From NCBI GenBank assembly GCA_029937545.1, contig JAPYPR010000009.1, forward strand, positions 4,616-68,615: a stretch of 64,000 nt of DNA, in the 5' to 3' direction. The notes beneath the pieces are model-generated. The model did not search any database. It was given only the letters and a program-made list of their open reading frames with translations, and was not told the DNA's origin. A program made the position numbers and the translations under genes. This DNA comes from Erythrobacter sp. (GTDB lineage Bacteria; Pseudomonadota; Alphaproteobacteria; Sphingomonadales; Sphingomonadaceae). How positions within the stretch are numbered: the first letter of the stretch is position 1; every line of letters starts with the position of its first letter. Positions 1 through 64,000 of this stretch are shown piece after piece.

Positions 1-13
1 GGGAGGGAGCATA

Positions 14-1380
14 ATGCGCGGCTTGAAGCATCGCCTGCCCGAAACGCGTCGTGGGCTGCTGGTCGCGGTATTCGTCGCGGTTGCGCTGGTTCTCGGGGGC
101 GGCGGCACGCCAAGCGCGCCGAGATCGTCGTCCAGCTCGCTTTTGCTGGGGCAGTAATCCTGTGGATTTGGTGGGCACGGGATAGCGGCACCGAGCTTCG
201 ACGCATCCCGCGATTGCCCATCGCTCGCGAGCATCGTAGTATTCTTACCAGTTATTCAATTGATACCATTGCCGCCATCGCCGTGGCAGGCTCTTCCGGG
301 CCGGGACCTCGTTACGGACGCCCTCGCACAAGTCGATTAGGCGCAGAGCTGGCGGGCAATGTCTGTGGCGCCATTCGCAACCCTCGCTGCTCTGCCGGCT
401 ATGATTGCCGCCGTCGGGACCATGCTTGCGGTGAGCACGCTGAACCGCAAGGACCAGCGCTTCCTGATCGCCCCGATCGCCGCCCTGTCGCTGGCTGGCG
501 CAGCGCTAGGCGTCGTCCAGATGGCGAGTGGCCCCGGGGCTTTCTGGCTCTACGAAATCAGCCACGATTATTGACTGACAGCTTTCTATGCGAAGCGGAA
601 CGCCGCGGTCGATTTCCTTTTGGTGGGAATGATGGCGTTGACTATCTTGCTGGCAAGCGTCGCGCGCCAGCGACCGCTCGTCCGGTCCGACATTGGCATT
701 TTCGCAATCCTTCAGGCATTTCTCCTGCTAGCCGTCGTGCTTACGGGATCGCGCGCCGGAATTGCCTTGCTGCCCCTCGTTCTCCTGACGCAATTCGCGA
801 TATTGCGCGTCGCAGGCGTCGCGCGAAAGCTGTCGAGCGGAATCGCGGATGTCGGCTGGTGGCGCTCGTCACCGCGAGCGCTTTGGCTTTCGCCGGCAAT
901 GGGCGAATCGGGACGGTGCTCGCGCGGTTCGATGCGAGTGGCGATACGCGCTTCGATCTGTGGCAAGACACCCTGACGGCTATCGGGAATTTCTGGCCCG
1001 TCGGCAGCGGTCTCGGCAGCTTCTCAAGGGCCTTTCTTCCGTCGGAGCGCTTTGCCGTCATCGACGAGACCTTCCCCAACCGCGCGCACAACGATTACCT
1101 CGAATTCCTGCTCGAAGCTGGCCTCGTCGGAGCGGCCATCGTGCTCGCTGCGGCGATCCTGCTGGCCATACTGGCGCGCAAGGCCTGGCAAACAAGCCCG
1201 GATCGCCGCCCGACCACCGTGTTCGCGTTGGGCATTTTGATGGTGATCGGCTTGCACAGCCTTGTTGATTATCCCCTGCGGACTATGGCACTGGCATGCC
1301 TGTAAGGGGTCGCCGCCGGTTTGCTTGGCGGACTAGCACGAGAAGAACCGGATGGTCGCGCAATGGACGGGAAGCAATGA
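14..1380 (+). pseudogene. O-antigen ligase (Wzy/WaaL family) pseudogene
   Basis: A degenerate gene for a polytopic O-antigen ligase or polymerase. It starts at ATG 14 after a GGGAGGGAG ribosome-binding stretch and opens with MRGLKHRLPETRRG. Recognisable family pieces then follow in two reading frames: a hydrophobic helix (FAGAVILWIWWAR), FLPVIQLIPLPPS, LTGSRAGIALLP, and near the end AHNDYLEFLLEAGLVG and LVDYPLRTMA, both typical of this family. The frame changes near 115, 225 and 840. There are also three in-frame stops inside otherwise continuous homologous sequence: TAG 338-340, TGA 572-574 and TAA 1303-1305. The final TGA (1378-1380) overlaps the next gene's ATG, so the pair was once translationally coupled. 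A mix of stops and frameshifts points to real decay rather than a single sequencing error. The family assignment is from motif recognition only. Confidence 0.8.
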
Positions 1381-1829
1381 TGCCCGCAAGCACGGGTAGA
1401 TGCGCTGCGGCCACGGTCGCGCTCGGCGCCGCGCTTGCCCTGTCGGCTTGCCAGCGCGGTGCCGATCCCATCGTACCTGCGGGGCAGGCCGGTTACGATG
1501 CGATTGCGATGCCCAGCGGCGCGATGCAGACCCGGCGCTACACCTTCCAGCCCGGCGATATCCAGTCCGTGCGAGTCTACGACGAACCGCAGCTGAGCGT
1601 CGAGGAAATCGCGGTCGAAGGCGAAGTCGAGCTGCCCGGTGTCTACCCCCGCATGGTCGATGGGTAGCGCTTGGCTGGCCGCTTCGACGCGCTGGCGATC
1701 AGGGGCCGACACATGCCCGACGTAGCCCTGCTTCCCGGCGACACCGTCGTCGTCGGTTTTTCGAGCAGCCGCGCAGCCTTCCTCGATGCAGTGCGGGCGC
1801 TTCCGCGCGGGCAAGCCGCCAGCGGATAG
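1377..1829 (+). pseudogene. Polysaccharide export lipoprotein (Wza-like) pseudogene
   Basis: Remnant of an outer-membrane polysaccharide export lipoprotein. The start has a lipoprotein signal with lipobox LSAC, then YTFQPGDIQSVRVYDEP, which matches the start of the poly-export domain. The reading then jumps directly from SVEEIAV to EGEVELPGVYP, the beginning of an SLBB-type repeat, so most of the export domain has been lost. An in-frame TAG lies at 1665-1667. After it the same frame continues with AGRFDALAIRGR and LLPGDTVVVGFS, which match the C-terminal end of the family. It overlaps the upstream ligase remnant by 4 bp (ATGA), indicating a former operon. Not expected to make a functional product. 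Confidence 0.75.
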
Positions 1830-1951
1830 ATCGCGAGGGCCAGCTGGTCACAGCCCCTACGTGCGACGACGCAATCCTCAGCTTCTGGTTGCGTCCCGGG
1901 AGTGGCAGGGTGGTTATCGATCGGGTCGAACTCGAACCCGTCACGCCCTGA
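1830..1951 (+). pseudogene. Unidentified gene 3' remnant in decayed polysaccharide locus
   Basis: Directly after the export-protein remnant, frame 2 carries a short stretch that reads like the C-terminal end of a beta-sandwich protein (AILSFWLRPGSGRVVIDRVE) and stops at TGA 1949-1951. No start or ribosome-binding site is visible. The WLRPGSG...VIDRVEL pattern resembles the last strands of carbohydrate-binding jelly-roll domains, but that is a guess from a very short segment. It converges on the glycosyltransferase gene, overlapping its end by 11 bp. Confidence 0.35.
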
Positions 1952-3062
1952 GACAATCCCCGTAAAGTCGCTCCCATTGGGCTGCGACCTGTTCCGGGCC
2001 GAACGGGCCGGACGCAAGCGCCTGGGCCGCCTGGGACATCGATAGCCACGCTGTCTCCTCCATGGCGAAGGCTTTCACCAGTGCGCGCGCAATGCTCGCT
2101 TTATCCGTTCCGCAATGAGTTGCAGCGCCGGTTTCGTAGCCTTCCGGAAGATGACAAGCTTCGCTCATTATCGTGGGTACTCCTGCAGCCCAGCTGTCGA
2201 GTATCGCCATCGGCAAGCCTTCGCTCAGCGAGGGCAACACGGCGAACCGCGCCACGTCGAACAGCGCCGCCTTTTGCGATCCGAACGCGGCGCCGCCGAA
2301 CTGGATCGACGGGCCGACGGGTTCGAGGAAGCGTTCGAGTGCTGCGACACCCTCCTCGTCGCCCCATCCGGCGATGGTCAGGCTGGCATCGGTCGGGAGG
2401 TCGGGCAGGGCGGCCAGCCAGCCTTCCATTAGCGCGATGAGGTTCTTCTTCCTGTGGATGCGGCCAAGATAGAGCGCCATGGGCGGCGCGATGCGGTCAC
2501 GCGGCGCCGAAGGCTTTGGCGCGGGATTGGGGATGATGTCGATCTCTGCCCCGCCGGTTTCGCGGTCGATGTCCGCAGCCTCGTCCGAAGTCAGGGCTTG
2601 GAAGGCAGTCGCACTTTTCCACGCATCTCTCTCCCACGCGAACCGCGCGCGATTCTTTTTCCAGCGATTGCGCTCGGTGATCCATGGGTCGAGCATGCCG
2701 TGCGGGCTGATGACCAGTGGACCACCTTCGCTCTCTGCCCAATGGGCCGCAGCCCGGCTGGCGTAAGTCCATATGCCATGGAGGTGGAGCAGTCCGAGCT
2801 TGGCATCCTTAAGCAGAACCGCAAGCTGCGGCGCGAAGCCGGGCTGGTCCGGTCCGACCTGCTTGGCCAGCCTCACCTCGGCTCCGTCCAGCCGCCAGGC
2901 ATCGGCGGCATGGGCCTCGTCCTCGACGGCCACCACGACCGGCACGGCACCCAGTCGCTTGAGCAAGCCGACCTGCCCGACGACCGCTTCGAACACGCCG
3001 CCATTCGCGCGGCTGGCGCGGGCTGTCAGCAGACCGATCCGCTTGCCGGCCAGCGCGGCCAT
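1941..3062 (-). CDS. Family 4 glycosyltransferase
   Basis: A 373-residue GT-B glycosyltransferase that would transfer a sugar from a nucleotide-sugar donor, probably during cell-surface glycan assembly. The N-terminal acceptor half contains SPHGMLDPW (residues 119-127), typical of this group. The C-terminal donor half has LGRIHRKKN (199-207) with the conserved Arg and Lys, and SEGLPMAILDSWAAGVPTI. The usual EX7E motif is present as EX7D (E281, D289). It lies only 2 bp downstream of the fumarylacetoacetase-type gene on the same strand, so it is probably co-transcribed with catabolic genes, which is an odd partnership. On the other side it faces decayed polysaccharide genes, which suggests it is the surviving member of a former glycan locus. 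Sugar and acceptor are unknown. Confidence 0.85.
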   Translation of the reverse strand: MAALAGKRIGLLTARASRANGGVFEAVVGQVGLLKRLGAVPVVVAVEDEAHAADAWRLDGAEVRLAKQVGPDQPGFAPQLAVLLKDAKLGLLHLHGIWTYASRAAAHWAESEGGPLVISPHGMLDPWITERNRWKKNRARFAWERDAWKSATAFQALTSDEAADIDRETGGAEIDIIPNPAPKPSAPRDRIAPPMALYLGRIHRKKNLIALMEGWLAALPDLPTDASLTIAGWGDEEGVAALERFLEPVGPSIQFGGAAFGSQKAALFDVARFAVLPSLSEGLPMAILDSWAAGVPTIMSEACHLPEGYETGAATHCGTDKASIARALVKAFAMEETAWLSMSQAAQALASGPFGPEQVAAQWERLYGDCLRA

Positions 3063-3064
3063 GG

Positions 3065-4075
3065 TCAGCCCTCGACGACTTTCTGTTCGATGGCGCCGAA
3101 GATCGAATGGCCGTCTTCGTCCTTCATCTCGACCCGCACGGTGTCGCCCGGCACCATGAAGCGGGTTTTGGCTTCGCCATCGGCGATCGTCTCGATCATG
3201 CGGATCTCGGCGATGCAGCTATAACCGAGACCGCCCTCGGCCACCGGCTTGCCCGGATCGCCGTCCGGCCCCTGGTTGGAGACCGTGCCGGAGCCGATGA
3301 TCGTGCCAGCGCCGAGATCGCGGGTCTTGGCGGCGTGGGCGACGAGGTCGGCCAAGCTGAAGGTGGCATCGACGCCCGCATTCGCGCGACCGAATGCTTC
3401 ACCATTGTAATCGACCATCAACGGCAGGTGGATGACGCTACCCTTCCACGCATCGCCCAGTTCGTCCGGGGTGACGGCGACGGGGCTGAACGCGCTGGCG
3501 GGCTTGGACTGGAAGAAGCCGAACCCCTTGGCGAGCTCGCCCGGGATGAGGCCGCGCAAGCTGACGTCGTTGACCAGCATGACTAGCATGATGTGATCGG
3601 CGGCCTGGTCGCTGGTCACGCCCATAGGCACATCGTCGGTGATGACCGCGATCTCGCCTTCCATGTCGCAGCCCCACTTGGTGTCTTTCAGCGGGATATC
3701 CTCACGCGGAGCGAGGAAATTGTCGCTGCCGCCCTGGTACATCAGCGGATCGTGATAGAAGCTCTCGGGCACCTCCGCGCCGCGCGCCTTGCGCACCAGT
3801 TCGACGTGATTGATGTAGGCCGAACCGTCGGCCCATTGATAGGCGCGCGGCAGCGGCGAATGTGCCTCGCGCTCGTGGAACCGCTCGCACGGTACAGCTT
3901 CGTGCTGGACGTCGGTGTAGAGCGCCTCGAGCTTCGGCGCGATCTCCTCCCAGTTGTCGAGCGCGGCCTGCAGTGTGGGCGCGATATTGTCGGCGGCGCA
4001 GTAGCGGGTGAGGTCCTTGGACACGACCACCAGCTTGCCGTCCCGGGTTCCGTCCTTGAGCGTGGCGAGTTTCAT
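3065..4075 (-). CDS. Fumarylacetoacetate hydrolase family protein
   Basis: A 336-residue FAH-family hydrolase. In tyrosine catabolism this enzyme cleaves fumarylacetoacetate to fumarate and acetoacetate. The C-terminal FAH fold carries WGCDMEGEIAVI (the acidic metal-binding E-x-E type motif), VNDVSLRGLIPGE, FFQSKPASAFSP and IIGSGTVSNQG, all typical of the family. The start MKLATLKDGTRDG is chosen because AGAGGA lies just upstream. An upstream in-frame ATG would run into maiA. The gene begins 13 bp after the maiA stop. Adjacent maleylacetoacetate isomerase makes fumarylacetoacetase the likely function, although the superfamily also includes other C-C hydrolases. Confidence 0.88.
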   Translation of the reverse strand: MKLATLKDGTRDGKLVVVSKDLTRYCAADNIAPTLQAALDNWEEIAPKLEALYTDVQHEAVPCERFHEREAHSPLPRAYQWADGSAYINHVELVRKARGAEVPESFYHDPLMYQGGSDNFLAPREDIPLKDTKWGCDMEGEIAVITDDVPMGVTSDQAADHIMLVMLVNDVSLRGLIPGELAKGFGFFQSKPASAFSPVAVTPDELGDAWKGSVIHLPLMVDYNGEAFGRANAGVDATFSLADLVAHAAKTRDLGAGTIIGSGTVSNQGPDGDPGKPVAEGGLGYSCIAEIRMIETIADGEAKTRFMVPGDTVRVEMKDEDGHSIFGAIEQKVVEG

Positions 4076-4088
4076 GGGTGGTCCTCTC

Positions 4089-4733
4089 TTATTGTCGTTC
4101 GGGATTGTCGGGTTGCGCATCCGGATGGGCGCGCTGGAATTCTGGCAATGCAAGGCAGGCCTGTTCGATCCGCACTATCCGCGGCTTATCGCCGAAATCG
4201 AACCCGAAGCGCTGCGCATTATAGACCTGCGGCAGCAGGCAGACTTCGAAAAAGCCGGGGCGGTCGAACAGGAAGTCGCTCGTGCCGAGCTGCGCCAGCC
4301 GCGCTTCCAGGGGGTCGAGCGTGCGCGCGAGCCAGTGGCGGTACCAGACGCCGATCTCGTCCTGCGACTTGCCGTATTCGTTGGCGAGATATTTCAGCAC
4401 CGGCAGGTTGAGCGGCGCGTGCAGCTCGGTCGCGATGGCATAGGCCAGCTCGCGCGCGACATAACGGTCGTGGGTGTCGGAGGGCAGCAGCGGACGCTCG
4501 GCATAGGCCTCATCCAGCCACTCGATCTGGGCCATCGACTGGACGTAATCCTTGCCGTCGACTTCCAGCAGCGGAACCGAGCCGAAGGGATTGCGGCTGG
4601 TAAAGGCAGCACCCTTCTGTTCGCTCTCCAGCAGGTTCACCGGGACGTATTCGAAATCCAGCCCCTTCAGCTCCAGCGCGATCCGCAGGCGATAGCTGGT
4701 GGAGCTGCGATAATAGCCGTGGAGGCGAATCAT
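4089..4733 (-). CDS. maiA: Maleylacetoacetate isomerase (zeta-class GST)
   Basis: A 214-residue glutathione S-transferase-fold isomerase that converts maleylacetoacetate to fumarylacetoacetate, the step before the next gene's product. The zeta-class glutathione motif SSTSYRLRIAL occupies residues 10-20, followed by EYVPVNLL and NPFGSVPLLEVDG (thioredoxin-like domain with the cis-Pro), then an all-helical C-terminal domain with the RHWLARTLDPLEARL segment. The ATG overlaps the stop of the upstream 66-codon ORF (ATGA), suggesting coupled translation. The length and the pairing with the FAH gene fit tyrosine or homogentisate breakdown. No homogentisate dioxygenase is present in the window. Confidence 0.93.
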   Translation of the reverse strand: MIRLHGYYRSSTSYRLRIALELKGLDFEYVPVNLLESEQKGAAFTSRNPFGSVPLLEVDGKDYVQSMAQIEWLDEAYAERPLLPSDTHDRYVARELAYAIATELHAPLNLPVLKYLANEYGKSQDEIGVWYRHWLARTLDPLEARLAQLGTSDFLFDRPGFFEVCLLPQVYNAQRFGFDFGDKPRIVRIEQACLALPEFQRAHPDAQPDNPERQ

Positions 4734-4930
4734 GACGCGACGATCTTCCCGTTGGCATTGCCGAGAGCGAGTTCACGACATGGACCGCATGTTACTCGGT
4801 CCAGGCGCAAAAAAACGCGCTCGCCTTTGGGAGCGACTGGGAAAGCTTCAAAAAGGGCGCGGGCGCTGGTCATCCGGACCGTATCGCACACCCGGACCGT
4901 GTAGGACAGAACGCGGTCGATCAGGACCAT
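4730..4930 (-). CDS. Small coupled ORF of unknown function
   Basis: A 66-residue open frame beginning [20 protein letters not shown] that fills the whole space between gcdH and maiA. Its ATG overlaps the gcdH stop (TGATG) and its stop overlaps the maiA start (ATGA), so it fits perfectly into a chain of translational coupling. I recognise no domain. It has two Cys in a TCGPC pattern and no signal peptide or membrane helix. It could be a genuine small protein, or merely an open spacer that keeps ribosomes moving from gcdH to maiA. There is no direct evidence for expression. Confidence 0.35.
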   Translation of the reverse strand: MVLIDRVLSYTVRVCDTVRMTSARALFEAFPVAPKGERVFLRLDRVTCGPCRELALGNANGKIVAS

Positions 4931-6114
4931 CAGAACGCGGCGATGCCCGTAATCGCGCGGCCCAGGATCAGGGCATGGACATCATGCGTGCCTTCATAGG
5001 TGTTGACCGTCTCGAGGTTCACCATGTGGCGGATGACCTGGTATTCTTCGGATATGCCGTTGCCCCCGTGCATGTCGCGAGCCTTGCGCGCGATATCGAG
5101 CGCCTTGCCGACATTGTTGCGCTTGACGATCGAAATCATATCCGGCGCAAACTTGTCTTCGTCCATCAGCCGCCCGACGCGCAAGGAGCCCTGCAGGCCC
5201 AGCGCGATATCGGTCATCATGTCGGCCAGCTTGAGCTGGAACAGCTGCTTGCTGGCAAGCGGCACGCCGAATTGCTCGCGGTCGAGGCCATACTGACGCG
5301 CGGCGTGCATGCAGAATTCGGCCGCCCCCAACGCGCCCCAGCTGATGCCGTAGCGTGCCCGGTTGAGACAGCCGAAGGGCCCTTTAAGCCCCTGGACCTC
5401 GGGAAGCAGCGCGTATTCGTCCACCTCGACCTCGTCCATCACGATCATGCCCGTCGTGCTGGCGCGCAGGCTCAGCTTGCCCGCGATCTTGGGGGCGGAA
5501 AGGCCCTTCATGCCCTTTTCGAGGATAAAGCCGCGGATGCCGCCGCCGTGCTCTTCGCTCTTCGCCCAGACGACGAAGACATCGGCGAAGGGCGAGTTGG
5601 AAATCCACGTCTTGGAGCCGGAGATCACATAGCCGCCATCGACCTTCTTGGCGGTCGTCTTCATGCCTGCGGGATCGCTGCCGGCATCGGGTTCGGTCAG
5701 GCCGAAGCAGCCGATCAGCTGACCGCTGGCAAGGCCGGGAAGGTATTTCTGCTTCTGCGCTTCCGAACCATAGGCATGGATCGGATACATCACGAGGCTG
5801 GACTGCACCGACGCCATCGAGCGATAGCCGCTATCGACCCGCTCGATCTCGCGCGCGATCAGGCCGTAGGCGACATAGCTCGCGCCGGCGCCGCCATATT
5901 CTTCCGGCACGGTCGCACCGAGCAGGCCAGCCTCGCCCATCAGGGGGAAGAGCTCGGGTGCGTCGGTTTCCTCGCGATAGGCATCGGTCACGCGCGGCTG
6001 CAACTCGCTTTGCGCGAAGGCGTGCGCGGCGTCGCGGATCATCCGCTCTTCCTCGGTCAGCTGCTCGTCGAGATTGAAGGGATCGTCCCAGGCGAAAGGC
6101 ACCATTTCGGCCAT
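4930..6114 (-). CDS. gcdH: Glutaryl-CoA dehydrogenase-type acyl-CoA dehydrogenase
   Basis: A 394-residue FAD-dependent acyl-CoA dehydrogenase, most like glutaryl-CoA dehydrogenase, which oxidatively decarboxylates glutaryl-CoA to crotonyl-CoA in lysine and tryptophan breakdown. The N-terminal helical domain is followed by [14 protein letters not shown] (FAD and substrate loop) and [17 protein letters not shown]. The C-terminal helical domain includes [18 protein letters not shown] and the catalytic base in [18 protein letters not shown] (Glu374). The [19 protein letters not shown] stretch is typical of the glutaryl-CoA subgroup. It heads a minus-strand operon with a 66-codon ORF, maiA and an FAH gene, linking aromatic and lysine-type degradation. 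Confidence 0.9.
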
Positions 6115-6173
6115 GTGGTCTCCTCTATTGCCGATGTGCGATGGCAGGCTTGCGGGCGCTCCGCAAGGGGGCG

Positions 6174-6623
6174 TCAGGCCGCTTCGCTACCGTCCGGTAG
6201 AAGCAGGGCGTAGCGGTCCTCGTCGCATAGTCCGGTTACCCATTCAGGGCCCACTTTTAGCCAGGCGTGAAAGCGGGCCTTTCCATCCTCGCCGCGTTGG
6301 GCGCCCATGAACAGGGACGACTCGATCCCGCGGCGCTCCAGCATTCGGCGTGCGGCGAGGGCCTGGGGCAGGCAGTTTGGATCGGTCGGCAGATTGCGGG
6401 CGGCGCGGGCGATGGCGAAGCGCACGCGGCGCACGGGTTCGAGCTGGTCTTTGACGAGGGCGTCTGCACTCGAAATAGAGGCAGAAGAGCCGAAACGATT
6501 GCGCCATTTGCGGGGCGGCACCATCCGCACAAGGGCCTGGGCAGCGGCGAGCGCGGACAGCGCTTCGAACGTTGCTACGCGATCGCGGCGGTCGAGCGCT
6601 AGAAAGGTGCCGAGCTTGCCCAT
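6174..6623 (-). CDS. Lasso peptide B2-like transglutaminase-fold protein (orphan)
   Basis: A 149-residue protein matching the lasso-peptide biosynthesis B2 family, a transglutaminase-like cysteine protease fold that removes leader peptides in true lasso clusters. The catalytic-type Cys sits in [15 protein letters not shown] (Cys84), followed by [13 protein letters not shown] and then the His in [10 protein letters not shown] (His119). No lasso precursor, B1 element or asparagine-synthetase-like cyclase is visible nearby. The neighbours are a response regulator and gcdH. It may therefore process or bind something else, or be a stand-alone relative. ATG 6623 is chosen as it opens the conserved [15 protein letters not shown] segment. 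Family is recognised with fair confidence; the role is unknown. Confidence 0.7.
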
Positions 6624-6680
6624 ATGGGTAGCATAGCACGGGAGAGCGATTTGGGTATCGGCGGTGTTACCGCTCCGTCG

Positions 6681-7043
6681 TCAGCCGTGGGCGAGAACGC
6701 GTTGTACGTTTGCGATCATCTCGGCCGGGGGGCTGGGCTTCTGGACGGCCAGCGCTTCGGGAAAGCGTCTAGCGACGTCGGCCGGCGTCAATTGCCCCGA
6801 ATGGAAAATCACCGGCACGTCTTCGGCCATCATCTGCTCCGCGAGCGGATAGACGATGCCATCGCCCAGTTGCACATCGAGGATCGCAAGGTCGGGCCTG
6901 TGCTTCTGATAGGCCAGCATGGTCGACTGGATGTCCATGAAAGGACCTTCGACGATATATCCCGCCTCGGCGACGGTCTGGCACAGATCCTCGCCAATGA
7001 TCGTCTCATCTTCGGCGACGAGAATGCGCAACTGTTGTCCCAT
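6681..7043 (-). CDS. Single-domain response regulator
   Basis: A 120-residue stand-alone receiver domain with no output domain. The phosphorylation residues are all present: acidic pair in LVAEDETI, phospho-acceptor Asp in LAILDVQLGDG, switch Ser in VIFHSGQ and Lys in ALAVQKP. The start MGQQLRILVAEDE is preferred because GAAGAGG lies 6 nt upstream; an earlier ATG would add seven residues. Such CheY-like proteins relay phosphate or bind partner proteins. No histidine kinase is encoded nearby, so its partner must lie elsewhere. Confidence 0.88.
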   Translation of the reverse strand: MGQQLRILVAEDETIIGEDLCQTVAEAGYIVEGPFMDIQSTMLAYQKHRPDLAILDVQLGDGIVYPLAEQMMAEDVPVIFHSGQLTPADVARRFPEALAVQKPSPPAEMIANVQRVLAHG

Positions 7044-7107
7044 AGGAAACCTCTTCCAAACCATCGACCCATTCGATCAACAGGCCCGGTTTTGATTCGT
7101 TCCCCGA

Positions 7108-7590
7108 TCAGGAAATCTTGCCGTATCTGCTCGCAAAGTCGCTTTCGTCGCCATCGGCGAGGAGGCGCGCCTGACCGACCCAGTCGTCGCGCCGGATGCG
7201 CCCTTCGAAGCGGCCCAGGGTCGGGTCGATCCGGTCGATGTCCTCGTCGGTCCACGCGGCGATCTGCGCGAAACCGGTGATCCCCTGTTCGCGCAGCAGC
7301 GCTGCCAGCTTTGGACCGACGCCTTTGATGCGGGTGAGATCGTCGCTTCCTTCGGCGCTGGCGCTTGTCGGTGGCACGGCGGCCGTCGGCTGCATCGGGG
7401 TGGCGGCGGGCGCGCTGTCGATCAGGGCCTTGTTGCGCTCGGCCGGAGCTGCGCCTTCTTCGAGCACGTCCCTGCTCGTTCCCGTGACCCGGGTGCGGCG
7501 CGAGGCGTGGAAAATGTACCAGGCGATCACCAGCCCGATGACGAGCGCAATCACGATGGCGGGCCAATAGGCCTCGAGCAGTTCGATCAT
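7108..7590 (-). CDS. Membrane-anchored helix-hairpin-helix protein
   Basis: A 160-residue protein with one N-terminal transmembrane helix (AYWPAIVIALVIGLVIAWYI), a low-complexity Ala/Pro/Thr linker and a C-terminal helix-hairpin-helix-like domain (DDLTRIKGVGPKLAALLREQ, then RIDPTLGRFEGRIRRDDWVGQA). The HhH domain resembles the one found in many alphaproteobacterial proteins of unknown role. The start is set at ATG 7590, with AAGGA upstream, which overlaps the stop of the 44-residue membrane protein (ATGA). The gene therefore belongs to a unit with the OmpA-like and 44-residue proteins. DNA binding cannot be assumed. Confidence 0.75.
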   Translation of the reverse strand: MIELLEAYWPAIVIALVIGLVIAWYIFHASRRTRVTGTSRDVLEEGAAPAERNKALIDSAPAATPMQPTAAVPPTSASAEGSDDLTRIKGVGPKLAALLREQGITGFAQIAAWTDEDIDRIDPTLGRFEGRIRRDDWVGQARLLADGDESDFASRYGKIS

Positions 7591-7721
7591 TGGGGATCCT
7601 TCATGGTTCCATCGGTTTGGATATCGCCCCGTTCCGTGCGGCCCCACAGGCCCCAGCCGATCCCGATGCCTGCGAAATAGCCGACCAGCATCAACACCAC
7701 GACTTCGAACCAGATCGGCAT
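7587..7721 (-). CDS. 44-residue single-helix membrane protein
   Basis: A very short gene encoding a protein that starts MPIWFEVVVLMLVGYFAGIG and ends TMKDPQ. Its first half is one hydrophobic helix with a glycine-rich face (GYFAGIGIGWGLWG), followed by a charged tail. The ATG overlaps the stop of the OmpA-like gene (TGATG) and its stop overlaps the start of the HhH gene (ATGA), a double coupling that strongly supports it being translated. Function is unknown. Position suggests a role in the inner membrane together with the HhH membrane protein and the peptidoglycan-binding OmpA-like protein. Confidence 0.7.
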   Translation of the reverse strand: MPIWFEVVVLMLVGYFAGIGIGWGLWGRTERGDIQTDGTMKDPQ

Positions 7722-8461
7722 CAGCGGGCTCCCGGCGTGTCGACGGGGGTGGGGCGGAGCGGTTCGGTGCGGATGACGGCGAATTCGATGCGGCGATTGG
7801 CGGGATCGCCCGGGGCCATGCCCTCGACCGGTTCGGACGAACCCATACCGCGCGCACGAAGGCCATCGCGCGGGATGCCGCGGCTAACCAGCGCTTCGCG
7901 CACCGCCTGCGCGCGTTCCATGCTCAATTCGAGATTGCCGGGCTCTGTGCCCGATTTGTCGGTGTGGCCGGTGATCGAGATGATCGCGCCGAGGCAGGGC
8001 TGCAAGGCCGCGGCCACTTCGTCCAGCAGGAAGCGGCTGGCCGGCAGCAGCGCGCTCGACGCTTCCTCGAACCGGATCGAGCGGCTGCGCAGCAGGCCGT
8101 CGACGTCTTCCTGGCAGTGCAGCGGTTCGAACGTCGGCGCATCGCTTTCTGCCCGCGCGGTTCCGTCGCTCCAGACCACACCGCCGACACCGGGCATCCC
8201 GGCCACCGCCTGCGCGACGCGGGCGCGGGTCTGCTCGGGCAGGTCTTCACCATTGCTGAGGAGCGGATGGCGCGTCGGCGAGCCGTTCGCGCCGGTGAAG
8301 CGTGCAGTCACGCCGCCTCCGCCGTTTTCCGCGATCGCCTGTGCTGCACTTTCTTCGAGCGGCACAACGAAGGCATCGTCGGTCTGCGCAGCATAGCCAT
8401 AACCGGCGACCGCAACGAGCGCGGCACCGGCGACAATAGCGAGGGCAGGGCGGATCGACAT
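7721..8461 (-). CDS. OmpA-family peptidoglycan-binding protein
   Basis: A 246-residue envelope protein with an N-terminal hydrophobic helix (ALAIVAGAALVAVAGYGYA), a middle region resembling a BON-type domain (RARVAQAVAGMPGVGGVVW) and a C-terminal OmpA-like domain. The latter shows ISITGHTDKSGTEPGNLELS and the RAQAVREAL...RGMGSSEPV...NRRIEF pattern used to bind diaminopimelate in peptidoglycan. The layout resembles inner-membrane-anchored OmpA-like proteins. The stop overlaps the start of the 44-residue membrane protein gene. It probably tethers a membrane complex to the cell wall; the partners are inferred only from gene order. Confidence 0.85.
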   Translation of the reverse strand: MSIRPALAIVAGAALVAVAGYGYAAQTDDAFVVPLEESAAQAIAENGGGGVTARFTGANGSPTRHPLLSNGEDLPEQTRARVAQAVAGMPGVGGVVWSDGTARAESDAPTFEPLHCQEDVDGLLRSRSIRFEEASSALLPASRFLLDEVAAALQPCLGAIISITGHTDKSGTEPGNLELSMERAQAVREALVSRGIPRDGLRARGMGSSEPVEGMAPGDPANRRIEFAVIRTEPLRPTPVDTPGAR

Positions 8462-8503
8462 GGAGCGGCTCTTAGCCGCCCTGCGCCCCCCCTGCCAAGG
8501 CCG

Positions 8504-10201
8504 CTATTCCAGCGAGTCCGCCGTCTTCACCAGCTGCACGAACTCCTGCCGCCAGAAATCGCGCGGATTGCCTGCCAGCCGTGCGATCTGCCCGTAGCCG
8601 AAGCTTTCGAGCATGGGGTCGCCGCGCAGCTTCTGCCCGAAGGCTGCCACTGCGCTTGCGAAGGCGAAGTCGCCGCCGGGCAGCGTGCCGGTCTGCAGGG
8701 CGCGCGCCGGAAGCGTATAGGTGATGAGCGAGCTCTTCTCGCCATCGGGCATCTTGTAGCGCAACTTGATATAGGCCGCCTCGGCAGCAAGGTCGCGAGC
8801 GCGCGTGTCGACCTTGTCCTCGTAGCGGCGCTGGCCGATCCAGCCCTTGGCGCCGACCGGCACGACCTCGTAGAGCGCCGTCACCTGATGGCCCGCGCCG
8901 ATATCCCCCGCATCGACGGCGTCGTTGTCGAAGTCTTCCTCGCGCAGGATGCGGTTCTCGTAGCCGATCAGCCGGTACTGGCTGACTACGGCGGGATTGA
9001 ATTCGACCTGGATCTTCACGTCCTTGGCGATGGTGAACAGCGTCGTGCCCATCTCGTCGCCCAGCACCTTTCGGGCCTCCAGCGCGCTGTCAATGTAGGA
9101 ATAGTTGCCGTTCCCGTTATTGGCGATCTGCTCCATCATGGCATCGTTGAGATTGCCGCGTCCGAAGCCGAGTACGGACAGCGTCACGCCGGTTTCGCGC
9201 TTTTCCTCGATCAGCTCGACCAGCGCGTCGCGATCCGACGTGCCGACATTGAAATCGCCGTCCGTCGCCAGGATCACGCGGTTGACGCCGCCCTCGATCC
9301 GGTTCGCTTCGGCGACGCGGTAGGCCAGCTCGATACCGGCACCGCCTGCCGTCGATCCGCCAGCCTGCAGTTGCTCGATCGCGTCCCTGATCTTGCGCTC
9401 GTCATTCGTCGGCTCGAGCACGAGGCCCGCGGCCCCTGCATAGACGACGATGGAGACCCGGTCGCGCTCGGTCAGCTGGCCGGCAAGCTGGCGCATGGCC
9501 GTCTTCACCAGCGGCAGCTTGTCCGCGCTGTACATCGATCCCGATACGTCGAGCAGGAAGACGAGGTTTGCCGCCGGGCGGGTTTCCTCCGGCATCTCGT
9601 AGCCCGCGAGCCCGATCCGGACGAGGCGTGTTTCCGGGTTCCAGGGTGAGACCGCGACGTCGGTATTGACCGTGAAGGGCTGCGAGCGGTCCGCCGGGCG
9701 ATCGTAATCGTAGCGGAAGTAATTGACGAACTCCTCGGTCCGCACGGCGGCCTTGGGCGGCATCGCGCCCTCGGAAATGAAGCGCCGCGCGTTGGCATAG
9801 GCGCCGGTGTCGACATCGACCGAGAAGGTGGACACCGGCTCATTCGCGACGAGCTTCACCGGTGAGACTTCTTCACCGTCATACTGGTCCCGGCTCGGCA
9901 CCGTCGGAACGAAGACCGGGGGGAAATAGCGATACGTGCTGTCCGCTGCGCTCGTAGTCGTCGCCGCATCGGCCGCTTCCGCAGGAGCGGCAATCCTAGA
10001 CCCCGTCACCGCGATTGGCGCGGACTGCGTGTAGTCCGCTGGCGGGGGCGGCGGCGGAGGTGGCGGTGGTGACGTCGACCGATTCGCATCCGGAGACCCC
10101 TTGGAACCGGTGAGGACGATCTCCTCGCCCCCTTGCTGCGTGGCGCATCCGGCAAGCAGTGCAGCGGCGGCGCAGGTGGCGAACAGGTTTCTCAAACGCA
10201 T
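8504..10201 (-). CDS. YfbK-type von Willebrand factor A lipoprotein
   Basis: A 565-residue lipoprotein (lipobox LLAGC, Cys19) followed by a run of ten prolines (residues 45-54), which is likely to need EF-P for translation. It has the YfbK family layout: an N-terminal von Willebrand-associated domain (NEPVSTFSVDVDTGAYANAR), a vWA domain with an intact MIDAS motif DVSGSM (Asp218, Ser220, Ser222) and ILATDGDFNVG, and a C-terminal DUF3520-type domain (AYIKLRYKMPDGEKS). vWA domains bind metal ions and mediate protein contacts; the specific function of this family is not known. It is transcribed alone, with an 87-bp gap to the upstream flippase gene. Confidence 0.87.
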   Translation of the reverse strand: MRLRNLFATCAAAALLAGCATQQGGEEIVLTGSKGSPDANRSTSPPPPPPPPPPADYTQSAPIAVTGSRIAAPAEAADAATTTSAADSTYRYFPPVFVPTVPSRDQYDGEEVSPVKLVANEPVSTFSVDVDTGAYANARRFISEGAMPPKAAVRTEEFVNYFRYDYDRPADRSQPFTVNTDVAVSPWNPETRLVRIGLAGYEMPEETRPAANLVFLLDVSGSMYSADKLPLVKTAMRQLAGQLTERDRVSIVVYAGAAGLVLEPTNDERKIRDAIEQLQAGGSTAGGAGIELAYRVAEANRIEGGVNRVILATDGDFNVGTSDRDALVELIEEKRETGVTLSVLGFGRGNLNDAMMEQIANNGNGNYSYIDSALEARKVLGDEMGTTLFTIAKDVKIQVEFNPAVVSQYRLIGYENRILREEDFDNDAVDAGDIGAGHQVTALYEVVPVGAKGWIGQRRYEDKVDTRARDLAAEAAYIKLRYKMPDGEKSSLITYTLPARALQTGTLPGGDFAFASAVAAFGQKLRGDPMLESFGYGQIARLAGNPRDFWRQEFVQLVKTADSLE

Positions 10202-10288
10202 GGGCAGTCCTCCCTTTTTTCAAGAGATAGTATTACATGGCTGCCGCGTGAATGCCGACTGAACGTTCGCCAGCAGCGACGAGCTGCG

Positions 10289-11791
10289 TCAGGCCGGCTT
10301 GTCCGAAGGTTTGTCCAGATTGCGCCGGAATAACATGCGATCCTCCGGGCCGAAGCCGCGCTTCCAGATGACCCAGCCATAGACCAGCAGGATCGCGGGA
10401 ACACCGAACGCCAACTCTGCCCATTCCGGCAGCCGTGTAGCCAGCCAGCCGACCACCACGGCGGGCGCGATGGCATAGACCAGTGCCCAACGGAAATTGT
10501 TGATCGAATGGCCAAGGATCTTCGATAGCAAAACGGCCTTGATCAGGCTTGCCGTGCCGAGCGCGATGGCGAGGGCGAGGGCAGCGGCGGCCGCCTTGAA
10601 CGGCTCACCATAACCTGCCGCGACGACGGCTTGGATCAGCACGATGGTCAGCACGGCCTGGAACGCGATGGTGCCGATCGAAATCCACAAATTGCGGACG
10701 CGCGCGACGTAGATCAGCACGGCTTCGGACACGACTGCCGTTGCGGCTACGACCTCGGCAGCAAGCAACAGCGCAAGGGCTCCGGTGCCGCCGACGAATT
10801 CCGGCCCGATCAGACCCATCACCGCCTCGCCCGGCACGCCGAGTGCCAGCGCGATGCCGGCCTGCATGGCTATGATCCAGAAGCCGACCTGGCAGACCTG
10901 TCTGGCGATCGCCTCGTAATTCTTCGTCTTGAGGTTCTTGGTGATGACCGGGCCGAGGATCGGCTCGAAACTGGTTTTCAGCTTCTGTGGCAGGCTCGCG
11001 ACCTGTTGCGCGACGTAATAGACGCCGACCGCGCTGGGCGCTGCGAACAGGCCGAGGATGAAAATATCGACCCGCCGGGTCCCCCATTCGATCGCATCGG
11101 CGGTTGCCAGCGGCAGCGCGCGGGCGGTCGTGCGGGCCATATAGGGCAGCTCGATTCGCCACTGGCGCGGCAGGCCGTAGGTGCGAAGGAAGGTCCACAG
11201 GCCCGTCGCGAGCCCGGCATAGATCGAAATGAGGTATGCCAGCGAGAGTCCGGCTTCCTGCAGCGAAGGCACGAACCAGAACACGCCCGCCATGATCGAT
11301 ATCGTCCACGGCTCCACCACGGCGCGAGCGCGCACGGTGGTAGCGATATCGTATTTGTAGGCCTGCGCCGCGAGCACGATCTCGGTCAGCGCATAGCCGG
11401 GAATGGCGAGGACGATGAGCCGGTCGAGCTCGGAATACTGCCCACTCGGAAAGAGCGGCGCGGGGACGAACCAGAAGAAGATTGCTGCCAGGGTCGAGAA
11501 GAACAGCGCCAGCAGCATGCCGTCGAATGCGAGGTTGGCGGGATGGACCCCCTCGCCGTCGGACATGCGCTGCGCCAGTCCGCGCTTTTCGCCCATGGCG
11601 CAGACGAGCGCGACCAATTCCACCACTACCAACGCGGATGCGAACACGCCCAGCGCCTCCGGTCCGTAGAGGCGGCCCGCGATGAACAGGAAGGGCAGGC
11701 GCGCCAGCAGGCGCAGCAGGAACCCGAAGAAGTTCTGCCGTCCGCCCTTGGCGAGGGCGGTCATGTCTTCGTCGGATTGTCCGGCTGTCAC
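10289..11791 (-). CDS. Oligosaccharide flippase family (Wzx-like) membrane protein
   Basis: A 500-residue polytopic membrane protein of the MOP superfamily, which flips lipid-linked oligosaccharides or related lipids across the inner membrane. The N-terminal segment GGRQNFFGFLLRLLARLPFLFIAGRL is typical, followed by about twelve to fourteen hydrophobic helices and a short basic tail. The start is taken as GTG 11791, which overlaps the gpsA stop (GTGA). An ATG at 11764 is an alternative that leaves the first helix intact. It is the last gene of a tsaD-gpsA-flippase unit. Together with the decayed glycan genes at 1-1951 it hints that surface polysaccharide export is, or was, part of this strain's biology. 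Substrate unknown. Confidence 0.8.
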   Translation of the reverse strand: MTAGQSDEDMTALAKGGRQNFFGFLLRLLARLPFLFIAGRLYGPEALGVFASALVVVELVALVCAMGEKRGLAQRMSDGEGVHPANLAFDGMLLALFFSTLAAIFFWFVPAPLFPSGQYSELDRLIVLAIPGYALTEIVLAAQAYKYDIATTVRARAVVEPWTISIMAGVFWFVPSLQEAGLSLAYLISIYAGLATGLWTFLRTYGLPRQWRIELPYMARTTARALPLATADAIEWGTRRVDIFILGLFAAPSAVGVYYVAQQVASLPQKLKTSFEPILGPVITKNLKTKNYEAIARQVCQVGFWIIAMQAGIALALGVPGEAVMGLIGPEFVGGTGALALLLAAEVVAATAVVSEAVLIYVARVRNLWISIGTIAFQAVLTIVLIQAVVAAGYGEPFKAAAAALALAIALGTASLIKAVLLSKILGHSINNFRWALVYAIAPAVVVGWLATRLPEWAELAFGVPAILLVYGWVIWKRGFGPEDRMLFRRNLDKPSDKPA

Positions 11792-12780
11792 CCGGCGCTG
11801 CCCTGTTCGGCCTTGAGCGGGCGGGCCAAGATGCCCGATACGGTCTTGCGCGGATCGTCGCCGTTGATGAGACCGTAGACCGCAGTGACGATCGGCATGG
11901 CGACCCCGTGCCGCGCGGCCAGCTCGACGAGCACGGGTGCGGTATGCGCGCCTTCCGCCACGGTCCGCCGGTCGGCCATCAGCTCTTCGGCTCGCTGGCC
12001 TTCACCCAGCGCTTTGCCGAGTGAGAAATTACGGCTCGAGGTGGAGGAGCAGGTCAGCACGAGATCGCCGAGGCCGCACAGGCCCGCCAGCGTCTCCGCC
12101 CGCGCGCCGAGCGCCTCGCCGAAGCGGAGCATTTCGGCATAACCGCGCGCGATCAGCGCGGCGCGGGCGTTCTGGCCGAGGCCGAGACCGTCGACCACGC
12201 CGCAGGCAATGGCGAGCACGTTCTTGACCGCGCCGCCGATCTCTGCGCCGGTGACATCGTCGGAATAGTAGGGCCGGAAGGTGTGGCGCGCGACGACCGG
12301 CGAAATGCGATCCCACTGTGCTTCGCCGCCCGAACAGGCGAGCGTGACGGCTGTCGGCAGGCCTGCCGCGACCTCATGCGCGAAGGTGGGGCCGGAAAGA
12401 ACGCCGACCGCGCTTCCCGGGGCCGCGTCGCGGGCGACATCGTTCATCAACTGGCCGCTGCTCGCCTCGATGCCCTTGGAGCATAGGAGCAAGTCTGCAG
12501 GATGCGCCGGCATGTCGGAGAGCACGCTGCCCATATGCTGGGCGGGCGTGACGACGAGCAGGACGTCGAGCTTTGCCATCTCGGCCAGATCGCCGGTCGC
12601 CCGCACCGTCTCCGCCAGCGTCGCCGAGGGCAGGAACAGCGTGTTGGTGTGTTGTGCGTTGATTTCATCCACCAGTTCCGGCTCGCGCGCCCAGATCAGC
12701 ACGTCGCGCCCGTCGCTGGCGAGCATTTGCGCGAGCGCCGTGCCCCAGGCACCCGCCCCAAGCACGCCGACGCTGGTCAT
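11788..12780 (-). CDS. gpsA: Glycerol-3-phosphate dehydrogenase [NAD(P)+]
   Basis: A 330-residue cytosolic enzyme that reduces dihydroxyacetone phosphate to sn-glycerol-3-phosphate, the precursor of all phospholipids. The Rossmann motif [14 protein letters not shown] is at residues 5-18. [20 protein letters not shown] and the catalytic Lys region [13 protein letters not shown] are conserved, and the C-terminal [14 protein letters not shown]...NFSLG substrate-binding segment is complete. The ATG overlaps the tsaD stop and the stop overlaps the flippase GTG, so the three genes are coupled. Length and motifs are normal for the family. Confidence 0.95.
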
Positions 12781-13805
12781 GCCTTCACTCCTGCGCCGCG
12801 GACGGGCTCAGCATCGGGATCGAGCGGCCAGCGCGGGCGGGCGGCAATATCGAGCGGGTCGGACTGCCCGAGGCGCTCGACACCCGCCCAGGCAATCATT
12901 GCAGCGTTATCGGTGCACAGCGCGGGCGGCGGAGCGGCGAAGCGCATGCAGTGGTCTGCGGCGAACCTTTCGAGGGCCGCACGAACGGTCGCGTTTGCCG
13001 CTACCCCGCCCGCCACGACCAGCGTGCCGACATCGTCCATGCCCTCGAGCGCGATCCGCAGCCGGTCGACCACGCAATCGACGGCAGCCTGCTGGAAACT
13101 CGCGGCGAGATCTGCGGCCGTGTGGTTAGCGCTCTCGTGGGCGCGCAGCACCGCGCTCTTCAGGCCCGCGAAGGAGAAATGCGGTTCGCCACTGCCGACC
13201 ATGGGGCGAGGCAGGGCCACGGCTGCGGGGTCGCCGTCCTTCGCCACGCGCTCAACCGCGGGGCCGCCGGGGAAACCGAGGCCAAGGATCTTGGCGGTCT
13301 TGTCGAAGGCCTCGCCCAGCGCATCGTCGATGGTGGTGGCGAGGCGCTTGTACTGCCCGACGCCGTTGACGCGCAGGATCTGGCAATGCCCGCCCGAGAC
13401 GAGCAGCAGGGCGTAGGGAAATTCGATCGAGCTATCCGCAAGGCGCGGGCTGAGCGCGTGGCCTTCGAGATGATTGATCGCGATCAGCGGCGTTTCGCTC
13501 GCCATCGCGAGCGCCTTGGCGCTGACCAGCCCGACCATCACGCCGCCGATCAGACCCGGACCCGCCGTGGCCGCGATGGCATCGCAATCGGCGAGGCCCA
13601 CTCCGGCATCCGCCAGCACGCCTTCGATCATCGGGGCCAGCCGCTCGGCATGGGCGCGCGCCGCGATCTCCGGCACCACGCCGCCATAAGGCGCATGTTC
13701 CGCGTCCTGCGAGGCGATGCGCTGCGCCACGATGCGGCCTTCGCCATCGACCAGCGCGGCGGCCGTTTCGTCGCAGGAACTTTCTATGCCGAGCACGAGT
13801 ACCAT
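12777..13805 (-). CDS. tsaD: tRNA N6-adenosine threonylcarbamoyltransferase
   Basis: A 342-residue Kae1/TsaD ASKHA-fold protein that transfers the threonylcarbamoyl group to A37 of ANN-decoding tRNAs. [14 protein letters not shown] opens the protein. The iron-binding histidines lie in [10 protein letters not shown] (His112, His116), with [10 protein letters not shown] and [10 protein letters not shown] for nucleotide binding and [12 protein letters not shown] near the end supplying the remaining metal ligand. It is divergent from hemC across only 46 bp, which must hold both promoters, and it heads the unit with gpsA and the flippase. Confidence 0.96.
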
Positions 13806-13851
13806 CGCGCTTTCCCTTAGCGGTATCGCTCGCTAGGGCAAGCGAACCTCT

Positions 13852-14781
13852 ATGGCCGACACACCGCTCATCCGCCTCGGAACCCGCCAGTCGCCGCTTG
13901 CCATGGCACAGGCGCACGAAACCCGCGTGCGCCTGTGCGCGGCGCATGGCTGGGACGAGGCGGCGGTCGAGCTCGTGCCGGTGATCGCCAGCGGCGACAA
14001 GATCCAGGACCGTCCGCTGGCCGAAATCGGCGGCAAGGCGCTGTGGACGCGCGAACTCGATATCTGGCTGGCGGAGGGCCGGATCGACGCTGCGGTGCAT
14101 TCGATGAAGGATGTCGAAACGCTCCGGCCCGAGACGCTGACGATCGCCGCGATCCTGCCGCGCGCGGACAAGGCGGACGTGCTGCTCGGCGCGGCTTCGC
14201 TTGAGGCCATTCCGGAAGGTGCGCGGGTAGGTACGAGTGCTCCGCGCCGCGCGGCTCAGTTGCTGCATCGCCGGCCCGATCTACGCGTGGTCGGCATCCG
14301 GGGTAACGTGGCGACCCGCATGGCCAAGCTCGAAGCTGGGGAGGCCGATGCGACCTTCCTCGCGGCGGCGGGGCTGCAGCGCCTTGGCGAGGAGCAGGTC
14401 GGCACGCGCCTCGATCCCGAAGACTGGCTGCCCGCACCGGCACAGGCGGCAATCGGGATCGAATGCCGTACCGACAATGCGCAGGCCCGCGACTATCTGG
14501 CAGCCATCGACCATGGTCCCAGCCATGCGGAAATCCTCGCCGAGCGCCTACTGCTCGAAGGGCTCGGCGGCGGCTGCAGCAGCCCGATCGCGGCGCTGAC
14601 CAGCACGGATGGCGATACACTGGTTCTTAGAGCGGCGATCTTCAGCGCCGACGGGCGAGACCGGATCGAGGACAGCGCCAGCTTTGCCAGCGACGACCAC
14701 GATGCACCGCGCGAGTTGGCGGCCCGCTTGCTAAGCCGCGCTTCGCCTGTAGTGCGCGCGCTGTTCGAGGGCCGGGCGTGA
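13852..14781 (+). CDS. hemC: Hydroxymethylbilane synthase (porphobilinogen deaminase)
   Basis: A 309-residue enzyme that condenses four porphobilinogen molecules into hydroxymethylbilane for heme, and in phototrophic relatives bacteriochlorophyll. Motifs are RLGTRQSPLAMAQ at the start, HSMKDVET, RVGTSAPRRAAQL and GIRGNVATRM. The dipyrromethane cofactor attaches to the Cys in GLGGGCSSPIAAL (Cys242). It shares a short divergent promoter region with tsaD and its stop overlaps hemD (GTGA), so the two heme genes are coupled. Confidence 0.96.
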   Translation: MADTPLIRLGTRQSPLAMAQAHETRVRLCAAHGWDEAAVELVPVIASGDKIQDRPLAEIGGKALWTRELDIWLAEGRIDAAVHSMKDVETLRPETLTIAAILPRADKADVLLGAASLEAIPEGARVGTSAPRRAAQLLHRRPDLRVVGIRGNVATRMAKLEAGEADATFLAAAGLQRLGEEQVGTRLDPEDWLPAPAQAAIGIECRTDNAQARDYLAAIDHGPSHAEILAERLLLEGLGGGCSSPIAALTSTDGDTLVLRAAIFSADGRDRIEDSASFASDDHDAPRELAARLLSRASPVVRALFEGRA

Positions 14782-15470
14782 AACCACTCCTTCTTTTACG
14801 GCCGGAACCGGGCTGGACGGTGTCGGCGAAGACCGCTCGGGATATGGGCATGGAGGTGGTCGGCGCGCCGCTGTTCGACATCGAGACGGTTGCCTGGGAC
14901 CCACCGGAGCGGGACCAGTTCGACGGACTTCTGATCGGCAGCGCCAATGCCTTTCGCCATGCTGGCGATAGCCTGAAACGCTATGCGAAGCTGCCGGTCC
15001 ACGTCGTCGGACAGGCGACTGCCGATGCCGCACGCAGCGCTGGCCTGATGGTCGGGCAGGTGGGCAAGGGCGGGCTTCAGTCCGTCCTCGACCGGCTCGA
15101 AGGTCGTAAACTGCGTCTGTTGCGGCTGGCGGGTGAGGAGCGGGTGCCACTGAAGGCCCCCGAGGGGCTGCGCATCGAGACGCGGGTGGTTTATCGCGCC
15201 GTGCCGCAATCTCTGGAATTGCCCGCGCCCTTGCTCCGCGGGACGGTCGTCGCGCTCCATTCGGGTGCCGCTGCCGAACGCTTCGCGGAAGAATGCGAGC
15301 GGCTGAAGGTCGACCGCACCAAACTTATCGTCGTCGCCATCGGCTCGCGCGTCGCCGAAATGGTCGGCGAAGGCTGGGCGTCCGTCCACGTTGCGTGGAC
15401 GCCCGACGATGGCGCAATGCTGGCCTTGGCGAAATCTTTGTGCCAAGAATCGACCGACGGGGATGGATAG
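14778..15470 (+). CDS. hemD: Uroporphyrinogen-III synthase
   Basis: A 230-residue HemD-fold enzyme that cyclises hydroxymethylbilane to uroporphyrinogen III. Sequence conservation in this family is always low. The N-terminal LLLRPEPGWTVSAKTARDMG, FDGLLIGSANAFRHAG and the late VVALHSGAAAERFAEEC and LIVVAIGSRVAEM segments fit its two Rossmann-like lobes. It starts at GTG 14778 inside the hemC stop, so context strongly supports the assignment. The downstream mitofilin-like gene begins 39 bp later. Confidence 0.92.
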   Translation: MKPLLLLRPEPGWTVSAKTARDMGMEVVGAPLFDIETVAWDPPERDQFDGLLIGSANAFRHAGDSLKRYAKLPVHVVGQATADAARSAGLMVGQVGKGGLQSVLDRLEGRKLRLLRLAGEERVPLKAPEGLRIETRVVYRAVPQSLELPAPLLRGTVVALHSGAAAERFAEECERLKVDRTKLIVVAIGSRVAEMVGEGWASVHVAWTPDDGAMLALAKSLCQESTDGDG

Positions 15471-15509
15471 GTCTGGAACACCGGCCATCGGGTCGCAGAA
15501 CGGAAGTCG

Positions 15510-16397
15510 ATGAAAGAATTCACCAGCAGCTCGCGCAAGGGGCCGTCCGTACGGCCCGTGCTCGCAGCGGTCCTTGCCTCTTTCCTGCTCGGCGGGGCCG
15601 TGGCGGGATATGCCGTCTACAAGATGCAGGACCGCGAGCCCGAGGTCGTGCAGCTGCCTCCCTCGGATGCAGGCGAACCTTCCGCCAACCCGTCGGCCTT
15701 GCCGACCCCGACGCCCTCCGCCACGGCAAGCCAGGCGGCCGAGCAGGCCGTCGCCCGTGTGGAAGAGCAACAGGGCGGGATCGACCAGCGGCTGGCCGCG
15801 GCGGAGCAACGGCTCTCGCGGCTCGATCTCCAGGCGCAGGCTGCGGCGGGCAATGCCGCGCGGGCCGAGGGCCTGCTCATCGCATTCGCTACGCGGCGAG
15901 CGCTGGAAAAAGGCGCGGAACTTGGCTTCCTTGCGGACCAGCTGCGGCTCCGCTTCGGCGATGCCATGCCCAATGCGGTCGATACGCTGATCCGCACCAG
16001 CCGCGATCCGGTGACGCTCGACGTCTTGATCGCGCGGCTCGAAGGTCTCGCACCGCGCCTTGCCGAACCGTCGCAGACTGGCGGTTTCGAGCGGTTTCAG
16101 GAAGAACTCTCGCAGCTGTTCATCATTCGCAGCGAGAGCGCCCCGTCGCCGCAACCGGAACGGCGGCTGGAACGCGCGCGTTTGTTCCTCGAAAGCGGAC
16201 GAACCGAAGCGGCCATCGCCGAGGTACGCAATTTGCCGGGAGCGCAGAACGCGCGCAGCTGGATCCGCGATGCGGAGCGGTTCGCCGCCATGCAGCAGGC
16301 ACTCGACCTGATCGAAACGGCCGCCGTGCTGGAACCGCGCCGCCTGCGTGACGGGGCGGGCAACCGGATCGAACAGCCGAGCCCGGTCGAGGAATAG
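15510..16397 (+). CDS. Mitofilin-like inner-membrane protein
   Basis: A 295-residue protein with one N-terminal transmembrane helix (VLAAVLASFLLGGAVAGYAV), a Pro/Ser/Thr-rich linker, a predicted coiled coil (QAAEQAVARVEEQQGGIDQR onward) and a helical C-terminal half. This architecture immediately behind hemD matches the alphaproteobacterial mitofilin/Mic60-like proteins, sometimes called HemX-like, thought to shape or contact the inner membrane. It lacks any enzyme motif. It ends in a GC-rich inverted repeat that may terminate the hem operon. Identity rests on architecture and position, not on strong motifs. Confidence 0.72.
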   Translation: MKEFTSSSRKGPSVRPVLAAVLASFLLGGAVAGYAVYKMQDREPEVVQLPPSDAGEPSANPSALPTPTPSATASQAAEQAVARVEEQQGGIDQRLAAAEQRLSRLDLQAQAAAGNAARAEGLLIAFATRRALEKGAELGFLADQLRLRFGDAMPNAVDTLIRTSRDPVTLDVLIARLEGLAPRLAEPSQTGGFERFQEELSQLFIIRSESAPSPQPERRLERARLFLESGRTEAAIAEVRNLPGAQNARSWIRDAERFAAMQQALDLIETAAVLEPRRLRDGAGNRIEQPSPVEE

Positions 16398-16406
16398 CGG
16401 GCTCGG
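16377..16406. terminator. Inverted repeat between converging hem operon and ubiH-type gene
   Basis: CCGAGCCCG (16377-16385) and CGGGCTCGG (16398-16406) form a perfect 9-bp stem with a 12-nt loop that contains the stop codon of the mitofilin-like gene. It lies between two converging genes, which suits a bidirectional terminator, but there is no T-run on either strand, so factor-independent termination is doubtful. Confidence 0.4.
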
Positions 16407-16430
16407 CCCTCTCAGTATCGAGTCCTGACC

Positions 16431-17654
16431 CTAGGCCTTCAGCATTTCGGGCAGATCGCCGGAGACCCCGCGGGCTTCGTCCATGAAGAAGCGCTTCAGC
16501 CAGCTCGATCGCTGGACACCCGCCATGCCGAAACGGCGCAGTGCGCTTGCCGCCTTGCCGGGCACGCCGAACAGGCGCGTCAGGCTGTCGGTCGCGCCCA
16601 TGACCATCAGCGAATCGAGCGCGCGCCACTCCTCGTATTTTGTCAGCACCTGCGCGTCGCCGAGATCGAGGCCGAGCCGCAGCGCCTCGTCCAGCACTTC
16701 GACCAGCGCACCCACATCGCGCAGGCCGAGATTGAGGCCCTGTCCGGCAATCGGATGCATCCCGTGGGCACTGTCGCCCACCAGCGCCAGCCGGTCGTCC
16801 ACAATGCGCGCCGTGTGCTGGAAGCCGAGCGGATAGGACGAACGCCCGCTGTTGAGCGTCAGCTCGCCGAGCAGATCGCCCATCCGCTTGCGGATTTCGG
16901 CAAGGAAGGCGCGGTCGGAGAGCTTGAGGACGCCGGCGGCGTCCTTTTCATCGACCGTCCACACGAGCGCGCTCCGGTGCGTGCCGTCCGGCCCGTCGAG
17001 CATGGGGAGCAGCGCGAAGGGGCCTTCGGGATAGAAGATTTCCCAGGCGACATTGTCGTGCGGCTTGGTGTGATCCAGCCCTGCGATGATCGCGCGGTGG
17101 CTGTAATCCCAGCTCGCCATCTTTAGTCCGGCATCTTCGCGCGAAGGCGAACCGCGGCCTTCCGCACCTACCATCAGTGCCGCCTTGAGCACCGTGCCGT
17201 CGCCCAGCGTCGCCGAAACACCGAACTCGCCGCGATCCCGCGCGACGACATCGACCGGGGCGTGCCACGAAATGAGCGGTTCCTTCGCAGCCGCCTCGTG
17301 CAGAGCGAGGCGCAGTTGGCGGTTGGCGAACATGCGGCCCAGCGTGCCCTCGTGCGGTTCGGGCCGGAAATCGAGCTGGCCGGGCTTCATCTGGTCGACC
17401 ACCGCGATGGAGGCGATGTCGCAGCCACGCGGTTCGAGCACATCCTCCAGCCCGATCTTGCGAAACAGGCGCCAGCTGGCCGTCGAAATGGCCGAGGCCC
17501 GCCCGTCGAAGCCTTCCGCCGTCAGCGATGCCGGATCGGCGCGGTCGACGAGATGGCTTGAAATACCCTTGCTCGCCGCGGCCAGCGCCAGCGTCATCCC
17601 GACCAGACCCCCGCCGAGGATCAGCAGGTCGCGAGTGTCGTTTGCCTGTGTCAC
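16431..17654 (-). CDS. UbiH/UbiF-family FAD-dependent hydroxylase
   Basis: A 407-residue flavoprotein monooxygenase of the UbiH/UbiF/VisC/COQ6 group, which hydroxylates the ring of ubiquinone precursors. It shows the N-terminal dinucleotide motif LLILGGGLVGMTLALAAA, the GRASAIS segment, a DG-type motif around MVGAEGRGSPSR and the second FAD motif LVGDSAHGMHPIAGQGLNLG near residue 300. Which ring carbon it modifies cannot be told from sequence, because sphingomonads often have broad-specificity versions. It stands alone, convergent with the hem operon and divergent from the DsbD-type gene. Confidence 0.87.
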   Translation of the reverse strand: MTQANDTRDLLILGGGLVGMTLALAAASKGISSHLVDRADPASLTAEGFDGRASAISTASWRLFRKIGLEDVLEPRGCDIASIAVVDQMKPGQLDFRPEPHEGTLGRMFANRQLRLALHEAAAKEPLISWHAPVDVVARDRGEFGVSATLGDGTVLKAALMVGAEGRGSPSREDAGLKMASWDYSHRAIIAGLDHTKPHDNVAWEIFYPEGPFALLPMLDGPDGTHRSALVWTVDEKDAAGVLKLSDRAFLAEIRKRMGDLLGELTLNSGRSSYPLGFQHTARIVDDRLALVGDSAHGMHPIAGQGLNLGLRDVGALVEVLDEALRLGLDLGDAQVLTKYEEWRALDSLMVMGATDSLTRLFGVPGKAASALRRFGMAGVQRSSWLKRFFMDEARGVSGDLPEMLKA

Positions 17655-17722
17655 GTTTCAGCGCCTCGTTGCGAATAGCCTGTCATGGCCCTAGATGGGC
17701 ATCCGTGGACGAAGCAAGGACA

Positions 17723-19789
17723 ATGACCGGTCTGCGGGTCTTTCAGGCTACGCTGCTCATAGCGGTCCTGGCGCTCTTCGCCGCGCCTGCCGCAGCGCAA
17801 TCGCAGCCCGGCGGACCGAACGATATCGCGGTCGAGATATTCTCCGACCGACAGCAGAGCGCCGATGACGGTTCCGTGCGGATGACCGTCGCGCTGCGCT
17901 TCACGCCGCGATCCGACGAATGGCACGGGTACTGGTCCAATCCCGGCGATGCCGGGCTCGGCATGCAGGTCGAGTGGTCCTGGCCCGAGGAGTGGTTCGG
18001 CGAAGCACGATATCCGCTGCCCAAGCGCCTTGTCATCGCGGATTTGATGAACCACGTTTACGAGGGCGAATACGCGGTTCTTTATCCGGTAACGATCCCC
18101 GCCGATGCCGCGCTGGACGATCTCGGCCCGCTCGAGGCGACGGTCGACTACCTTGCCTGCACCGATGTGATCTGCGTGCCGCGGACCGCGCAGGTGCGGC
18201 TGACGCCAGAGCGGATGAATGCCTCGCTCGACCGCTGGCGTGCCGATGTCGTCCCACCGCTCGGCAGCGAAGCCGGGTTTGAAGTCGTCAGGGATCGCCT
18301 CAGGATCGGCATACCGCTTCCCGCGGCCAGTGACCTTGGCGATGTGCACGTGTTTCTCGCGACAAACGATCTCGGTAGCGGCAAGCGGCCTCGCTATGCC
18401 GCCATCCAGACTTTCTTGCGGGAGGACGATCTGCTGGTCGCCGAAATCCCCTTGCAGGACACACCGCTTGCCGATGAGACCGGCGCACCGGACCGGGTCG
18501 AAGGCATCCTCGACCTCGGCAACGGGCGCGGCGTCAGCTTTACGGCGACACCATCGGACGTTCCGCTTGAAGGTGTTAAGCCGATCCGCAGCGCCGCCAC
18601 ACCGGAGCTTTGGCAATTGCTGCTCGCTGCGCTCGCGGGCGGACTTCTGCTCAACATCATGCCCTGCGTTTTCCCGATCCTCAGCCTCAAGGCACTCGCG
18701 CTGGCCAAGGCTGGCGGGGAGCAGGCTTCGGCGCGCTCCGATGCGCTGGCCTATACCGCTGGGGTCGTTCTGGCCTGCGCGGGGCTGGGCTTGCTGATCC
18801 TCGCCCTGCGTTCGGCGGGCGAGCAGGTCGGCTGGGCCTTCCAGTTGCAGGAGCCGGTCGTGCTCGTCGGGTTGTTCCTGCTGGCGCTGACCATCACTGC
18901 CAATTTCCTCGGCCTGTTCGATCTGCCCGGTCTCGCCGTGTCGGGCCATGGCCCGTCGCGCAGCGGATCGTTTGCGACCGGCCTGCTCGCGGCCTTCGTC
19001 GCCACGCCCTGCACTGGGCCATTCATGGCGCTGGCGCTGGGGGCGGCGCTGGTAATCCCGCCCCTCGACGGGCTGCTCGTCTTTATCGCGCTCGGCATGG
19101 GGCTCGCGCTGCCGTTCCTCCTGATCGGGTTCATCCCTGCGCTCCGCAGGCGCCTGCCGAAGCCCGGTCCCTGGATGGAGCGCTTCCGGCGCTGGATGGC
19201 GCTGCCGATGGGGCTGACGGCGCTCGCACTCGGCTGGTTGCTCTGGCGGGTCGGCGGCGGGGAATACCTCGCGCAGGTCGGGGTCGTCGGCATCTTCGCC
19301 GCGCTCGGCCTGGCGCTGGTCGGTCTGTTGCAGCGCCGTGGGCGGAGCGGAGCGGGGATCGTTGCTGTCGTCCTCGTCGCGGTGCTCGCCCTCGGGACTG
19401 CGCTCTTGCCGGCTCCGCAAGCTCAGGCGAATAGCACCGAAAGCCTGCTCGATCCGGTCGCGTTCTCCGAAACCGCGCTCGCCGAAGCGCGGGCGAGCGG
19501 GCGGCCGGTGTTCGTGTGGTTCACCGCCGACTGGTGCGTCACCTGCAAGGTTAACGAGAGTGTCGCCATCGAACGCGAGAGTACACGCGCTGCCTTCGAA
19601 GACGCAGGCGTCGTCGCCATCCGGGCCGACTGGACCCGGCGCGACGAAGAAATCTCGCGGATCCTGACGCGGCAGGGCGCAGCGGGCGTCCCGCTATATC
19701 TCTGGTACGAACCCGGCGCCGATGCCGAGCAATTGCCGCAAGTGCTTACGCCGGACCTTCTGGCTCGGAAGGCGCGGCCTCCGCGTTAG
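17723..19789 (+). CDS. DsbD-family protein-disulfide reductase
   Basis: A 688-residue inner-membrane electron carrier that passes reductant from cytoplasmic thioredoxin to the periplasm. A signal peptide (ATLLIAVLALFAAPAAAQ) leads to an N-terminal periplasmic domain with the Cys pair in LACTDVICVPRT. The transmembrane DsbD/CcdA core follows, with its two Cys in NIMPCVFPILSLK and VATPCTGPFMALA, and then a C-terminal thioredoxin-like domain with WCVTCK (about residue 605). All three redox modules are intact. ATG 17723 is chosen as it starts the signal peptide, with AAGGA close upstream. The 3' end overlaps the convergent lipoprotein gene by 44 bp. Confidence 0.92.
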   Translation: MTGLRVFQATLLIAVLALFAAPAAAQSQPGGPNDIAVEIFSDRQQSADDGSVRMTVALRFTPRSDEWHGYWSNPGDAGLGMQVEWSWPEEWFGEARYPLPKRLVIADLMNHVYEGEYAVLYPVTIPADAALDDLGPLEATVDYLACTDVICVPRTAQVRLTPERMNASLDRWRADVVPPLGSEAGFEVVRDRLRIGIPLPAASDLGDVHVFLATNDLGSGKRPRYAAIQTFLREDDLLVAEIPLQDTPLADETGAPDRVEGILDLGNGRGVSFTATPSDVPLEGVKPIRSAATPELWQLLLAALAGGLLLNIMPCVFPILSLKALALAKAGGEQASARSDALAYTAGVVLACAGLGLLILALRSAGEQVGWAFQLQEPVVLVGLFLLALTITANFLGLFDLPGLAVSGHGPSRSGSFATGLLAAFVATPCTGPFMALALGAALVIPPLDGLLVFIALGMGLALPFLLIGFIPALRRRLPKPGPWMERFRRWMALPMGLTALALGWLLWRVGGGEYLAQVGVVGIFAALGLALVGLLQRRGRSGAGIVAVVLVAVLALGTALLPAPQAQANSTESLLDPVAFSETALAEARASGRPVFVWFTADWCVTCKVNESVAIERESTRAAFEDAGVVAIRADWTRRDEEISRILTRQGAAGVPLYLWYEPGADAEQLPQVLTPDLLARKARPPR

Positions 19790-20327
19790 ATCCTTCGGGC
19801 TGGGCGTCCTCCTGGCGGCGGCAATTTTCGACCAGTTCGCCCGGCAGTGCACTCGGATGGAGAATCAGGCTTCCCGCACCCGGAACGGTCGCTTCGACCT
19901 GCCGCGTGCCGGTCAAAACGTCGAGCGCAGGGTCCTCGGCCTCGACTGCGCCTTCCCAACGCCAGATGTCTCCCCGCTCGGTCGCATCGATCTTGAGCCG
20001 CGAGACATGGCCGTTGCCGATCAGCGCCAGGATCGCTTTCGCATGCGCGTCGGCCTTGGCGAAGCGCGTGTAGGCGACCAGCGGCAGACCGCCTTGGTCG
20101 GTGCATTCGAGCGCAAAAAACGGCCGTTCGCCCGGTTTGCCGTAGAGCAAACGGTCGGCATTGTCCGTCGCCGCCCACACCGCACCCTCGGTATCGGGAG
20201 ACCGGATCGGTTCGGACGGCGTTGCGGCGCGCGGCGCAATGCGCGTGCGCTCGGTGTATTCGTCCGAGGCCGGCGGCTTACAGGCTGCCAGCGCAAGAAC
20301 GAATAGCGGTGCAAGGGTGCGAACCAT
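19746..20327 (-). CDS. Putative lipoprotein, member of a tandem pair
   Basis: A 193-residue predicted lipoprotein (lipobox LALAAC in the first 20 residues) with no domain I can name. The mature part has ADRLLYGKPGERPFFALECT, a conserved WRWEGAVEAEDPALDVL stretch and TVPGAGSLILHPSALPGELVENC near the end. It resembles the next lipoprotein upstream in overall plan: a LYG motif, a Cys in the middle, a TVP segment and a terminal Cys, so the two are probably distant paralogues. The start is set at MVRTLAPLF, which gives a normal signal peptide; an in-frame ATG eight codons earlier is possible. The last 44 bp overlap the end of the DsbD-type gene on the other strand. Confidence 0.65.
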   Translation of the reverse strand: MVRTLAPLFVLALAACKPPASDEYTERTRIAPRAATPSEPIRSPDTEGAVWAATDNADRLLYGKPGERPFFALECTDQGGLPLVAYTRFAKADAHAKAILALIGNGHVSRLKIDATERGDIWRWEGAVEAEDPALDVLTGTRQVEATVPGAGSLILHPSALPGELVENCRRQEDAQPEGSNAEAAPSEPEGPA

Positions 20328-20423
20328 CGCTGCGGCTATGGCACAGCGCATCGCACGATCAAGCGGCAGGGCGGAAATGTCCTCAGGCGTTATGCGATCG
20401 GCATAGCGCCAGGACGTCTCACA

Positions 20424-20972
20424 TCAGGAATCCGACATGCAGGTGTCGAGCGCAGCGGTCAGCTGCTGCGAGGCGGGCACGGTGATCGAGCGCTCGCCCA
20501 GCGTCAGCGTGGTCGGAGAAGTTGCACCGGCCAGCAGCATATAGGCCTCGCTGCCCTGCGGAACATCGCCCTGCCAGATCGCGTCGGGCCCGAGCACGCT
20601 GGCCATGCCTTCGACTTCGACCTCGGCAGTTTCGTCACCATTGCGAATCGAGAGCGTTTCGGTCGCATCCGCAGTCGCCTGCTCGATCCACTGGAAGACC
20701 AGCGTTTCGTCTCCGGTGACGGCACCATTGCAGGAGAAGGAAATTACACCCTCGCTTTCTGCTGTACCGTAAAGGGCGGTGCGGGTCGACGGCTTGTAGA
20801 ACCAGCGCCGACCTTCCTCGTCGAACTCGATATTCTCGCCCGAGCGCGGGCCTTCGACCGGGCGGTTCTCTGCAATGGCGGCCGTTTCCTCGCTCACATC
20901 GCCATCACCTTCACCGGAATCGCCACACGCGGCCAAGGCCAGCACGGCAACGGAAGCAAGCAGGATACGCAT
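20424..20972 (-). CDS. Putative lipoprotein, member of a tandem pair
   Basis: A 182-residue predicted lipoprotein: signal MRILLASVAVLALAACGDSG with lipobox LAAC, an acidic linker, then a globular region with TALYGTAESEGVISFSCNG, IWQGDVPQG and SITVPASQQLTAALDTC. The arrangement of the LYG motif, mid-protein Cys, TVP segment and C-terminal Cys parallels the adjacent lipoprotein gene downstream, suggesting an old duplication and a possible disulfide between the two Cys. No enzyme motif is seen. Its expression must start in the 81-bp gap next to uvrB's 3' end. Function unknown. Confidence 0.68.
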   Translation of the reverse strand: MRILLASVAVLALAACGDSGEGDGDVSEETAAIAENRPVEGPRSGENIEFDEEGRRWFYKPSTRTALYGTAESEGVISFSCNGAVTGDETLVFQWIEQATADATETLSIRNGDETAEVEVEGMASVLGPDAIWQGDVPQGSEAYMLLAGATSPTTLTLGERSITVPASQQLTAALDTCMSDS

Positions 20973-21053
20973 GGTAATCTCCGAATAGTTCGCCGAATAA
21001 ACTCGGGCGACGTCAATCGGGTTCCGAAAACGATAGTTAATCAGGTGTTTACT

Positions 21054-23249
21054 TTAAGGTTTGCCGCCCATTCGTTTGTATCGCGTCTTGCCGTAGCGGG
21101 TCTTGCGCGTGCCCGGCCGTCCGGCATCGCTGCGGCCGACGCGGGGTGCCTTCTTCTCTTCGTCGCCGAGGCCCAGTTCGTCGTTCTCCAGTCGGCGAAT
21201 TTCGTCACGCAGGCGGCCGGCTTCCTCGAATTCCAGATCGGCGGCGGCGGCGCGCATACGCTTCTCAAGGTCTTCGATATAGGCGCGAAGATTGTGGCCG
21301 ACGAGGTTGTTCCGCTCGTCGTCGCCCGTTTTGACGGTAACGCCGTCCTGCGCTGCGGTGTGCGCGACGATATCGGCGATGTTGCGCTTGATCGTCCTGG
21401 GCGTGATGCCGTGCTCTTCGTTATAGGCTTTCTGCTTTTCGCGGCGGCGGTCGGTTTCCGCGATCGCGCGCTCCATGCTGCCCGTTACACGGTCGGCGTA
21501 GAGGATCACGCGACCCTCAACGTTGCGCGCCGCGCGGCCGATCGTCTGAACGAGGCTCGTTTCCGAACGCAGGAAGCCTTCCTTGTCCGCATCGAGAATG
21601 CAGACCAGCCCGCATTCGGGAATGTCGAGGCCTTCGCGCAGCAGGTTGATGCCCACCAGCACATCGTACACCCCGAGCCGCAGGTCGCGGATGAGTTCGA
21701 TACGTTCCAGCGTCTCCACGTCGGAGTGCATGTAACGCACCTTCACGCCCGCCTCGTGCATGAACTCGGTGAGGTCTTCCGCCATGCGCTTGGTCAGCGT
21801 GGTGACGAGTGTGCGATAGCCCATCTTCGCGGTTTTCTTACACTCCTCGATGCAGTCCTGGACCTGGTCCTCGACCGGCTTGATCTCGACCGGCGGATCG
21901 ATGAGGCCGGTTGGGCGAATGACCTGTTCGGCAAACACGCCGCCGGTCTGCTCCATCTCCCATGTGCCGGGCGTGGCGGACACGCAGAAGGTCTGCGGGC
22001 GCATCGCGTCCCACTCGTTGAAGCGAAGCGGGCGGTTGTCGATGCAGGACGGCAGGCGAAAACCGTATTCGGCGAGCGTGATCTTGCGCCGGTGGTCGCC
22101 CTTCGCCATCGCGCCGATCTGCGGCACGGTCTGGTGGCTTTCATCGACGAACAGCAGCGCGTTTTCAGGTAGATATTCGAACAGCGTGGGCGGCGGTTCA
22201 CCGGGGAGACGCCCGGTCAGGAAGCGGCTGTAGTTCTCGATACCCGCGCAACTGCCTGTTGCGGCAATCATCTCGAGGTCGAAATTCGTGCGCTGCTCGA
22301 GCCGCTGGGCTTCGAGCAACCGGCCTTCCTCCTGCAGTTCCTTGAGGCGCTCGGTCAGCTCGAACTTGATGGCCTCGCTGGCCTGCTTCATCGTCGGGCC
22401 GGGCGTGACGTAGTGCGAATTGGCGTAAATGCGAACCTTGTCGAGGCTCGCGCCTTTCTTTCCGGTCAGCGGGTCGAACTCGCTGATCTCCTCGATCTCG
22501 TCGCCGAAGAAACTGACGCGCCAGGCCATGTCCTCGTAGTGACTCGGGAAGATTTCGAGGTTGTCTCCGCGAACCCGGAAATTGCCGCGCGCGAAGGCGG
22601 CATCGTTGCGCTTGTATTGCAGCGCAACCAGCTTGCGGATCAGCTCGCGCTGGTCGACGCTGGTGTCTTTCTTGATGTCGAAGATCATGGCCGAGTAAGT
22701 CTCGACCGAACCGATACCATAGAGGCAGGATACCGAGGCGACGATGATGACATCGTCCCGTTCCAGCAGGGCGCGCGTGGCCGAATGGCGCATCCGGTCG
22801 ATCGCCTCGTTCACCGAGCTTTCCTTCTCGATGTAGGTGTCGGACCGCGGGACGTAGGCTTCGGGCTGGTAATAGTCGTAATAGCTGACGAAATATTCGA
22901 CCGCATTCTCCGGGAAGAAGCTTTTGAATTCGCCGTAGAGCTGCGCTGCAAGGATCTTGTTCGGCGCAAGGATCAGGGCCGGGCGCTGCAATTCCTCGAT
23001 CACCTTGGCCATGGTGAAGGTCTTGCCCGAACCCGTTACGCCGAGCAGCACCTGCGTCTGCTCTTCGTCCTTGGCCGCCGAGGTCAGCTCGGCGATGGCC
23101 GTCGGCTGGTCGCCCGAAGGCGTATAGTCGCTGACGAGCTTGAACTTCTTGCCCGGCATCGATTTCTCGGGGCGGGCGGGTTTGTGCGGGGTGAATTCGC
23201 CGGTGGTGTCCGGTTCTTCGAGTCCGCGCCTGATAACGAGTTCGGCCAT
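21054..23249 (-). CDS. uvrB: UvrABC system protein B
   Basis: A 731-residue DNA-damage-recognition helicase of nucleotide excision repair. It has Walker [14 protein letters not shown], the beta-hairpin region [20 protein letters not shown], helicase motif [19 protein letters not shown] and QTIGRAARN. The C-terminal UVR motif ([20 protein letters not shown]) contacts UvrC, followed by a short basic tail. The start [15 protein letters not shown] is chosen because the extra 26 codons upstream look non-coding. It is transcribed alone, divergent from the DUF3617 lipoprotein gene. Confidence 0.97.
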
Positions 23250-23347
23250 GGGTGCACATATGGGGAACGGCGGCGCGGCGATCAACGCCCGGTTGCACGA
23301 GGCGTCATGGCTGCTAGCTTGCGACATTCATCACGGGAGAATTGGCC

Positions 23348-23887
23348 ATGCACAGATATCTATTCGCAAGCGTTGCGGCGCTCGGCCTCGCGGCTTGTGG
23401 CGGCAGCACCAGTGCCGATGCGGACGGTGATGGCGAGATCACCGGTGCAGAGGTCGCCGAGATGGCCGACGAAATGGTCAAGCCCGAAGCCGGCCAGTAT
23501 CGCGCGACCACCGAACTGGTCGAGCTCGAGGCGCCCGGCGCACCGCCGGAAGCGGTCGAGATGATGCGCGGCATGATGAGCCGGAGCTTCGAGTATTGCC
23601 TGACTCAAGAGGAAGCCGACCGGGGCTTCGAGGAAATGGCGCGCGAGTCCCAGGACGAGAACTGCTCATTCGAGAAGTTCGACGTCGATGGCGGCGATAT
23701 CGATGCTATCATGACCTGCTCCGGCCAGGGCGAGGGCACGATGCGCATGACGATGCAGGGCAGCGGCGGACGGACGAGTTCCGAGATGACGATGACCATG
23801 GAAGGCAATATTCCGGGCCAAGGCGAAGGCAGGATGGTCATGAACACCAGCCACGAACGCATCGGCGATTGTCCGGCCGAGGGCTGA
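23348..23887 (+). CDS. DUF3617-type lipoprotein with an EF-hand loop
   Basis: A 179-residue lipoprotein (lipobox GLAAC, Cys17) of the DUF3617 type, recognisable from the KPEAGQYRATTELVELEAPG opening, paired Cys residues and the Gly/Met/Thr-rich repeats GTMRMTMQG and SEMTMTMEG. Directly after the lipobox it carries a textbook EF-hand loop, DADGDGEITGAE (residues 24-35: Asp1, Asp3, Asp5, Gly6, Ile8, Glu12), followed by a helix, so calcium binding is plausible. ATG 23348 has GGGAGA at a good distance; TTG 23342 is an alternative. Function unknown. Confidence 0.75.
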   Translation: MHRYLFASVAALGLAACGGSTSADADGDGEITGAEVAEMADEMVKPEAGQYRATTELVELEAPGAPPEAVEMMRGMMSRSFEYCLTQEEADRGFEEMARESQDENCSFEKFDVDGGDIDAIMTCSGQGEGTMRMTMQGSGGRTSSEMTMTMEGNIPGQGEGRMVMNTSHERIGDCPAEG

Positions 23888-23934
23888 TGACACTTCGATG
23901 ACAGGGTGACATTCGGGACCCGTTAATCGCGCCC

Positions 23935-24720
23935 ATGCATTATGACGCGGTGATGGCAACGTTACCGTTCAAAGACAGCGCACTCCAGCATCGTGAGGAA
24001 CTGGCGCGCCGCTGGGCACTCGCCAAGGAGCCGTGCCCCGACGATGCTCGGGGTCCTCGCTGGCAATTGTTGCTCCGCGAATTTCTCTGGCCGTTCGAAC
24101 CGTTGCGCCGACGCCTCGGCGCAACGCTGGAGATTTCTCCGGCTGCCGATCCCAAGCATATCATGCTCCTGCCGGGCTTCGGTGCGCATCCGATCCGCAT
24201 GCGCTGGATGGCACGGCGCCTGGAAGAGGCAGGGCACACCGCCAAGCGCTGGGGCCTCGGCTACAATCTCGGTGCCACGGCCGACCGCTTTGCGCGCGTC
24301 GAGAAGCGCTTGCTGGCGCTTTACGAGCGGCATGGCGAGCCGATCGTGCTGGTCGGCTGGAGTCTTGGCGGAGTGATGGCGCGGGAACTTGCCAAGCAGC
24401 ATCCCGACAAGGTCGCGAAAGTCGTCACCATGGGCTCGCCCTTTTCCGGCAGCCCGCGGGCGAACAATGGCTGGCGTGCCTATCAGGCGATTGCGGGCCA
24501 CCGCGTGGACGAGCCGGAAATCGACACGGTCGTTGCGGAAAAGCCGCCGGTGGAAACCGTCGCGATCTGGAGCCCGTGCGACGGAGTCGTCCATCCCAAG
24601 TCGGCCTGCGGTCGCCCCGGCGAACGCGACCGCGCCGTTCCCGTGCGCTGTTCGCACATGGGCCTCGTCATGTCCAATGAGGCGATGGCGGCGCTCCTCG
24701 CGGAACTTGATCGCGCCTGA
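23935..24720 (+). CDS. Alpha/beta hydrolase (lipase-like)
   Basis: A 261-residue alpha/beta-fold hydrolase. The nucleophile elbow is GWSLGG (Ser143), preceded by the oxyanion-type LLPGFGAHPIRM. The acid is probably the Asp of WSPCDGVVHP and the catalytic His lies in VRCSHMGLVMS. There is no signal peptide, so it is probably cytoplasmic or membrane-associated. The ATG at 23935 and a second one at 23953 are both possible starts. It precedes the Anbu operon by 59 bp on the same strand, and no shared function is evident. Substrate unknown. Confidence 0.8.
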   Translation: MHYDAVMATLPFKDSALQHREELARRWALAKEPCPDDARGPRWQLLLREFLWPFEPLRRRLGATLEISPAADPKHIMLLPGFGAHPIRMRWMARRLEEAGHTAKRWGLGYNLGATADRFARVEKRLLALYERHGEPIVLVGWSLGGVMARELAKQHPDKVAKVVTMGSPFSGSPRANNGWRAYQAIAGHRVDEPEIDTVVAEKPPVETVAIWSPCDGVVHPKSACGRPGERDRAVPVRCSHMGLVMSNEAMAALLAELDRA

Positions 24721-24779
24721 AGGCTTGTGTTCCTGTAGGATCGCGGCATGTTCTGTGCCGTGAACATCCCCGGGGGACA

Positions 24780-26207
24780 ATGACGGGCAACGCCGAATTC
24801 TTCGACGAGATGCATGGTGCCGATGGCAGCGTGCGCGACGCCTATGAGCGATATTGCGACTGGTTCGACGAGCAAAAGACCGGCTTGCTCAAGCGAAAGC
24901 ACGCCGAGGCCGAAACGAATTTCCGCAAGACCGGGATCACTTTCAACGTCTATGGCGAGGACGAGGCCGAGGAACGGCTGATCCCCTTCGACATGGTGCC
25001 GCGCGTTATCACCGCGTCCGAATGGCGCAAGCTCACCCGCGGGATCGAGCAGCGCGTGTCGGCGCTCAACGCCTTCATGCACGATCTCTACCACCGGCAG
25101 GAGATCATTCGCGCCGGGCGCATTCCGGAGCGGTTGTTCCGGGACAATGCCGCGTGGCTGCCGAACATGGTCGGCTTCACGCCGCCGGGCGGGGTTTACA
25201 CGCATATCGTCGGCATCGACCTGGTCCGCACCGGGCCGGATGAATTCTACGTGCTGGAAGACAATGCCCGCACGCCATCGGGCGTCAGCTACATGCTGGA
25301 AAATCGCGAAACGATGATGGCGATGTTCCCCGAGCTGTTCATGCGCGTGCCGGTGGAGCAGGTCTCCGACTATCCGCGCCGCCTCGCCAAGAGCCTCGCT
25401 GCCTGCGCGCCCCATTGCACCGAGGGCAAGCCGACCGTCGCCGTGCTTACGCCGGGGATCTACAATTCTGCCTATTTCGAACACGCCTTCCTCGCCGACC
25501 AGATGGGCGCGGAGCTGATCGAAGGCAGCGATTTAAGAGTGATCGACGGGCGCGTTGCTATGCGCACGACGCATGGGTTCCAGCCGGTCGACGTGATCTA
25601 TCGCCGGGTGGACGACGACTTCCTCGATCCGATGACCTTTAACGAGGACAGCGTGCTGGGCGTGCCGGGCATCATGGATGTCTACCGCGCGGGCGGCGTC
25701 ACCATTGCCAATGCACCGGGGACGGGGGTTTGCGACGACAAGGCAATCTACTCCTTCATGCCAGAGATCGTCGAATTCTACACCGGCGAGAAACCCTTGC
25801 TGCCGAATGTCGAAACGCACCGCTGCGCCGATGAAGAGACGCTGAAATACGTGCTCGATAATCTCGAGGAGCTGGTGGTCAAGGAAGTGCACGGCTCTGG
25901 TGGCTACGGCATGCTCATCGGCCCTGCGGCCTCGAAGAAAGAGATCGACGAGTTCCGCAAGAAGCTGGTCGAAAACCCCGAGAATTACATCGCGCAGCCC
26001 ACCCTGTCGCTCTCGACCTGCCCGATCTTCACCAAGAAGGGCCTCGCGCCGCGCCATGTCGACTTGCGGCCCTTCGTGCTCGTGTCGCCCGACAAGGTCG
26101 ACATCACGCCGGGTGGCCTCACGCGCGTGGCGCTGAAAGAGGGTTCGCTGGTGGTGAACTCGAGCCAGGGCGGCGGCACCAAAGACACCTGGGTGCTCAA
26201 AGACTGA
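24780..26207 (+). CDS. Circularly permuted ATP-grasp protein of the Anbu operon
   Basis: A 475-residue circularly permuted ATP-grasp type 2 protein (COG2308). Landmarks are FNVYGEDEAEERLIPFDMVP, LPNMVGFTPPGGVY, YVLEDNARTPSGVSYMLENR, VDVIYRRVDDDFLDP, ELVVKEVHGSGGYGMLIGP and PRHVDLRPFVL. This gene typically travels with alpha-E, transglutaminase and Anbu genes, as here. ATP-grasp enzymes ligate carboxylates to amines, so it may build a peptide-like bond; its substrate is not known. The stop overlaps the alpha-E start (TGATG). ATG 24780 follows a GGGGGAC stretch. Confidence 0.92.
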   Translation: MTGNAEFFDEMHGADGSVRDAYERYCDWFDEQKTGLLKRKHAEAETNFRKTGITFNVYGEDEAEERLIPFDMVPRVITASEWRKLTRGIEQRVSALNAFMHDLYHRQEIIRAGRIPERLFRDNAAWLPNMVGFTPPGGVYTHIVGIDLVRTGPDEFYVLEDNARTPSGVSYMLENRETMMAMFPELFMRVPVEQVSDYPRRLAKSLAACAPHCTEGKPTVAVLTPGIYNSAYFEHAFLADQMGAELIEGSDLRVIDGRVAMRTTHGFQPVDVIYRRVDDDFLDPMTFNEDSVLGVPGIMDVYRAGGVTIANAPGTGVCDDKAIYSFMPEIVEFYTGEKPLLPNVETHRCADEETLKYVLDNLEELVVKEVHGSGGYGMLIGPAASKKEIDEFRKKLVENPENYIAQPTLSLSTCPIFTKKGLAPRHVDLRPFVLVSPDKVDITPGGLTRVALKEGSLVVNSSQGGGTKDTWVLKD

Positions 26208-27151
26208 TGCTGGGAAGAACCGCCAACGGACTGTTCTGGATGTTCCGCTATCTCGAGCGGGCGGAGAATACCGCGCGCCTGCTCGACGCCGGCTTGCGCA
26301 TGGCGCTTACCCGCGACCTCGTGACTGCCGAAGAGGAATGGCGTTCGGTCATGGCCACTGCGGGGCAAAAGCAAGGATACGAGGCCAAACACGGTACCTA
26401 CACCGGCATGCAGGCCTGGAATTACATGCTGCGGGACAAGGACAATCCCGCCTCGATCCTGTCGATGTTTGGGCAGGTCCGCCAAAATGCCCGCCTCGCC
26501 CGCAATGCTATCAGCGGCGAGCTGTGGGAAGCGATCAACGAGAACTGGTTGGTCATGGAGAAACAGCTTGGGAAGCCGGTGGGCGAGAACCGCGTACTCG
26601 ACACGGTGGCCACCATTCGCCGCGCCGGTACGCTGGCGCATGGCGCAATGGAAGGCTCCATGCTGCGCGACGAAGGCTATCATTTCGCCCAGGCCGGTAC
26701 GTTCATCGAGCGTGCCGACAGCATCGCGCGCATCCTCGACATCAAATATTACCTGCTGTTGCCCTCGCTGTCCTATGTCGGCTCGAGCCTCGATACCGGC
26801 CAGTGGGACCAGGTATTGCGATCCGTCTCCGGCGACCGCGCCTATCGCTGGCTCAACGCCGGACAGATCGATGCCAAGGGCATCTGCGAGTTCCTGATCC
26901 TCGACGATGCCTTCCCGCGCAGCCTGGCCTTTTGCCATTCCGAACTTCGCGCGAATCTCGCCGCGCTCGCGCGCCTCCATGGGCGAGAGGGCCAGAGCAA
27001 CGAGTTGATGCGCGAAGCCGATACGCGCATCGCCGACCTCACCATCGAGGAGGTCTTCGACCAAGGACTGCACGAATTCCTGATCGAATTCATGTCCAGC
27101 AACGCAGCGATCGGCCAGGCGATCGCACAAGATTACCGGTTTCTCGCCTAA
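26207..27151 (+). CDS. Alpha-E domain protein of the Anbu operon
   Basis: A 314-residue all-helical alpha-E protein (COG2307), the regular partner of the permuted ATP-grasp protein. The N-terminal LGRTANGLFWMFRYLERAENTARLLDAGLRM is the family signature. Later hallmarks are RAGTLAHGAMEGSMLRDEGYHF and FIERADSIARILDIKYYLLL. The ATG overlaps the upstream stop (TGATG). The gene's own TAA stop is immediately followed by the MITE-like element, whose target duplication is that same TAA. Function is unproven; it may act as a subunit or scaffold of the ATP-grasp enzyme. Confidence 0.92.
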   Translation: MLGRTANGLFWMFRYLERAENTARLLDAGLRMALTRDLVTAEEEWRSVMATAGQKQGYEAKHGTYTGMQAWNYMLRDKDNPASILSMFGQVRQNARLARNAISGELWEAINENWLVMEKQLGKPVGENRVLDTVATIRRAGTLAHGAMEGSMLRDEGYHFAQAGTFIERADSIARILDIKYYLLLPSLSYVGSSLDTGQWDQVLRSVSGDRAYRWLNAGQIDAKGICEFLILDDAFPRSLAFCHSELRANLAALARLHGREGQSNELMREADTRIADLTIEEVFDQGLHEFLIEFMSSNAAIGQAIAQDYRFLA

Positions 27152-27417
27152 GGACCTGCCTGTCCCATTCTCATCGACAAGACGGAGCCAATTTTGACGC
27201 TAGCCAAGGAACGGGGAGAGGATCGATGACAGTTCATCGAAATCGACAAGTGACGCTGGATTGCGTCAAAATTGGCCCGTCGCTTCGCGGTCGCCCGCAA
27301 AGGTCCAGCGGGCGCGTTCTTCGTCTTGGCCGGGCGGTGAGCCCGACCTGCGTCTCACTCCTTCCCCCTGAACCTTTGCGGGCGATCTTGCTCGAGGAGA
27401 ATGGGGCAGGCAGGTCC
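27152..27417. mobile_element. MITE-like element inserted in the Anbu operon
   Basis: A 266-bp element with 21-bp terminal inverted repeats matching at 20 of 21 positions (27152-27172 and 27397-27417; outer ends GGACCTGCCTG / CAGGCAGGTCC). It is flanked by direct TAA repeats (27149-27151 and 27418-27420). Inside are two more stems: GCCAATTTTGACGC (27187-27200) with its complement at 27263-27276, and CGCCCGCAAAGGT (27292-27304) with its complement at 27372-27384. A 7-bp hairpin lies at 27223-27240. Removing the element plus one TAA gives TAATG, an exact overlap of the alpha-E stop with the transglutaminase start. There is no transposase. A 3-bp TNA-type duplication is known for some IS5-family (IS1031-group) elements; that link is an inference. 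Confidence 0.75.
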
Positions 27418-27420
27418 TAA
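27226..27420 (+). CDS. Possible 64-codon ORF inside the MITE-like element
   Basis: An open frame starting MTVHRNRQVTLDCVKIG and ending ENGAGRS. GGGGAGAGG lies 4 nt before its ATG, which is a good ribosome-binding site, and its TAA (27418-27420) overlaps the transglutaminase ATG. It may be translated and so restore coupling between the alpha-E and transglutaminase genes, or it may be chance. The ATG is buried in a 7-bp hairpin stem. No domain is recognised and the protein is basic and low in complexity. Confidence 0.25.
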   Translation: MTVHRNRQVTLDCVKIGPSLRGRPQRSSGRVLRLGRAVSPTCVSLLPPEPLRAILLEENGAGRS

Positions 27421-28238
27421 TGCGCCTCTCTATCCGACATACCACCCGCTATCGCTTCGACACTCCGGTCGTGCATGCGCTCCAGCGCTTGCGCCTGACG
27501 CCGAAGGAAACGCAGGGGCAGGAAATTCTCGAATGGGAGATGGAGTATGAGAACGCCCATCCCGAACTGACGTACGAGGACCAGCATCATAATACGACGA
27601 CGCTGGTCTCCGTCGAAAGCGGATCGCAGGAAGTGCGTGTGACGTGCCATGGCAAAGTCGACACGCACGATCATGCAGGCGTGATCGGACGCCATGCGGG
27701 CCATCTTCCGCTCTGGAGCTTCCGCGGACAGACGGATCTCACCCGCCCTGGGCCGGGCATGAAGAAGCTGCTCAAAGAGATCGAGAAGAGCGAGGACAGC
27801 GGTCTCGATCGCCTCCACCGGCTTTCGGCAACGATCCTGGAGCGGGTGGAGTACCAGACCGGGACCACCCATTCGCGAACCAGCGCGGAAGAATCCTTCG
27901 CCTCGGCCCACGGCGTGTGCCAGGACCATGCGCATATTTTCATCGGCTCCGCCCGCGCGCTGGGCATTCCAGCCCGCTACGTCAGCGGCTATCTCATGAT
28001 GAACGACCGGATCGACCAGGAAGCCAGCCATGCCTGGGCCGAAGCGCATGTCGAAGGGCTCGGCTGGGTCGGATTCGATATTTCCAACGGGATAAGCCCC
28101 GACGAACGCTATGTCCGCGTTGCCACGGGCCGCGATTATCGCGATGCAGCGCCGGTAACCGGGATCAGTTTCGGCACGACATCGACCGTGCTCGAAGTCG
28201 ATGTCGCGGTCGAACAACAGCAGATACAGCAGCAGTAG
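27420..28238 (+). CDS. Transglutaminase-like protein of the Anbu operon
   Basis: A 272-residue transglutaminase-fold protein (COG1305). An N-terminal beta domain (RLSIRHTTRYRFDTPVVHALQ) is followed by the catalytic domain with Cys167 in AHGVCQDHAHIF, His204 in EASHAWAEAHV and Asp220 in GWVGFDISNG, a complete triad. The family is a regular neighbour of Anbu, alpha-E and ATP-grasp genes, and may cleave or form amide bonds in that system. The start overlaps the duplicated TAA at the right end of the MITE-like element, and no other ribosome-binding site lies between the element and this gene. Its translation may thus depend on the inserted sequence. Confidence 0.92.
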   Translation: MRLSIRHTTRYRFDTPVVHALQRLRLTPKETQGQEILEWEMEYENAHPELTYEDQHHNTTTLVSVESGSQEVRVTCHGKVDTHDHAGVIGRHAGHLPLWSFRGQTDLTRPGPGMKKLLKEIEKSEDSGLDRLHRLSATILERVEYQTGTTHSRTSAEESFASAHGVCQDHAHIFIGSARALGIPARYVSGYLMMNDRIDQEASHAWAEAHVEGLGWVGFDISNGISPDERYVRVATGRDYRDAAPVTGISFGTTSTVLEVDVAVEQQQIQQQ

Positions 28239-28257
28239 CTGCCAAGGGTAATTTTCG

Positions 28258-29010
28258 ATGACCTATTGCGTAGGCATGATGCTCGACAAAGGCCTTGTCC
28301 TGATGAGCGACACCCGGACCAACTCGGGTGTCGACAATATTTCCGTGTTCCGCAAGATGTTCACGTGGCAGGAGCCGGGCGAGCGGATCATCACCGTGAT
28401 GACCGCCGGCAATCTCGCTTCGACGCAGGCTGTCGTCAGTCAGCTCGAGGAACGGATGAAGGAGCCGGGCGAGCGCGAGAATATCCTGTTCGAAGCGCCC
28501 ACCATGTTCAACGTCGCAACCGAAATCGGCAAACTTCTGCGTTCGACTATTGGAGAGCGGCAGTCGGCAAACGGCGCGCGCGGGCAGGGCAAATTCACCG
28601 CCTCCATCATCGTCGCCGGCCAGATCAGGGGCATGGAGCCGCGCCTGTTCATGGTCTATCCCGAAGGCAATTTCATCGAGGCTAGCCTCGATACGCCTTT
28701 CTTCCAGATCGGCGAGACAAAATATGGCCGGCCTATCATCATTCGTGGCTACGACCGGGAAATGAGCCTGGAAGACGGGGTCAAGCTGCTGATGGTGAGC
28801 TTCGATTCGACGCTCAAGGCCAATCTGTCCGTCGGTCTGCCGCTGGATCTTCAGGTGATCGAGCGCGACGCTTTCGAACCCAAGCACCAGCACCGCATTA
28901 CGCATGACGATTCGTATTTCCAGACGATCTCGGCGGGCTGGGGCGATGCGCTCAAACACGCCTTCCATTCGCTGCCGGACTACAGCTTTTACCGCCAAGA
29001 CGAAGACTAG
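28258..29010 (+). CDS. Anbu proteasome-like peptidase
   Basis: A 250-residue N-terminal-nucleophile hydrolase of the Anbu family (COG3484), a bacterial relative of proteasome beta subunits. After removal of Met1 the chain begins with the nucleophile Thr (TYCVGMMLDKGLVLMSDTRT), with the catalytic-type Asp in MSDTRTNSG and Lys in SVFRKMFTW. No propeptide is present, as is normal for Anbu. Published work on Anbu describes open-ring assemblies and this same four-gene neighbourhood. The natural substrate is unknown. The gene begins 19 bp after the transglutaminase stop and ends the operon. Confidence 0.94.
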   Translation: MTYCVGMMLDKGLVLMSDTRTNSGVDNISVFRKMFTWQEPGERIITVMTAGNLASTQAVVSQLEERMKEPGERENILFEAPTMFNVATEIGKLLRSTIGERQSANGARGQGKFTASIIVAGQIRGMEPRLFMVYPEGNFIEASLDTPFFQIGETKYGRPIIIRGYDREMSLEDGVKLLMVSFDSTLKANLSVGLPLDLQVIERDAFEPKHQHRITHDDSYFQTISAGWGDALKHAFHSLPDYSFYRQDED

Positions 29011-29123
29011 CTCCGATCTGGATGCATTGCCGCCCTCGGCCATAGCGGCATCCGCGCGTTTTGCGTATAGGTAAGGGTCCGAATAGGTAGTAACCCGAAT
29101 TACGCATTTGCCCCGATTGCGCC

Positions 29124-29765
29124 ATGCCTAAGTGCATGGAACAGCGTCAAACTCTTCACATTGTCGGCGGCTCCAGCCGCTCCCGCGCAGAGCAATCCCA
29201 TTTGGGATACGCCTTAGGTCACCACTGCGAAATCTATGCCAGCACCGGCGAGTTGACCGAACATGTACCGGACAGCGGTATCATCCTCGCCTTCGATGAT
29301 CCTGCCGACGGCGGCGTCGCGCGGGTTCTCCGGGCACTGTCGGTGATCGGCAAATGGCTGCCGGTCGTCGCCACTTCCTTCGATCCCCGGCCGACCTGCG
29401 TGGTCGAGGCAATCAAGGCGGGTGCGCTCGATTATCTTCGCCTGCCCTTGCAGGAAGAGCGTCTCGACAGCGCCATCGCCCGCATCAGCGGAGAAGCGGA
29501 TGCCTATGCCCAGGCGCGTCGCAAGATGGTTGAGGCGCGCAACCGGATCGCTGCCCTGTCCCCGCGCGAACGCGAAGTCCTCGAATGGTTGGCGGAGGGG
29601 TGCAGCAACAAGATGATCGCGCGGGAATTGTCGATCAGTCCGCGAACGGTGGAAATCCATCGCGCCAACATGATGACCAAGCTGGGCGCCGAGCATCCGA
29701 GCCAGGCGGTGCGCCTGCGGCTCGAAGCGCAGCTGGAGCAGGGCGGCCAGATGGCGACCGGATAG
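29124..29765 (+). CDS. LuxR/FixJ-type regulator with degenerate receiver domain
   Basis: A 213-residue transcription factor. The C-terminal third is a clear LuxR helix-turn-helix (LSPREREVLEWLAEGCSNKM, then SPRTVEIHRANMMTKLG). The N-terminal 120 residues have the receiver fold pattern but lack the phosphorylation residues. The acidic pair is replaced in LHIVGGSSRSR, the phospho-Asp position in IILAFDDPADGG aligns with Ala, and the conserved Lys is Leu in DYLRLPL. It is therefore probably not switched by a kinase. ATG 29124 and ATG 29136 are both possible. It follows Anbu by 113 bp and may be independent. Targets unknown. Confidence 0.85.
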   Translation: MPKCMEQRQTLHIVGGSSRSRAEQSHLGYALGHHCEIYASTGELTEHVPDSGIILAFDDPADGGVARVLRALSVIGKWLPVVATSFDPRPTCVVEAIKAGALDYLRLPLQEERLDSAIARISGEADAYAQARRKMVEARNRIAALSPREREVLEWLAEGCSNKMIARELSISPRTVEIHRANMMTKLGAEHPSQAVRLRLEAQLEQGGQMATG

Positions 29766-29787
29766 CCTGCCGGGCCGTTCGGGTCCC

Positions 29788-30456
29788 TCAGCGGCAGAAA
29801 GGTCCGTTACCGAACTCCAGATGCAGGTGATCGTGGTGCGCCGCGTTGTAATCCGGGCCGAGGACGGTGCCGAAGCGCTTGCAGGCGCTGGCATGGACCG
29901 TGCGCAGGAATGCGCGCTCGCGCGGCGTTGCGTGCCAGTCGTCCTTCACCGAGATGCGGCGGCCGTCGGCGAGCACGAAGCCCGATACGTCGATCGCCTC
30001 CGCTCTTGCATGGGCCGAACGGCGGCCGGTCCCGGCGACATCGCGGCAGGAGTAGCTCCCGAAGGTCTCGATACGCGCCAGAGGACTGCCGAGGATCTGC
30101 CGCGCTGCCCGGTCCACGCCGAAGCGGGCCCAGCCGGCCAGCGTGTTGGCGGCGGGACAGGCCAGCGGGCCGAGATTGGTGATAGCGAAGCTGCTCTCGT
30201 CCCCACCGATTCCGTCGAGCTTCACCGTGTTGAGATTGCTGCAGCCTGCGCCGAAGAACCGGTCGGGCAGGGGCGCGAAGCTGGATCCCGTCTTGCCCAG
30301 CTCGGCATGGCACTGGCGCGCCTCGGGCCGGGGCTGGGCGATGGCGGGTACGGAGCTTTCGGTGCGCACCCGCTTGGGCGCCTCGCGATCGGGAATAGCG
30401 CCGCATCCTGCCACCAACAGGAGGAGAGGAGAAAGAATGGCAGGATGCGAACGCAT
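29788..30456 (-). CDS. Extensin-like family lipoprotein
   Basis: A 222-residue protein with a lipoprotein signal (LLLLVAGC) and an extensin-like C-terminal domain. Conserved features include CSNLNTVKLDGI, LACPAANTLAGWARFGVDRAA, SYSCRDV, SAHARAEAIDVSGFVLADGR and the end motif AAHHDHLHLEFGNGPFC. The His/Asp pattern (HARAEAIDV ... HHDHLH) resembles metal-dependent peptidoglycan-cleaving LAS-type enzymes, so a cell-wall role is plausible but not shown. Several Cys suggest disulfides in the periplasm. It converges with the LuxR-type gene across 22 bp. Confidence 0.85.
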   Translation of the reverse strand: MRSHPAILSPLLLLVAGCGAIPDREAPKRVRTESSVPAIAQPRPEARQCHAELGKTGSSFAPLPDRFFGAGCSNLNTVKLDGIGGDESSFAITNLGPLACPAANTLAGWARFGVDRAARQILGSPLARIETFGSYSCRDVAGTGRRSAHARAEAIDVSGFVLADGRRISVKDDWHATPRERAFLRTVHASACKRFGTVLGPDYNAAHHDHLHLEFGNGPFCR

Positions 30457-30510
30457 GCCTGCGAGTATCGCCGAACATGGTTAACGTAACGCTAACCTGC
30501 TCGCTTTCGG

Positions 30511-31989
30511 TTAGGCGACGATTCCCGCCGGTTCGCGATAGGTCGCTTTGCTCACAAGCACGATTGCCAGCCACGCGGCGATGAAGCCGGGCACGATTTC
30601 GTATAGTCCGCCGCCGAAACCCGGCAACTGGGCATTCCACCCGAGCGCGATCCACGCCACGACCACAGCTGCACCGCTGACGAGACCCGAGAGCGCTCCC
30701 GCGCCGGTCATCCGGTCCCATGTCAGCGACAAGATGATTAGCGGACCGAAGGCTGCTCCGAAACCCGCCCAGGCGTTGGACACGAGGCCGAGCACTTCGC
30801 TTTCGGGATCGCTCGCGATCAGGATCGCTGCGAGGGCCACCAGCGCGACGCAGATACGGCCGACGTTCACGCTCTCGCGCTCGCTGGCATTCTTGCGGAA
30901 GAACAGCTTGTAGAAATCTTCGGTGAGCGAGGACGAGGCGACGAGCAGCTGCGAGCTGATCGTCGACATGATCGCGGCGAGCAGCGCGGCCAGCAGGAAG
31001 CCTGTGATCAGGGGGTGGAACAAGAGGTTCGCCAGCACGATGAAGATCGTTTCCGGATTGTCGATCGCCAGCCCGTTGCGTTCGACATAGGCGCGGCCGG
31101 CGATACCGATCCCGATCGAGCCCAGCAGCGCGACGCCCATCCAGGTCATGCCGATGTTGCGCGCGGTCTTGACCTTGTCGATGGTGTCGATCGCCATGAA
31201 GCGCACGATGATATGCGGCTGGCCGAAATAGCCGAGCCCCCACGTCACCGCGCTGATGAAGCCGAGCAGCGTGAGACCCTGCGTCAGGCTGAGGAACCCC
31301 TCCACCGGCACATCGGACAGCGATCCGCCGCCTTCGCCCCCGGCGCCGAACATCACCACGAGCGGCATCAGCACCAGCGCCACCACCATGATGCAACCCT
31401 GTACGAAATCGGTCAGGCTGACCGCGAGGAAGCCACCCACCATGGTGTAGGCGAGGACGACCAGCGCGGTGATCCAGATACCCATCATGTAGTCGCTCAT
31501 GCCGACATCGGGCAGGATGCCTGCGAAACTCGTTTCGAACAGCAGGCCCCCGCCGACGAGGCCTGCAGCGGTATAGACCGAGAAGAATACGACCACGATC
31601 AGCGCGCTCGCGACCCGCAGGGCGACGGCCTTGTCGGGGAAGCGGTTGGCGAGGAATTCCGGAATCGTCAGCGCATTGCCATAGCTTTCCGTCTGGGCGC
31701 GAAGGCGCGGCGCGACGACGACCCAGTTGACCAGCGCGCCGACGAACAGGCCGATCCCGATCCATGCTTCGACCAGGCCGCTGGCGTAGAGCGCGCCGGG
31801 CAGGCCGAGCAGCAGCCAACCGCTCATGTCCGAGGCACCGGCGGACAGCGCGGCGACGGCCGGCGGCAAATTTCGTCCGGCCAGCAGATAGCCCTCGCTA
31901 GTGTCGGTCGAGCGCTTCCAGGCCCACAGGCCGATGGCGATCATGAGCACGAAATAGAGCGCGAGGCTGACGAGTGTTCCTGTTTCCAT
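30511..31989 (-). CDS. putP: Sodium/proline symporter
   Basis: A 492-residue inner-membrane SSS-family transporter with about thirteen hydrophobic helices. The N-terminal GYLLAGRNLPPAVAALSAGASDMSGWLLLGLPGALYASG, with its Ser-rich sodium/substrate loop, is characteristic of PutP. GLGYFGQPHIIVRFMAI and SSQLLVASSSLTEDFYK further support a sodium-coupled proline carrier. A short cytoplasmic tail ends the protein. It stands alone; no putA is in the window. Other substrates of the family cannot be excluded. Confidence 0.9.
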   Translation of the reverse strand: METGTLVSLALYFVLMIAIGLWAWKRSTDTSEGYLLAGRNLPPAVAALSAGASDMSGWLLLGLPGALYASGLVEAWIGIGLFVGALVNWVVVAPRLRAQTESYGNALTIPEFLANRFPDKAVALRVASALIVVVFFSVYTAAGLVGGGLLFETSFAGILPDVGMSDYMMGIWITALVVLAYTMVGGFLAVSLTDFVQGCIMVVALVLMPLVVMFGAGGEGGGSLSDVPVEGFLSLTQGLTLLGFISAVTWGLGYFGQPHIIVRFMAIDTIDKVKTARNIGMTWMGVALLGSIGIGIAGRAYVERNGLAIDNPETIFIVLANLLFHPLITGFLLAALLAAIMSTISSQLLVASSSLTEDFYKLFFRKNASERESVNVGRICVALVALAAILIASDPESEVLGLVSNAWAGFGAAFGPLIILSLTWDRMTGAGALSGLVSGAAVVVAWIALGWNAQLPGFGGGLYEIVPGFIAAWLAIVLVSKATYREPAGIVA

Positions 31990-32089
31990 GAGCAGGCTGG
32001 TAACAAACGCAACCGGGATGGTCCACCGTCACTCCGAAGCACGGTATCGACGGGTTGCGCGGGCCACTTCGAGCGGGCAAGCGAAGCGG

Positions 32090-32605
32090 GTGAAGTTCGA
32101 CATCTGACACAATCTGGCGTGGTCGCGGTACAAGGGCGCCGTCTTCACTGCGCTCGCGCGGCAGGTGGCTGGTACGGCCGTCGATGTGCATGTCCGCCAG
32201 ATTGCGCTCACAGACAGCCGGCGGGCAACCCTGTCGGACGTGGCGATGGAGCGGTTCGATTATCCGTACGAAGTGTTCTTCCGCGAGAGCTACGACGATA
32301 TCTTCCGACCGAGCCTGTACGGCCGCGTCCTGCGCGAGAGTTGGCGGAGGGATGCGGATGTCACGATCATACCCGGTGTCGATCGGCTCGTACTGGCTGC
32401 AGGCGCTGGTTCTTGCGAGCCGCGGCCGGAAGCGCGCCGTGTTCTACGACTCCACACGCTTGCAGAGGCCTCGGCGGAAGCGGCGGATACTTTTTCAGAC
32501 TATGAAACGACAGCGCTTCGTTGCCTTGAGAAAGTCGCGCCCTATTCCCCCGATGCCGCAGCGTCAGCGATCTTGGCCGCCGCGCGAGCAATATCGGCGG
32601 ACTGA
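32090..32605 (+). pseudogene. Glycosyltransferase remnant
   Basis: The 748-nt interval between putP and the SDR gene holds a decayed GT-B glycosyltransferase and nothing else I can support. From GTG 32090 the frame reads VKFDI, then TGA (32105-32107), then HNLAWSRYKGAVFTALARQV and YDDIFRPSLYGRVLRES in the same frame. Near 32385 the homology moves to the next frame (SYWLQALVLASRGRKRAVFYDST). The original frame later gives what looks like a C-terminal end (CLEKVAPYSPDAAASAILAA), so the donor-binding half is mostly deleted. Together these indicate a nonfunctional remnant of a surface-glycan gene. Confidence 0.6.
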
Positions 32606-32737
32606 ACGACCAGGAACCGATCGAACAAAGGCGTGGTATCGAAAACGGCAGCAGATTCTACGTTCGGGCGGTTAGGCGGCACAATTGCCAGGTCGGCTCA
32701 TTGAGTGGCTGAGGTCAATCAACACAGGAGCGCGGCA

Positions 32738-33517
32738 GTGCAGAGGTTTGCAGGCGAGACAGTTATCGTAACGGGTTCGTCCTCGGGCATCGGCGAGGGC
32801 ATCGCGCGGCGCTTCGCCGAACAGGGCGCGAATGTCGTCCTCAATTCGCGCAGTCGGGACGATCTGGAGATGGTCGCGAACGACTTCGACGGTGACCGCA
32901 CCTTGATCGTCGAAGCCGATGTCGACAAGCGCGAGCTCGCCAAGGACATCGTCGGCAAAGCCGTCGACCGCTTCGGTGGCCTCGACGTGCTGGTCAACAA
33001 CGCCGGTGTCGGCACCTTCGGCATGCTTGCCGATGCGAGTCACGAGGATATCGACAAGGGGATCGATATCAATGTGAAGGGCGTGCTCTACCTGTGCCGC
33101 GAAGCGATCCCGCACCTCGCAAAGAGCAAGGGCTCGATCGTCAACACCGAGAGCGTGTCTGGCTCCGGCGGCGACTGGACGCTGCCGATCTACAACGCTT
33201 CCAAGGGGGCGGTGACTAATCTGACCCGCGCCCTGGCGTTGCAACTTGGCCGCAAGGGCATCCGCGTAAGTGCGGTCAATCCGTCAGTCACCCGTTCGGA
33301 AATGACTGCCAAGCTCACGGAGAATGACGAACTGATGAAAGCCTTCATGCGTCCCCTGCCGCTCGGCCGTATTACCGAGCCCGACGATATCGCCGGGCCG
33401 GTGCTGTTCCTCGCCAACGACGACGCCCGCTTTGTCACCGGAGTAAATCTTGCCGTCGATGGCGGTGTTTCGGCCAGCAACGGGCAGCCCAACTTTCTGG
33501 CATTCGAGGACCGGTGA
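32738..33517 (+). CDS. Short-chain dehydrogenase/reductase
   Basis: A 259-residue classical SDR. The cofactor motif is VTGSSSGIGEGIARRF, with NSRSRDD after the second strand favouring NADP(H). LVNNAGVG and the catalytic Ser-Tyr-Lys (SVSGSG, then IYNASKGAV) are present, and the end NLAVDGGVSA is typical. GTG 32738 is preferred because AGGAG lies 7 nt upstream; an upstream GTG at 32705 lacks one. The stop overlaps the start of the ZIP-like gene (GTGA), so the two are coupled. Substrate cannot be predicted. Confidence 0.87.
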   Translation: MQRFAGETVIVTGSSSGIGEGIARRFAEQGANVVLNSRSRDDLEMVANDFDGDRTLIVEADVDKRELAKDIVGKAVDRFGGLDVLVNNAGVGTFGMLADASHEDIDKGIDINVKGVLYLCREAIPHLAKSKGSIVNTESVSGSGGDWTLPIYNASKGAVTNLTRALALQLGRKGIRVSAVNPSVTRSEMTAKLTENDELMKAFMRPLPLGRITEPDDIAGPVLFLANDDARFVTGVNLAVDGGVSASNGQPNFLAFEDR

Positions 33518-34272
33518 GCACCGGTAGCCTCATCACGCTGGCAATGGCGCTGGCCTTCGCGGCCACGCATATCTTCCTGGGCGAACTGCGCTTCCTCGAT
33601 CGCACGCCGCGCAGCAAGTGGCTGAGCTTTGCGGGCGGTGTGGCGGTCGGCTACGTGTTCATGCATGTGCTACCCGAACTGGGTGCGCATGCCGCGACAT
33701 TCGAGACGGCGACCGGCTTCGACGCGACGCTGGCCGAGGGCCTGGTTTATACTTTGTCGCTGGCCGGTCTGGCCTTGTTCTACGGCCTGGAACGGGCGCT
33801 GGCTGTATCGACCGACGAGCGAAGAGCAACGGAAGGCCGCGACCGTCCGCATCACGGCGTGTTCTGGCTGCACATCGCTGCCTCCGCGCTGCTGATCCTG
33901 GTGATCACCTATCTGCTTTCGCATCGCGAAGACACATCGCCGCTCGGGCTCGTCCTCTATTTCGCCGCTATGCTCTTGCATTTCGTCACCGCCGATTTCG
34001 GCTCGCGCAGCGACCACCCCGAACTTTACGATGCGAAGGGCCGCTGGGTGCTGGTCGCCGCCACGCTCGGGGGCTGGGCACTGGGGCGGGTGGTCGAACT
34101 GCCCGAGATCGCGATCGGTTGCCTGTTCGCTTTCCTGGCAGGCGGCGTGATGCTGCTGGTGCTCAAGGAAGAGCTGCCGGAAGACCGTAAAAGCTTTTTC
34201 CTGCCGTTTCTTGGCGGTGCAGTGCTCTATGCCGGGCTGGTCCTGGCCGAGACGTATCACGTCTCGGCCTGA
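33514..34272 (+). CDS. ZIP-like integral membrane protein
   Basis: A 252-residue polytopic membrane protein with about seven hydrophobic helices. VAVGYVFMHVLPELGAHA, with its His and acidic residues inside a helix, and FAFLAGGVMLLVLKEELPE resemble the metal-path helices of ZIP-family transporters, though the canonical ZIP HxxxE signature is not clearly complete. HFVTADFGSRSDHPELYDAKGRW is a conserved-looking loop. It starts at GTG 33514 inside the SDR stop. A metal transport role is a reasonable guess only; it could also be a membrane protein of unrelated function. Confidence 0.65.
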   Translation: MSTGSLITLAMALAFAATHIFLGELRFLDRTPRSKWLSFAGGVAVGYVFMHVLPELGAHAATFETATGFDATLAEGLVYTLSLAGLALFYGLERALAVSTDERRATEGRDRPHHGVFWLHIAASALLILVITYLLSHREDTSPLGLVLYFAAMLLHFVTADFGSRSDHPELYDAKGRWVLVAATLGGWALGRVVELPEIAIGCLFAFLAGGVMLLVLKEELPEDRKSFFLPFLGGAVLYAGLVLAETYHVSA

Positions 34273-34282
34273 CCTCTAGGCC

Positions 34283-36103
<1,821 letters not shown>

Positions 36104-36362
36104 GGATGTGTGCTTTCGTTTAGAATGCCGTAGCGGCAGGCGCGCCATGCGCCTGGCAATTCGGGCGCGCCCTTAGCGCAGATGCTGCAATGCGGCAAGC
36201 ATATGCGGTGTAACGCGAAAGGCACAGGTGCGGAATCGCGTAGGTTTGCGACCGGCTAATTGCTTGAGGTGGCGTGTGCATACGAATATTCGCCGCCCTC
36301 CTTGCGTGATTTTGGGAACTGCGTGGCAGACCAGAATGCGTCTTGAGAGAAGAGGATATTTC

Positions 36363-39020
36363 ATGAAGTTCAATACTTTCGGCCGCACCGCGACCGTTCG
36401 TACCGCCCTGCTTGCTGGCACCGCTGCACTGGCCGTTCCGACGGCCGCGGGCGCCCAGGAAGTCGGCGACGACGCCGATATCGGCGAAGCGGAACCCGAA
36501 ACCGAAACCGCCAACGTCATCGTCGTCACCGCGACCAAGCGCCAGCAGACCCTGCAGGAAGTGCCCGTTGCCGTCAGCGTGACCACCGCCGAGACGATCG
36601 AGCGTGCGCAGATCCGCGACCTCAACGACCTCCAGACGCAGGTGCCCTCGCTTCGCGTGGACCAGCTGCAAAGCTCGGCAAATACAAACTTCCTCATTCG
36701 CGGCTTCGGCAACGGCGCGAACAATGCCGGTATCGAACCCTCGGTCGGTGTCTTCGTCGACGGCGTCTATCGCAGCCGCACTGCCTCGCAGATCACCGAC
36801 CTTCCCGACGTCCAGCGCGTCGAGGTCCTGCGTGGTCCGCAGTCGACCCTGTTCGGCAAGAACGCCAGCGCCGGCGTGATCTCGATTGTCACCAAGGAAC
36901 CGGAATTCGAGTTCGGCGGCTCGGCCGAGCTGAGCTACGGCAATTACGATGCGATCGTCGCGAAGGGCCTCGTCACCGGACCGATTACCGACAGCATCGC
37001 CTTCAGCCTTGCGGGCGGCATCAACAAGCGCGACGGCTATCTCGAAGACCTTGCGACCGGCAACGACAGCAACGAACGTGACCGCTGGTTTACCCGCGGC
37101 CAGCTGCTGTTCGACAACGGCGGTCCGTTCACCGCGCGCTTCATCGGCGATTACGACAAGATCGACGAAATCTGCTGCGGTGTCGTCAACCTGCGCCGGA
37201 GCGATGCGAGCAACGCGATCCTCGCGCTGGGCGGCCAGATCCCGAACCCCAACGATCCGTTCGCCGACGTGATCTACAACAATATCGATTCCACCAACGA
37301 CATCGAAAACTGGGGCGTTTCTGGCGAGCTGAATTACGAGATTGGCGATTTCACGCTGACCTCGATCACCGCCTATCGCGAATCCACCGCGATCACGGAC
37401 CAGGATTCGGACTTCACCAGTGCCGACCTGATCGGCAGCAACTTCGCCAACGTCGGCCTCGAAACCTTTACGCAGGAACTGCGTCTGGCAGGCGAGTTCG
37501 GCGACCGCGTGTCCTTCCTGCTTGGCGGTTTCTACTTCAATGAGGACGTCGATCAGCAGAGCGCCCTGATTTACGGTGAGGATTTCCGCGAATATGCGAA
37601 TATCCTGATCGGCGGCCCGGTCACGAGCCCGCCGAACGACTTCGCGGTACAGCAGCTCGAAGCGACGCTTTCGTCACTGAACGGCCAGGACTACGCCGGC
37701 CAGTTCTTCGTCGCGGGGCAGGGCTTCAACGAGGCCTACACGCTCAGCAACGAAGCGCTGTCCATCTTCGGCCAGGTCGATTTCGAGATCCTCGACGGTC
37801 TCGTCCTGACGCTGGGCGCGAACTACACCGACGACAGCAAGGAAATCACCACCAACGTGATTTCGAGCGACGTGTTCTCGGGCATCGATCTCCAAGCGTC
37901 GCGCGATGGAGCGTTCAACTTCGGTCTTGCTTCGACAATCGGTGGCATTCTCGGTGTCCCCGGTGGACTGGCAGACGCTGCGACCATTCAAGCTTTCGCC
38001 GCAGCACAGCCTGAGGCATTCCAGCAGATCGTTGCTGGCTCCGCTGCTGCAGCAGACCCACTGCTCGACCTTCGTCCGCTGCAGTTCCTGCCGCCCTTCC
38101 TGAATGTGCCGAACAGCGTGGAAGACGGCAAGACCGACGACAGCGACTGGAGCTACACCGCGCGTCTGGCTTACGACATCTCGCCGTTCCTGAACGTCTA
38201 TGTGTCCTATGCGACCGGCTTCAAGGCGAGCTCGTTCAACCTGTCGCGCGACAGTCGTCCGCTGGCCGCCGACATCCCCGCCATCGTCGCGGGCGGTTTC
38301 GCACCGACGAACCTGCGTCCCGGTTCGCGCTTCGCCGGTCCGGAAGAAACCGAGGTCTACGAGCTGGGATTCAAGGGTAACTGGGACATCCTTTCGGCCA
38401 ACCTGACGTTCTTCAACCAGCGGATCGAAGGCTTCCAGACCAATTTGTTCACTGGCACCGGCTTTGCCTTGGCGAATGCGGGCCTTCAGGAAACCTTCGG
38501 CATCGAATTCGACAGCGTCGTGCGCGTGTCCGATTCCTTCAGCGTGCTGGCCGCCTTCACCTATCTCGAACCCGAATATGTCGACTTCCCCAACAGCTCG
38601 GTCGGCAATCTATCGGGCCGTGCAGTGGCCGGCATCTCCGAGTTCACAATGTCGCTGGGTGCCCAGTACGACAAGGAGATCAATGCCAACGGCGACCGGA
38701 TCATCCTGAACACCAACTTCTACCACGAAGCGCCTGTTCAGATTGCGGACGGCCTGCCGGCCTTCTTCGATCCGGGCAATCCGGCCTCGCAGGCTGCGGC
38801 CTTTGCCGCCGCCGCGCCGTTCCGCCGCCAGGTGGACGAGCTTTCGGCGAGCGCGACCTACTCGTTCGGCTTCGGTCTCGACCTGACCGTTTGGGGCCGC
38901 AACCTGCTCGATGATCGCTACATCACGGCGATCTTCGACTCGGTCGCACAGGCGGGCTCGATTTCGGGCTACCCGAACCAGCCGCGCACCTACGGCGTGG
39001 CCGCGAAGTTCAAGTTCTGA
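36363..39020 (+). CDS. TonB-dependent receptor
   Basis: An 885-residue outer-membrane transporter. A signal peptide (ALLAGTAALAVPTAAGAQ) is followed by the TonB box region NVIVVTATKR and a plug domain (EVPVAVSVTTAETIERAQI, then RVEVLRGPQSTLFGKNASAGVIS). The large beta-barrel contains LTLGANYTDDSKE, VYELGFKGNWD and the C-terminal strand ending in Phe (YGVAAKFKF). AGAGG sits upstream of ATG 36363. The 259-bp space before it, shared with typA, must hold its promoter, but I see no clear operator. A strong terminator follows at 39049. The sphingomonad subgroup suggests organic-compound or siderophore uptake; the ligand is unknown. Confidence 0.93.
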   Translation: MKFNTFGRTATVRTALLAGTAALAVPTAAGAQEVGDDADIGEAEPETETANVIVVTATKRQQTLQEVPVAVSVTTAETIERAQIRDLNDLQTQVPSLRVDQLQSSANTNFLIRGFGNGANNAGIEPSVGVFVDGVYRSRTASQITDLPDVQRVEVLRGPQSTLFGKNASAGVISIVTKEPEFEFGGSAELSYGNYDAIVAKGLVTGPITDSIAFSLAGGINKRDGYLEDLATGNDSNERDRWFTRGQLLFDNGGPFTARFIGDYDKIDEICCGVVNLRRSDASNAILALGGQIPNPNDPFADVIYNNIDSTNDIENWGVSGELNYEIGDFTLTSITAYRESTAITDQDSDFTSADLIGSNFANVGLETFTQELRLAGEFGDRVSFLLGGFYFNEDVDQQSALIYGEDFREYANILIGGPVTSPPNDFAVQQLEATLSSLNGQDYAGQFFVAGQGFNEAYTLSNEALSIFGQVDFEILDGLVLTLGANYTDDSKEITTNVISSDVFSGIDLQASRDGAFNFGLASTIGGILGVPGGLADAATIQAFAAAQPEAFQQIVAGSAAAADPLLDLRPLQFLPPFLNVPNSVEDGKTDDSDWSYTARLAYDISPFLNVYVSYATGFKASSFNLSRDSRPLAADIPAIVAGGFAPTNLRPGSRFAGPEETEVYELGFKGNWDILSANLTFFNQRIEGFQTNLFTGTGFALANAGLQETFGIEFDSVVRVSDSFSVLAAFTYLEPEYVDFPNSSVGNLSGRAVAGISEFTMSLGAQYDKEINANGDRIILNTNFYHEAPVQIADGLPAFFDPGNPASQAAAFAAAAPFRRQVDELSASATYSFGFGLDLTVWGRNLLDDRYITAIFDSVAQAGSISGYPNQPRTYGVAAKFKF

Positions 39021-39048
39021 TCGAAACGATCAGTTTTGATACAAGGGG

Positions 39049-39073
39049 AAGGGGGCTTTCGGGCCCCCTTTTT
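39049..39073 (+). terminator. Rho-independent terminator of the TonB receptor gene
   Basis: An AAGGGGGC stem (39049-39056) pairs with GCCCCCTT (39063-39070) around a 6-nt loop and is followed by further T residues to 39073. It lies 29 bp after the receptor stop, facing the convergent ABC permease gene. It is the clearest intrinsic terminator in the window. Confidence 0.85.
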
Positions 39074-39086
39074 CTTGCGCTGGAGA

Positions 39087-41624
39087 TTAAAGCGCTCTGA
39101 GCGCCTGAGCCGGTTTCGCTCTCAGCAGAGGCAGCGAAGCCCCGAGCGCAAAGGCCAGCACAATTCCGAGACCCAAGCCGAGGACCGCCATCACCTCGCC
39201 CCAGTCGGGCAGCCAGTCGAATTCGAACAGCTGGGTTACGACCAGCCACCCAGCGACGCTCCCGACCGCGAGAGCGACGATGGCCAATGCGCTAGCCAGC
39301 GCGACATATTCGATGAGCTGCATCACAAGGATCTGTCGTCGGTCCGCGCCGAGGACGCGCATTACTACGGTGTCATAGGTCCGCGCCGCGCGCGCTGCCG
39401 CAATCGCGCCAAGCAGCACGGCCAATCCCGCAAGCACGGCGACGCTGGCGGCGGCTAGCGTGGCGAGACCCACCTGCTCGAGTATTGTGCGCGCCTGTCC
39501 CAGTACGCCGCCCACCTCGATCACCGAGGCAGAAGGGAAGCTCGCGACCAGAGATTGCAACAGCGGCCCGGTCGGCTTCCCTTCGGACAATTCGATGGTG
39601 GCGGCCAGATTGTGCGGGACATCGGCCAGCGCATTGGGGCTGAGCACGAAGACGTAGTTGAAGCCCATGCTCTCCCAGTCGATCCGCCGCAGATTGGCAA
39701 TGCGCGCCTGCTTTTCTACGCCCAGCACGCCGAAAGTCAGCATATTGCCGATTTCGAGTCCGGCAGCTTCGGCGAATTCCTCATCGACGGAAACCAGTGG
39801 TTCGCCATTGTAGAACGGGCCCCACCACTTGCCTTCTGTCAGGCTGTTTCCTTCGGGTAGGTTGTCGGCATAGGTCAGACCGCGCTCGCCGCGTAGGGCC
39901 CATGCGCCGTCGGGAATTTCCTCGAGGTCCGAGGTACGGGTCATCGCGCCTTCCGGGCCCAAGGCGAGGACCGATCCGCGCAGGGCGGGCACGGTGCGCC
40001 AGTCGGCCTGAGGATCGGCATCCTCGATCAGCGTTTCGAATTCGGCGATCCGGTCGCGCGGGATGTCGAGGACGAAATAGTCGGGCGCCTGCTGCGGCAC
40101 GCGGCTCTCGATATTGCCGTCGATGGCGGATTGCACTGCGGCGAGGAGGACGAAGGCCGACAGCCCGAAGCCGAGCGCCGTCACCAATGCTCCGGTCGAA
40201 CTGCCGGGCCGGTGCAGATTGGCGAGCGCGTTGCGCGCGATGGGGTCTTTCGGACGCGGCAGCGCGGCGGCGAGCTTGCGGATACCCCGGCCGAGCAGCG
40301 CCAGCAGGCCGAGCAGTACGGCAGCCCCTGCGAGGAAACCGCCGGACAGCAGAGGTTGCTCCGCCGTGAGGAGTGCCAGCGCCACGATTGCGGCCAGCCC
40401 TCCGCCGACCACGAGCAATGCGACGCGGTCCCTTGCGAGCGGTGCCACCCGGGCACGCATCAGCGCCATGGCTGGGAAATTGCGCGCTCTTAGCAATGGC
40501 GGTGCGGCGAAGACCAGCGCGACGAGCAGGCCATAGGCCAGCGCAAGCAACAGCGGGCCGGGCGCGACGACGAAGCCTGTCGAGACCGGCAGCAGCCCTT
40601 CCAGCGCCGTCGCGAGCAGCGGCACGATGGCAATGCCAGCCACAATTCCGGCAATGCTGCCGACGATTGCCGCCGCAGCGATCTGGAGCGCATATATCCG
40701 GGCGATATCGCGGCTCGTCGCGCCGAGTATCTTGAGCGTCGCAATCCCCTGACGCCGCGCGTCGAGATAGCTGGTCACCCCGCCGCCGATGCCGATGCCC
40801 GCAATTACGAGAGCGGCGAGACCGACCAGCGTGAGGAATTCGCTCATGCGGTCGATGAAGCGGTCGGTGCCCGGCGCGGCGCGATCGGCGGTGTCGATGT
40901 CGAAGCCGGACTCGGGGAAGCGGTCTTCGATGTCTTCGCGCACGTCCTCCGCATCCTGCGGAGTGTCGAAGCGGACGCGGGTCTTGGATTCGAACATAGA
41001 TCCCGGGGCGATCAGGCCGGCGCGTTGCGGCAGGTCGTCGGCCACGATGACCGTGGGGCCGAGCTGGAAGCCTTCGCCCAGCCGGTCGGGTTCGTCGGCG
41101 ATCAGCCCGCCGACCGTGACCGTTTCTGTGCCGATCGCGATCGACTGTCCGACGGAAGCGCCCAGCCGTTCGGCCGCTCCGCGGGAGAGCCAGGCTTCGC
41201 CCGCGTCCGGCTGCCCGACCGAGCGACCGTCTTCCAGCACAAGTTCGCCATAGAGCGGATAGGCGGCATCGATCGCCTTGAGTTCGATCGGTGCGGCCTG
41301 ATCGCCATAGCGCGCCATCGCCTGCATGCGCGTGCCTGCCGAGACGGTGCCGTATTCGGCAAGCGCGGCGCTCTCTTCCTCGTTGAGGCCGCGTTGCCAC
41401 AATTCGATCTGCAAGTCCCCGCCGAGGAACTGGCGGCCATTGGCCTCAAGCTCGCGCTCGATTGCAGCGGTCAGCGTGCCGATGGCTGCGAGCGCTCCGG
41501 TGCCGAGGAACAGGCACACGAGCAGCAAGCGGAGCCCGCGAAAGCGCGCATTGAGGTCGCGCCGCGCAATGCGCCAGGCCGTCGACCAGCTCATCGCCTG
41601 TTTGTCTGTGTGCGCGTCGCTCAT
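39087..41624 (-). CDS. ABC transporter permease, YbbP/FtsX type
   Basis: An 845-residue inner-membrane permease with two FtsX domains (COG3127 type). An N-terminal helix (LRLLLVCLFLGTGALAAIGTL) is followed by a large periplasmic domain, a block of helices (ALVIAGIGIGGGVTSYLDARRQ), a further pair of helices, a second periplasmic domain and a last three-helix block (AASVAVLAGLAVLLGAIAAA). The ATG overlaps the stop of the ATP-binding subunit gene (ATGA). This pair resembles YbbA/YbbP, a type VII-like ABC system; substrates are unknown, with lipoprotein or envelope functions often suggested. Located beside a GDSL esterase gene, as in many proteobacteria. Confidence 0.88.
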   Translation of the reverse strand: MSDAHTDKQAMSWSTAWRIARRDLNARFRGLRLLLVCLFLGTGALAAIGTLTAAIERELEANGRQFLGGDLQIELWQRGLNEEESAALAEYGTVSAGTRMQAMARYGDQAAPIELKAIDAAYPLYGELVLEDGRSVGQPDAGEAWLSRGAAERLGASVGQSIAIGTETVTVGGLIADEPDRLGEGFQLGPTVIVADDLPQRAGLIAPGSMFESKTRVRFDTPQDAEDVREDIEDRFPESGFDIDTADRAAPGTDRFIDRMSEFLTLVGLAALVIAGIGIGGGVTSYLDARRQGIATLKILGATSRDIARIYALQIAAAAIVGSIAGIVAGIAIVPLLATALEGLLPVSTGFVVAPGPLLLALAYGLLVALVFAAPPLLRARNFPAMALMRARVAPLARDRVALLVVGGGLAAIVALALLTAEQPLLSGGFLAGAAVLLGLLALLGRGIRKLAAALPRPKDPIARNALANLHRPGSSTGALVTALGFGLSAFVLLAAVQSAIDGNIESRVPQQAPDYFVLDIPRDRIAEFETLIEDADPQADWRTVPALRGSVLALGPEGAMTRTSDLEEIPDGAWALRGERGLTYADNLPEGNSLTEGKWWGPFYNGEPLVSVDEEFAEAAGLEIGNMLTFGVLGVEKQARIANLRRIDWESMGFNYVFVLSPNALADVPHNLAATIELSEGKPTGPLLQSLVASFPSASVIEVGGVLGQARTILEQVGLATLAAASVAVLAGLAVLLGAIAAARAARTYDTVVMRVLGADRRQILVMQLIEYVALASALAIVALAVGSVAGWLVVTQLFEFDWLPDWGEVMAVLGLGLGIVLAFALGASLPLLRAKPAQALRAL

Positions 41625-42310
41625 GTGGCGGTGTCGGTGGCAATACGCCCGTCACCCAGCGTCAGCACGCGAGCGCAATGTTCGGCGAGTTCGGGATCGT
41701 GGGTGATTACGAGCAGGGTCGCGCCGGTTTCCGCGCGGCGGGCGAACAGCAGGTCGACGATCTCGTGGCCGGTGGCAGCATCGAGATTGCCGGTCGGCTC
41801 GTCGGCAAAAATCAGGTCGGGGCGTGGCGCGATGGCGCGGGCGATGGCCACGCGCTGCTGCTCTCCGCCGGACAGTTGCGACGGGTAATGGTCGAGCCGG
41901 TGGCCGAGGCCGACTGCCTCCAGCTCCGCCCGTGCGCGATCCTGCGCGGCGGCCTCTCCCGCCAGCTCCATCGGAGTAGCGACGTTCTCCAGCGCGGTCA
42001 TCGTCGGCAGCAGGTGAAAGGCTTGCAAGACGATGCCGATGGCACCGCGGCGCGCGTGGGCGAGGGCGTCTTCGTCCATCGAGGCGAAGTCTTGCCCGGC
42101 AACCTCCAGCGTGCCACCGCTGGCGCGCTCTAGGCCGGACAGCACCGCCATCAGCGAACTCTTGCCCGAACCCGACGGCCCGAGCAGGGCGACCGTCGCT
42201 CCCCGGGCGATATCGAGATCGATCCCGCGCAGGATTTCGACCGGTGCGGCGTCGCTACCGAGAGTGAGGGACAGGTTGCGGGCTGAAATAGCGGCTTGAG
42301 ATGTCGTCAC
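41621..42310 (-). CDS. ABC transporter ATP-binding protein, YbbA type
   Basis: A 229-residue ATPase partner of the adjacent permease. Walker A is LLGPSGSGKSSLMAVL, the Q-loop lies near IVLQAFHLLPTMTALENV, the signature is LSGGEQQRVAIARAIA and Walker B is LIFADEPTGNLD. The start is set at GTG 42310 (TTSQAAISARNLSLTLG); GTG 42343 would add 11 residues, and neither has a strong ribosome-binding site. It is divergent from the GDSL esterase gene, whose E. coli counterpart tesA also sits opposite ybbA, so the neighbourhood is conserved. Confidence 0.92.
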   Translation of the reverse strand: MTTSQAAISARNLSLTLGSDAAPVEILRGIDLDIARGATVALLGPSGSGKSSLMAVLSGLERASGGTLEVAGQDFASMDEDALAHARRGAIGIVLQAFHLLPTMTALENVATPMELAGEAAAQDRARAELEAVGLGHRLDHYPSQLSGGEQQRVAIARAIAPRPDLIFADEPTGNLDAATGHEIVDLLFARRAETGATLLVITHDPELAEHCARVLTLGDGRIATDTAT

Positions 42311-42357
42311 GGCGCTGCGATGGCATGGGGTGACCGGTTGCACAAGGAAACTCGCCG

Positions 42358-43059
42358 ATGCGGCTTTATCATTTGTCGATTGCCCTTCTCGCCGCGGCGC
42401 TGGCCGCCTGCGGCGCTGACACCGCGGAAGCGCCTGCGCCGCAAGCGGGTGAAACGCCCTCCGTGACGCGCCCGGATATCGCCGTCGAAGGACCGGAGCG
42501 GCGCATCCTGGCCTTCGGCGACAGCCTGTTTGCCGGCTATGGGGTGGGCGAAGAGAATAGCTATCCGGCGCTGCTCGAAGATGCGTTGCGGGAGCAGGGG
42601 GTCAACGCGCGGATCGCCAATGCGGGCGTGTCGGGCGATACCAGCCAGGCCGGGGCGCAGCGGCTGGCCTTCACGCTCGACGCGCAGGCGGAGAAACCCG
42701 ATCTCGTCATCCTCGAACTTGGCGGCAACGACATGCTGCGCGGCGTCTCGCCCGACCAGACGCGGGCGAGCTTCGAGGCAATGCTGGACGAGTTGCGCCA
42801 GCGGGATATCCCGGTCCTCCTGATGGGCATGCGCGCGCCGCCGAATTACGGGCCCGAATACCAGACGCAATTCGACGGTCTCTACGGCGAGCTAGCCAGC
42901 GAATACGATGCGGAGCTTATTCCATTCTGGCTGGAGGCGATCTACCAGGATCCGAGCCTGTTCCAGTCCGACCGCATCCACCCGACGGTCGAGGGTATCG
43001 AAGTACTGGTTGCGGACACGGCGGACGAAGTCGCGGCGGCGCTACCTCCGGCAAACTAG
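42358..43059 (+). CDS. GDSL-type arylesterase/lysophospholipase (TesA-like) lipoprotein
   Basis: A 233-residue SGNH-fold esterase with a lipoprotein signal (LAACGAD). The nucleophile block is FGDSLFAGYGVG (Ser56), with the oxyanion Gly in AGVSGDTSQAG, the Asn in LELGGNDMLRG and the Asp-His pair in SDRIHPTVEG, a complete set. AAGGAAA lies upstream of the ATG. TesA-like enzymes hydrolyse thioesters, aryl esters or lysophospholipids in the periplasm. It is divergent from the YbbA-type gene and overlaps the recF end by 4 bp, converging. Confidence 0.92.
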   Translation: MRLYHLSIALLAAALAACGADTAEAPAPQAGETPSVTRPDIAVEGPERRILAFGDSLFAGYGVGEENSYPALLEDALREQGVNARIANAGVSGDTSQAGAQRLAFTLDAQAEKPDLVILELGGNDMLRGVSPDQTRASFEAMLDELRQRDIPVLLMGMRAPPNYGPEYQTQFDGLYGELASEYDAELIPFWLEAIYQDPSLFQSDRIHPTVEGIEVLVADTADEVAAALPPAN

Positions 43060-44135
43060 AGCCGCTGGGCCTCACCGTCTTCGATCCGCCACGTCGCCGC
43101 TTCGCTAAGGATGGTATCGAAAGGGGAGGGTTCGGTCCCGGTGATCCAGACTTGCGCACCGCTACAGCGCAGCTGGTCGAACAGCGCGGCCCGGCGGACA
43201 GGATCGAGATGGGCGGCCACCTCGTCGAGCAGCAAAATGCCGGCGCGACCCTGCGCCGCGAGGCCGGCGTGAGCTAGCGTAATCGCTACCAGCATGGCCT
43301 TCTGCTCGCCGGTCGAGCTTTGCGCGGCGGGAACACGCTTTGCAGCGTGGATCACTTCCAGCTCGTCGCGATGGGGACCGGATAGCGTGCGCTGCGCCAG
43401 CCGATCCTTGCTACGTCCTTCGTAAAGCGCCTGCGACAGGCCGTCCGGATTATCCGGCGCGCCCGGCGCATAGGTGAGGGCGGGGCGGGCGAAAGGCTCT
43501 GCAGGCATGGCAGCGAGACGCGCCATCAGGGTCTCGATCAGGCGCGCACGGCCCGTCATCAGCGCACCGCCATGCTGGACCATTTGCGCTTCGATCGCAT
43601 CGAGCCAGCCGCTCTCGGGATCGCGCCGGTCGGACAGCAGGCGATTGCGTTCGCGCAGGGCCGCTTCGTAGCGCGCGGCGTGGCTTGCATGCGCCGGGTC
43701 CAGCGCGAGTGCCATGCGGTCGACGAACCGGCGGCGGTCGGCGGCTGGGCCGGTGAACAACCCGTCCATCGCTGGCGTGAGCCAGGTAACCGCGAGCCAT
43801 TCGCCGAGCGCGGGGGCATTCGTGTCCGATCCGTTGATCCGCACCCGCCGCCGCCCCGGGTGGCCGCTCTCGCAATAGGTGCCCAGACGGACAGGCTCGC
43901 CCTCCTGCTTCAGGTCTGCCGCGACGGTAAATCCCGCCTGGGTCCCGGCGCGCACCATGTCGGCCAGCGCGGCGCGGCGCAGACCACGGCCCGGCGACAG
44001 GAGCGATAGCGCTTCCAGCACATTGGTCTTGCCCGCGCCGTTCTCGCCCACCAGCAGGTTGAAGCGCGCCGTGCCCGAAAGCTCGGTCGCGGCATGATTG
44101 CGGAAGTCGGAAAGGGCTATTCGATCGAGCGCCAT
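43056..44135 (-). CDS. recF: DNA replication and repair protein RecF
   Basis: A 359-residue SMC-like ATPase that helps load RecA at gaps. Walker A is LLVGENGAGKTNVLEAL. The DFRNH motif near the N-terminus, the signature region SSTGEQKAMLVAITLAHA and Walker B ILLLDEVAAHLDP are intact. ATG 44135 (MALDRIALSDFRNH) is chosen over an in-frame ATG 20 codons earlier. Unlike the dnaA-dnaN-recF arrangement it is isolated here. Its promoter must lie in the 232-bp region shared with the micropeptide/PspC unit. Confidence 0.95.
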   Translation of the reverse strand: MALDRIALSDFRNHAATELSGTARFNLLVGENGAGKTNVLEALSLLSPGRGLRRAALADMVRAGTQAGFTVAADLKQEGEPVRLGTYCESGHPGRRRVRINGSDTNAPALGEWLAVTWLTPAMDGLFTGPAADRRRFVDRMALALDPAHASHAARYEAALRERNRLLSDRRDPESGWLDAIEAQMVQHGGALMTGRARLIETLMARLAAMPAEPFARPALTYAPGAPDNPDGLSQALYEGRSKDRLAQRTLSGPHRDELEVIHAAKRVPAAQSSTGEQKAMLVAITLAHAGLAAQGRAGILLLDEVAAHLDPVRRAALFDQLRCSGAQVWITGTEPSPFDTILSEAATWRIEDGEAQRL

Positions 44136-44288
44136 GGTCGGCGGCAGCGATAGCGCGCAGTGCGTAATGCCGCCACTCGATTTGCCCGATTCCAAAAAGT
44201 GGTGAAATTTCCTAACCTTTCGGATCGATGAACGGCACTCGAGTGGTCGGTTAAGTTAAGAATGGCTGAATTCTCCCGTTTTCGAGTT

Positions 44289-44304
44289 TGGCACGCCTCC
44301 TGCA
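44289..44304 (+). promoter_or_regulatory. Sigma-54-type -24/-12 promoter
   Basis: TGGCACG-CCTC-CTGCA (44289-44304) matches the RpoN consensus TGGCACG-N4-TTGCA in all but one position, with the invariant GG and GC separated by the required 10 bp. It lies 64 bp before the first micropeptide ATG, which would give a leader of about 50 nt. Phage-shock genes are classically sigma-54 dependent, and a PspC-domain gene sits downstream, so the match is biologically sensible. An activator site is not obvious in the AT-richer 100 bp upstream. Confidence 0.75.
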
Positions 44305-44367
44305 AAGCATTGGTCAACCCGGATGGACCGGGAGAAACAACAGACCAAGGTTCAAGGAGACCATCAA

Positions 44368-44487
44368 ATGTCCGCTTTCGATTATGCCAGCAACCGCGCT
44401 CTCGCCGCCGTTTTCGCTCTCGCCGTCTCGGCCGTCAGCATGGCGATCGCCATCGTCCCCGCAAGCCCCGCCGGTTTCGTCGCCTGA
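44368..44487 (+). CDS. 39-residue membrane micropeptide (copy 1)
   Basis: A tiny gene with an excellent ribosome-binding site (AAGGAGA, 7 nt before the ATG). The product has a short polar start (MSAFDYASNR), one hydrophobic helix (ALAAVFALAVSAVSMAIAIV) and a PASPAGFVA end. It is clearly paralogous to the next micropeptide: both share L-x-A-x-F-x-L-A-x-S-A, then A-I-x-P-A-S-P-x-G-x-x-A. It lies directly downstream of the sigma-54-type promoter. A single-span membrane or small secreted peptide is likely; function unknown. Confidence 0.75.
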   Translation: MSAFDYASNRALAAVFALAVSAVSMAIAIVPASPAGFVA

Positions 44488-44522
44488 CGCAAACCGCGCC
44501 TCATATCAAAAGGAAGGAAATC

Positions 44523-44639
44523 ATGTTCGACTCTGAAAACTCCAGCAAGCTTTTCGCAGCTGCTTTCTCGCTGGCCCTCTCGGCGGTGTTCTTCGCCACG
44601 GCCATCATCCCCGCCTCGCCCAATGGACTGATCGCATGA
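44523..44639 (+). CDS. 38-residue membrane micropeptide (copy 2)
   Basis: The second member of the pair, with AGGAAGGA 5 nt before its ATG. Polar start MFDSENSSK, hydrophobic helix (LFAAAFSLALSAVFFATAII) and the same PASPNGLIA ending as copy 1. The stop overlaps the PspC-domain gene's ATG (ATGA), so it is translationally coupled to it. The conservation of the helix pattern and tail between the two copies, despite changed residues, argues that both are functional proteins. Function unknown. Confidence 0.78.
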   Translation: MFDSENSSKLFAAAFSLALSAVFFATAIIPASPNGLIA

Positions 44640-44857
44640 ACGACCTGAAATATCGCGACACCGACCCCGCCGTCCGCCCCGCCAAGAGCTTCGGGCTCGA
44701 TCGCGGCAACGGCAAGCTGATGGGCGTATGCTCCGGCATCGCCGACTACTTCGGCATCGACGCACTCTGGGTCCGCCTGGGTTTCGTCGCAGGAACGCTG
44801 CTCGGTTTCGGCAGCTTTATCCTGATCTACCTCGCGATTGCGCTGATCGCGGATTGA
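44636..44857 (+). CDS. PspC-domain membrane protein
   Basis: A 73-residue protein consisting of a PspC domain. KLMGVCSGIADYFGIDALWVRLGF is the family motif, and a membrane segment (LLGFGSFILIYLAIALIA) follows. PspC proteins are inner-membrane parts of the phage-shock envelope-stress system. It is coupled to the 38-residue micropeptide gene by an ATGA overlap and lies under the sigma-54-type promoter, consistent with stress control. No pspA, pspB or pspF is in the window, so this may be a satellite unit of that regulon. Confidence 0.9.
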   Translation: MNDLKYRDTDPAVRPAKSFGLDRGNGKLMGVCSGIADYFGIDALWVRLGFVAGTLLGFGSFILIYLAIALIAD

Positions 44858-44922
44858 GCACGGCCCCCGCGCCGGCCGACCCGGTTTTCGTGTCGGCCGT
44901 CCCTTCAATTTCGAGAAACCGT

Positions 44923-44942
44923 GAGGGGCCGTCTGGCCCCTC
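44923..44942 (+). terminator. Hairpin after the PspC gene
   Basis: GAGGGGCC (44923-44930) and GGCCCCTC (44935-44942) form a perfect 8-bp stem with a 4-nt loop, followed by TTGTGATT. A second stem, CGGCCGAC with GTCGGCCG, lies just before it (about 44873-44899). They sit between converging genes and probably end transcription, but the T-run is weak. Confidence 0.5.
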
Positions 44943-44982
44943 TTGTGATTCCAGCCCCCTGCGATTCTGGCGGCGGTAAAAA

Positions 44983-45765
44983 TCACATCGCCGAAATGCC
45001 GCCATCCAGCTTGAGTTCGGCACCGGTCATGAAACGGCTCTCGTCGCTGGCGAGATAGACCACCGCATTGGCGATGTCGTTGGGCTCGCCGACGAACTTG
45101 AGCGGGATCTGCCGCGCCAGCTTGTCCATCAGTACGCCTTTGTCGAGATTGTGGTTTTTCGCCGTCCCGTCGAGGATGGGCGTATCGACGAAGGTCGGGT
45201 GCACCGAGTTGCAGCGGATCTGCATGTTCTTCTTCGCGCAGTGCAGCGCGATCGACTTGGACAGCATCCACACCGCTGCCTTGGACGAGTTGTAGGCCGG
45301 CATGGTGTCGCTCGCGATCAGCCCCGCGATGCTGGAGATGTTGACGATCGATCCCGGCGCATGCTCGCGCATCAGCGGCAAAGCCTTCTGGCAGCCATGA
45401 AAAATCGAATCGACATTGATCGCAAAGCAGCGCTTCCAGTCGTCGAAATCGCAGGTCTCGATATTCCCGCCGACCCCGATGCCGGCATTGTTTACCAGCA
45501 CATTGAGGCCGCCGATCTTCTCGCGCGCAGCATCGACGGCGGCTTCCCATTGGCCGGGGTCGGTCACGTCGTGCTGGAAACCGAAGGCCGTGCCGTCGCC
45601 CAGTTGGTCATTGATGAGGGAGGCGGTTTCCTCCGCCCCGGCACCATTGATGTCCGTGCAGAGCACCCGTGCGCCTTCCTCCGCCAGCCGAGTGGCATGT
45701 GCCCGGCCCAGACCCTGCGCCGCACCCGTCACCAGGGCCAGCTTGCCCTCACACCTGCCGGTCAT
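44983..45765 (-). CDS. Short-chain dehydrogenase/reductase
   Basis: A 260-residue SDR with cofactor motif [20 protein letters not shown] and a CTDI acidic position after the second strand, favouring NAD(H). [11 protein letters not shown] follows, and the catalytic residues lie in [24 protein letters not shown] (Ser, Tyr, Lys). The C-terminal [10 protein letters not shown] is typical. The ATG overlaps the Nudix gene's stop (ATGA), so the two are coupled. The substrate is unknown; the sequence style resembles 3-hydroxyacyl or steroid-type SDRs of sphingomonads, which is only an impression. Confidence 0.87.
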
Positions 45766-46340
45766 TCACTCTCTCCCAGAAAACTGTCCAGCGACGCCAT
45801 CAGCATCGCAATTCGTACATCGACACCGTGACCCATCGCGCGCCAGCGGACAACGAATTCCGGCAACTGCGTGCGCGGAACGTGATGGACGACGATGTCC
45901 TCGCTGTCGGTACCGCCACCTTCGCCGACCCTGGTCAGGCCGTGCGCGCGCAGGAGGGAGAAGCTTTCGCTCACCATGCCGGGCGAGGAATAGAATTTGC
46001 CGAGGTTCTCCATCCGCGCGGCGCGATAGCCGGTTTCTTCCTCGAGTTCGCGAATGGCGGCCGCTTCGTCGCTTTCGCCGCTCTTGTCCTCGTCGTCGCC
46101 GATGAGCCCGGCGGGGATTTCGAGGCAGATGCAACCCAACGGGACACGATATTGCGAGACCAGGATCACCCGATCCTGATCGTCGATGGCGATGATGGCG
46201 GCAGCCCTGATCCCGCGCGAGCGGCCGGCATATTCCCAGCGACCCCGGCGTTTGGCGGTGACGAAGCGGCCCTGCCACATGGTTTCTTCGGGCAGGTCGG
46301 CGTCCGGGTCGCGGCCCGGGGTCTCGATGGGGTCGGTCAT
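45762..46340 (-). CDS. Nudix hydrolase
   Basis: A 192-residue Nudix hydrolase, most like ADP-ribose pyrophosphatases. The Nudix box is present in [12 protein letters not shown] followed by [13 protein letters not shown]: the catalytic REL-EEETG helix is intact, but the spacer between the G-x5-E part and REL is 12 residues instead of the usual 7. The surrounding folds ([24 protein letters not shown]) match the ADP-ribose group, where the SPG-type loop is typical. It is coupled to the following SDR gene by an ATGA overlap. The true substrate is not known. Confidence 0.87.
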
Positions 46341-46351
46341 TGCCAGCGGGT

Positions 46352-47029
46352 TTAGACTTCGATGAGCCGGTCCGGCAACTCATTCTGGTCGTGATCGCCG
46401 CGCGGGAAATGTTCCGCCAACACTGCGCCGACATCGCGCACGCCTGCGGCAAGCCCTTCGGCCAGACGACCCTGTTTGATCTCGACCAGCATGTCGGCCA
46501 TCGCCTCGCCCCAGACCTCCGCAGGGACAATTGCCGCGATGGGCTCGTCGGCGACGATCTCCGCGCGGTGTTCCTGCATCGACAGGTATAGCAGCACGCC
46601 GGTTCGCCCGTGGGTGCGTCGTTCGGCCCCGACCTTGAAGTGCTTGATGGCCGCAGCGCGGACGCGTGCCTGCTTGGCGGGTGAGGGGGTCAGGGCGAAT
46701 CGCAGCGGATCCCAAGACAGCAGAAGCCAGGTCACGGCGAAGCCGATCAGGCCCAGCGCAATCGTCATGGTCGCCAGTTCGCCGGTCGTCCATTCGTGCA
46801 TCCAGCCGCCCACTAGCTCGTCCCACAAATCCATGAACGGCTTAGGGAGAACCGCAAACAGGCTCATCAGCGTGAAGGCCACGCCCGCCGCCCAGACCAG
46901 AACGACGTCGGAATATCCGTCCGACCGGTCCGCCAGCACGGTGACGATCTCGCCCGAGGTCGTGCCCTCCGCCGCTGCTACCGCATCGCTCACAATCTTG
47001 TGCTGCGCTTCGTTCAGATAGCGTGCCAT
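46352..47029 (-). CDS. TPM-domain membrane protein (COG3762 type)
   Basis: A 225-residue membrane-bound TPM-domain protein. The N-terminal [30 protein letters not shown] begins the TPM fold. Two hydrophobic helices ([19 protein letters not shown] and [18 protein letters not shown]) interrupt it, and the second half of the fold ([20 protein letters not shown]) follows. Its ATG directly abuts the stop of the other TPM gene. TPM proteins with LemA form a widespread but poorly understood envelope gene set; in photosynthetic organisms relatives help photosystem II repair. Confidence 0.85.
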
Positions 47030-47857
47030 CTACCACCCCCCGGAGGCGCCGCCGCCTCCGAAACTGCCACCGCCGCCGGAGAAGCCGCCGAAACCGCCGC
47101 CTCCTCCGCCAAAGCCGCCACCGCCGCCCCAGTCGTCGCCGCCGCTCAGAGCGCCGCGCGCGATGGCCGAGCCGACTTCCCACAGGATAATGTCGCCCGC
47201 TGCCTGGCCCAGTCGGCCGCCCCGGCCATAGCGCCGCCGCTTGCCGCGTCGCAGCATCGGGATGATGAAAAAAAAGAATATAAAGGCGAGCCAGATCGCG
47301 CCGCCGAGCGGAAAGCCCCCGCGGCTCTCTCGCGCTTGCTCCGCCTGCTGAGCGACCTGCGCCGCCTGCTCGGGCGGCAGTTCGAGCTGGGTGATGATCT
47401 CATCCGCCGCCCAGCTGATCCCGCCGGAATAGTCGCCCGCGCGGAAATAGTCCTTCATGCCTTCGACATATTCGAATGCGAGCCCATCAGGGATCGTGCC
47501 TTCGAGGCCATAGCCGACCTCGATCCGCATCCTCCGCTCGTTCGGGGCGACGATCAGGACGATGCCGTCGTTGCGCTCCGCATCGCCCAGCGCCCATTCG
47601 CGCCCCAGGCGATAGCCGTAATCCGCGATGTCGTAGCCTTCGAGATCGGGGATCGTCGCGATCACGAACTGGCGCTGGTTCGCTTCTTCGAAGGCGTCGA
47701 GCTTGGCCGTAAGTTCGGCCTCGGTCGCTGGGTCGATGATATCGGCCGCATCGACCACGGGAGCCGTCCCGCGCTCGGGAAAATTCTGCGCCGCAGCGGG
47801 CAGGGCGAAGCCCAGCGCGGCGGCGCAGATCAGCAGTATTCGCAGCAAGGCCCGCAT
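47030..47857 (-). CDS. TPM-domain protein, YgcG type (COG1512)
   Basis: A 275-residue protein with a signal peptide (LRILLICAAALGFALPAAAQ), an exported TPM domain (NFPERGTAPVVDAADIIDPA through DGIVLIVAPNERRMRIEVGYGLEG), one transmembrane helix (GAIWLAFIFFFFIIPML) and a basic linker. The C-terminus is extremely glycine-rich (GGGGGFGGGGGGFGGF), the typical YgcG plan. It sits between the LemA gene (11 bp upstream) and the second TPM gene with no gap, so the three form one operon. Confidence 0.9.
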   Translation of the reverse strand: MRALLRILLICAAALGFALPAAAQNFPERGTAPVVDAADIIDPATEAELTAKLDAFEEANQRQFVIATIPDLEGYDIADYGYRLGREWALGDAERNDGIVLIVAPNERRMRIEVGYGLEGTIPDGLAFEYVEGMKDYFRAGDYSGGISWAADEIITQLELPPEQAAQVAQQAEQARESRGGFPLGGAIWLAFIFFFFIIPMLRRGKRRRYGRGGRLGQAAGDIILWEVGSAIARGALSGGDDWGGGGGFGGGGGGFGGFSGGGGSFGGGGASGGW

Positions 47858-47868
47858 TGCAGGTCCGC

Positions 47869-48546
47869 TCAGTTGGCCGCTGCGGCGTCGGCAGGCTCGC
47901 TGGTGTTGTCGTTGGCCCCTCCAGCAGCGGCGGTGCCGCCGCTGGCGCGCATGTTGAGCTCGGGAGCGGCCTCCGCGCCCTCGCTCACCGCTTCATAGGG
48001 CACCATCGGTTCCGCACCGTGGATGATGTTGGCGCCGATCGTGTCGGGGAAGGTGCGGATGGTGGTGTTATACTGGCGGACCGCCTCGTTATAGTCGCGG
48101 ATGGCGACGCGGATGCGGTTCTCCTGTCCTTCGATCTGGGTCATGAAACGGCCGAAGTTTTCCTGGCTGCGAAGTTCCGGATAGGCTTCGACATTGGCCA
48201 TGAGACGCGACAGCGCGCCGCCGAAGGTATTCTGCGCCTGCTGGTACTGCGCCATGGCTTCGGGATTGTTGAGATCGTCACCGTCCAGCTGAATTTCGGG
48301 GCGGGTGGCGGAGGCGCGGGCCTGGATCACGCCCTCGAGCGTTTCGCGCTCCTGCTCGGCCGAACTCATCACGATCTGCTCGAGATTGGGGACGAGATTG
48401 GCGCGCTCCTGAAAGGCGGCCTCGACGTCGGCCCATTTGGCCTTTGCGTTCTCTTCCGCGGTGGGCACAGAGTTGATGCCGCATGCCGACAGGGCGAGCG
48501 CCGCAGCGGCAACTATCGATGTTCGAAGGGCGGCGAAACGGGTCAT
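47869..48546 (-). CDS. LemA family lipoprotein
   Basis: A 225-residue LemA-family protein with a lipoprotein-type signal (AAALALSACGIN) and a long helical core: EENAKAKWADVEAAFQERANLVPNLEQIV, YQQAQNTFGGALSRLMANVEAYPELRS, and NRIRVAIRDYNEAVRQYNTTIRTFP. A Gly/Ala/Asn-rich tail ends the protein. LemA is a regular partner of TPM-domain genes and may present or stabilise envelope proteins; the biochemical role is not settled. First gene of the LemA-TPM-TPM unit. Confidence 0.92.
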   Translation of the reverse strand: MTRFAALRTSIVAAAALALSACGINSVPTAEENAKAKWADVEAAFQERANLVPNLEQIVMSSAEQERETLEGVIQARASATRPEIQLDGDDLNNPEAMAQYQQAQNTFGGALSRLMANVEAYPELRSQENFGRFMTQIEGQENRIRVAIRDYNEAVRQYNTTIRTFPDTIGANIIHGAEPMVPYEAVSEGAEAAPELNMRASGGTAAAGGANDNTSEPADAAAAN

Positions 48547-48682
48547 GGGGAGGATCCTTTGGTAGTGTTACGGTACTGACTTATGGAGATAGCACACCTC
48601 GCCAATCATTCAAGATTAACGGCGTGCTTGTGGGCAAATTCGCTCTATGCCAGAAAACATGGCGAAAAAGGGGTTAATGCGT

Positions 48683-49192
48683 ATGAGCCTGGGTACGGAA
48701 TTCAAAAAATTCATCGCACGCGGCAATGTGATCGACCTGGCCGTCGGCGTGGTTATCGGTGCGGCGTTCAGCGGCATCGTGACACAGTTGACCGAGGCGA
48801 TTCTGATGCCGCTGATCGGCTGGCTTTTCGGCGACATCGACTTCTCCAACTGGTTCCTGCGGCTTGGTGAAATACCCGAGGGTTACGAAGGCGCGCTCGA
48901 CAATTATGAGCAGCTCAAGGAAGCCGGGGTTGCGATGATCGGATACGGCGCGCTGATCACCGCACTGATAAACTTCCTCATCGTGGCCTTCGCGCTGTTC
49001 ACGCTGGTGCGGAGCGTCAACAAGGTCAGCGACGAGATCAAGGCCAAGCAGGCGGAAACCGAAGACAGCTCGACGAGCGACGAGGTGCCGACCGATCCGC
49101 AGCTGGACGTTCTGAAGAAGATCCTCGCCGAATTGCGCAAGGGCGATGCGGCGATGCCGGACTACGCGGCTGAGAAAGGGCCGATGGGGTAG
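48683..49192 (+). CDS. mscL: Large-conductance mechanosensitive channel
   Basis: A 169-residue homopentameric osmotic safety valve. The N-terminal amphipathic segment TEFKKFIARGNVIDLAVGVVIGAAF runs into TM1, with the IV..L..-type pore constriction. A periplasmic loop (FSNWFLRLGEIPEGYEGALD) and TM2 (GALITALINFLIVAFALFTLV) follow, and the C-terminal helical bundle reads QLDVLKKILAELRK. ATG 48683 is preferred since AAGGGG lies 9 nt upstream; ATG 48677 is too close to it. A large inverted repeat lies just beyond the 3' end. Confidence 0.95.
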   Translation: MSLGTEFKKFIARGNVIDLAVGVVIGAAFSGIVTQLTEAILMPLIGWLFGDIDFSNWFLRLGEIPEGYEGALDNYEQLKEAGVAMIGYGALITALINFLIVAFALFTLVRSVNKVSDEIKAKQAETEDSSTSDEVPTDPQLDVLKKILAELRKGDAAMPDYAAEKGPMG

Positions 49193-49237
49193 GGGGTTTC
49201 CTGTCTACGTGCGGTCGGAACATCCGTCCCGACCTTC

Positions 49238-49318
49238 CTGTTCCGTCCCGCGCCCCCTCCCGACCACCCACGGAAGTATTCTCAATGGGTGGTCGGGAGG
49301 GGTCGCGAGACGGAACAG
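49238..49318. repeat. Long inverted repeat downstream of mscL
   Basis: Two 33-nt arms (49238-49270 and 49286-49318) are complementary at 31 of 33 positions around a 15-nt loop. The outer ends read CTGTTCCGTC / GACGGAACAG. It would form a very stable hairpin in RNA or a cruciform in DNA. No T-run follows, so it is not a standard intrinsic terminator. It may be a palindromic intergenic repeat or a non-autonomous element, and it separates mscL from the tmRNA promoter. Confidence 0.85.
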
Positions 49319-49367
49319 CCTAGGGAAGCGCGGATGCGCTTCACGCATACAATAAACCCCTGCTCAC

Positions 49368-49395
49368 TTCACATTAAGCTGCGACGCTCTATATA
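49368..49395 (+). promoter_or_regulatory. Promoter of the tmRNA gene
   Basis: TTCACA (49368-49373) and TATATA (49390-49395) with a 16-bp spacer resemble a strong housekeeping promoter. They are placed so that transcription would begin near 49402, just before the acceptor part of the tmRNA. Confidence 0.6.
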
Positions 49396-49401
49396 GGACC
49401 T

Positions 49402-49760
49402 CGCCGGTTACGATCGGCTATGGCGATAAATTGCGCCGTGCAATAGGTACAACGGACCCGGGGGCAGTACCCGGCGGCTCCACCACAATCCGCGGTTTTA
49501 CGCGGTTTCTGACGGGGCCGAACCAGGATCGACGTGTGCTGAAAGACGGTGTTTTCGCCCGGGCTGAGTATCCCGTGAAACTGTTCACAACACACAAGTG
49601 CCAACGATAACGAAGCACTCGCTCTCGCTGCGTAATCTGACGGGCTAACGCCCTGATCTTACAAAGCTAAAGCGCGGTCGGACCCACCGGGCAACAGAAG
49701 CGGATTCCGGGGCCCCGGGGAGAGGCTAGCAACAGAATCTCCCCACTCATTCGCTAGATT
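49402..49760 (+). ncRNA. ssrA: Two-piece (circularly permuted) tmRNA
   Basis: Permuted transfer-messenger RNA, which rescues stalled ribosomes. The acceptor part comes first: T-stem CCGGG/CCCGG (49458-49462 and 49470-49474) with 7-nt loop GGCAGTA, then CGGCTCC and ACCA ending at 49485. After a 28-nt spacer, the coding part starts at 49514 with GGGGCCG, which pairs with CGGCTCC and creates the G3-U70 wobble required for alanine charging. AACCAGGATCGACG follows. The tag frame (49600-49635) encodes ANDNEALALAA and a TAA stop. Downstream a pseudoknot is visible: stem GGGGAGA/TCTCCCC (49717-49723, 49738-49744), with loop CTAGC pairing to GCTAG (49753-49757). Outer ends are approximate. Confidence 0.93.
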
Positions 49761-49865
49761 GAAAGCGCCGCGGTGCTCCAAACGCGATGGTCCTCCCCCG
49801 AGAGTCAGAGAATGGAGAAGCTAGCAACGGAAACCCCGCCATTTACTCCAGTAGTATCTGGAATA

Positions 49866-50111
49866 TCAGCGTTCTGTTTGTTTGGAGGCCGCCGCCGCTT
49901 CGCGCTCATAACGGATCGCATCGAGGATTTTCGCGCCGCCAAGGAACACCGCTCCAGCGGTTGCGGCGAACAGCAGGTAGCCGCCGACGCCGGGGTATTC
50001 GACCGTATAGTGCGCGCCGCGGGTCATTGCGCCCAAGGCGAGGGCGAAGATGATCAGATACGCCTCGAAGCGCGTCTTGATCACGAACAGCCGTTTCACC
50101 TTGCTCAGCAC
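49866..50111 (-). CDS. Small conserved-looking membrane protein
   Basis: An 81-residue protein with two hydrophobic helices (AYLIIFALALGAMT and GGYLLFAATAGAVFLGGAKI) joined by a short loop (RGAHYTVEYPGVG), a basic start (LSKVKRLFVIKTRFE) and a charged tail. GTG 50111 is chosen because the segment from there on looks protein-like and GGAGA lies upstream; the extra 17 codons of the longest frame do not. I have an impression that this sequence type is common in sphingomonads, but no function is known. It follows astB on the same strand after 145 bp. Confidence 0.7.
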   Translation of the reverse strand: MLSKVKRLFVIKTRFEAYLIIFALALGAMTRGAHYTVEYPGVGGYLLFAATAGAVFLGGAKILDAIRYEREAAAASKQTER

Positions 50112-50256
50112 GCTTTTGCGGTCTCCGTTTCTTAACCCTTCACCGTGCAAACCCCTTGCCAAGCGTGCGGTTCCGCCGATCGAATGGTTAACTCTTCGCC
50201 GAGTGTAAGCGCTGCCGACGCGCAGTCCAGCACGTTAACCACCTAAATCCCACGAC

Positions 50257-51504
50257 TTATGCCAGTTCGTCCAGCGACAGGACGGCCAGCAAGGCCTCGC
50301 GCGCTTCGATCACTGTTTTCGCAAGAGCCTCCTTGCCGATATCGGCAGGATCGATCTGCTCGGGCCAGGTCTGGGCGATGACCGATTCGATCCGCTCCGC
50401 CCGCTGCTCGTCGAGCAGGAAGCGGGCATCGACTGTGGCGGGGTCGGCGACGACGCGCAGGCGCAGGCAGGCAGGGCCGCCGCCGTTCGCCATCGACTGG
50501 CGGACATCGACGGGGATGACCCTGCGGATCGGGCCATTGCCGGCGAGCATGTGCTCGCACCAGCTCCACACGGCGGCGCTTTCCTGGCACTCGATCGGCA
50601 CTACCAGTGCCATTTCGCCAGAGGGCAGGGTTAGAAGTTGCGCGTTGAACAGGTAGGTCTTGATCGCCTCGGCGAGGCTGACTGCACTCTCCGGCACCTC
50701 GACCACCTCGAGCGCGGGGAACGCTGCGCGGATCGCGTCATACGTGCCCTGCCGGTCGGCAAAAGCGCGCTCGTGCGTGACCAGCACCCGCTCGTTGGCG
50801 ACGGCGACCACGTCGTTGTGGAACGCGCCTGCCTCGATGGCTTCGGGGTTCTGTTCGATGTAAATGCACGCATCGGGATCGAGGCCGTGAAGGCGAGCGA
50901 CGGCGCGGCTGGCCTGTTCGTGCTGGCGTGCGGGGAAGCGACCGCCCGGCCTGCCATAGACGAACACCTCGACGCCCTTGCTGCCGTGGCCTTCGCAGAA
51001 TCGCATGTGATTGGCCGCGCCCTCGTCGCCGAAGCTGGGCGGGACGGCATCGTGGACGGCGAAATGGTCGCGGTTACCGAAGGCGATTTTCAGCTGCGCC
51101 TGGGTATCGCGCCATTCCTGCCCGCGGTGAAGCATCGTCACGAGATTGGCTGGCGTCAGATGGCAGCGCCCGTCCGCCGTATCGGGCGCGGGGCTGACGG
51201 TCGCGGCATTGGCGGTCCACATCGAGCTGGCCGACCATGCGGCAGCGCGCAAGGCGCGGTCGGTGTCCTCATCGACGCCCAGTCGCTGAAGCAGCGAAAA
51301 ATTCGGTCGCGGCAGGGGCAGCAGATAGCCCTGCGCGAGCCCGCGTTCCATATTCCCGCGCATCTTGGCAATGCCCTGAAGGGCCGCGGCGCGGGGGTAG
51401 GAAGGGTCGCCCTTGTGGCTCGCGCTCGCGATATTGCCGAGGCTGAGGCCGGCGTAATTGTGCGACGGGCCGACGATCCCGTCGAAGTTGATCTCCTGAA
51501 GCAA
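50257..51504 (-). CDS. astB: N-succinylarginine dihydrolase
   Basis: A 415-residue guanidine-modifying-fold enzyme, second step of the arginine succinyltransferase (AST) pathway: it hydrolyses N2-succinylarginine to succinylornithine, ammonia and carbon dioxide. Signatures are MLQEINFDGIVGPSHNYAGLS, MWTANAATVSP, the catalytic His region EAGAFHNDVVAV and the Cys in MANGGGPACLRLR. It follows astA after a 117-bp gap that holds a palindromic repeat. With arginine degradation this supplies nitrogen and glutamate. Confidence 0.95.
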   Translation of the reverse strand: MLQEINFDGIVGPSHNYAGLSLGNIASASHKGDPSYPRAAALQGIAKMRGNMERGLAQGYLLPLPRPNFSLLQRLGVDEDTDRALRAAAWSASSMWTANAATVSPAPDTADGRCHLTPANLVTMLHRGQEWRDTQAQLKIAFGNRDHFAVHDAVPPSFGDEGAANHMRFCEGHGSKGVEVFVYGRPGGRFPARQHEQASRAVARLHGLDPDACIYIEQNPEAIEAGAFHNDVVAVANERVLVTHERAFADRQGTYDAIRAAFPALEVVEVPESAVSLAEAIKTYLFNAQLLTLPSGEMALVVPIECQESAAVWSWCEHMLAGNGPIRRVIPVDVRQSMANGGGPACLRLRVVADPATVDARFLLDEQRAERIESVIAQTWPEQIDPADIGKEALAKTVIEAREALLAVLSLDELA

Positions 51505-51519
51505 GCTATAACTCCGTTA

Positions 51520-51600
51520 GCCCTGAGCTTGTCGAAGGGCCGTACTTCACTTGTGAACCCGCGCCCGAGAAGAAGGGCAGGGCTTCGACAAGCTCAGCCC
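51520..51600. repeat. Palindromic repeat pair between astA and astB
   Basis: GCCCTGAGCTTGTCGAAGGG (from 51520) and an inverted copy (51580-51600) share a 15-nt core, CTGAGCTTGTCGAAG. Each arm is itself an imperfect palindrome. Repeats with the core TGAGCTTGTCGAAG are widespread REP-like sequences in many proteobacterial genomes. Here the pair lies inside an operon and could form a hairpin in the transcript that uncouples astB from astA. Confidence 0.8.
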
Positions 51601-51621
51601 GAACGGGGAAGGGATAAACTT

Positions 51622-52638
51622 TTACCGCGCCACGCTCCAAACCGTATCGCCCTTGGAAACGCCCAATGCCTCGGCGCATTCGGCGTCGATCGCGATCGTC
51701 CCGTCGTCTCCCACCCGGCGCAGGCCGTAGGCGCTACGGAAATCGCCGAGCCTGCCGGTGGCGACCAGCGCCCGCTCGCCATCGTCGAGATCGGTGGCGG
51801 AGAGCGTCATCTCCGCCGCTTCGGCGATGCTTTTCACGCTATCGGTTCGCGTGGTCATCGTGGGCCCGCCGTCGAAAATGTCGACATAGCCTTCGTAGGC
51901 GAAGTTCTCGTTCTCCAGCATCCGCATAGCGGCGCGTCCGCTGGGGTGCGGCACGCCGATCACCTTGCGCGCTTCGCCGTTGAGCATGGCGATGTAGACC
52001 GGATGTTTGGGCATCAAATCGGCAATGAACTGATTGCCGTTGATCGCGTTGAAATAATCGGCTTCCTGGAAGGTCATGCCGAAGAAGCGCCCCGCAACAC
52101 CGTCCCAGAACGGCGAGCCGCCGCGATCGTCGATCACGCCGCGCAATTCGGCGAGGATCCGGTCGGCAAAGCGCGCGCGGTGCATGGCGATGAACAGGTA
52201 GCGGCTGCGCGCCAGCAACAGCCCAAACCCGCCCGCCCGTTCGCCTGGATGCAGGAACAGGCCGCCGACCTCGCTCGACCCTTCGAGATCGGTGACGAGG
52301 CTCAGCAATTCGGCGCGCACCGTGCGGTCGAGTTCCTGGCTGTGCTGGGTCAGCGTGGTCAGGCGATAGGAATAGAAGGGCCATTGCTGACCGACCTGAG
52401 TGAAGAGCTGGCAGGTGCCGCGCACCTGACCGTTTTCGCTGTTCTCGAGGACCAGCGTGAAAACGTCGTCGCCCAGCGTGTCTTCGGTACGGGCGAAGGC
52501 TTCTTCGGCGCGCTCCAGCTTTCTGGTCAGCGCAGCGCGATCTGCGGGCAAGTTGGTAAAGCCACCACCCGTCAGCTTGGCCATCTCGTAAAGATGCTCA
52601 AGGTCGCCTATCTGCGCGGCGCGCAAGCGAAAGGTCAC
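51622..52638 (-). CDS. astA: Arginine N-succinyltransferase
   Basis: A 338-residue GNAT-like enzyme, the first step of the AST pathway: it succinylates arginine with succinyl-CoA. Landmarks are the N-terminal FRLRAAQIGDLEHLYEMAKLTGGGFTNLP, GLFLHPGERAGGFGLLLARSRYLFIA, PFWDGVAGRFFGMTFQEADYF and PVYIAMLNGEARKVIGVPHP. Its start overlaps the stop of the M20 hydrolase gene (ATGA), so those two are coupled. Confidence 0.95.
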   Translation of the reverse strand: MTFRLRAAQIGDLEHLYEMAKLTGGGFTNLPADRAALTRKLERAEEAFARTEDTLGDDVFTLVLENSENGQVRGTCQLFTQVGQQWPFYSYRLTTLTQHSQELDRTVRAELLSLVTDLEGSSEVGGLFLHPGERAGGFGLLLARSRYLFIAMHRARFADRILAELRGVIDDRGGSPFWDGVAGRFFGMTFQEADYFNAINGNQFIADLMPKHPVYIAMLNGEARKVIGVPHPSGRAAMRMLENENFAYEGYVDIFDGGPTMTTRTDSVKSIAEAAEMTLSATDLDDGERALVATGRLGDFRSAYGLRRVGDDGTIAIDAECAEALGVSKGDTVWSVAR

Positions 52639-53849
52639 AAGGGATCTCCGGTGGAAAGCTTGGTCAGCACCAGTGCCGACAGGGCAGCGCGTTCGCGCAG
52701 GGACGGCACGATCATGAATTCGTCAGGCGAATGGATTGCGCCGCCGCGCACGCCCATAGTGTCGACTACCGGGACGCCGGTGGCGGCGATATTGTTGCCA
52801 TCGCACACGCCGCCGGTGCTCTTCCAGCCGATCTGCTGGCCAAGCTGGGCGCCGCAGTCCTTCACGAGGTCGAACAGGCGCTGCGCTTTCGCATCGACCG
52901 GCTTGGGCGGGCGGGTGACGCCGCCGTGGCGGTGGACGCCGACTTCGTGCTCTCCTTTGATAAGGCGCAGAATCTCATCGAGCTCGCCGTCGAAGCGCTC
53001 CATCGCGTCGGTCGACTTGGGGCGGATATTGAAGCGCAGGATAGCAAGATCGGGGACCACATTGTTCGCCGCACCGCCTTCGATCTTGGCCGGGTTCACG
53101 GTAATGTCCTCGGCCTCGAGCGCCTTGACGCGCAGCACCAGATCGCTCGCCGCGACTATGGCGTTACGCCCGTCCTGCGGATTGCGGCCCGCGTGCGCGC
53201 TTTTGCCGGTAATCGTGATCGAGTAATTGCCCGTGCCGCCGCGCGCATGGGCTAGCGTGCCGTCGGGGAGGGCGGAGGGCTCGTAGGTCAGCGCGGCGTA
53301 TTTCCCGCGCGCCAGTTCCTCGATCAGGCCGCGGCTGGCAAGGCTGCCGGTTTCCTCGTCCGAATTAATCATCACATCGTAGCCGACGCGCGATGCGCTT
53401 TCGGTGGTCTCGAACAGCTTCAGCGCATGGAGGATGACGTCGAGGCCGCCCTTCATGTCGGCGGTGCCGGGGCCGTTGATCGTCTCGTCGTCCAGCCAGC
53501 TGACCTCCTGGAACGGGTGATCGGCAGGGAAGACGGTATCCATATGCCCGGTGAGCACGAAGCGTCGCTCCGCCTCGGGGCGCACCTGCAGGACCAGGTG
53601 CCGGCCATGCGGCTTCTCGAACTCGCGCCCCTCGGCGGAGATTGCGGTGACGGTCGCCGGTTCCACCAGCTCGACCCCGCCGGGAAGCTGGCTGAACGCA
53701 TCGGCAAGCTTGCCCGCCATCGTGGCCAGGCCGTCCAGATTGCCGGTGCCGGTGTTGATTGCCGCCCAGTCCTGCACTTCGCGCAGCATAGTGTCGGCAT
53801 CGACGGCATCAAGGAAGGCGTGCGGGGCTGCGTCCGGTTTCATCGGCAA
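52635..53849 (-). CDS. M20-family metallohydrolase in the ast cluster
   Basis: A 404-residue zinc peptidase/deacylase of the M20 family. Metal-binding and catalytic residues are visible in [13 protein letters not shown] (His, Asp), [10 protein letters not shown] (bridging Asp), NSDEETGS (Glu-Glu) and a late His in [10 protein letters not shown]. The dimerisation domain spans the middle ([17 protein letters not shown]). It is translationally coupled to astA. The AST pathway needs a succinylglutamate desuccinylase, normally AstE of the M14 type; whether this M20 enzyme does that job is an open inference. No signal peptide, so cytosolic. Confidence 0.88.
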
Positions 53850-53984
53850 CCGTCTCTACCCATGACACGCCGCAAGTCCACCCCCACGCCAGCGGCGGCC
53901 TTGCAAAGCGGTAGATGCTTGGTAAGTGGGGCGAACTCCTCCCCGGGTCCGACATTGCCATTCGCATATTCCAAGAGGAGTTCC

Positions 53985-56081
53985 ATGACCGATTATGTGA
54001 CGCGCGCCGGGATCGAGGTCGATCCGCAGCTGGCTACCTTCATCGAAAACGACGTGCTCCAGCCGCTGGGGCGCGATGTCGAGGGGTTCTGGCAGGGGTT
54101 CGCAAAGCTGCTGGGCGAGTTTGTTCCACGCAATGCCGCGCTGCTGGCAAAGCGTGAAGAGCTTCAAGCTAAGATCGACGCGTGGCACACCGAACGCGCA
54201 GGCCAGCCGCACGATGCCGGTGCCTATCGCGCATTGCTGGAGGAGATCGGCTACCTCGTGCCCGAACCGGGCGATTTCACCATCGGCACGGAGAATGTCG
54301 ATCCCGAGATCGCGACGATGGCGGGGCCGCAGCTGGTGGTGCCGATCCTCAATGCGCGTTTTCTGCTGAATGCGGCGAACGCCCGCTGGGGCAGCCTCTA
54401 CGATGCGCTCTACGGCACCGATGCGCTGGATGCGCCGCCGGCGGAGCCCGGGGGGTATGACGAAGAGCGCGGCGCGGCAGTGATCGCGGAAGGGCGGCGG
54501 TATCTCGACGAGATTTTGCCGCTGGAGAGCGGAAACTGGGCGGAGCTTGAAAGTCTCGACGACCTCTCCCTTGCCGATCCGTCGCAGCGCATCGGCGCAA
54601 CCGACAAGGGGCCGCTGTTCCGGCATAACGGATTGCATATCGAAATCGTGGTCGACCCCGATAGCCAGGTTGGCACAACCGACCGGCTGGGCATTGCCGA
54701 CATCAACCTCGAAGCCGCGCTGACTACGATCGCCGATTGCGAGGATTCGGTCGCAGCAGTCGATGCCGAGGACAAGCTGGTCGCCTATCGCAACTGGCTC
54801 GGCATCATGCGCGGCGATCTCGAAGAGAGCTTCGCGAAAGGCGGCAGGACGTTGACCCGGACGCTGGCTGCCGACAAGACCTACACGGACGGCGAAGGCG
54901 GGGAGCATACGCTGCCCGGTCGCAGCCTGATGTTCGTGCGCAATGTCGGGCACCTGATGACCAATCCGGCGATGCGCTGGGACGGCGGCGAAATCCCCGA
55001 AGGCATCATGGACGCCGTCCTCACCAGCGCGATCGGTGCGCATGATGTCGAGGGCCTCGGCAAGTTCGGCAATTCGCGCTGCGGTTCGATCTATATCGTT
55101 AAGCCCAAGATGCACGGGCCGGAGGAATGCGCCTTCACCAACGCTCTGTTCGATGCGGTCGAGGACCTGCTCGGCCTGCCGCGCCACACCATCAAGGTCG
55201 GCGTGATGGACGAAGAACGCCGCACCAGCGCAAACCTTGCCGCCTGTATCCACGCGGTGAAGGACCGAATCGTCTTCATCAACACCGGCTTCCTCGACCG
55301 CACGGGGGACGAAATCCACACCTCGATGCGGGCCGGGCCGATGATGCGCAAGGGCGAGATGAAGAACTCGGCCTGGCTCAAGGCGTATGAGGCGCGCAAT
55401 GTCGGCATCGGCCTAGCGCATGGCCTCGCGGGGCGCGCGCAGATCGGCAAGGGCATGTGGGCTGCGCCCGACCTCATGGGCCAGATGATGATCGAGAAGA
55501 TCGGACATCTGCGCGCGGGCGCCAACACCGCCTGGGTGCCGAGCCCGACTGCCGCGACGCTCCACGCGATCCATTATCACCGAGAGGACGTGTTCGAGAT
55601 CCAGAAGGGTCTCCCCGATGCGGCCAGGCTGGACGAGCTGCTGACGATCCCGCTGGCCGATGGCGTGAACTGGTCCGAAGACGAAATCCGCGAGGAGCTC
55701 GACAACAATTGCCAGGGATTGCTCGGCTACGTGGTGCGCTGGATCGACCAGGGCGTCGGCTGCTCCAAGGTGCCCGACATCGATGACGTCGGCCTGATGG
55801 AGGATCGCGCGACGCTGCGCATCAGCTCGCAGCATATCGCCAACTGGCTGTTGCACGGGGTGATTTCCGAAGATCAGGTCATGGATAGCCTGCGCCGCAT
55901 GGCCGCCAAGGTGGACGAACAAAACGCGGGCGACCCGTTCTACGAACCGCTTCTCGAAAACGAGGACGGCCCGGCCTTCAGCGCGGCAAAGGACCTGATC
56001 TTCAAGGGCGTCGAGCAGCCGAGCGGCTATACCGAACCGCTGTTGCATTCATGGCGGGAGGTGAAAAAGGCTGGAGGCTAG
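53985..56081 (+). CDS. glcB: Malate synthase G
   Basis: A 698-residue glyoxylate-cycle enzyme that condenses glyoxylate with acetyl-CoA to malate. The length is normal for the G isoform. Recognisable parts are [68 protein letters not shown], the KPKMHGPEE active-site region, [17 protein letters not shown] and [23 protein letters not shown] sits 4 nt before ATG 53985. It is divergent from the M20 gene across 135 bp. An isocitrate lyase gene is not in the window. Confidence 0.96.
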
Positions 56082-56163
56082 AGAGGCAATGCCCCGTGGC
56101 CGGGTTGGCTGAAAGTCTGATTTTGGGTGGGAAACGGACGGTGAAACGACTAGCTTGGATAAC

Positions 56164-56625
56164 ATGAGAAGGACCTGGGTCGTCATTCTGTTTTCGCTTG
56201 GTGTGTTCACATCGCCAGCTACAGCGTCAGATCTCGAAGGGCCGGCCAGATTCTGCGGCTATTCTCCGATTATCGATTTGAGGCCCGGCGAAAAGATTAC
56301 GACACTCCAAGGAGGCATCCACGGCGGTAGTTTCCAGTGGGACGGTGATTTCGGTTCCATGGTTGTCCGGGGCATCGGTTGGGCAACCCGTCCTAAGGGG
56401 CAGTTAGTGGTGCACCCATCTGAAGGCCGACCAGGACAATTTGCTCAACAAAAACGAGATGGAAAATTCGTCATAGCAATTTGGAACGGTCGGCAAGGAG
56501 CTGCCTATTTCGAATCCCCCGCTCGCTTCAGTGACGAACAACGTGCAGCAATAGGAAGAGTTCGCTTGTTTCAAGAAGGGGAGGACCCTTCGGATTGCGA
56601 TCTGCGAACGGTGTTTGCTTGGTAG
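56164..56625 (+). CDS. Hypothetical secreted protein
   Basis: A 153-residue protein with a signal peptide (RRTWVVILFSLGVFTSPATAS) and a small mature domain rich in Gly and aromatic residues: FCGYSPIIDLRPGEKIT, GIHGGSFQWDGDFGSMVVRG and a C-terminal DCDLRTVFAW. Two Cys may form a disulfide. Codon choice is visibly less GC-biased than in the neighbours (for example caa, aga, aat), so recent acquisition or weak selection is possible. There is only a poor ribosome-binding site; TTG 56155 is an alternative start. I recognise no family. Confidence 0.6.
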   Translation: MRRTWVVILFSLGVFTSPATASDLEGPARFCGYSPIIDLRPGEKITTLQGGIHGGSFQWDGDFGSMVVRGIGWATRPKGQLVVHPSEGRPGQFAQQKRDGKFVIAIWNGRQGAAYFESPARFSDEQRAAIGRVRLFQEGEDPSDCDLRTVFAW

Positions 56626-56671
56626 TTTGACTCATCATCGCTGGCTTATGCGAGCGTCCGCAAAGGCGTCG

Positions 56672-57502
56672 TTAGCCGCCATTCCCCAACACTCGCGTCA
56701 GCCGCACGAACTCCTCCACCGTCACCGTTTCCGCGCGCCTTTGCGGGTCCATGCCGATGCTTTCCAGCGCCTCGACCGCGCCGGGGACGCTTTTCAAGCT
56801 CTGGCGGAGCATCTTGCGGCGCTGGCCGAAGGCGGCTTCGGTGAGACGTTCGAGCAGGCGGGCGCTGATGCCCTCGGGCATGGCGGCGGGCTCGACATGG
56901 ACGACGGCGCTCATCACCTTGGGTGGCGGGGTGAAGGCGCTGCGGTGGACCTTCATCGCCAGCTTCGCGCTCGCGCGCCACTGGGCGAGCACCGCCAGCC
57001 GCCCGTAGGCCGAGCCGCCAGCTTGCGCGACGATGCGCTGGGCGACTTCCTGCTGGAACATCAGCGTGAGGCTGGTCCATAGCGGCGGCCACTCCTGACC
57101 TCCCAGCCAGCGGACGAACAAGGCGGTGCCGACATTATAGGGCAGGTTGGACAGCACGGCGAAAGGCTCTCCGCCCATCAGCTCGGCATGGTCGATCTTG
57201 AGCGCATCGCCCTGTACGACGGTGAGCTGGCCGGGAAAGGCCTCCCCCAGTTCGGCGAGCGGGGGGAGGCACCGCGTGTCCATCTCGATCGCGGTGACGC
57301 GGGCGCCGGCGCGCAAGAGCGCACGGGTCAGCCCGCCCGGGCCGGGCCCGATTTCAAGCACCTGCCTGCCTGCGAGATCGCCGGGGATCGCGGCGATGCG
57401 GTCGAGCAATTGCTCGTCGAAAAGGAAGTTTTGCCCCAAGGCTTTCGATGCGCGGAGGCCATGGCCCGCGATGACTTCGCGCAAAGGAGGGAGGTCAGCC
57501 AT
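56672..57502 (-). CDS. rsmA: 16S rRNA (adenine1518-N6/adenine1519-N6) dimethyltransferase
   Basis: A 276-residue KsgA/RsmA methyltransferase that dimethylates two adenines in the 16S rRNA 3' hairpin, a late ribosome-assembly checkpoint. Motifs are KALGQNFLFDEQLLDRIA, SAM-binding VLEIGPGPGGLTRALL, acidic AIEMDTRCL, catalytic SNLPYNVG and FQQEVAQRIVA. ATG 57502 is used; it overlaps the pdxA end by 8 bp. Last gene of the lptD-surA-pdxA-rsmA cluster, as in many proteobacteria. Confidence 0.95.
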   Translation of the reverse strand: MADLPPLREVIAGHGLRASKALGQNFLFDEQLLDRIAAIPGDLAGRQVLEIGPGPGGLTRALLRAGARVTAIEMDTRCLPPLAELGEAFPGQLTVVQGDALKIDHAELMGGEPFAVLSNLPYNVGTALFVRWLGGQEWPPLWTSLTLMFQQEVAQRIVAQAGGSAYGRLAVLAQWRASAKLAMKVHRSAFTPPPKVMSAVVHVEPAAMPEGISARLLERLTEAAFGQRRKMLRQSLKSVPGAVEALESIGMDPQRRAETVTVEEFVRLTRVLGNGG

Positions 57503-58499
57503 GGTTGGCCCGCCGCGCCGCCATCTCACCTGCCATCCTGAGCGCGGCGATCATCGCTCCGGAATCGGCCACGCCTTTGCCTGCGATGTCGAAAGCGGTG
57601 CCGTGATCGGGGCTGGTGCGCACGATGGGCAAGCCGAGGGTCACGTTCACACCCTCGTCGAAATCCAGCGCCTTCAGCGGCACCAGCGCTTGGTCGTGAT
57701 ACATCGCCAAAGCGGCGTCGTAAGTCTGCCGCGCGCGGGGCGTGAACAGCGCATCTGCGGGGTGGGGGCCGGTGACGGCGAGCCCTTCTGCCTGCAATGC
57801 CTCGATCGCCGGAGTGATGATGCGAGCTTCCTCATCACCGAACCTGCCGCCTTCGCCCGCATGCGGATTGAGCCCGCAAACGGCGAGCCGCGGCGCGTCG
57901 ATGCCGAAGTCGCGCCGCAACGCGCGGGCAACGATGCGCGCGCGATGCTCGATCAACCCTTGCGAAAGCCGGCCCGGCACCTCGGACAGCGCACAATGGA
58001 CCGTGAGCGGGACGGCGCGAAGGCTCGGCCCGGCGAGCATCATCACTGCATCTTCCTGCTCCAGGCCGCAGACATCGGCGAAAAATTCGGTCTGCCCCGG
58101 ATATTCGAAGCCGACCTGCGCCAGCTGCGCTTTGGCGATCGGAGCCGTAACGACTGCCGAAGCTGTCCCGAGCAGGGCGCAGCGTGTCGCTTCGGCCAGG
58201 GAATGCAATGCCAGCGCGGCACCCGCAGGATCGGGCCGCCCCGCCGTGTAAGCGCCGTCTTCCGCGCCAAGAACGGGGAGTGCGTCTGCGAAAACATGTT
58301 CGGCCTGAGATGGACTACCAACTCGCTCGACCGACATGGCCAGTCCGCGCGCCTTTGCCGCCGCTTCGAGCACGCCCGCACCGCCGACCACGAAAAAGGG
58401 CGCGAGGCCGTATTCACGGCGCCGCGCCCAGCTTTCCGCGATGATCTCGGGCCCGATCCCCGCCGGATCGCCAATCGATACGGCGAGCGGGGCAGTCAT
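57495..58499 (-). CDS. pdxA: 4-hydroxythreonine-4-phosphate dehydrogenase
   Basis: A 334-residue NAD-dependent enzyme of pyridoxal phosphate biosynthesis. The opening LAVSIGDPAGIGPEII, the CGLNPHAGEGGRFG motif, the metal-binding His in TGPHPADALF and the YHDQALVPLKALDFDEGVNVTLGLP signature are intact. It starts 5 bp after the surA-type stop. Its place between surA and rsmA is the classic arrangement. Confidence 0.96.
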   Translation of the reverse strand: MTAPLAVSIGDPAGIGPEIIAESWARRREYGLAPFFVVGGAGVLEAAAKARGLAMSVERVGSPSQAEHVFADALPVLGAEDGAYTAGRPDPAGAALALHSLAEATRCALLGTASAVVTAPIAKAQLAQVGFEYPGQTEFFADVCGLEQEDAVMMLAGPSLRAVPLTVHCALSEVPGRLSQGLIEHRARIVARALRRDFGIDAPRLAVCGLNPHAGEGGRFGDEEARIITPAIEALQAEGLAVTGPHPADALFTPRARQTYDAALAMYHDQALVPLKALDFDEGVNVTLGLPIVRTSPDHGTAFDIAGKGVADSGAMIAALRMAGEMAARRANHG

Positions 58500-58504
58500 C
58501 GTCG

Positions 58505-59848
58505 TCAGTTGTACTCGATATAGGCGTCGTTGCGCAGGTCGCGCAGGTAGCGCTGCGCACGGCGCTGGATGCGCTCTTCTTCGAGCTGGCCCATCAACGT
58601 TTCGAAGTCCGGGCCGCTCGCGGCCTGCGGATCATCGCGGCCGCACAGCATCAGCACGCGCACGCCTTCCTCGAAAGATCCGAAGGGCGGCGTGATCTGG
58701 CCCAGCTGCAAGTTCAGCACGAGCTGCTGAAGCTGTTCGGGCAGGGCGCGCGCGGCGATCTCGTCATTCGTGACCACGGTCGCGCCGAGGGCCGACGCAC
58801 CGGCTTCCGCATCACCGCACCCGCGCAGCTGCTGCACACCGGCAAGGAAACTTTCGAGCCGGGGTGTGCGCTCCGCTTCCGGCACGCCGGTGAAATCGAG
58901 CGCGATCTGCTTCAGCGAGAGAACGGCGTCACGCGGGTCGGCCGTCAGCACCTGCCGCTTGTCGATGAGCAGTCCGATCCAGTAGCCGCCGGGAATTTCC
59001 AACGGGCCGACCAGTTGGCCGGGGCTCATTTCGCCGACCACGGTCTCGATCTGCGGATTCTTGAGCTGGGGCAGGGCGATCCAGCCCAGGTCGCCGCCGA
59101 CGGCCGCGGTCGAGGCCTGCGAGAACTGGCGGGCGTAGGCGACGAAACTGCCACCCTGGCGTAGCTGATCGACGATCTGCTGGGCATTGCCCCGCACCTG
59201 CGCCGCGGTTTCGGGCGTCGCTTGGAGGAAAATTTCGCCGAGGCGATATTCGTCCGTGCCGCGATTGGCCTCAAGCCGCTGGATAAGGTCGTTCACCTCG
59301 TCGGCCGATACGTTCACGAAGGGCGCGAACTTGCGTCGTAGCAAACGGCTCCAGGCAAGCTCCCCGTGGATCTGGCGCTTGAGCGACTGCGGCGAGGAGC
59401 CGATGCTGCGCAGATATTCGGCCATAGCGCTTTCGTCCTGGCCGAAGTTCTGGGCAGCGACGCGGGCATAGCTCTGGTCGATCTCGGCCTGCGGGATCGT
59501 GATTTCCTGCGTTTCGGCCGCCTGGATCTGCAGCGTTTCGTCGATGAGGTTGCGCAGGACCTGCATCTTGACGCGCTCGAGTTCTTCGGGGCTGATCTCA
59601 CGCTCGTTCGCCGCGATCAGCAGCGCGGCGCGCTGGTCGACATCGGTACCGGTGATGACGAAGCCATTCACCACCGCAGTCGCCTTGCGGACGTTCGGAT
59701 CGGAATTGCCGAGAATGCTTACATCGGTCGGCAGGCCGAGGGGATTGGCCGTTTCCGCTGTTGCCTGCGCCGACACGGCAATCGGCGACAGCGCCAAACC
59801 TGCTACGGCAGCGAGAGAGAGAAACTTGGAAATGCGGTTTACGCTCAC
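58505..59848 (-). CDS. surA: SurA-like periplasmic peptidyl-prolyl isomerase/chaperone
   Basis: A 447-residue periplasmic chaperone for outer-membrane proteins such as its neighbour LptD. A signal peptide (FLSLAAVAGLALSPIAVSAQ) is followed by the N-terminal chaperone domain (KATAVVNGFVITGTDVDQRA, then MQVLRNLIDETLQIQAA). One clear parvulin domain follows (RLGEIFLQATPE, GGDLGWIALPQL, GPLEIPGGYWIGLLIDKR) and then a C-terminal region (QRYLRDLRNDAYIEYN). GTG 59848 is chosen as it directly precedes the signal peptide; the frame stays open far upstream only by chance, through lptD sequence. Order after lptD confirms the identity. Confidence 0.92.
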   Translation of the reverse strand: MSVNRISKFLSLAAVAGLALSPIAVSAQATAETANPLGLPTDVSILGNSDPNVRKATAVVNGFVITGTDVDQRAALLIAANEREISPEELERVKMQVLRNLIDETLQIQAAETQEITIPQAEIDQSYARVAAQNFGQDESAMAEYLRSIGSSPQSLKRQIHGELAWSRLLRRKFAPFVNVSADEVNDLIQRLEANRGTDEYRLGEIFLQATPETAAQVRGNAQQIVDQLRQGGSFVAYARQFSQASTAAVGGDLGWIALPQLKNPQIETVVGEMSPGQLVGPLEIPGGYWIGLLIDKRQVLTADPRDAVLSLKQIALDFTGVPEAERTPRLESFLAGVQQLRGCGDAEAGASALGATVVTNDEIAARALPEQLQQLVLNLQLGQITPPFGSFEEGVRVLMLCGRDDPQAASGPDFETLMGQLEEERIQRRAQRYLRDLRNDAYIEYN

Positions 59849-60003
59849 GTGTGATACCCAATTGCGGCACCGTTGCGGTACCAGTCCATTACGGGGCCGT
59901 GCCGCATGGCGGCTTAACCCAAGCTGATTGCCGTAAAACACCTGCCCCGTTCGTCTTGCCCGCGCGGATAGCCTGTTCAACGTCGTCTGCCAACGGGTGC
60001 GAC

Positions 60004-62394
60004 TTAGCGAAAACCCAGATTCTTGAGGCTGAAGAATAGCTGGAAGGTGTCGCCGCGTCGCGCATCGCCCGAGGTTACGTAGTCGCGCCGCCAGGTCACT
60101 CCCATTTCGAGACAGTCGTCGGAATATGCGACGCCGAGGCGGGTGCGGATCGGCTCGAACCCGTCCGAGCTCAAAGTCGGGTCTTCCTCGCGATTCGTCA
60201 GGTTGAATACGCCGGAGCCGAACACGGACCAGTAATTGGCGAAAGTGACGCGCACCGCGCCCCGCAATTCCTCTCGGTCCTGCAAATCTTCCACGGCGAT
60301 AATGTCGCGGTTGAGGCGCACATAACCAAGCTCGGCATAGGTTCGGCGCGAGCCCACCGTCGCGTCGATCTCGTTGCGGCGGACGGCGAAATTGTCCTTG
60401 TCCAGCCGGAAGCGGTGGGTGAACTTCACGAAATTGCGATAGCGGACTTCCGTGCGGCCCACGAAATCGGAGAAGCGCTCGGACAGGCCGGTGCCGTCGG
60501 GAAGGATGTCGGCATCCTCGTCGAGCCGGTAGGACTGGCCGAGAGTCGATTTCAACTCCCAGTCGGGCATGCGCAACTGCCAATCGAACCCGTAGGTGAC
60601 TCGTGCACCGTCCTCGATGCGGTCGTATCCGGGAAAGCGATTGAGCGCGAAGAGATTGGAATCCTCCAGATCGATTGCGCGCGCATCCTCGTTCGGAATG
60701 GCGAGGTTCTTGATCGGTGGCGTTGCGACCAGTTGCACGCGCGGCGTCAGTACCTGCTCGCCGCCGAACAGCTGGCCGACCAGCGGCCATTGCACGTCCA
60801 CCGCGCCCAGCGCCACGCCGCGCGCCTCCCAGCCGGGATTGCCGCGATAGAGTGCGGTGTCGGTGAGGAAGTTCTCGTCCGAATGGTAGATGTCGCCGCG
60901 CACCATGCCGGTCAAGGTGACGACCTGACCCATGCCGGTGACCGTAGCGAGTTCCCATTGCGCGCGGGCGAAGGCGCGCTGCGTATCCTGCCCGACGTCG
61001 CGCATGATCGCGAGCGTGTTGGCCTGCAGTTCCAGCTTGCCGCCCAGCAGCGGGTCGTCCAGCCGTTTGCGGAAATCCATCACCGGCAGCGCCACCGGAA
61101 TCTCGCCCTGCAGCTGGTTCAGGCGCAGCGTCTGCGTGGCCCAGCCGGCAAGCGAGAAATAGGTGGAGTCGCTGATGCGCTCGAGATTGACGGTCGAGCG
61201 CAGGCGGTCGTCGCGGCTGATGTCGTAACGGCGCAGGAAGGTGCGGTCGCTGGCGCGGCGGATGGAGCCGGTCACGCTCCATTCCGGGCTCAGCTGGAAC
61301 CTGCCGTTGGCAAAGACATAACCGCGAAAGTCGCTGTCGCCGGTCGTCTCGAGGCCGGTGAAATCGGAGATCCTGCGGCTCTTCGTCGCATAGCCGGTGA
61401 TCTGGTAAGCGCCCTTTTCCGTCAGGTGGCGCCACTGGCCCGCAAGCATCGGCGGCGCGTCGGTATAGACGAAGCCGGTGAGCGTCAGGTCCTTGTTGTC
61501 GGCAAGGCGGATATAATAGCTGCCCGATACCTCGACACCGTTGCTTTCGGAAAAGCGCAGGTCGGGGACCAGCACGCCCGATACCGCGCCGCCATCGGTC
61601 CGCACCGCAAGCCCCGGCAGCGGCAGGATGCGCGCGCCGAACAGTTCGAGATAGGCCCCGGTGAACCGCACTCGCTGCTCGTCGGGATCGTAGACGACGC
61701 GCTCTGCCGTAATGCGCCAACTCGGATCCTTGGGACAACCTTCGCTAGTGATCACAGCGCAACCCGAATAGGCGGCCTGTTCCAGCGCGATGGTGCCGTC
61801 GCTCTCGCGCAGGCCGCGGTTCGCCGCGAGCCGCCCGCCCTGGCGCAGTGCAAGCAGCAGGTTCTCCATCGCGCCTGCTTCGAACTCGTTGGTCAGCTCG
61901 ACCCGTTCGGAGAACAGCTGGTTGCCGTTCTCGTCGACGAAGCGCACGCGGCCCTCCGCCAGGATAACGCCTGTGCGCCTGTTCCAGCTTACCGAATCGG
62001 CGCGCAGCGACCGGTCGCCGCTGCGCAGTACGACATTGCCGCTGGCAGTGACGAGGTCGGCATCCGAATCGTAGCTGAGGATGTCTGACTCGAAGTCGAT
62101 TTCGCGGTCACCTGCAGCGTTCAGACCATCGTCACCGGTCGGCTGAGGCGGCGGACCGACTTCGGGAAACGGGTCCTGAAGGCTGGGCGGCTCCTCAGGC
62201 TCGGCGGCCGTCGAAACGGAAGGCGCGTCGGGTTGCGGATCGCCGGGGTCGCCTTGCGGGTCTCCGACCGATCCGACATCGTCGCCTACCTGCTGCGCGG
62301 CGAGCGGTGTCGCCAGCGCAAGCGTTGTCGCCACGCCCAGTGTGCGCAGTGCCAGCCGGCTGGCTTCGATAGCTGTCTCGGCGGGCAGGGCCAT
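60004..62394 (-). CDS. lptD: LPS-assembly protein LptD
   Basis: A 796-residue outer-membrane beta-barrel that inserts lipopolysaccharide into the outer leaflet. A signal peptide (LALRTLGVATTLALATPLAAQQ) is followed by a Pro/Asp-rich linker, the OstA-type beta-jellyroll (DILSYDSDADLVTASGNVVLRSGDRSLRADSV) and the LptD barrel domain ending FFSLKNLGFR. Cys residues include AYSGCAVITSEGCP, near the usual disulfide position. ATG 62394 is used. It is separated from surA by 155 bp of sequence in which I see no gene, and it is divergent from pepA over 100 bp, which must hold both promoters. Confidence 0.95.
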   Translation of the reverse strand: MALPAETAIEASRLALRTLGVATTLALATPLAAQQVGDDVGSVGDPQGDPGDPQPDAPSVSTAAEPEEPPSLQDPFPEVGPPPQPTGDDGLNAAGDREIDFESDILSYDSDADLVTASGNVVLRSGDRSLRADSVSWNRRTGVILAEGRVRFVDENGNQLFSERVELTNEFEAGAMENLLLALRQGGRLAANRGLRESDGTIALEQAAYSGCAVITSEGCPKDPSWRITAERVVYDPDEQRVRFTGAYLELFGARILPLPGLAVRTDGGAVSGVLVPDLRFSESNGVEVSGSYYIRLADNKDLTLTGFVYTDAPPMLAGQWRHLTEKGAYQITGYATKSRRISDFTGLETTGDSDFRGYVFANGRFQLSPEWSVTGSIRRASDRTFLRRYDISRDDRLRSTVNLERISDSTYFSLAGWATQTLRLNQLQGEIPVALPVMDFRKRLDDPLLGGKLELQANTLAIMRDVGQDTQRAFARAQWELATVTGMGQVVTLTGMVRGDIYHSDENFLTDTALYRGNPGWEARGVALGAVDVQWPLVGQLFGGEQVLTPRVQLVATPPIKNLAIPNEDARAIDLEDSNLFALNRFPGYDRIEDGARVTYGFDWQLRMPDWELKSTLGQSYRLDEDADILPDGTGLSERFSDFVGRTEVRYRNFVKFTHRFRLDKDNFAVRRNEIDATVGSRRTYAELGYVRLNRDIIAVEDLQDREELRGAVRVTFANYWSVFGSGVFNLTNREEDPTLSSDGFEPIRTRLGVAYSDDCLEMGVTWRRDYVTSGDARRGDTFQLFFSLKNLGFR

Positions 62395-62494
62395 GCCTTG
62401 CCTATCGCACCGCCCACGCCTAATCGCAATCGCCATCCTATGGGGCGAGCCGGAATGCGCTTCGCACCCGTCAGTCATATCTTTGGGAGAGCCC

Positions 62495-63952
62495 ATGCAC
62501 ATCCAGTTCAGCCAGTCCCGTCCGGAAACGGCGCGCCTTCTTGCCCAAGTCGTGGACAAGGGCAAGCTGCCTTCATCGCTCGAAAAAGCAGTAAGCGAAG
62601 GTGCAAGCGCGGCACGGTTCAAGGGCGGCGCGGGTCAGCTGTTCGAAAGCTTCGTCGAGCGGGATGGCAAGGTCCTGCGTCTTGCGCTCGCCGGAGCAGG
62701 TGATCGCAACGACGAAGCTCGTAGCGCCAACCTTGAAAAGGCGGGCGCGGCCATCGCCGGTAAATACCAATCGAGCGGTGAGACGGAAGTCGTCCTCGAC
62801 CTTGCAGATAGCGGCCTGTCGGCCGAGGAGGCGGCCAGCGTCCTCCTCGGCTTGCGGCTGCGGAACTGGCGCTACGATGTCTATCGCACGCGGATGAAGG
62901 ACGAGCAGAAAATCTCGCTCGAGACGGTCACGGTGATCAATGCGCCCGACGGCAGCGAAGCCGCCTGGGCCGAAGCCGCGCATCTTGCGAGCGGTATCGA
63001 GTTCACTCGCGAGCTGGTCACCGAACCTGCCAACATCATCTATCCCGAAAGCTTTGTGGCCCGCTGCCGCGAGCGCTTCGAGGGGACCGGCGCCGAGATC
63101 GTCGTGCTCGGCGAGGCGGAGATGGAAAAGCTCGGCATGGGTTCGCTGCTCGGCGTCGGCCTCGGCTCTGAGCGCGAATCGCAGCTGCTTGCCATCCGCT
63201 GGAACGGCGGCGGCAGTGAGGCGCCGGCAGCCTTCGTTGGCAAGGGCGTGACATTCGATACCGGCGGCATCAGCATCAAGCCGGGGCCGGGCATGGAAGA
63301 CATGAAATGGGACATGGGCGGCGGTGGTGCCGTCGCGGGTGCGATGCTCGCACTCGTCCTGCGCAAGGCCAAGGCCAACCTCGTCGGCGTGATCGGTCTG
63401 GTCGAGAACATGCCCGACGGCAAGGCGCAGCGCCCAGGCGACGTGGTCACCTCCATGTCGGGCCAGACCATTGAAGTGCTCAACACCGATGCCGAAGGAC
63501 GGCTGGTGCTGGCCGATGCGCTGCACTGGACGCAGGAAGAGTTCCAGCCCAGCCGCATCGTCGATTTCGCAACGCTGACCGGGGCGATCATCATCTCGCT
63601 CGGCAACGAATACGCAGGCGTGTTTTCGAACAACGACGAACTTGCTGGGCAGCTTTACGAAGCCGGCATCGCCACCGGCGACAAGAACTGGCGCCTGCCG
63701 ATCGGCGCGGCTTACGACAAGCTGATCGACAGCCCCATCGCCGACATGAAGAACATCGGCGGCAAGGCGGCCGGTTCGATCACGGCGGCGCAATTCCTGC
63801 AGCGCTTCATCGCGAACGACACGCCGTGGGCGCATGTCGATGTCGCGGGCATGGTGTGGTCGGACAAGCCGGGGCAGACCTGGGGCAAGGGGGCCACGGG
63901 ATATGGCGTGCGGCTGATTGACCGCTTCGTCGCCGACAATCTCGAAAGCTGA
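62495..63952 (+). CDS. pepA: Leucyl aminopeptidase (M17)
   Basis: A 485-residue cytosolic zinc/manganese aminopeptidase that trims N-terminal residues from peptides. The N-terminal macrodomain-like half is followed by the catalytic half with GKGVTFDTGGISIKPGPGMEDMKWDM (metal-binding Lys and Asp), NTDAEGRLVLADAL (the family signature) and a C-terminal GATGYGVRLIDRF. GGGAGA lies 4 nt before ATG 62495. Divergent from lptD. In some bacteria PepA also binds DNA, which cannot be judged here. Confidence 0.95.
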   Translation: MHIQFSQSRPETARLLAQVVDKGKLPSSLEKAVSEGASAARFKGGAGQLFESFVERDGKVLRLALAGAGDRNDEARSANLEKAGAAIAGKYQSSGETEVVLDLADSGLSAEEAASVLLGLRLRNWRYDVYRTRMKDEQKISLETVTVINAPDGSEAAWAEAAHLASGIEFTRELVTEPANIIYPESFVARCRERFEGTGAEIVVLGEAEMEKLGMGSLLGVGLGSERESQLLAIRWNGGGSEAPAAFVGKGVTFDTGGISIKPGPGMEDMKWDMGGGGAVAGAMLALVLRKAKANLVGVIGLVENMPDGKAQRPGDVVTSMSGQTIEVLNTDAEGRLVLADALHWTQEEFQPSRIVDFATLTGAIIISLGNEYAGVFSNNDELAGQLYEAGIATGDKNWRLPIGAAYDKLIDSPIADMKNIGGKAAGSITAAQFLQRFIANDTPWAHVDVAGMVWSDKPGQTWGKGATGYGVRLIDRFVADNLES

Positions 63953-63972
63953 GATCGGGTCGGGAGGGCGCA

Positions 63973-64000
63973 ATGGCAAAAATGCGCCGCAAGGGCGACC
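63973..64000 (+). CDS. Probable DUF2256 protein (partial, runs off the window)
   Basis: The window ends 28 bp into a reading frame starting MAKMRRKGD, with GGGAGGG 4 nt upstream of the ATG. That opening closely resembles the small Cys-containing DUF2256 proteins, which start M-x-K-M-x-R-K-G-D-L-P and continue with a CGRPF motif. Only nine codons are visible, so the call is tentative. Confidence 0.45.

Follow-up and report, generated by a model that had tools for sequence, protein, structure and literature searches.

A transposase-less inserted element with a conserved folded core at a stop/start junction of an Erythrobacter operon

We analysed a 64,000-nucleotide stretch of DNA from Erythrobacter sp. 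(the window). A 266-bp insertion on its plus strand (27152–27417) lies at the stop/start junction between a gene for an alpha-E domain protein (26207–27151, plus strand; PF04168) and a transglutaminase-like gene (27420–28238, plus strand; PF01841 and PF08379). By Pfam domains, the gene order is ATP-grasp, alpha-E, transglutaminase-like, and proteasome-fold. This set would be the Anbu operon named in the initial annotation; what our analysis shows is the Pfam domains. The initial annotation described a 266-bp element with 21-bp terminal inverted repeats between direct TAA flanks, and a recount bears this out: the left repeat (27152–27172, plus strand) matches the right repeat (27397–27417, minus strand) at 20 of 21 positions. 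The left TAA (27149–27151) is the alpha-E stop codon and, as judged from empty junctions in relatives, its TA is the left copy of the duplicated target. The right TAA (27418–27420) overlaps the transglutaminase ATG at 27420. The limits of the element are given by the match of its ends, by its fold, and by its absence from 24 of the 27 junctions that we read in the genus. It carries no transposase gene, and deletion of the element plus one TAA gives TAATG, both as first described. When we scanned the window with the terminal end, allowing up to three mismatches, the only hits were the two ends of the element (shuffled sequences gave a mean of 0.01).

The fold that had been proposed, with an outer stem, two long inner stems and a small hairpin, is also upheld by its energy: positions 27140–27430 fold at -164.5 kcal/mol, as compared to -107.3 ± 5.2 kcal/mol for 200 shuffles (z = -11). 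All of the inner parts are on the plus strand. Helix A pairs 27181–27200 with 27263–27281, and across the family its mismatches show an excess of G.U over A.C (see below). Within it, the tandem G.A core has its 5' strand at 27208–27224 and its 3' strand at 27239–27254; of the four G.A steps, this copy keeps two and has two half altered. The apical hairpin (27224–27239) contains the ATG of an internal reading frame. A small linker hairpin (27280–27290; columns 100–110 of the model alignment) joins helix A to helix B, which pairs 27291–27303 with 27373–27385. In both orthologous copies, a G-C pair of helix B has become A-T by a double change.

To see what lies at the same junction in close relatives, as had been suggested, we searched for the transglutaminase gene and found it in 57 of the 60 genomes of the genus. 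Among 30 loci, 27 junctions were readable, including the window's own (L151, L156 and L168 fell outside our script's filter). Three are filled, 23 are empty and read TGATG, and one (G075) is empty and reads TAATG, as expected if the genes originally overlapped and the element was inserted. The filled junctions are in the window's genome (G000), G078 and G035; each copy is 266 bp, and the copies are 93–94% identical. The insertion is old and common to the three species. G070 and G076 have the empty TGATG even though they are about as near to G000 as the filled species are, and in all, two of five close relatives have no element at the junction. In those two, the element either was dispensable or has been replaced. 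Simple excision is unlikely because their junctions read TGATG, like most of the genus. Either introgression or an old polymorphism would explain the empty sites; these are inseparable because the gene trees of the two flanking genes conflict with each other.

The window's copy has no second full-length sequence match in its own genome. However, another genome of the genus, G073, has relatives of it at 70–71% identity, with the same architecture and different helices. From six copies, we built a covariance model of the 116-nt core, which has matches in 77 of 397 genomes of Sphingomonadaceae (35 of 96 genera) and in 9 of the 60 genomes of the genus; these counts are lower bounds, as few first-look candidates were scored per genome. 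G073 has 16 matches, part of which are opposite-strand matches to the same copy. So related copies do occur elsewhere, as the initial annotation anticipated, both within the genus and well outside it. The window's genome has a second copy (L065; G000:C100:63159-63274), which a TAA stop precedes and a TAATG start follows. L065 is in sense orientation and has its own 64-codon frame that ends at the junction, like the window's copy, and its ends are different.

Terminal repeats are present in 108 of the 114 copies examined (all but L051, L066, L069, L071, L102 and L115), and 102 of these could be trimmed; the six copies without a repeat and the six more that could not be trimmed are left out of the 102. 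Of the delimited copies, 84 are 265–271 bp long, 16 are 164–205 bp, one is 280 bp, and one is 331 bp. With ends trimmed by a script so that copies start with G, the flanks have the consensus YTA...TAR (Y at left -3 in 92 of 101 copies, R at right +3 in 94 of 101), and TA is present at both flanks in 44 of 102. YTAR is the target of the IS427 group. A TNA duplication had been proposed, and these flanks are better described by a duplicated TA within a YTAR target. One set of fetched copies took its orientation from the family-wide table of core-model matches, without rescoring. Among 100 copies with distinct flanks, the left junction is the stop of a frame of at least 120 codons in 38, and the right junction is such a stop on the other strand in 32. 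The stop-codon junctions would fit a TA target if TA in these genomes occurs most often within stop codons. Overall, the element is short and without a transposase, with terminal inverted repeats, a target duplication, dispersed copies and empty sites, all of which suit the original label of MITE. What that label omits is the core, which is conserved across phyla under differing ends. When three elements were compared to 72,556 plasmid records with blastn, we found no match. That is surprising for mobile elements; plasmids of such hosts may be scarce in the collection. Nor did blastn find a match to one element in E. coli genomes.

What might move these elements? A search with PF13340 found DUF4096 loci in 4 of 12 copy-bearing genomes, including an 836-bp insertion sequence (IS; 840 bp with the TA on both sides) with ends GGGTCAGGACCCATTG. 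A pattern search identified an intact 842-bp IS in G419 (846 bp with the TA on both sides), which has two frames (DUF4096 and DDE_Tnp_1). At 16 and 17 of 20 positions, the two ends of the G419 IS agree with the best-matching of all the element ends, which come from elements in other genomes; G419's own element copy gave no terminal repeat. The IS5/IS427 members described in PMC3281130 are 832–865 bp, with 2-bp duplications in all but one of those listed and with two overlapping frames. We therefore file the mobiliser as IS427-group type. The elements share the TA duplication with this group and may share its type of end, and the IS in L191 fits the group in size, duplication and frame layout. 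The elements differ from the group in having no transposase and an interior that is not known to be IS-derived; in unsystematic inspection, we met no IS that bears the core. Of the parent IS with matching ends that the initial annotation suggested looking for, we thus have ISs flanked by TA whose ends are similar, but none with the window copy's own ends among the IS loci searched. We also considered a parent within the window's genome, where ends GGGTCCGGACTCATTA occur six times at contig edges, but these match the ends of neither element copy. The GGGTCCGGACTCATTA ends lie at the edges of contigs C20, C30, C88, C99 and C100 of G000, and IS5-type copies probably break the assembly there. Most likely, the mobiliser would be an IS5-family transposase of the IS427-group type that acts in trans.

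Although their terminal repeats differ, the copies have a conserved core in common, a long stem that carries a ladder of tandem G.A mismatches. Across 62 copies from Sphingomonadaceae (less than 90% identical), the distal stem has two adjacent mismatches at each of four steps, and each of these steps reads G.A / A.G in 46 to 59 rows. At one site, A.G (47 rows) alternates with C.A (14 rows; 1 row is mixed; p = 5e-13), and at a second site, G.A (46 rows) alternates with A.C (8 rows; others, 8 rows; p = 9e-6). These p-values overstate the number of events, as related copies share ancestry. By eye, the C.A state is also seen in actinobacterial, verrucomicrobial and Aureimonas copies. Swaps of this type would fit a sheared G.A geometry. 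At its gathering score, Rfam 15 has no match in the element, and in 12 loci it identified three tRNA genes only; otherwise there are just six sub-threshold matches. Among searchable texts, which exclude most subscription papers, those matched by core strings have titles that point to other subjects where listed, and topic searches listed no paper on the family; it may be undescribed.

An exact pattern for the core matches at least 120 stretches of named genomes. Among the matches listed, 40 of 120 are outside Sphingomonadales-type records, judging by record titles: 25 from Bacteroidota, 7 from Actinomycetota, 1 from a metagenome-assembled genome (MAG) of Verrucomicrobiota, 3 from Aureimonas, and 4 from Bacillus sp. 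2B10. Two further stretches among those listed are titled only Alphaproteobacteria. The Bacillus label (L252, L255, L258 and L287) is doubtful because the GC content is 0.67–0.69 in the three stretches measured; their copies are of the alphaproteobacterial type. The named strains Paramuribaculum intestinale DSM 100749 and Gordonia rhizosphera NBRC 16068 carry the core, so mixing within MAGs is not the whole answer. (An exact pattern cannot measure base conservation; the within-family G.A rows do.) Terminal repeats score at least 11 in 101 of 121 core-pattern matches, three of which are weak (L229, L274 and L324). A second model, of 59 nt of the core, has matches in 41 of 398 genomes of Pseudomonadota (26 of 212 genera), of which 6 are Sphingomonadaceae and 5 more are other Alphaproteobacteria. 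In 9 of 12 cores that we placed from other Pseudomonadota, the apical stem is TTTGG/CCAAA-like; therefore, the general core includes neither the ATG nor the full Shine-Dalgarno-like string.

If a paired site mutates by a transition, then G.U and A.C mismatches should be equally common, unless the fold of one strand matters. Across 58 distinct copies of at least 255 bp (out of 74 distinct copies), G.U mismatches outnumber A.C mismatches by 55 to 12 in helix A (p = 1e-7). The ratios are 25:35 in the terminal repeats and 40:52 in helix B. The excess recurs outside of Sphingomonadaceae, with 50:13 in the stem that adjoins the core (24 distinct copies). (That analysis, like the operon-class counts below, is without L251, L353, L354, L358, L362 and L361, and copies with short flanks were dropped. 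Our first count of mismatches, 84 G.U and 27 A.C, used a model-fitted alignment, which leans towards the model, and we do not rely on it.) The excess of G.U over A.C implies that one strand folds, either as RNA or as single-stranded DNA. Only helix A is thus maintained as a fold of one strand, the one that corresponds to the window's plus strand. In 30 of the 94 loci searched, the minus strand of helix B is recognisably like helix A.

The folded strand most likely acts as RNA, with single-stranded DNA as the next candidate. Under the latter explanation, which we consider unlikely though still worth weighing, the hairpin is needed for transposition, for instance as a signal while the DNA replicates or once it is excised. 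This would account for a core that is common to elements with different ends and for the nearly even orientation relative to genes (38 and 32 of 100), and G.T pairs and G.A ladders can form in single-stranded DNA as well. However, the local GC skew of the flanks gives no sign of a replication-strand bias (mean 0.005, p = 0.15, n = 96; this is a weak test). Furthermore, if the fold matters only while the element is moving, then long-resident copies would not be expected to diverge slowly, and they do.

Specifically, pairwise comparison of the three filled species gives 16, 18 and 15 differences over the 266 sites of the element (6.0, 6.8 and 5.6%), and 71/291, 63/290 and 47/288 at the fourfold sites of the two flanking genes (24, 22 and 16%; p = 1e-9, 5e-7 and 7e-5). 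So at the window's locus, the element diverges 3–4 times less than the flanking fourfold sites. The recent spread of one allele would also give low divergence, but we reject this because fourfold-site divergence does not fall beside the junction. At five orthologous sites, divergence of the element compared to the fastest codon position of the flanks is.06 v.23–.25,.05 v.18–.23,.02 v.19–.23,.06 v.15–.31, and.20 v.37–.45, where the third-position rates are the highest of the three phases. The window's site was located through its flanking gene. The other four were found via the fold, which may favour survivors; they point the same way as the window's site, L099/L340 weakly on one side. Using the fold of one sequence, there are 1–2 pair-keeping double changes at the window's locus and 0, 1, 2 and 10 of 11 at the other four sites. 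Single changes at the window's locus keep or break pairs about equally, with a third expected to be kept by chance. (Our first count used a fold from both sequences, which makes its finding of no broken pairs circular; the one-sequence recount is weaker.) Paired sites change less than unpaired sites do, with no clear significance at the window's locus (p = 0.03–0.38) and with p = 0.004 at L101/L128.

These rates also bear on the proposal that this is an ordinary dead MITE, which is palindromic by nature and passive, with an inner structure that has no role in movement or in the operon. The hallmarks are there (terminal repeats, duplication and fold), two of five close relatives do without the element, and a review (PMC10969869) states that transcripts of MITEs contain stable stem-loops. 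Nevertheless, we think that this is improbable: a passive interior does not explain why core sequence and fold are kept across phyla under differing ends, why the G.U excess is found in helix A alone and recurs outside the family, or why divergence at the five orthologous sites (four of them chosen via the fold) is at or below that of the fastest flank codon position.

The internal frame has 64 codons (27226–27420, plus strand). It begins with the ATG at 27226, which is preceded by a Shine-Dalgarno-like GGAGAG, and it ends with the TAA that overlaps the transglutaminase ATG. (It is the end of a longer mechanical frame, 26338–27420.) The frame is open in all three filled species, and its product has no match in Pfam or NCBIfam. 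In several other copies, the frame stops after 2–5 codons. In L130, it meets no stop and continues into the next frame downstream, which looks like RecG and would gain an N-terminal extension. A small protein gene is very improbable as the general function, despite an AGGAGG 5 nt before the ATG in alphaproteobacterial copies, peptides that are alike at their start, and a frame that is open in the three orthologues and in the pair L101/L128, because no reading frame is conserved across the family (it shifts with loop length), most cores from other Pseudomonadota have no ATG, and the likeness of the peptides follows from the conserved bases of the fold.

The frame may matter where the element sits within an operon. 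Of 99 copies, 11 in sense orientation and 2 in the other orientation are flanked by two same-strand frames. For 10 of the 11 sense copies (one orthologue was removed), the stop of the frame coincides with the right junction in 6, versus 10 of 87 other copies (p = 0.001), and the frame is open through the end in 7 of 10, versus 33 of 87 (p = 0.09). The class was defined after examples had been seen, although blind to the frame, and 12 of the 97 copies have no start site that fits our pattern and were counted as not open. This suggests that the copies that are tolerated within operons are those that let ribosomes reach the next start.

We propose that an old, non-autonomous insertion, mobilised by an IS5-type transposase, has a structured core and couples translation through the operon by its frame. 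We put the probability of this reading at roughly 70%. The transposase-less element would have been moved in trans by a transposase of the IS427-group type, into a YTAR target whose TA was duplicated. It comes from a bacterial family whose members have one conserved core in common: a long stem with a distal ladder of tandem, probably sheared, G.A mismatches, a short apical hairpin and usually a second hairpin. A single strand forms the fold, most likely as RNA. As the element is sense-oriented in the operon, its internal start would open the 64-codon frame, which ends in the TAA supplied by the target itself, and ribosomes would then reach the overlapping transglutaminase start much as they do at the relatives' TGATG. 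We infer that the element was kept for preserved operon expression, and that coupling would be its role at this locus. Against our proposal, insertions overall show no bias to the sense orientation (38 vs 32 of 100). Also against it are several findings given above: no IS with this copy's ends among the loci searched, G419's own copy without a terminal repeat, the two half-altered G.A steps, frames cut short in other copies and cores without the ATG, the pair counts at this locus, and the empty TGATG of G070 and G076.

More tentatively, at somewhat less than even odds, the G.A-ladder hairpin may itself be the selfish unit: a module common to several phyla that has repeatedly been paired with different IS5-group ends, that is needed for spread or for tolerance in transcripts, and whose copies stay under selection where they landed. 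The core may serve movement, tolerance or the expression of host genes; action at the RNA level is the most likely, followed by action as single-stranded DNA. MITEs are usually seen as shrunken insertion sequences with an irrelevant interior. Here, the interior is kept and the ends change. Since copies at fixed sites still evolve slowly, what a MITE needs besides its ends becomes directly testable. And this locus shows how an operon can stay translatable after an element has inserted where a stop and a start overlap.

Several known families resemble the element in part. REP/BIME elements and REPINs also have two hairpins in inverted order as the mobile unit, but our element has terminal inverted repeats, a TA duplication, longer hairpins and the G.A ladder. 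ERIC, Correia and RUP elements are also short and folded, with TA-type flanks, and can sit in transcripts, but they have other sequences. The Chunjie MITE of Geobacter uraniireducens is of similar size (178–235 bp) and has a copy inside an operon (PMC10969869). This likeness is by description, and the passages on it report no core common to other bacteria. Elsewhere in the window, positions 49364–49708 hold an ordinary alphaproteobacterial permuted tmRNA gene (Rfam RF01849).
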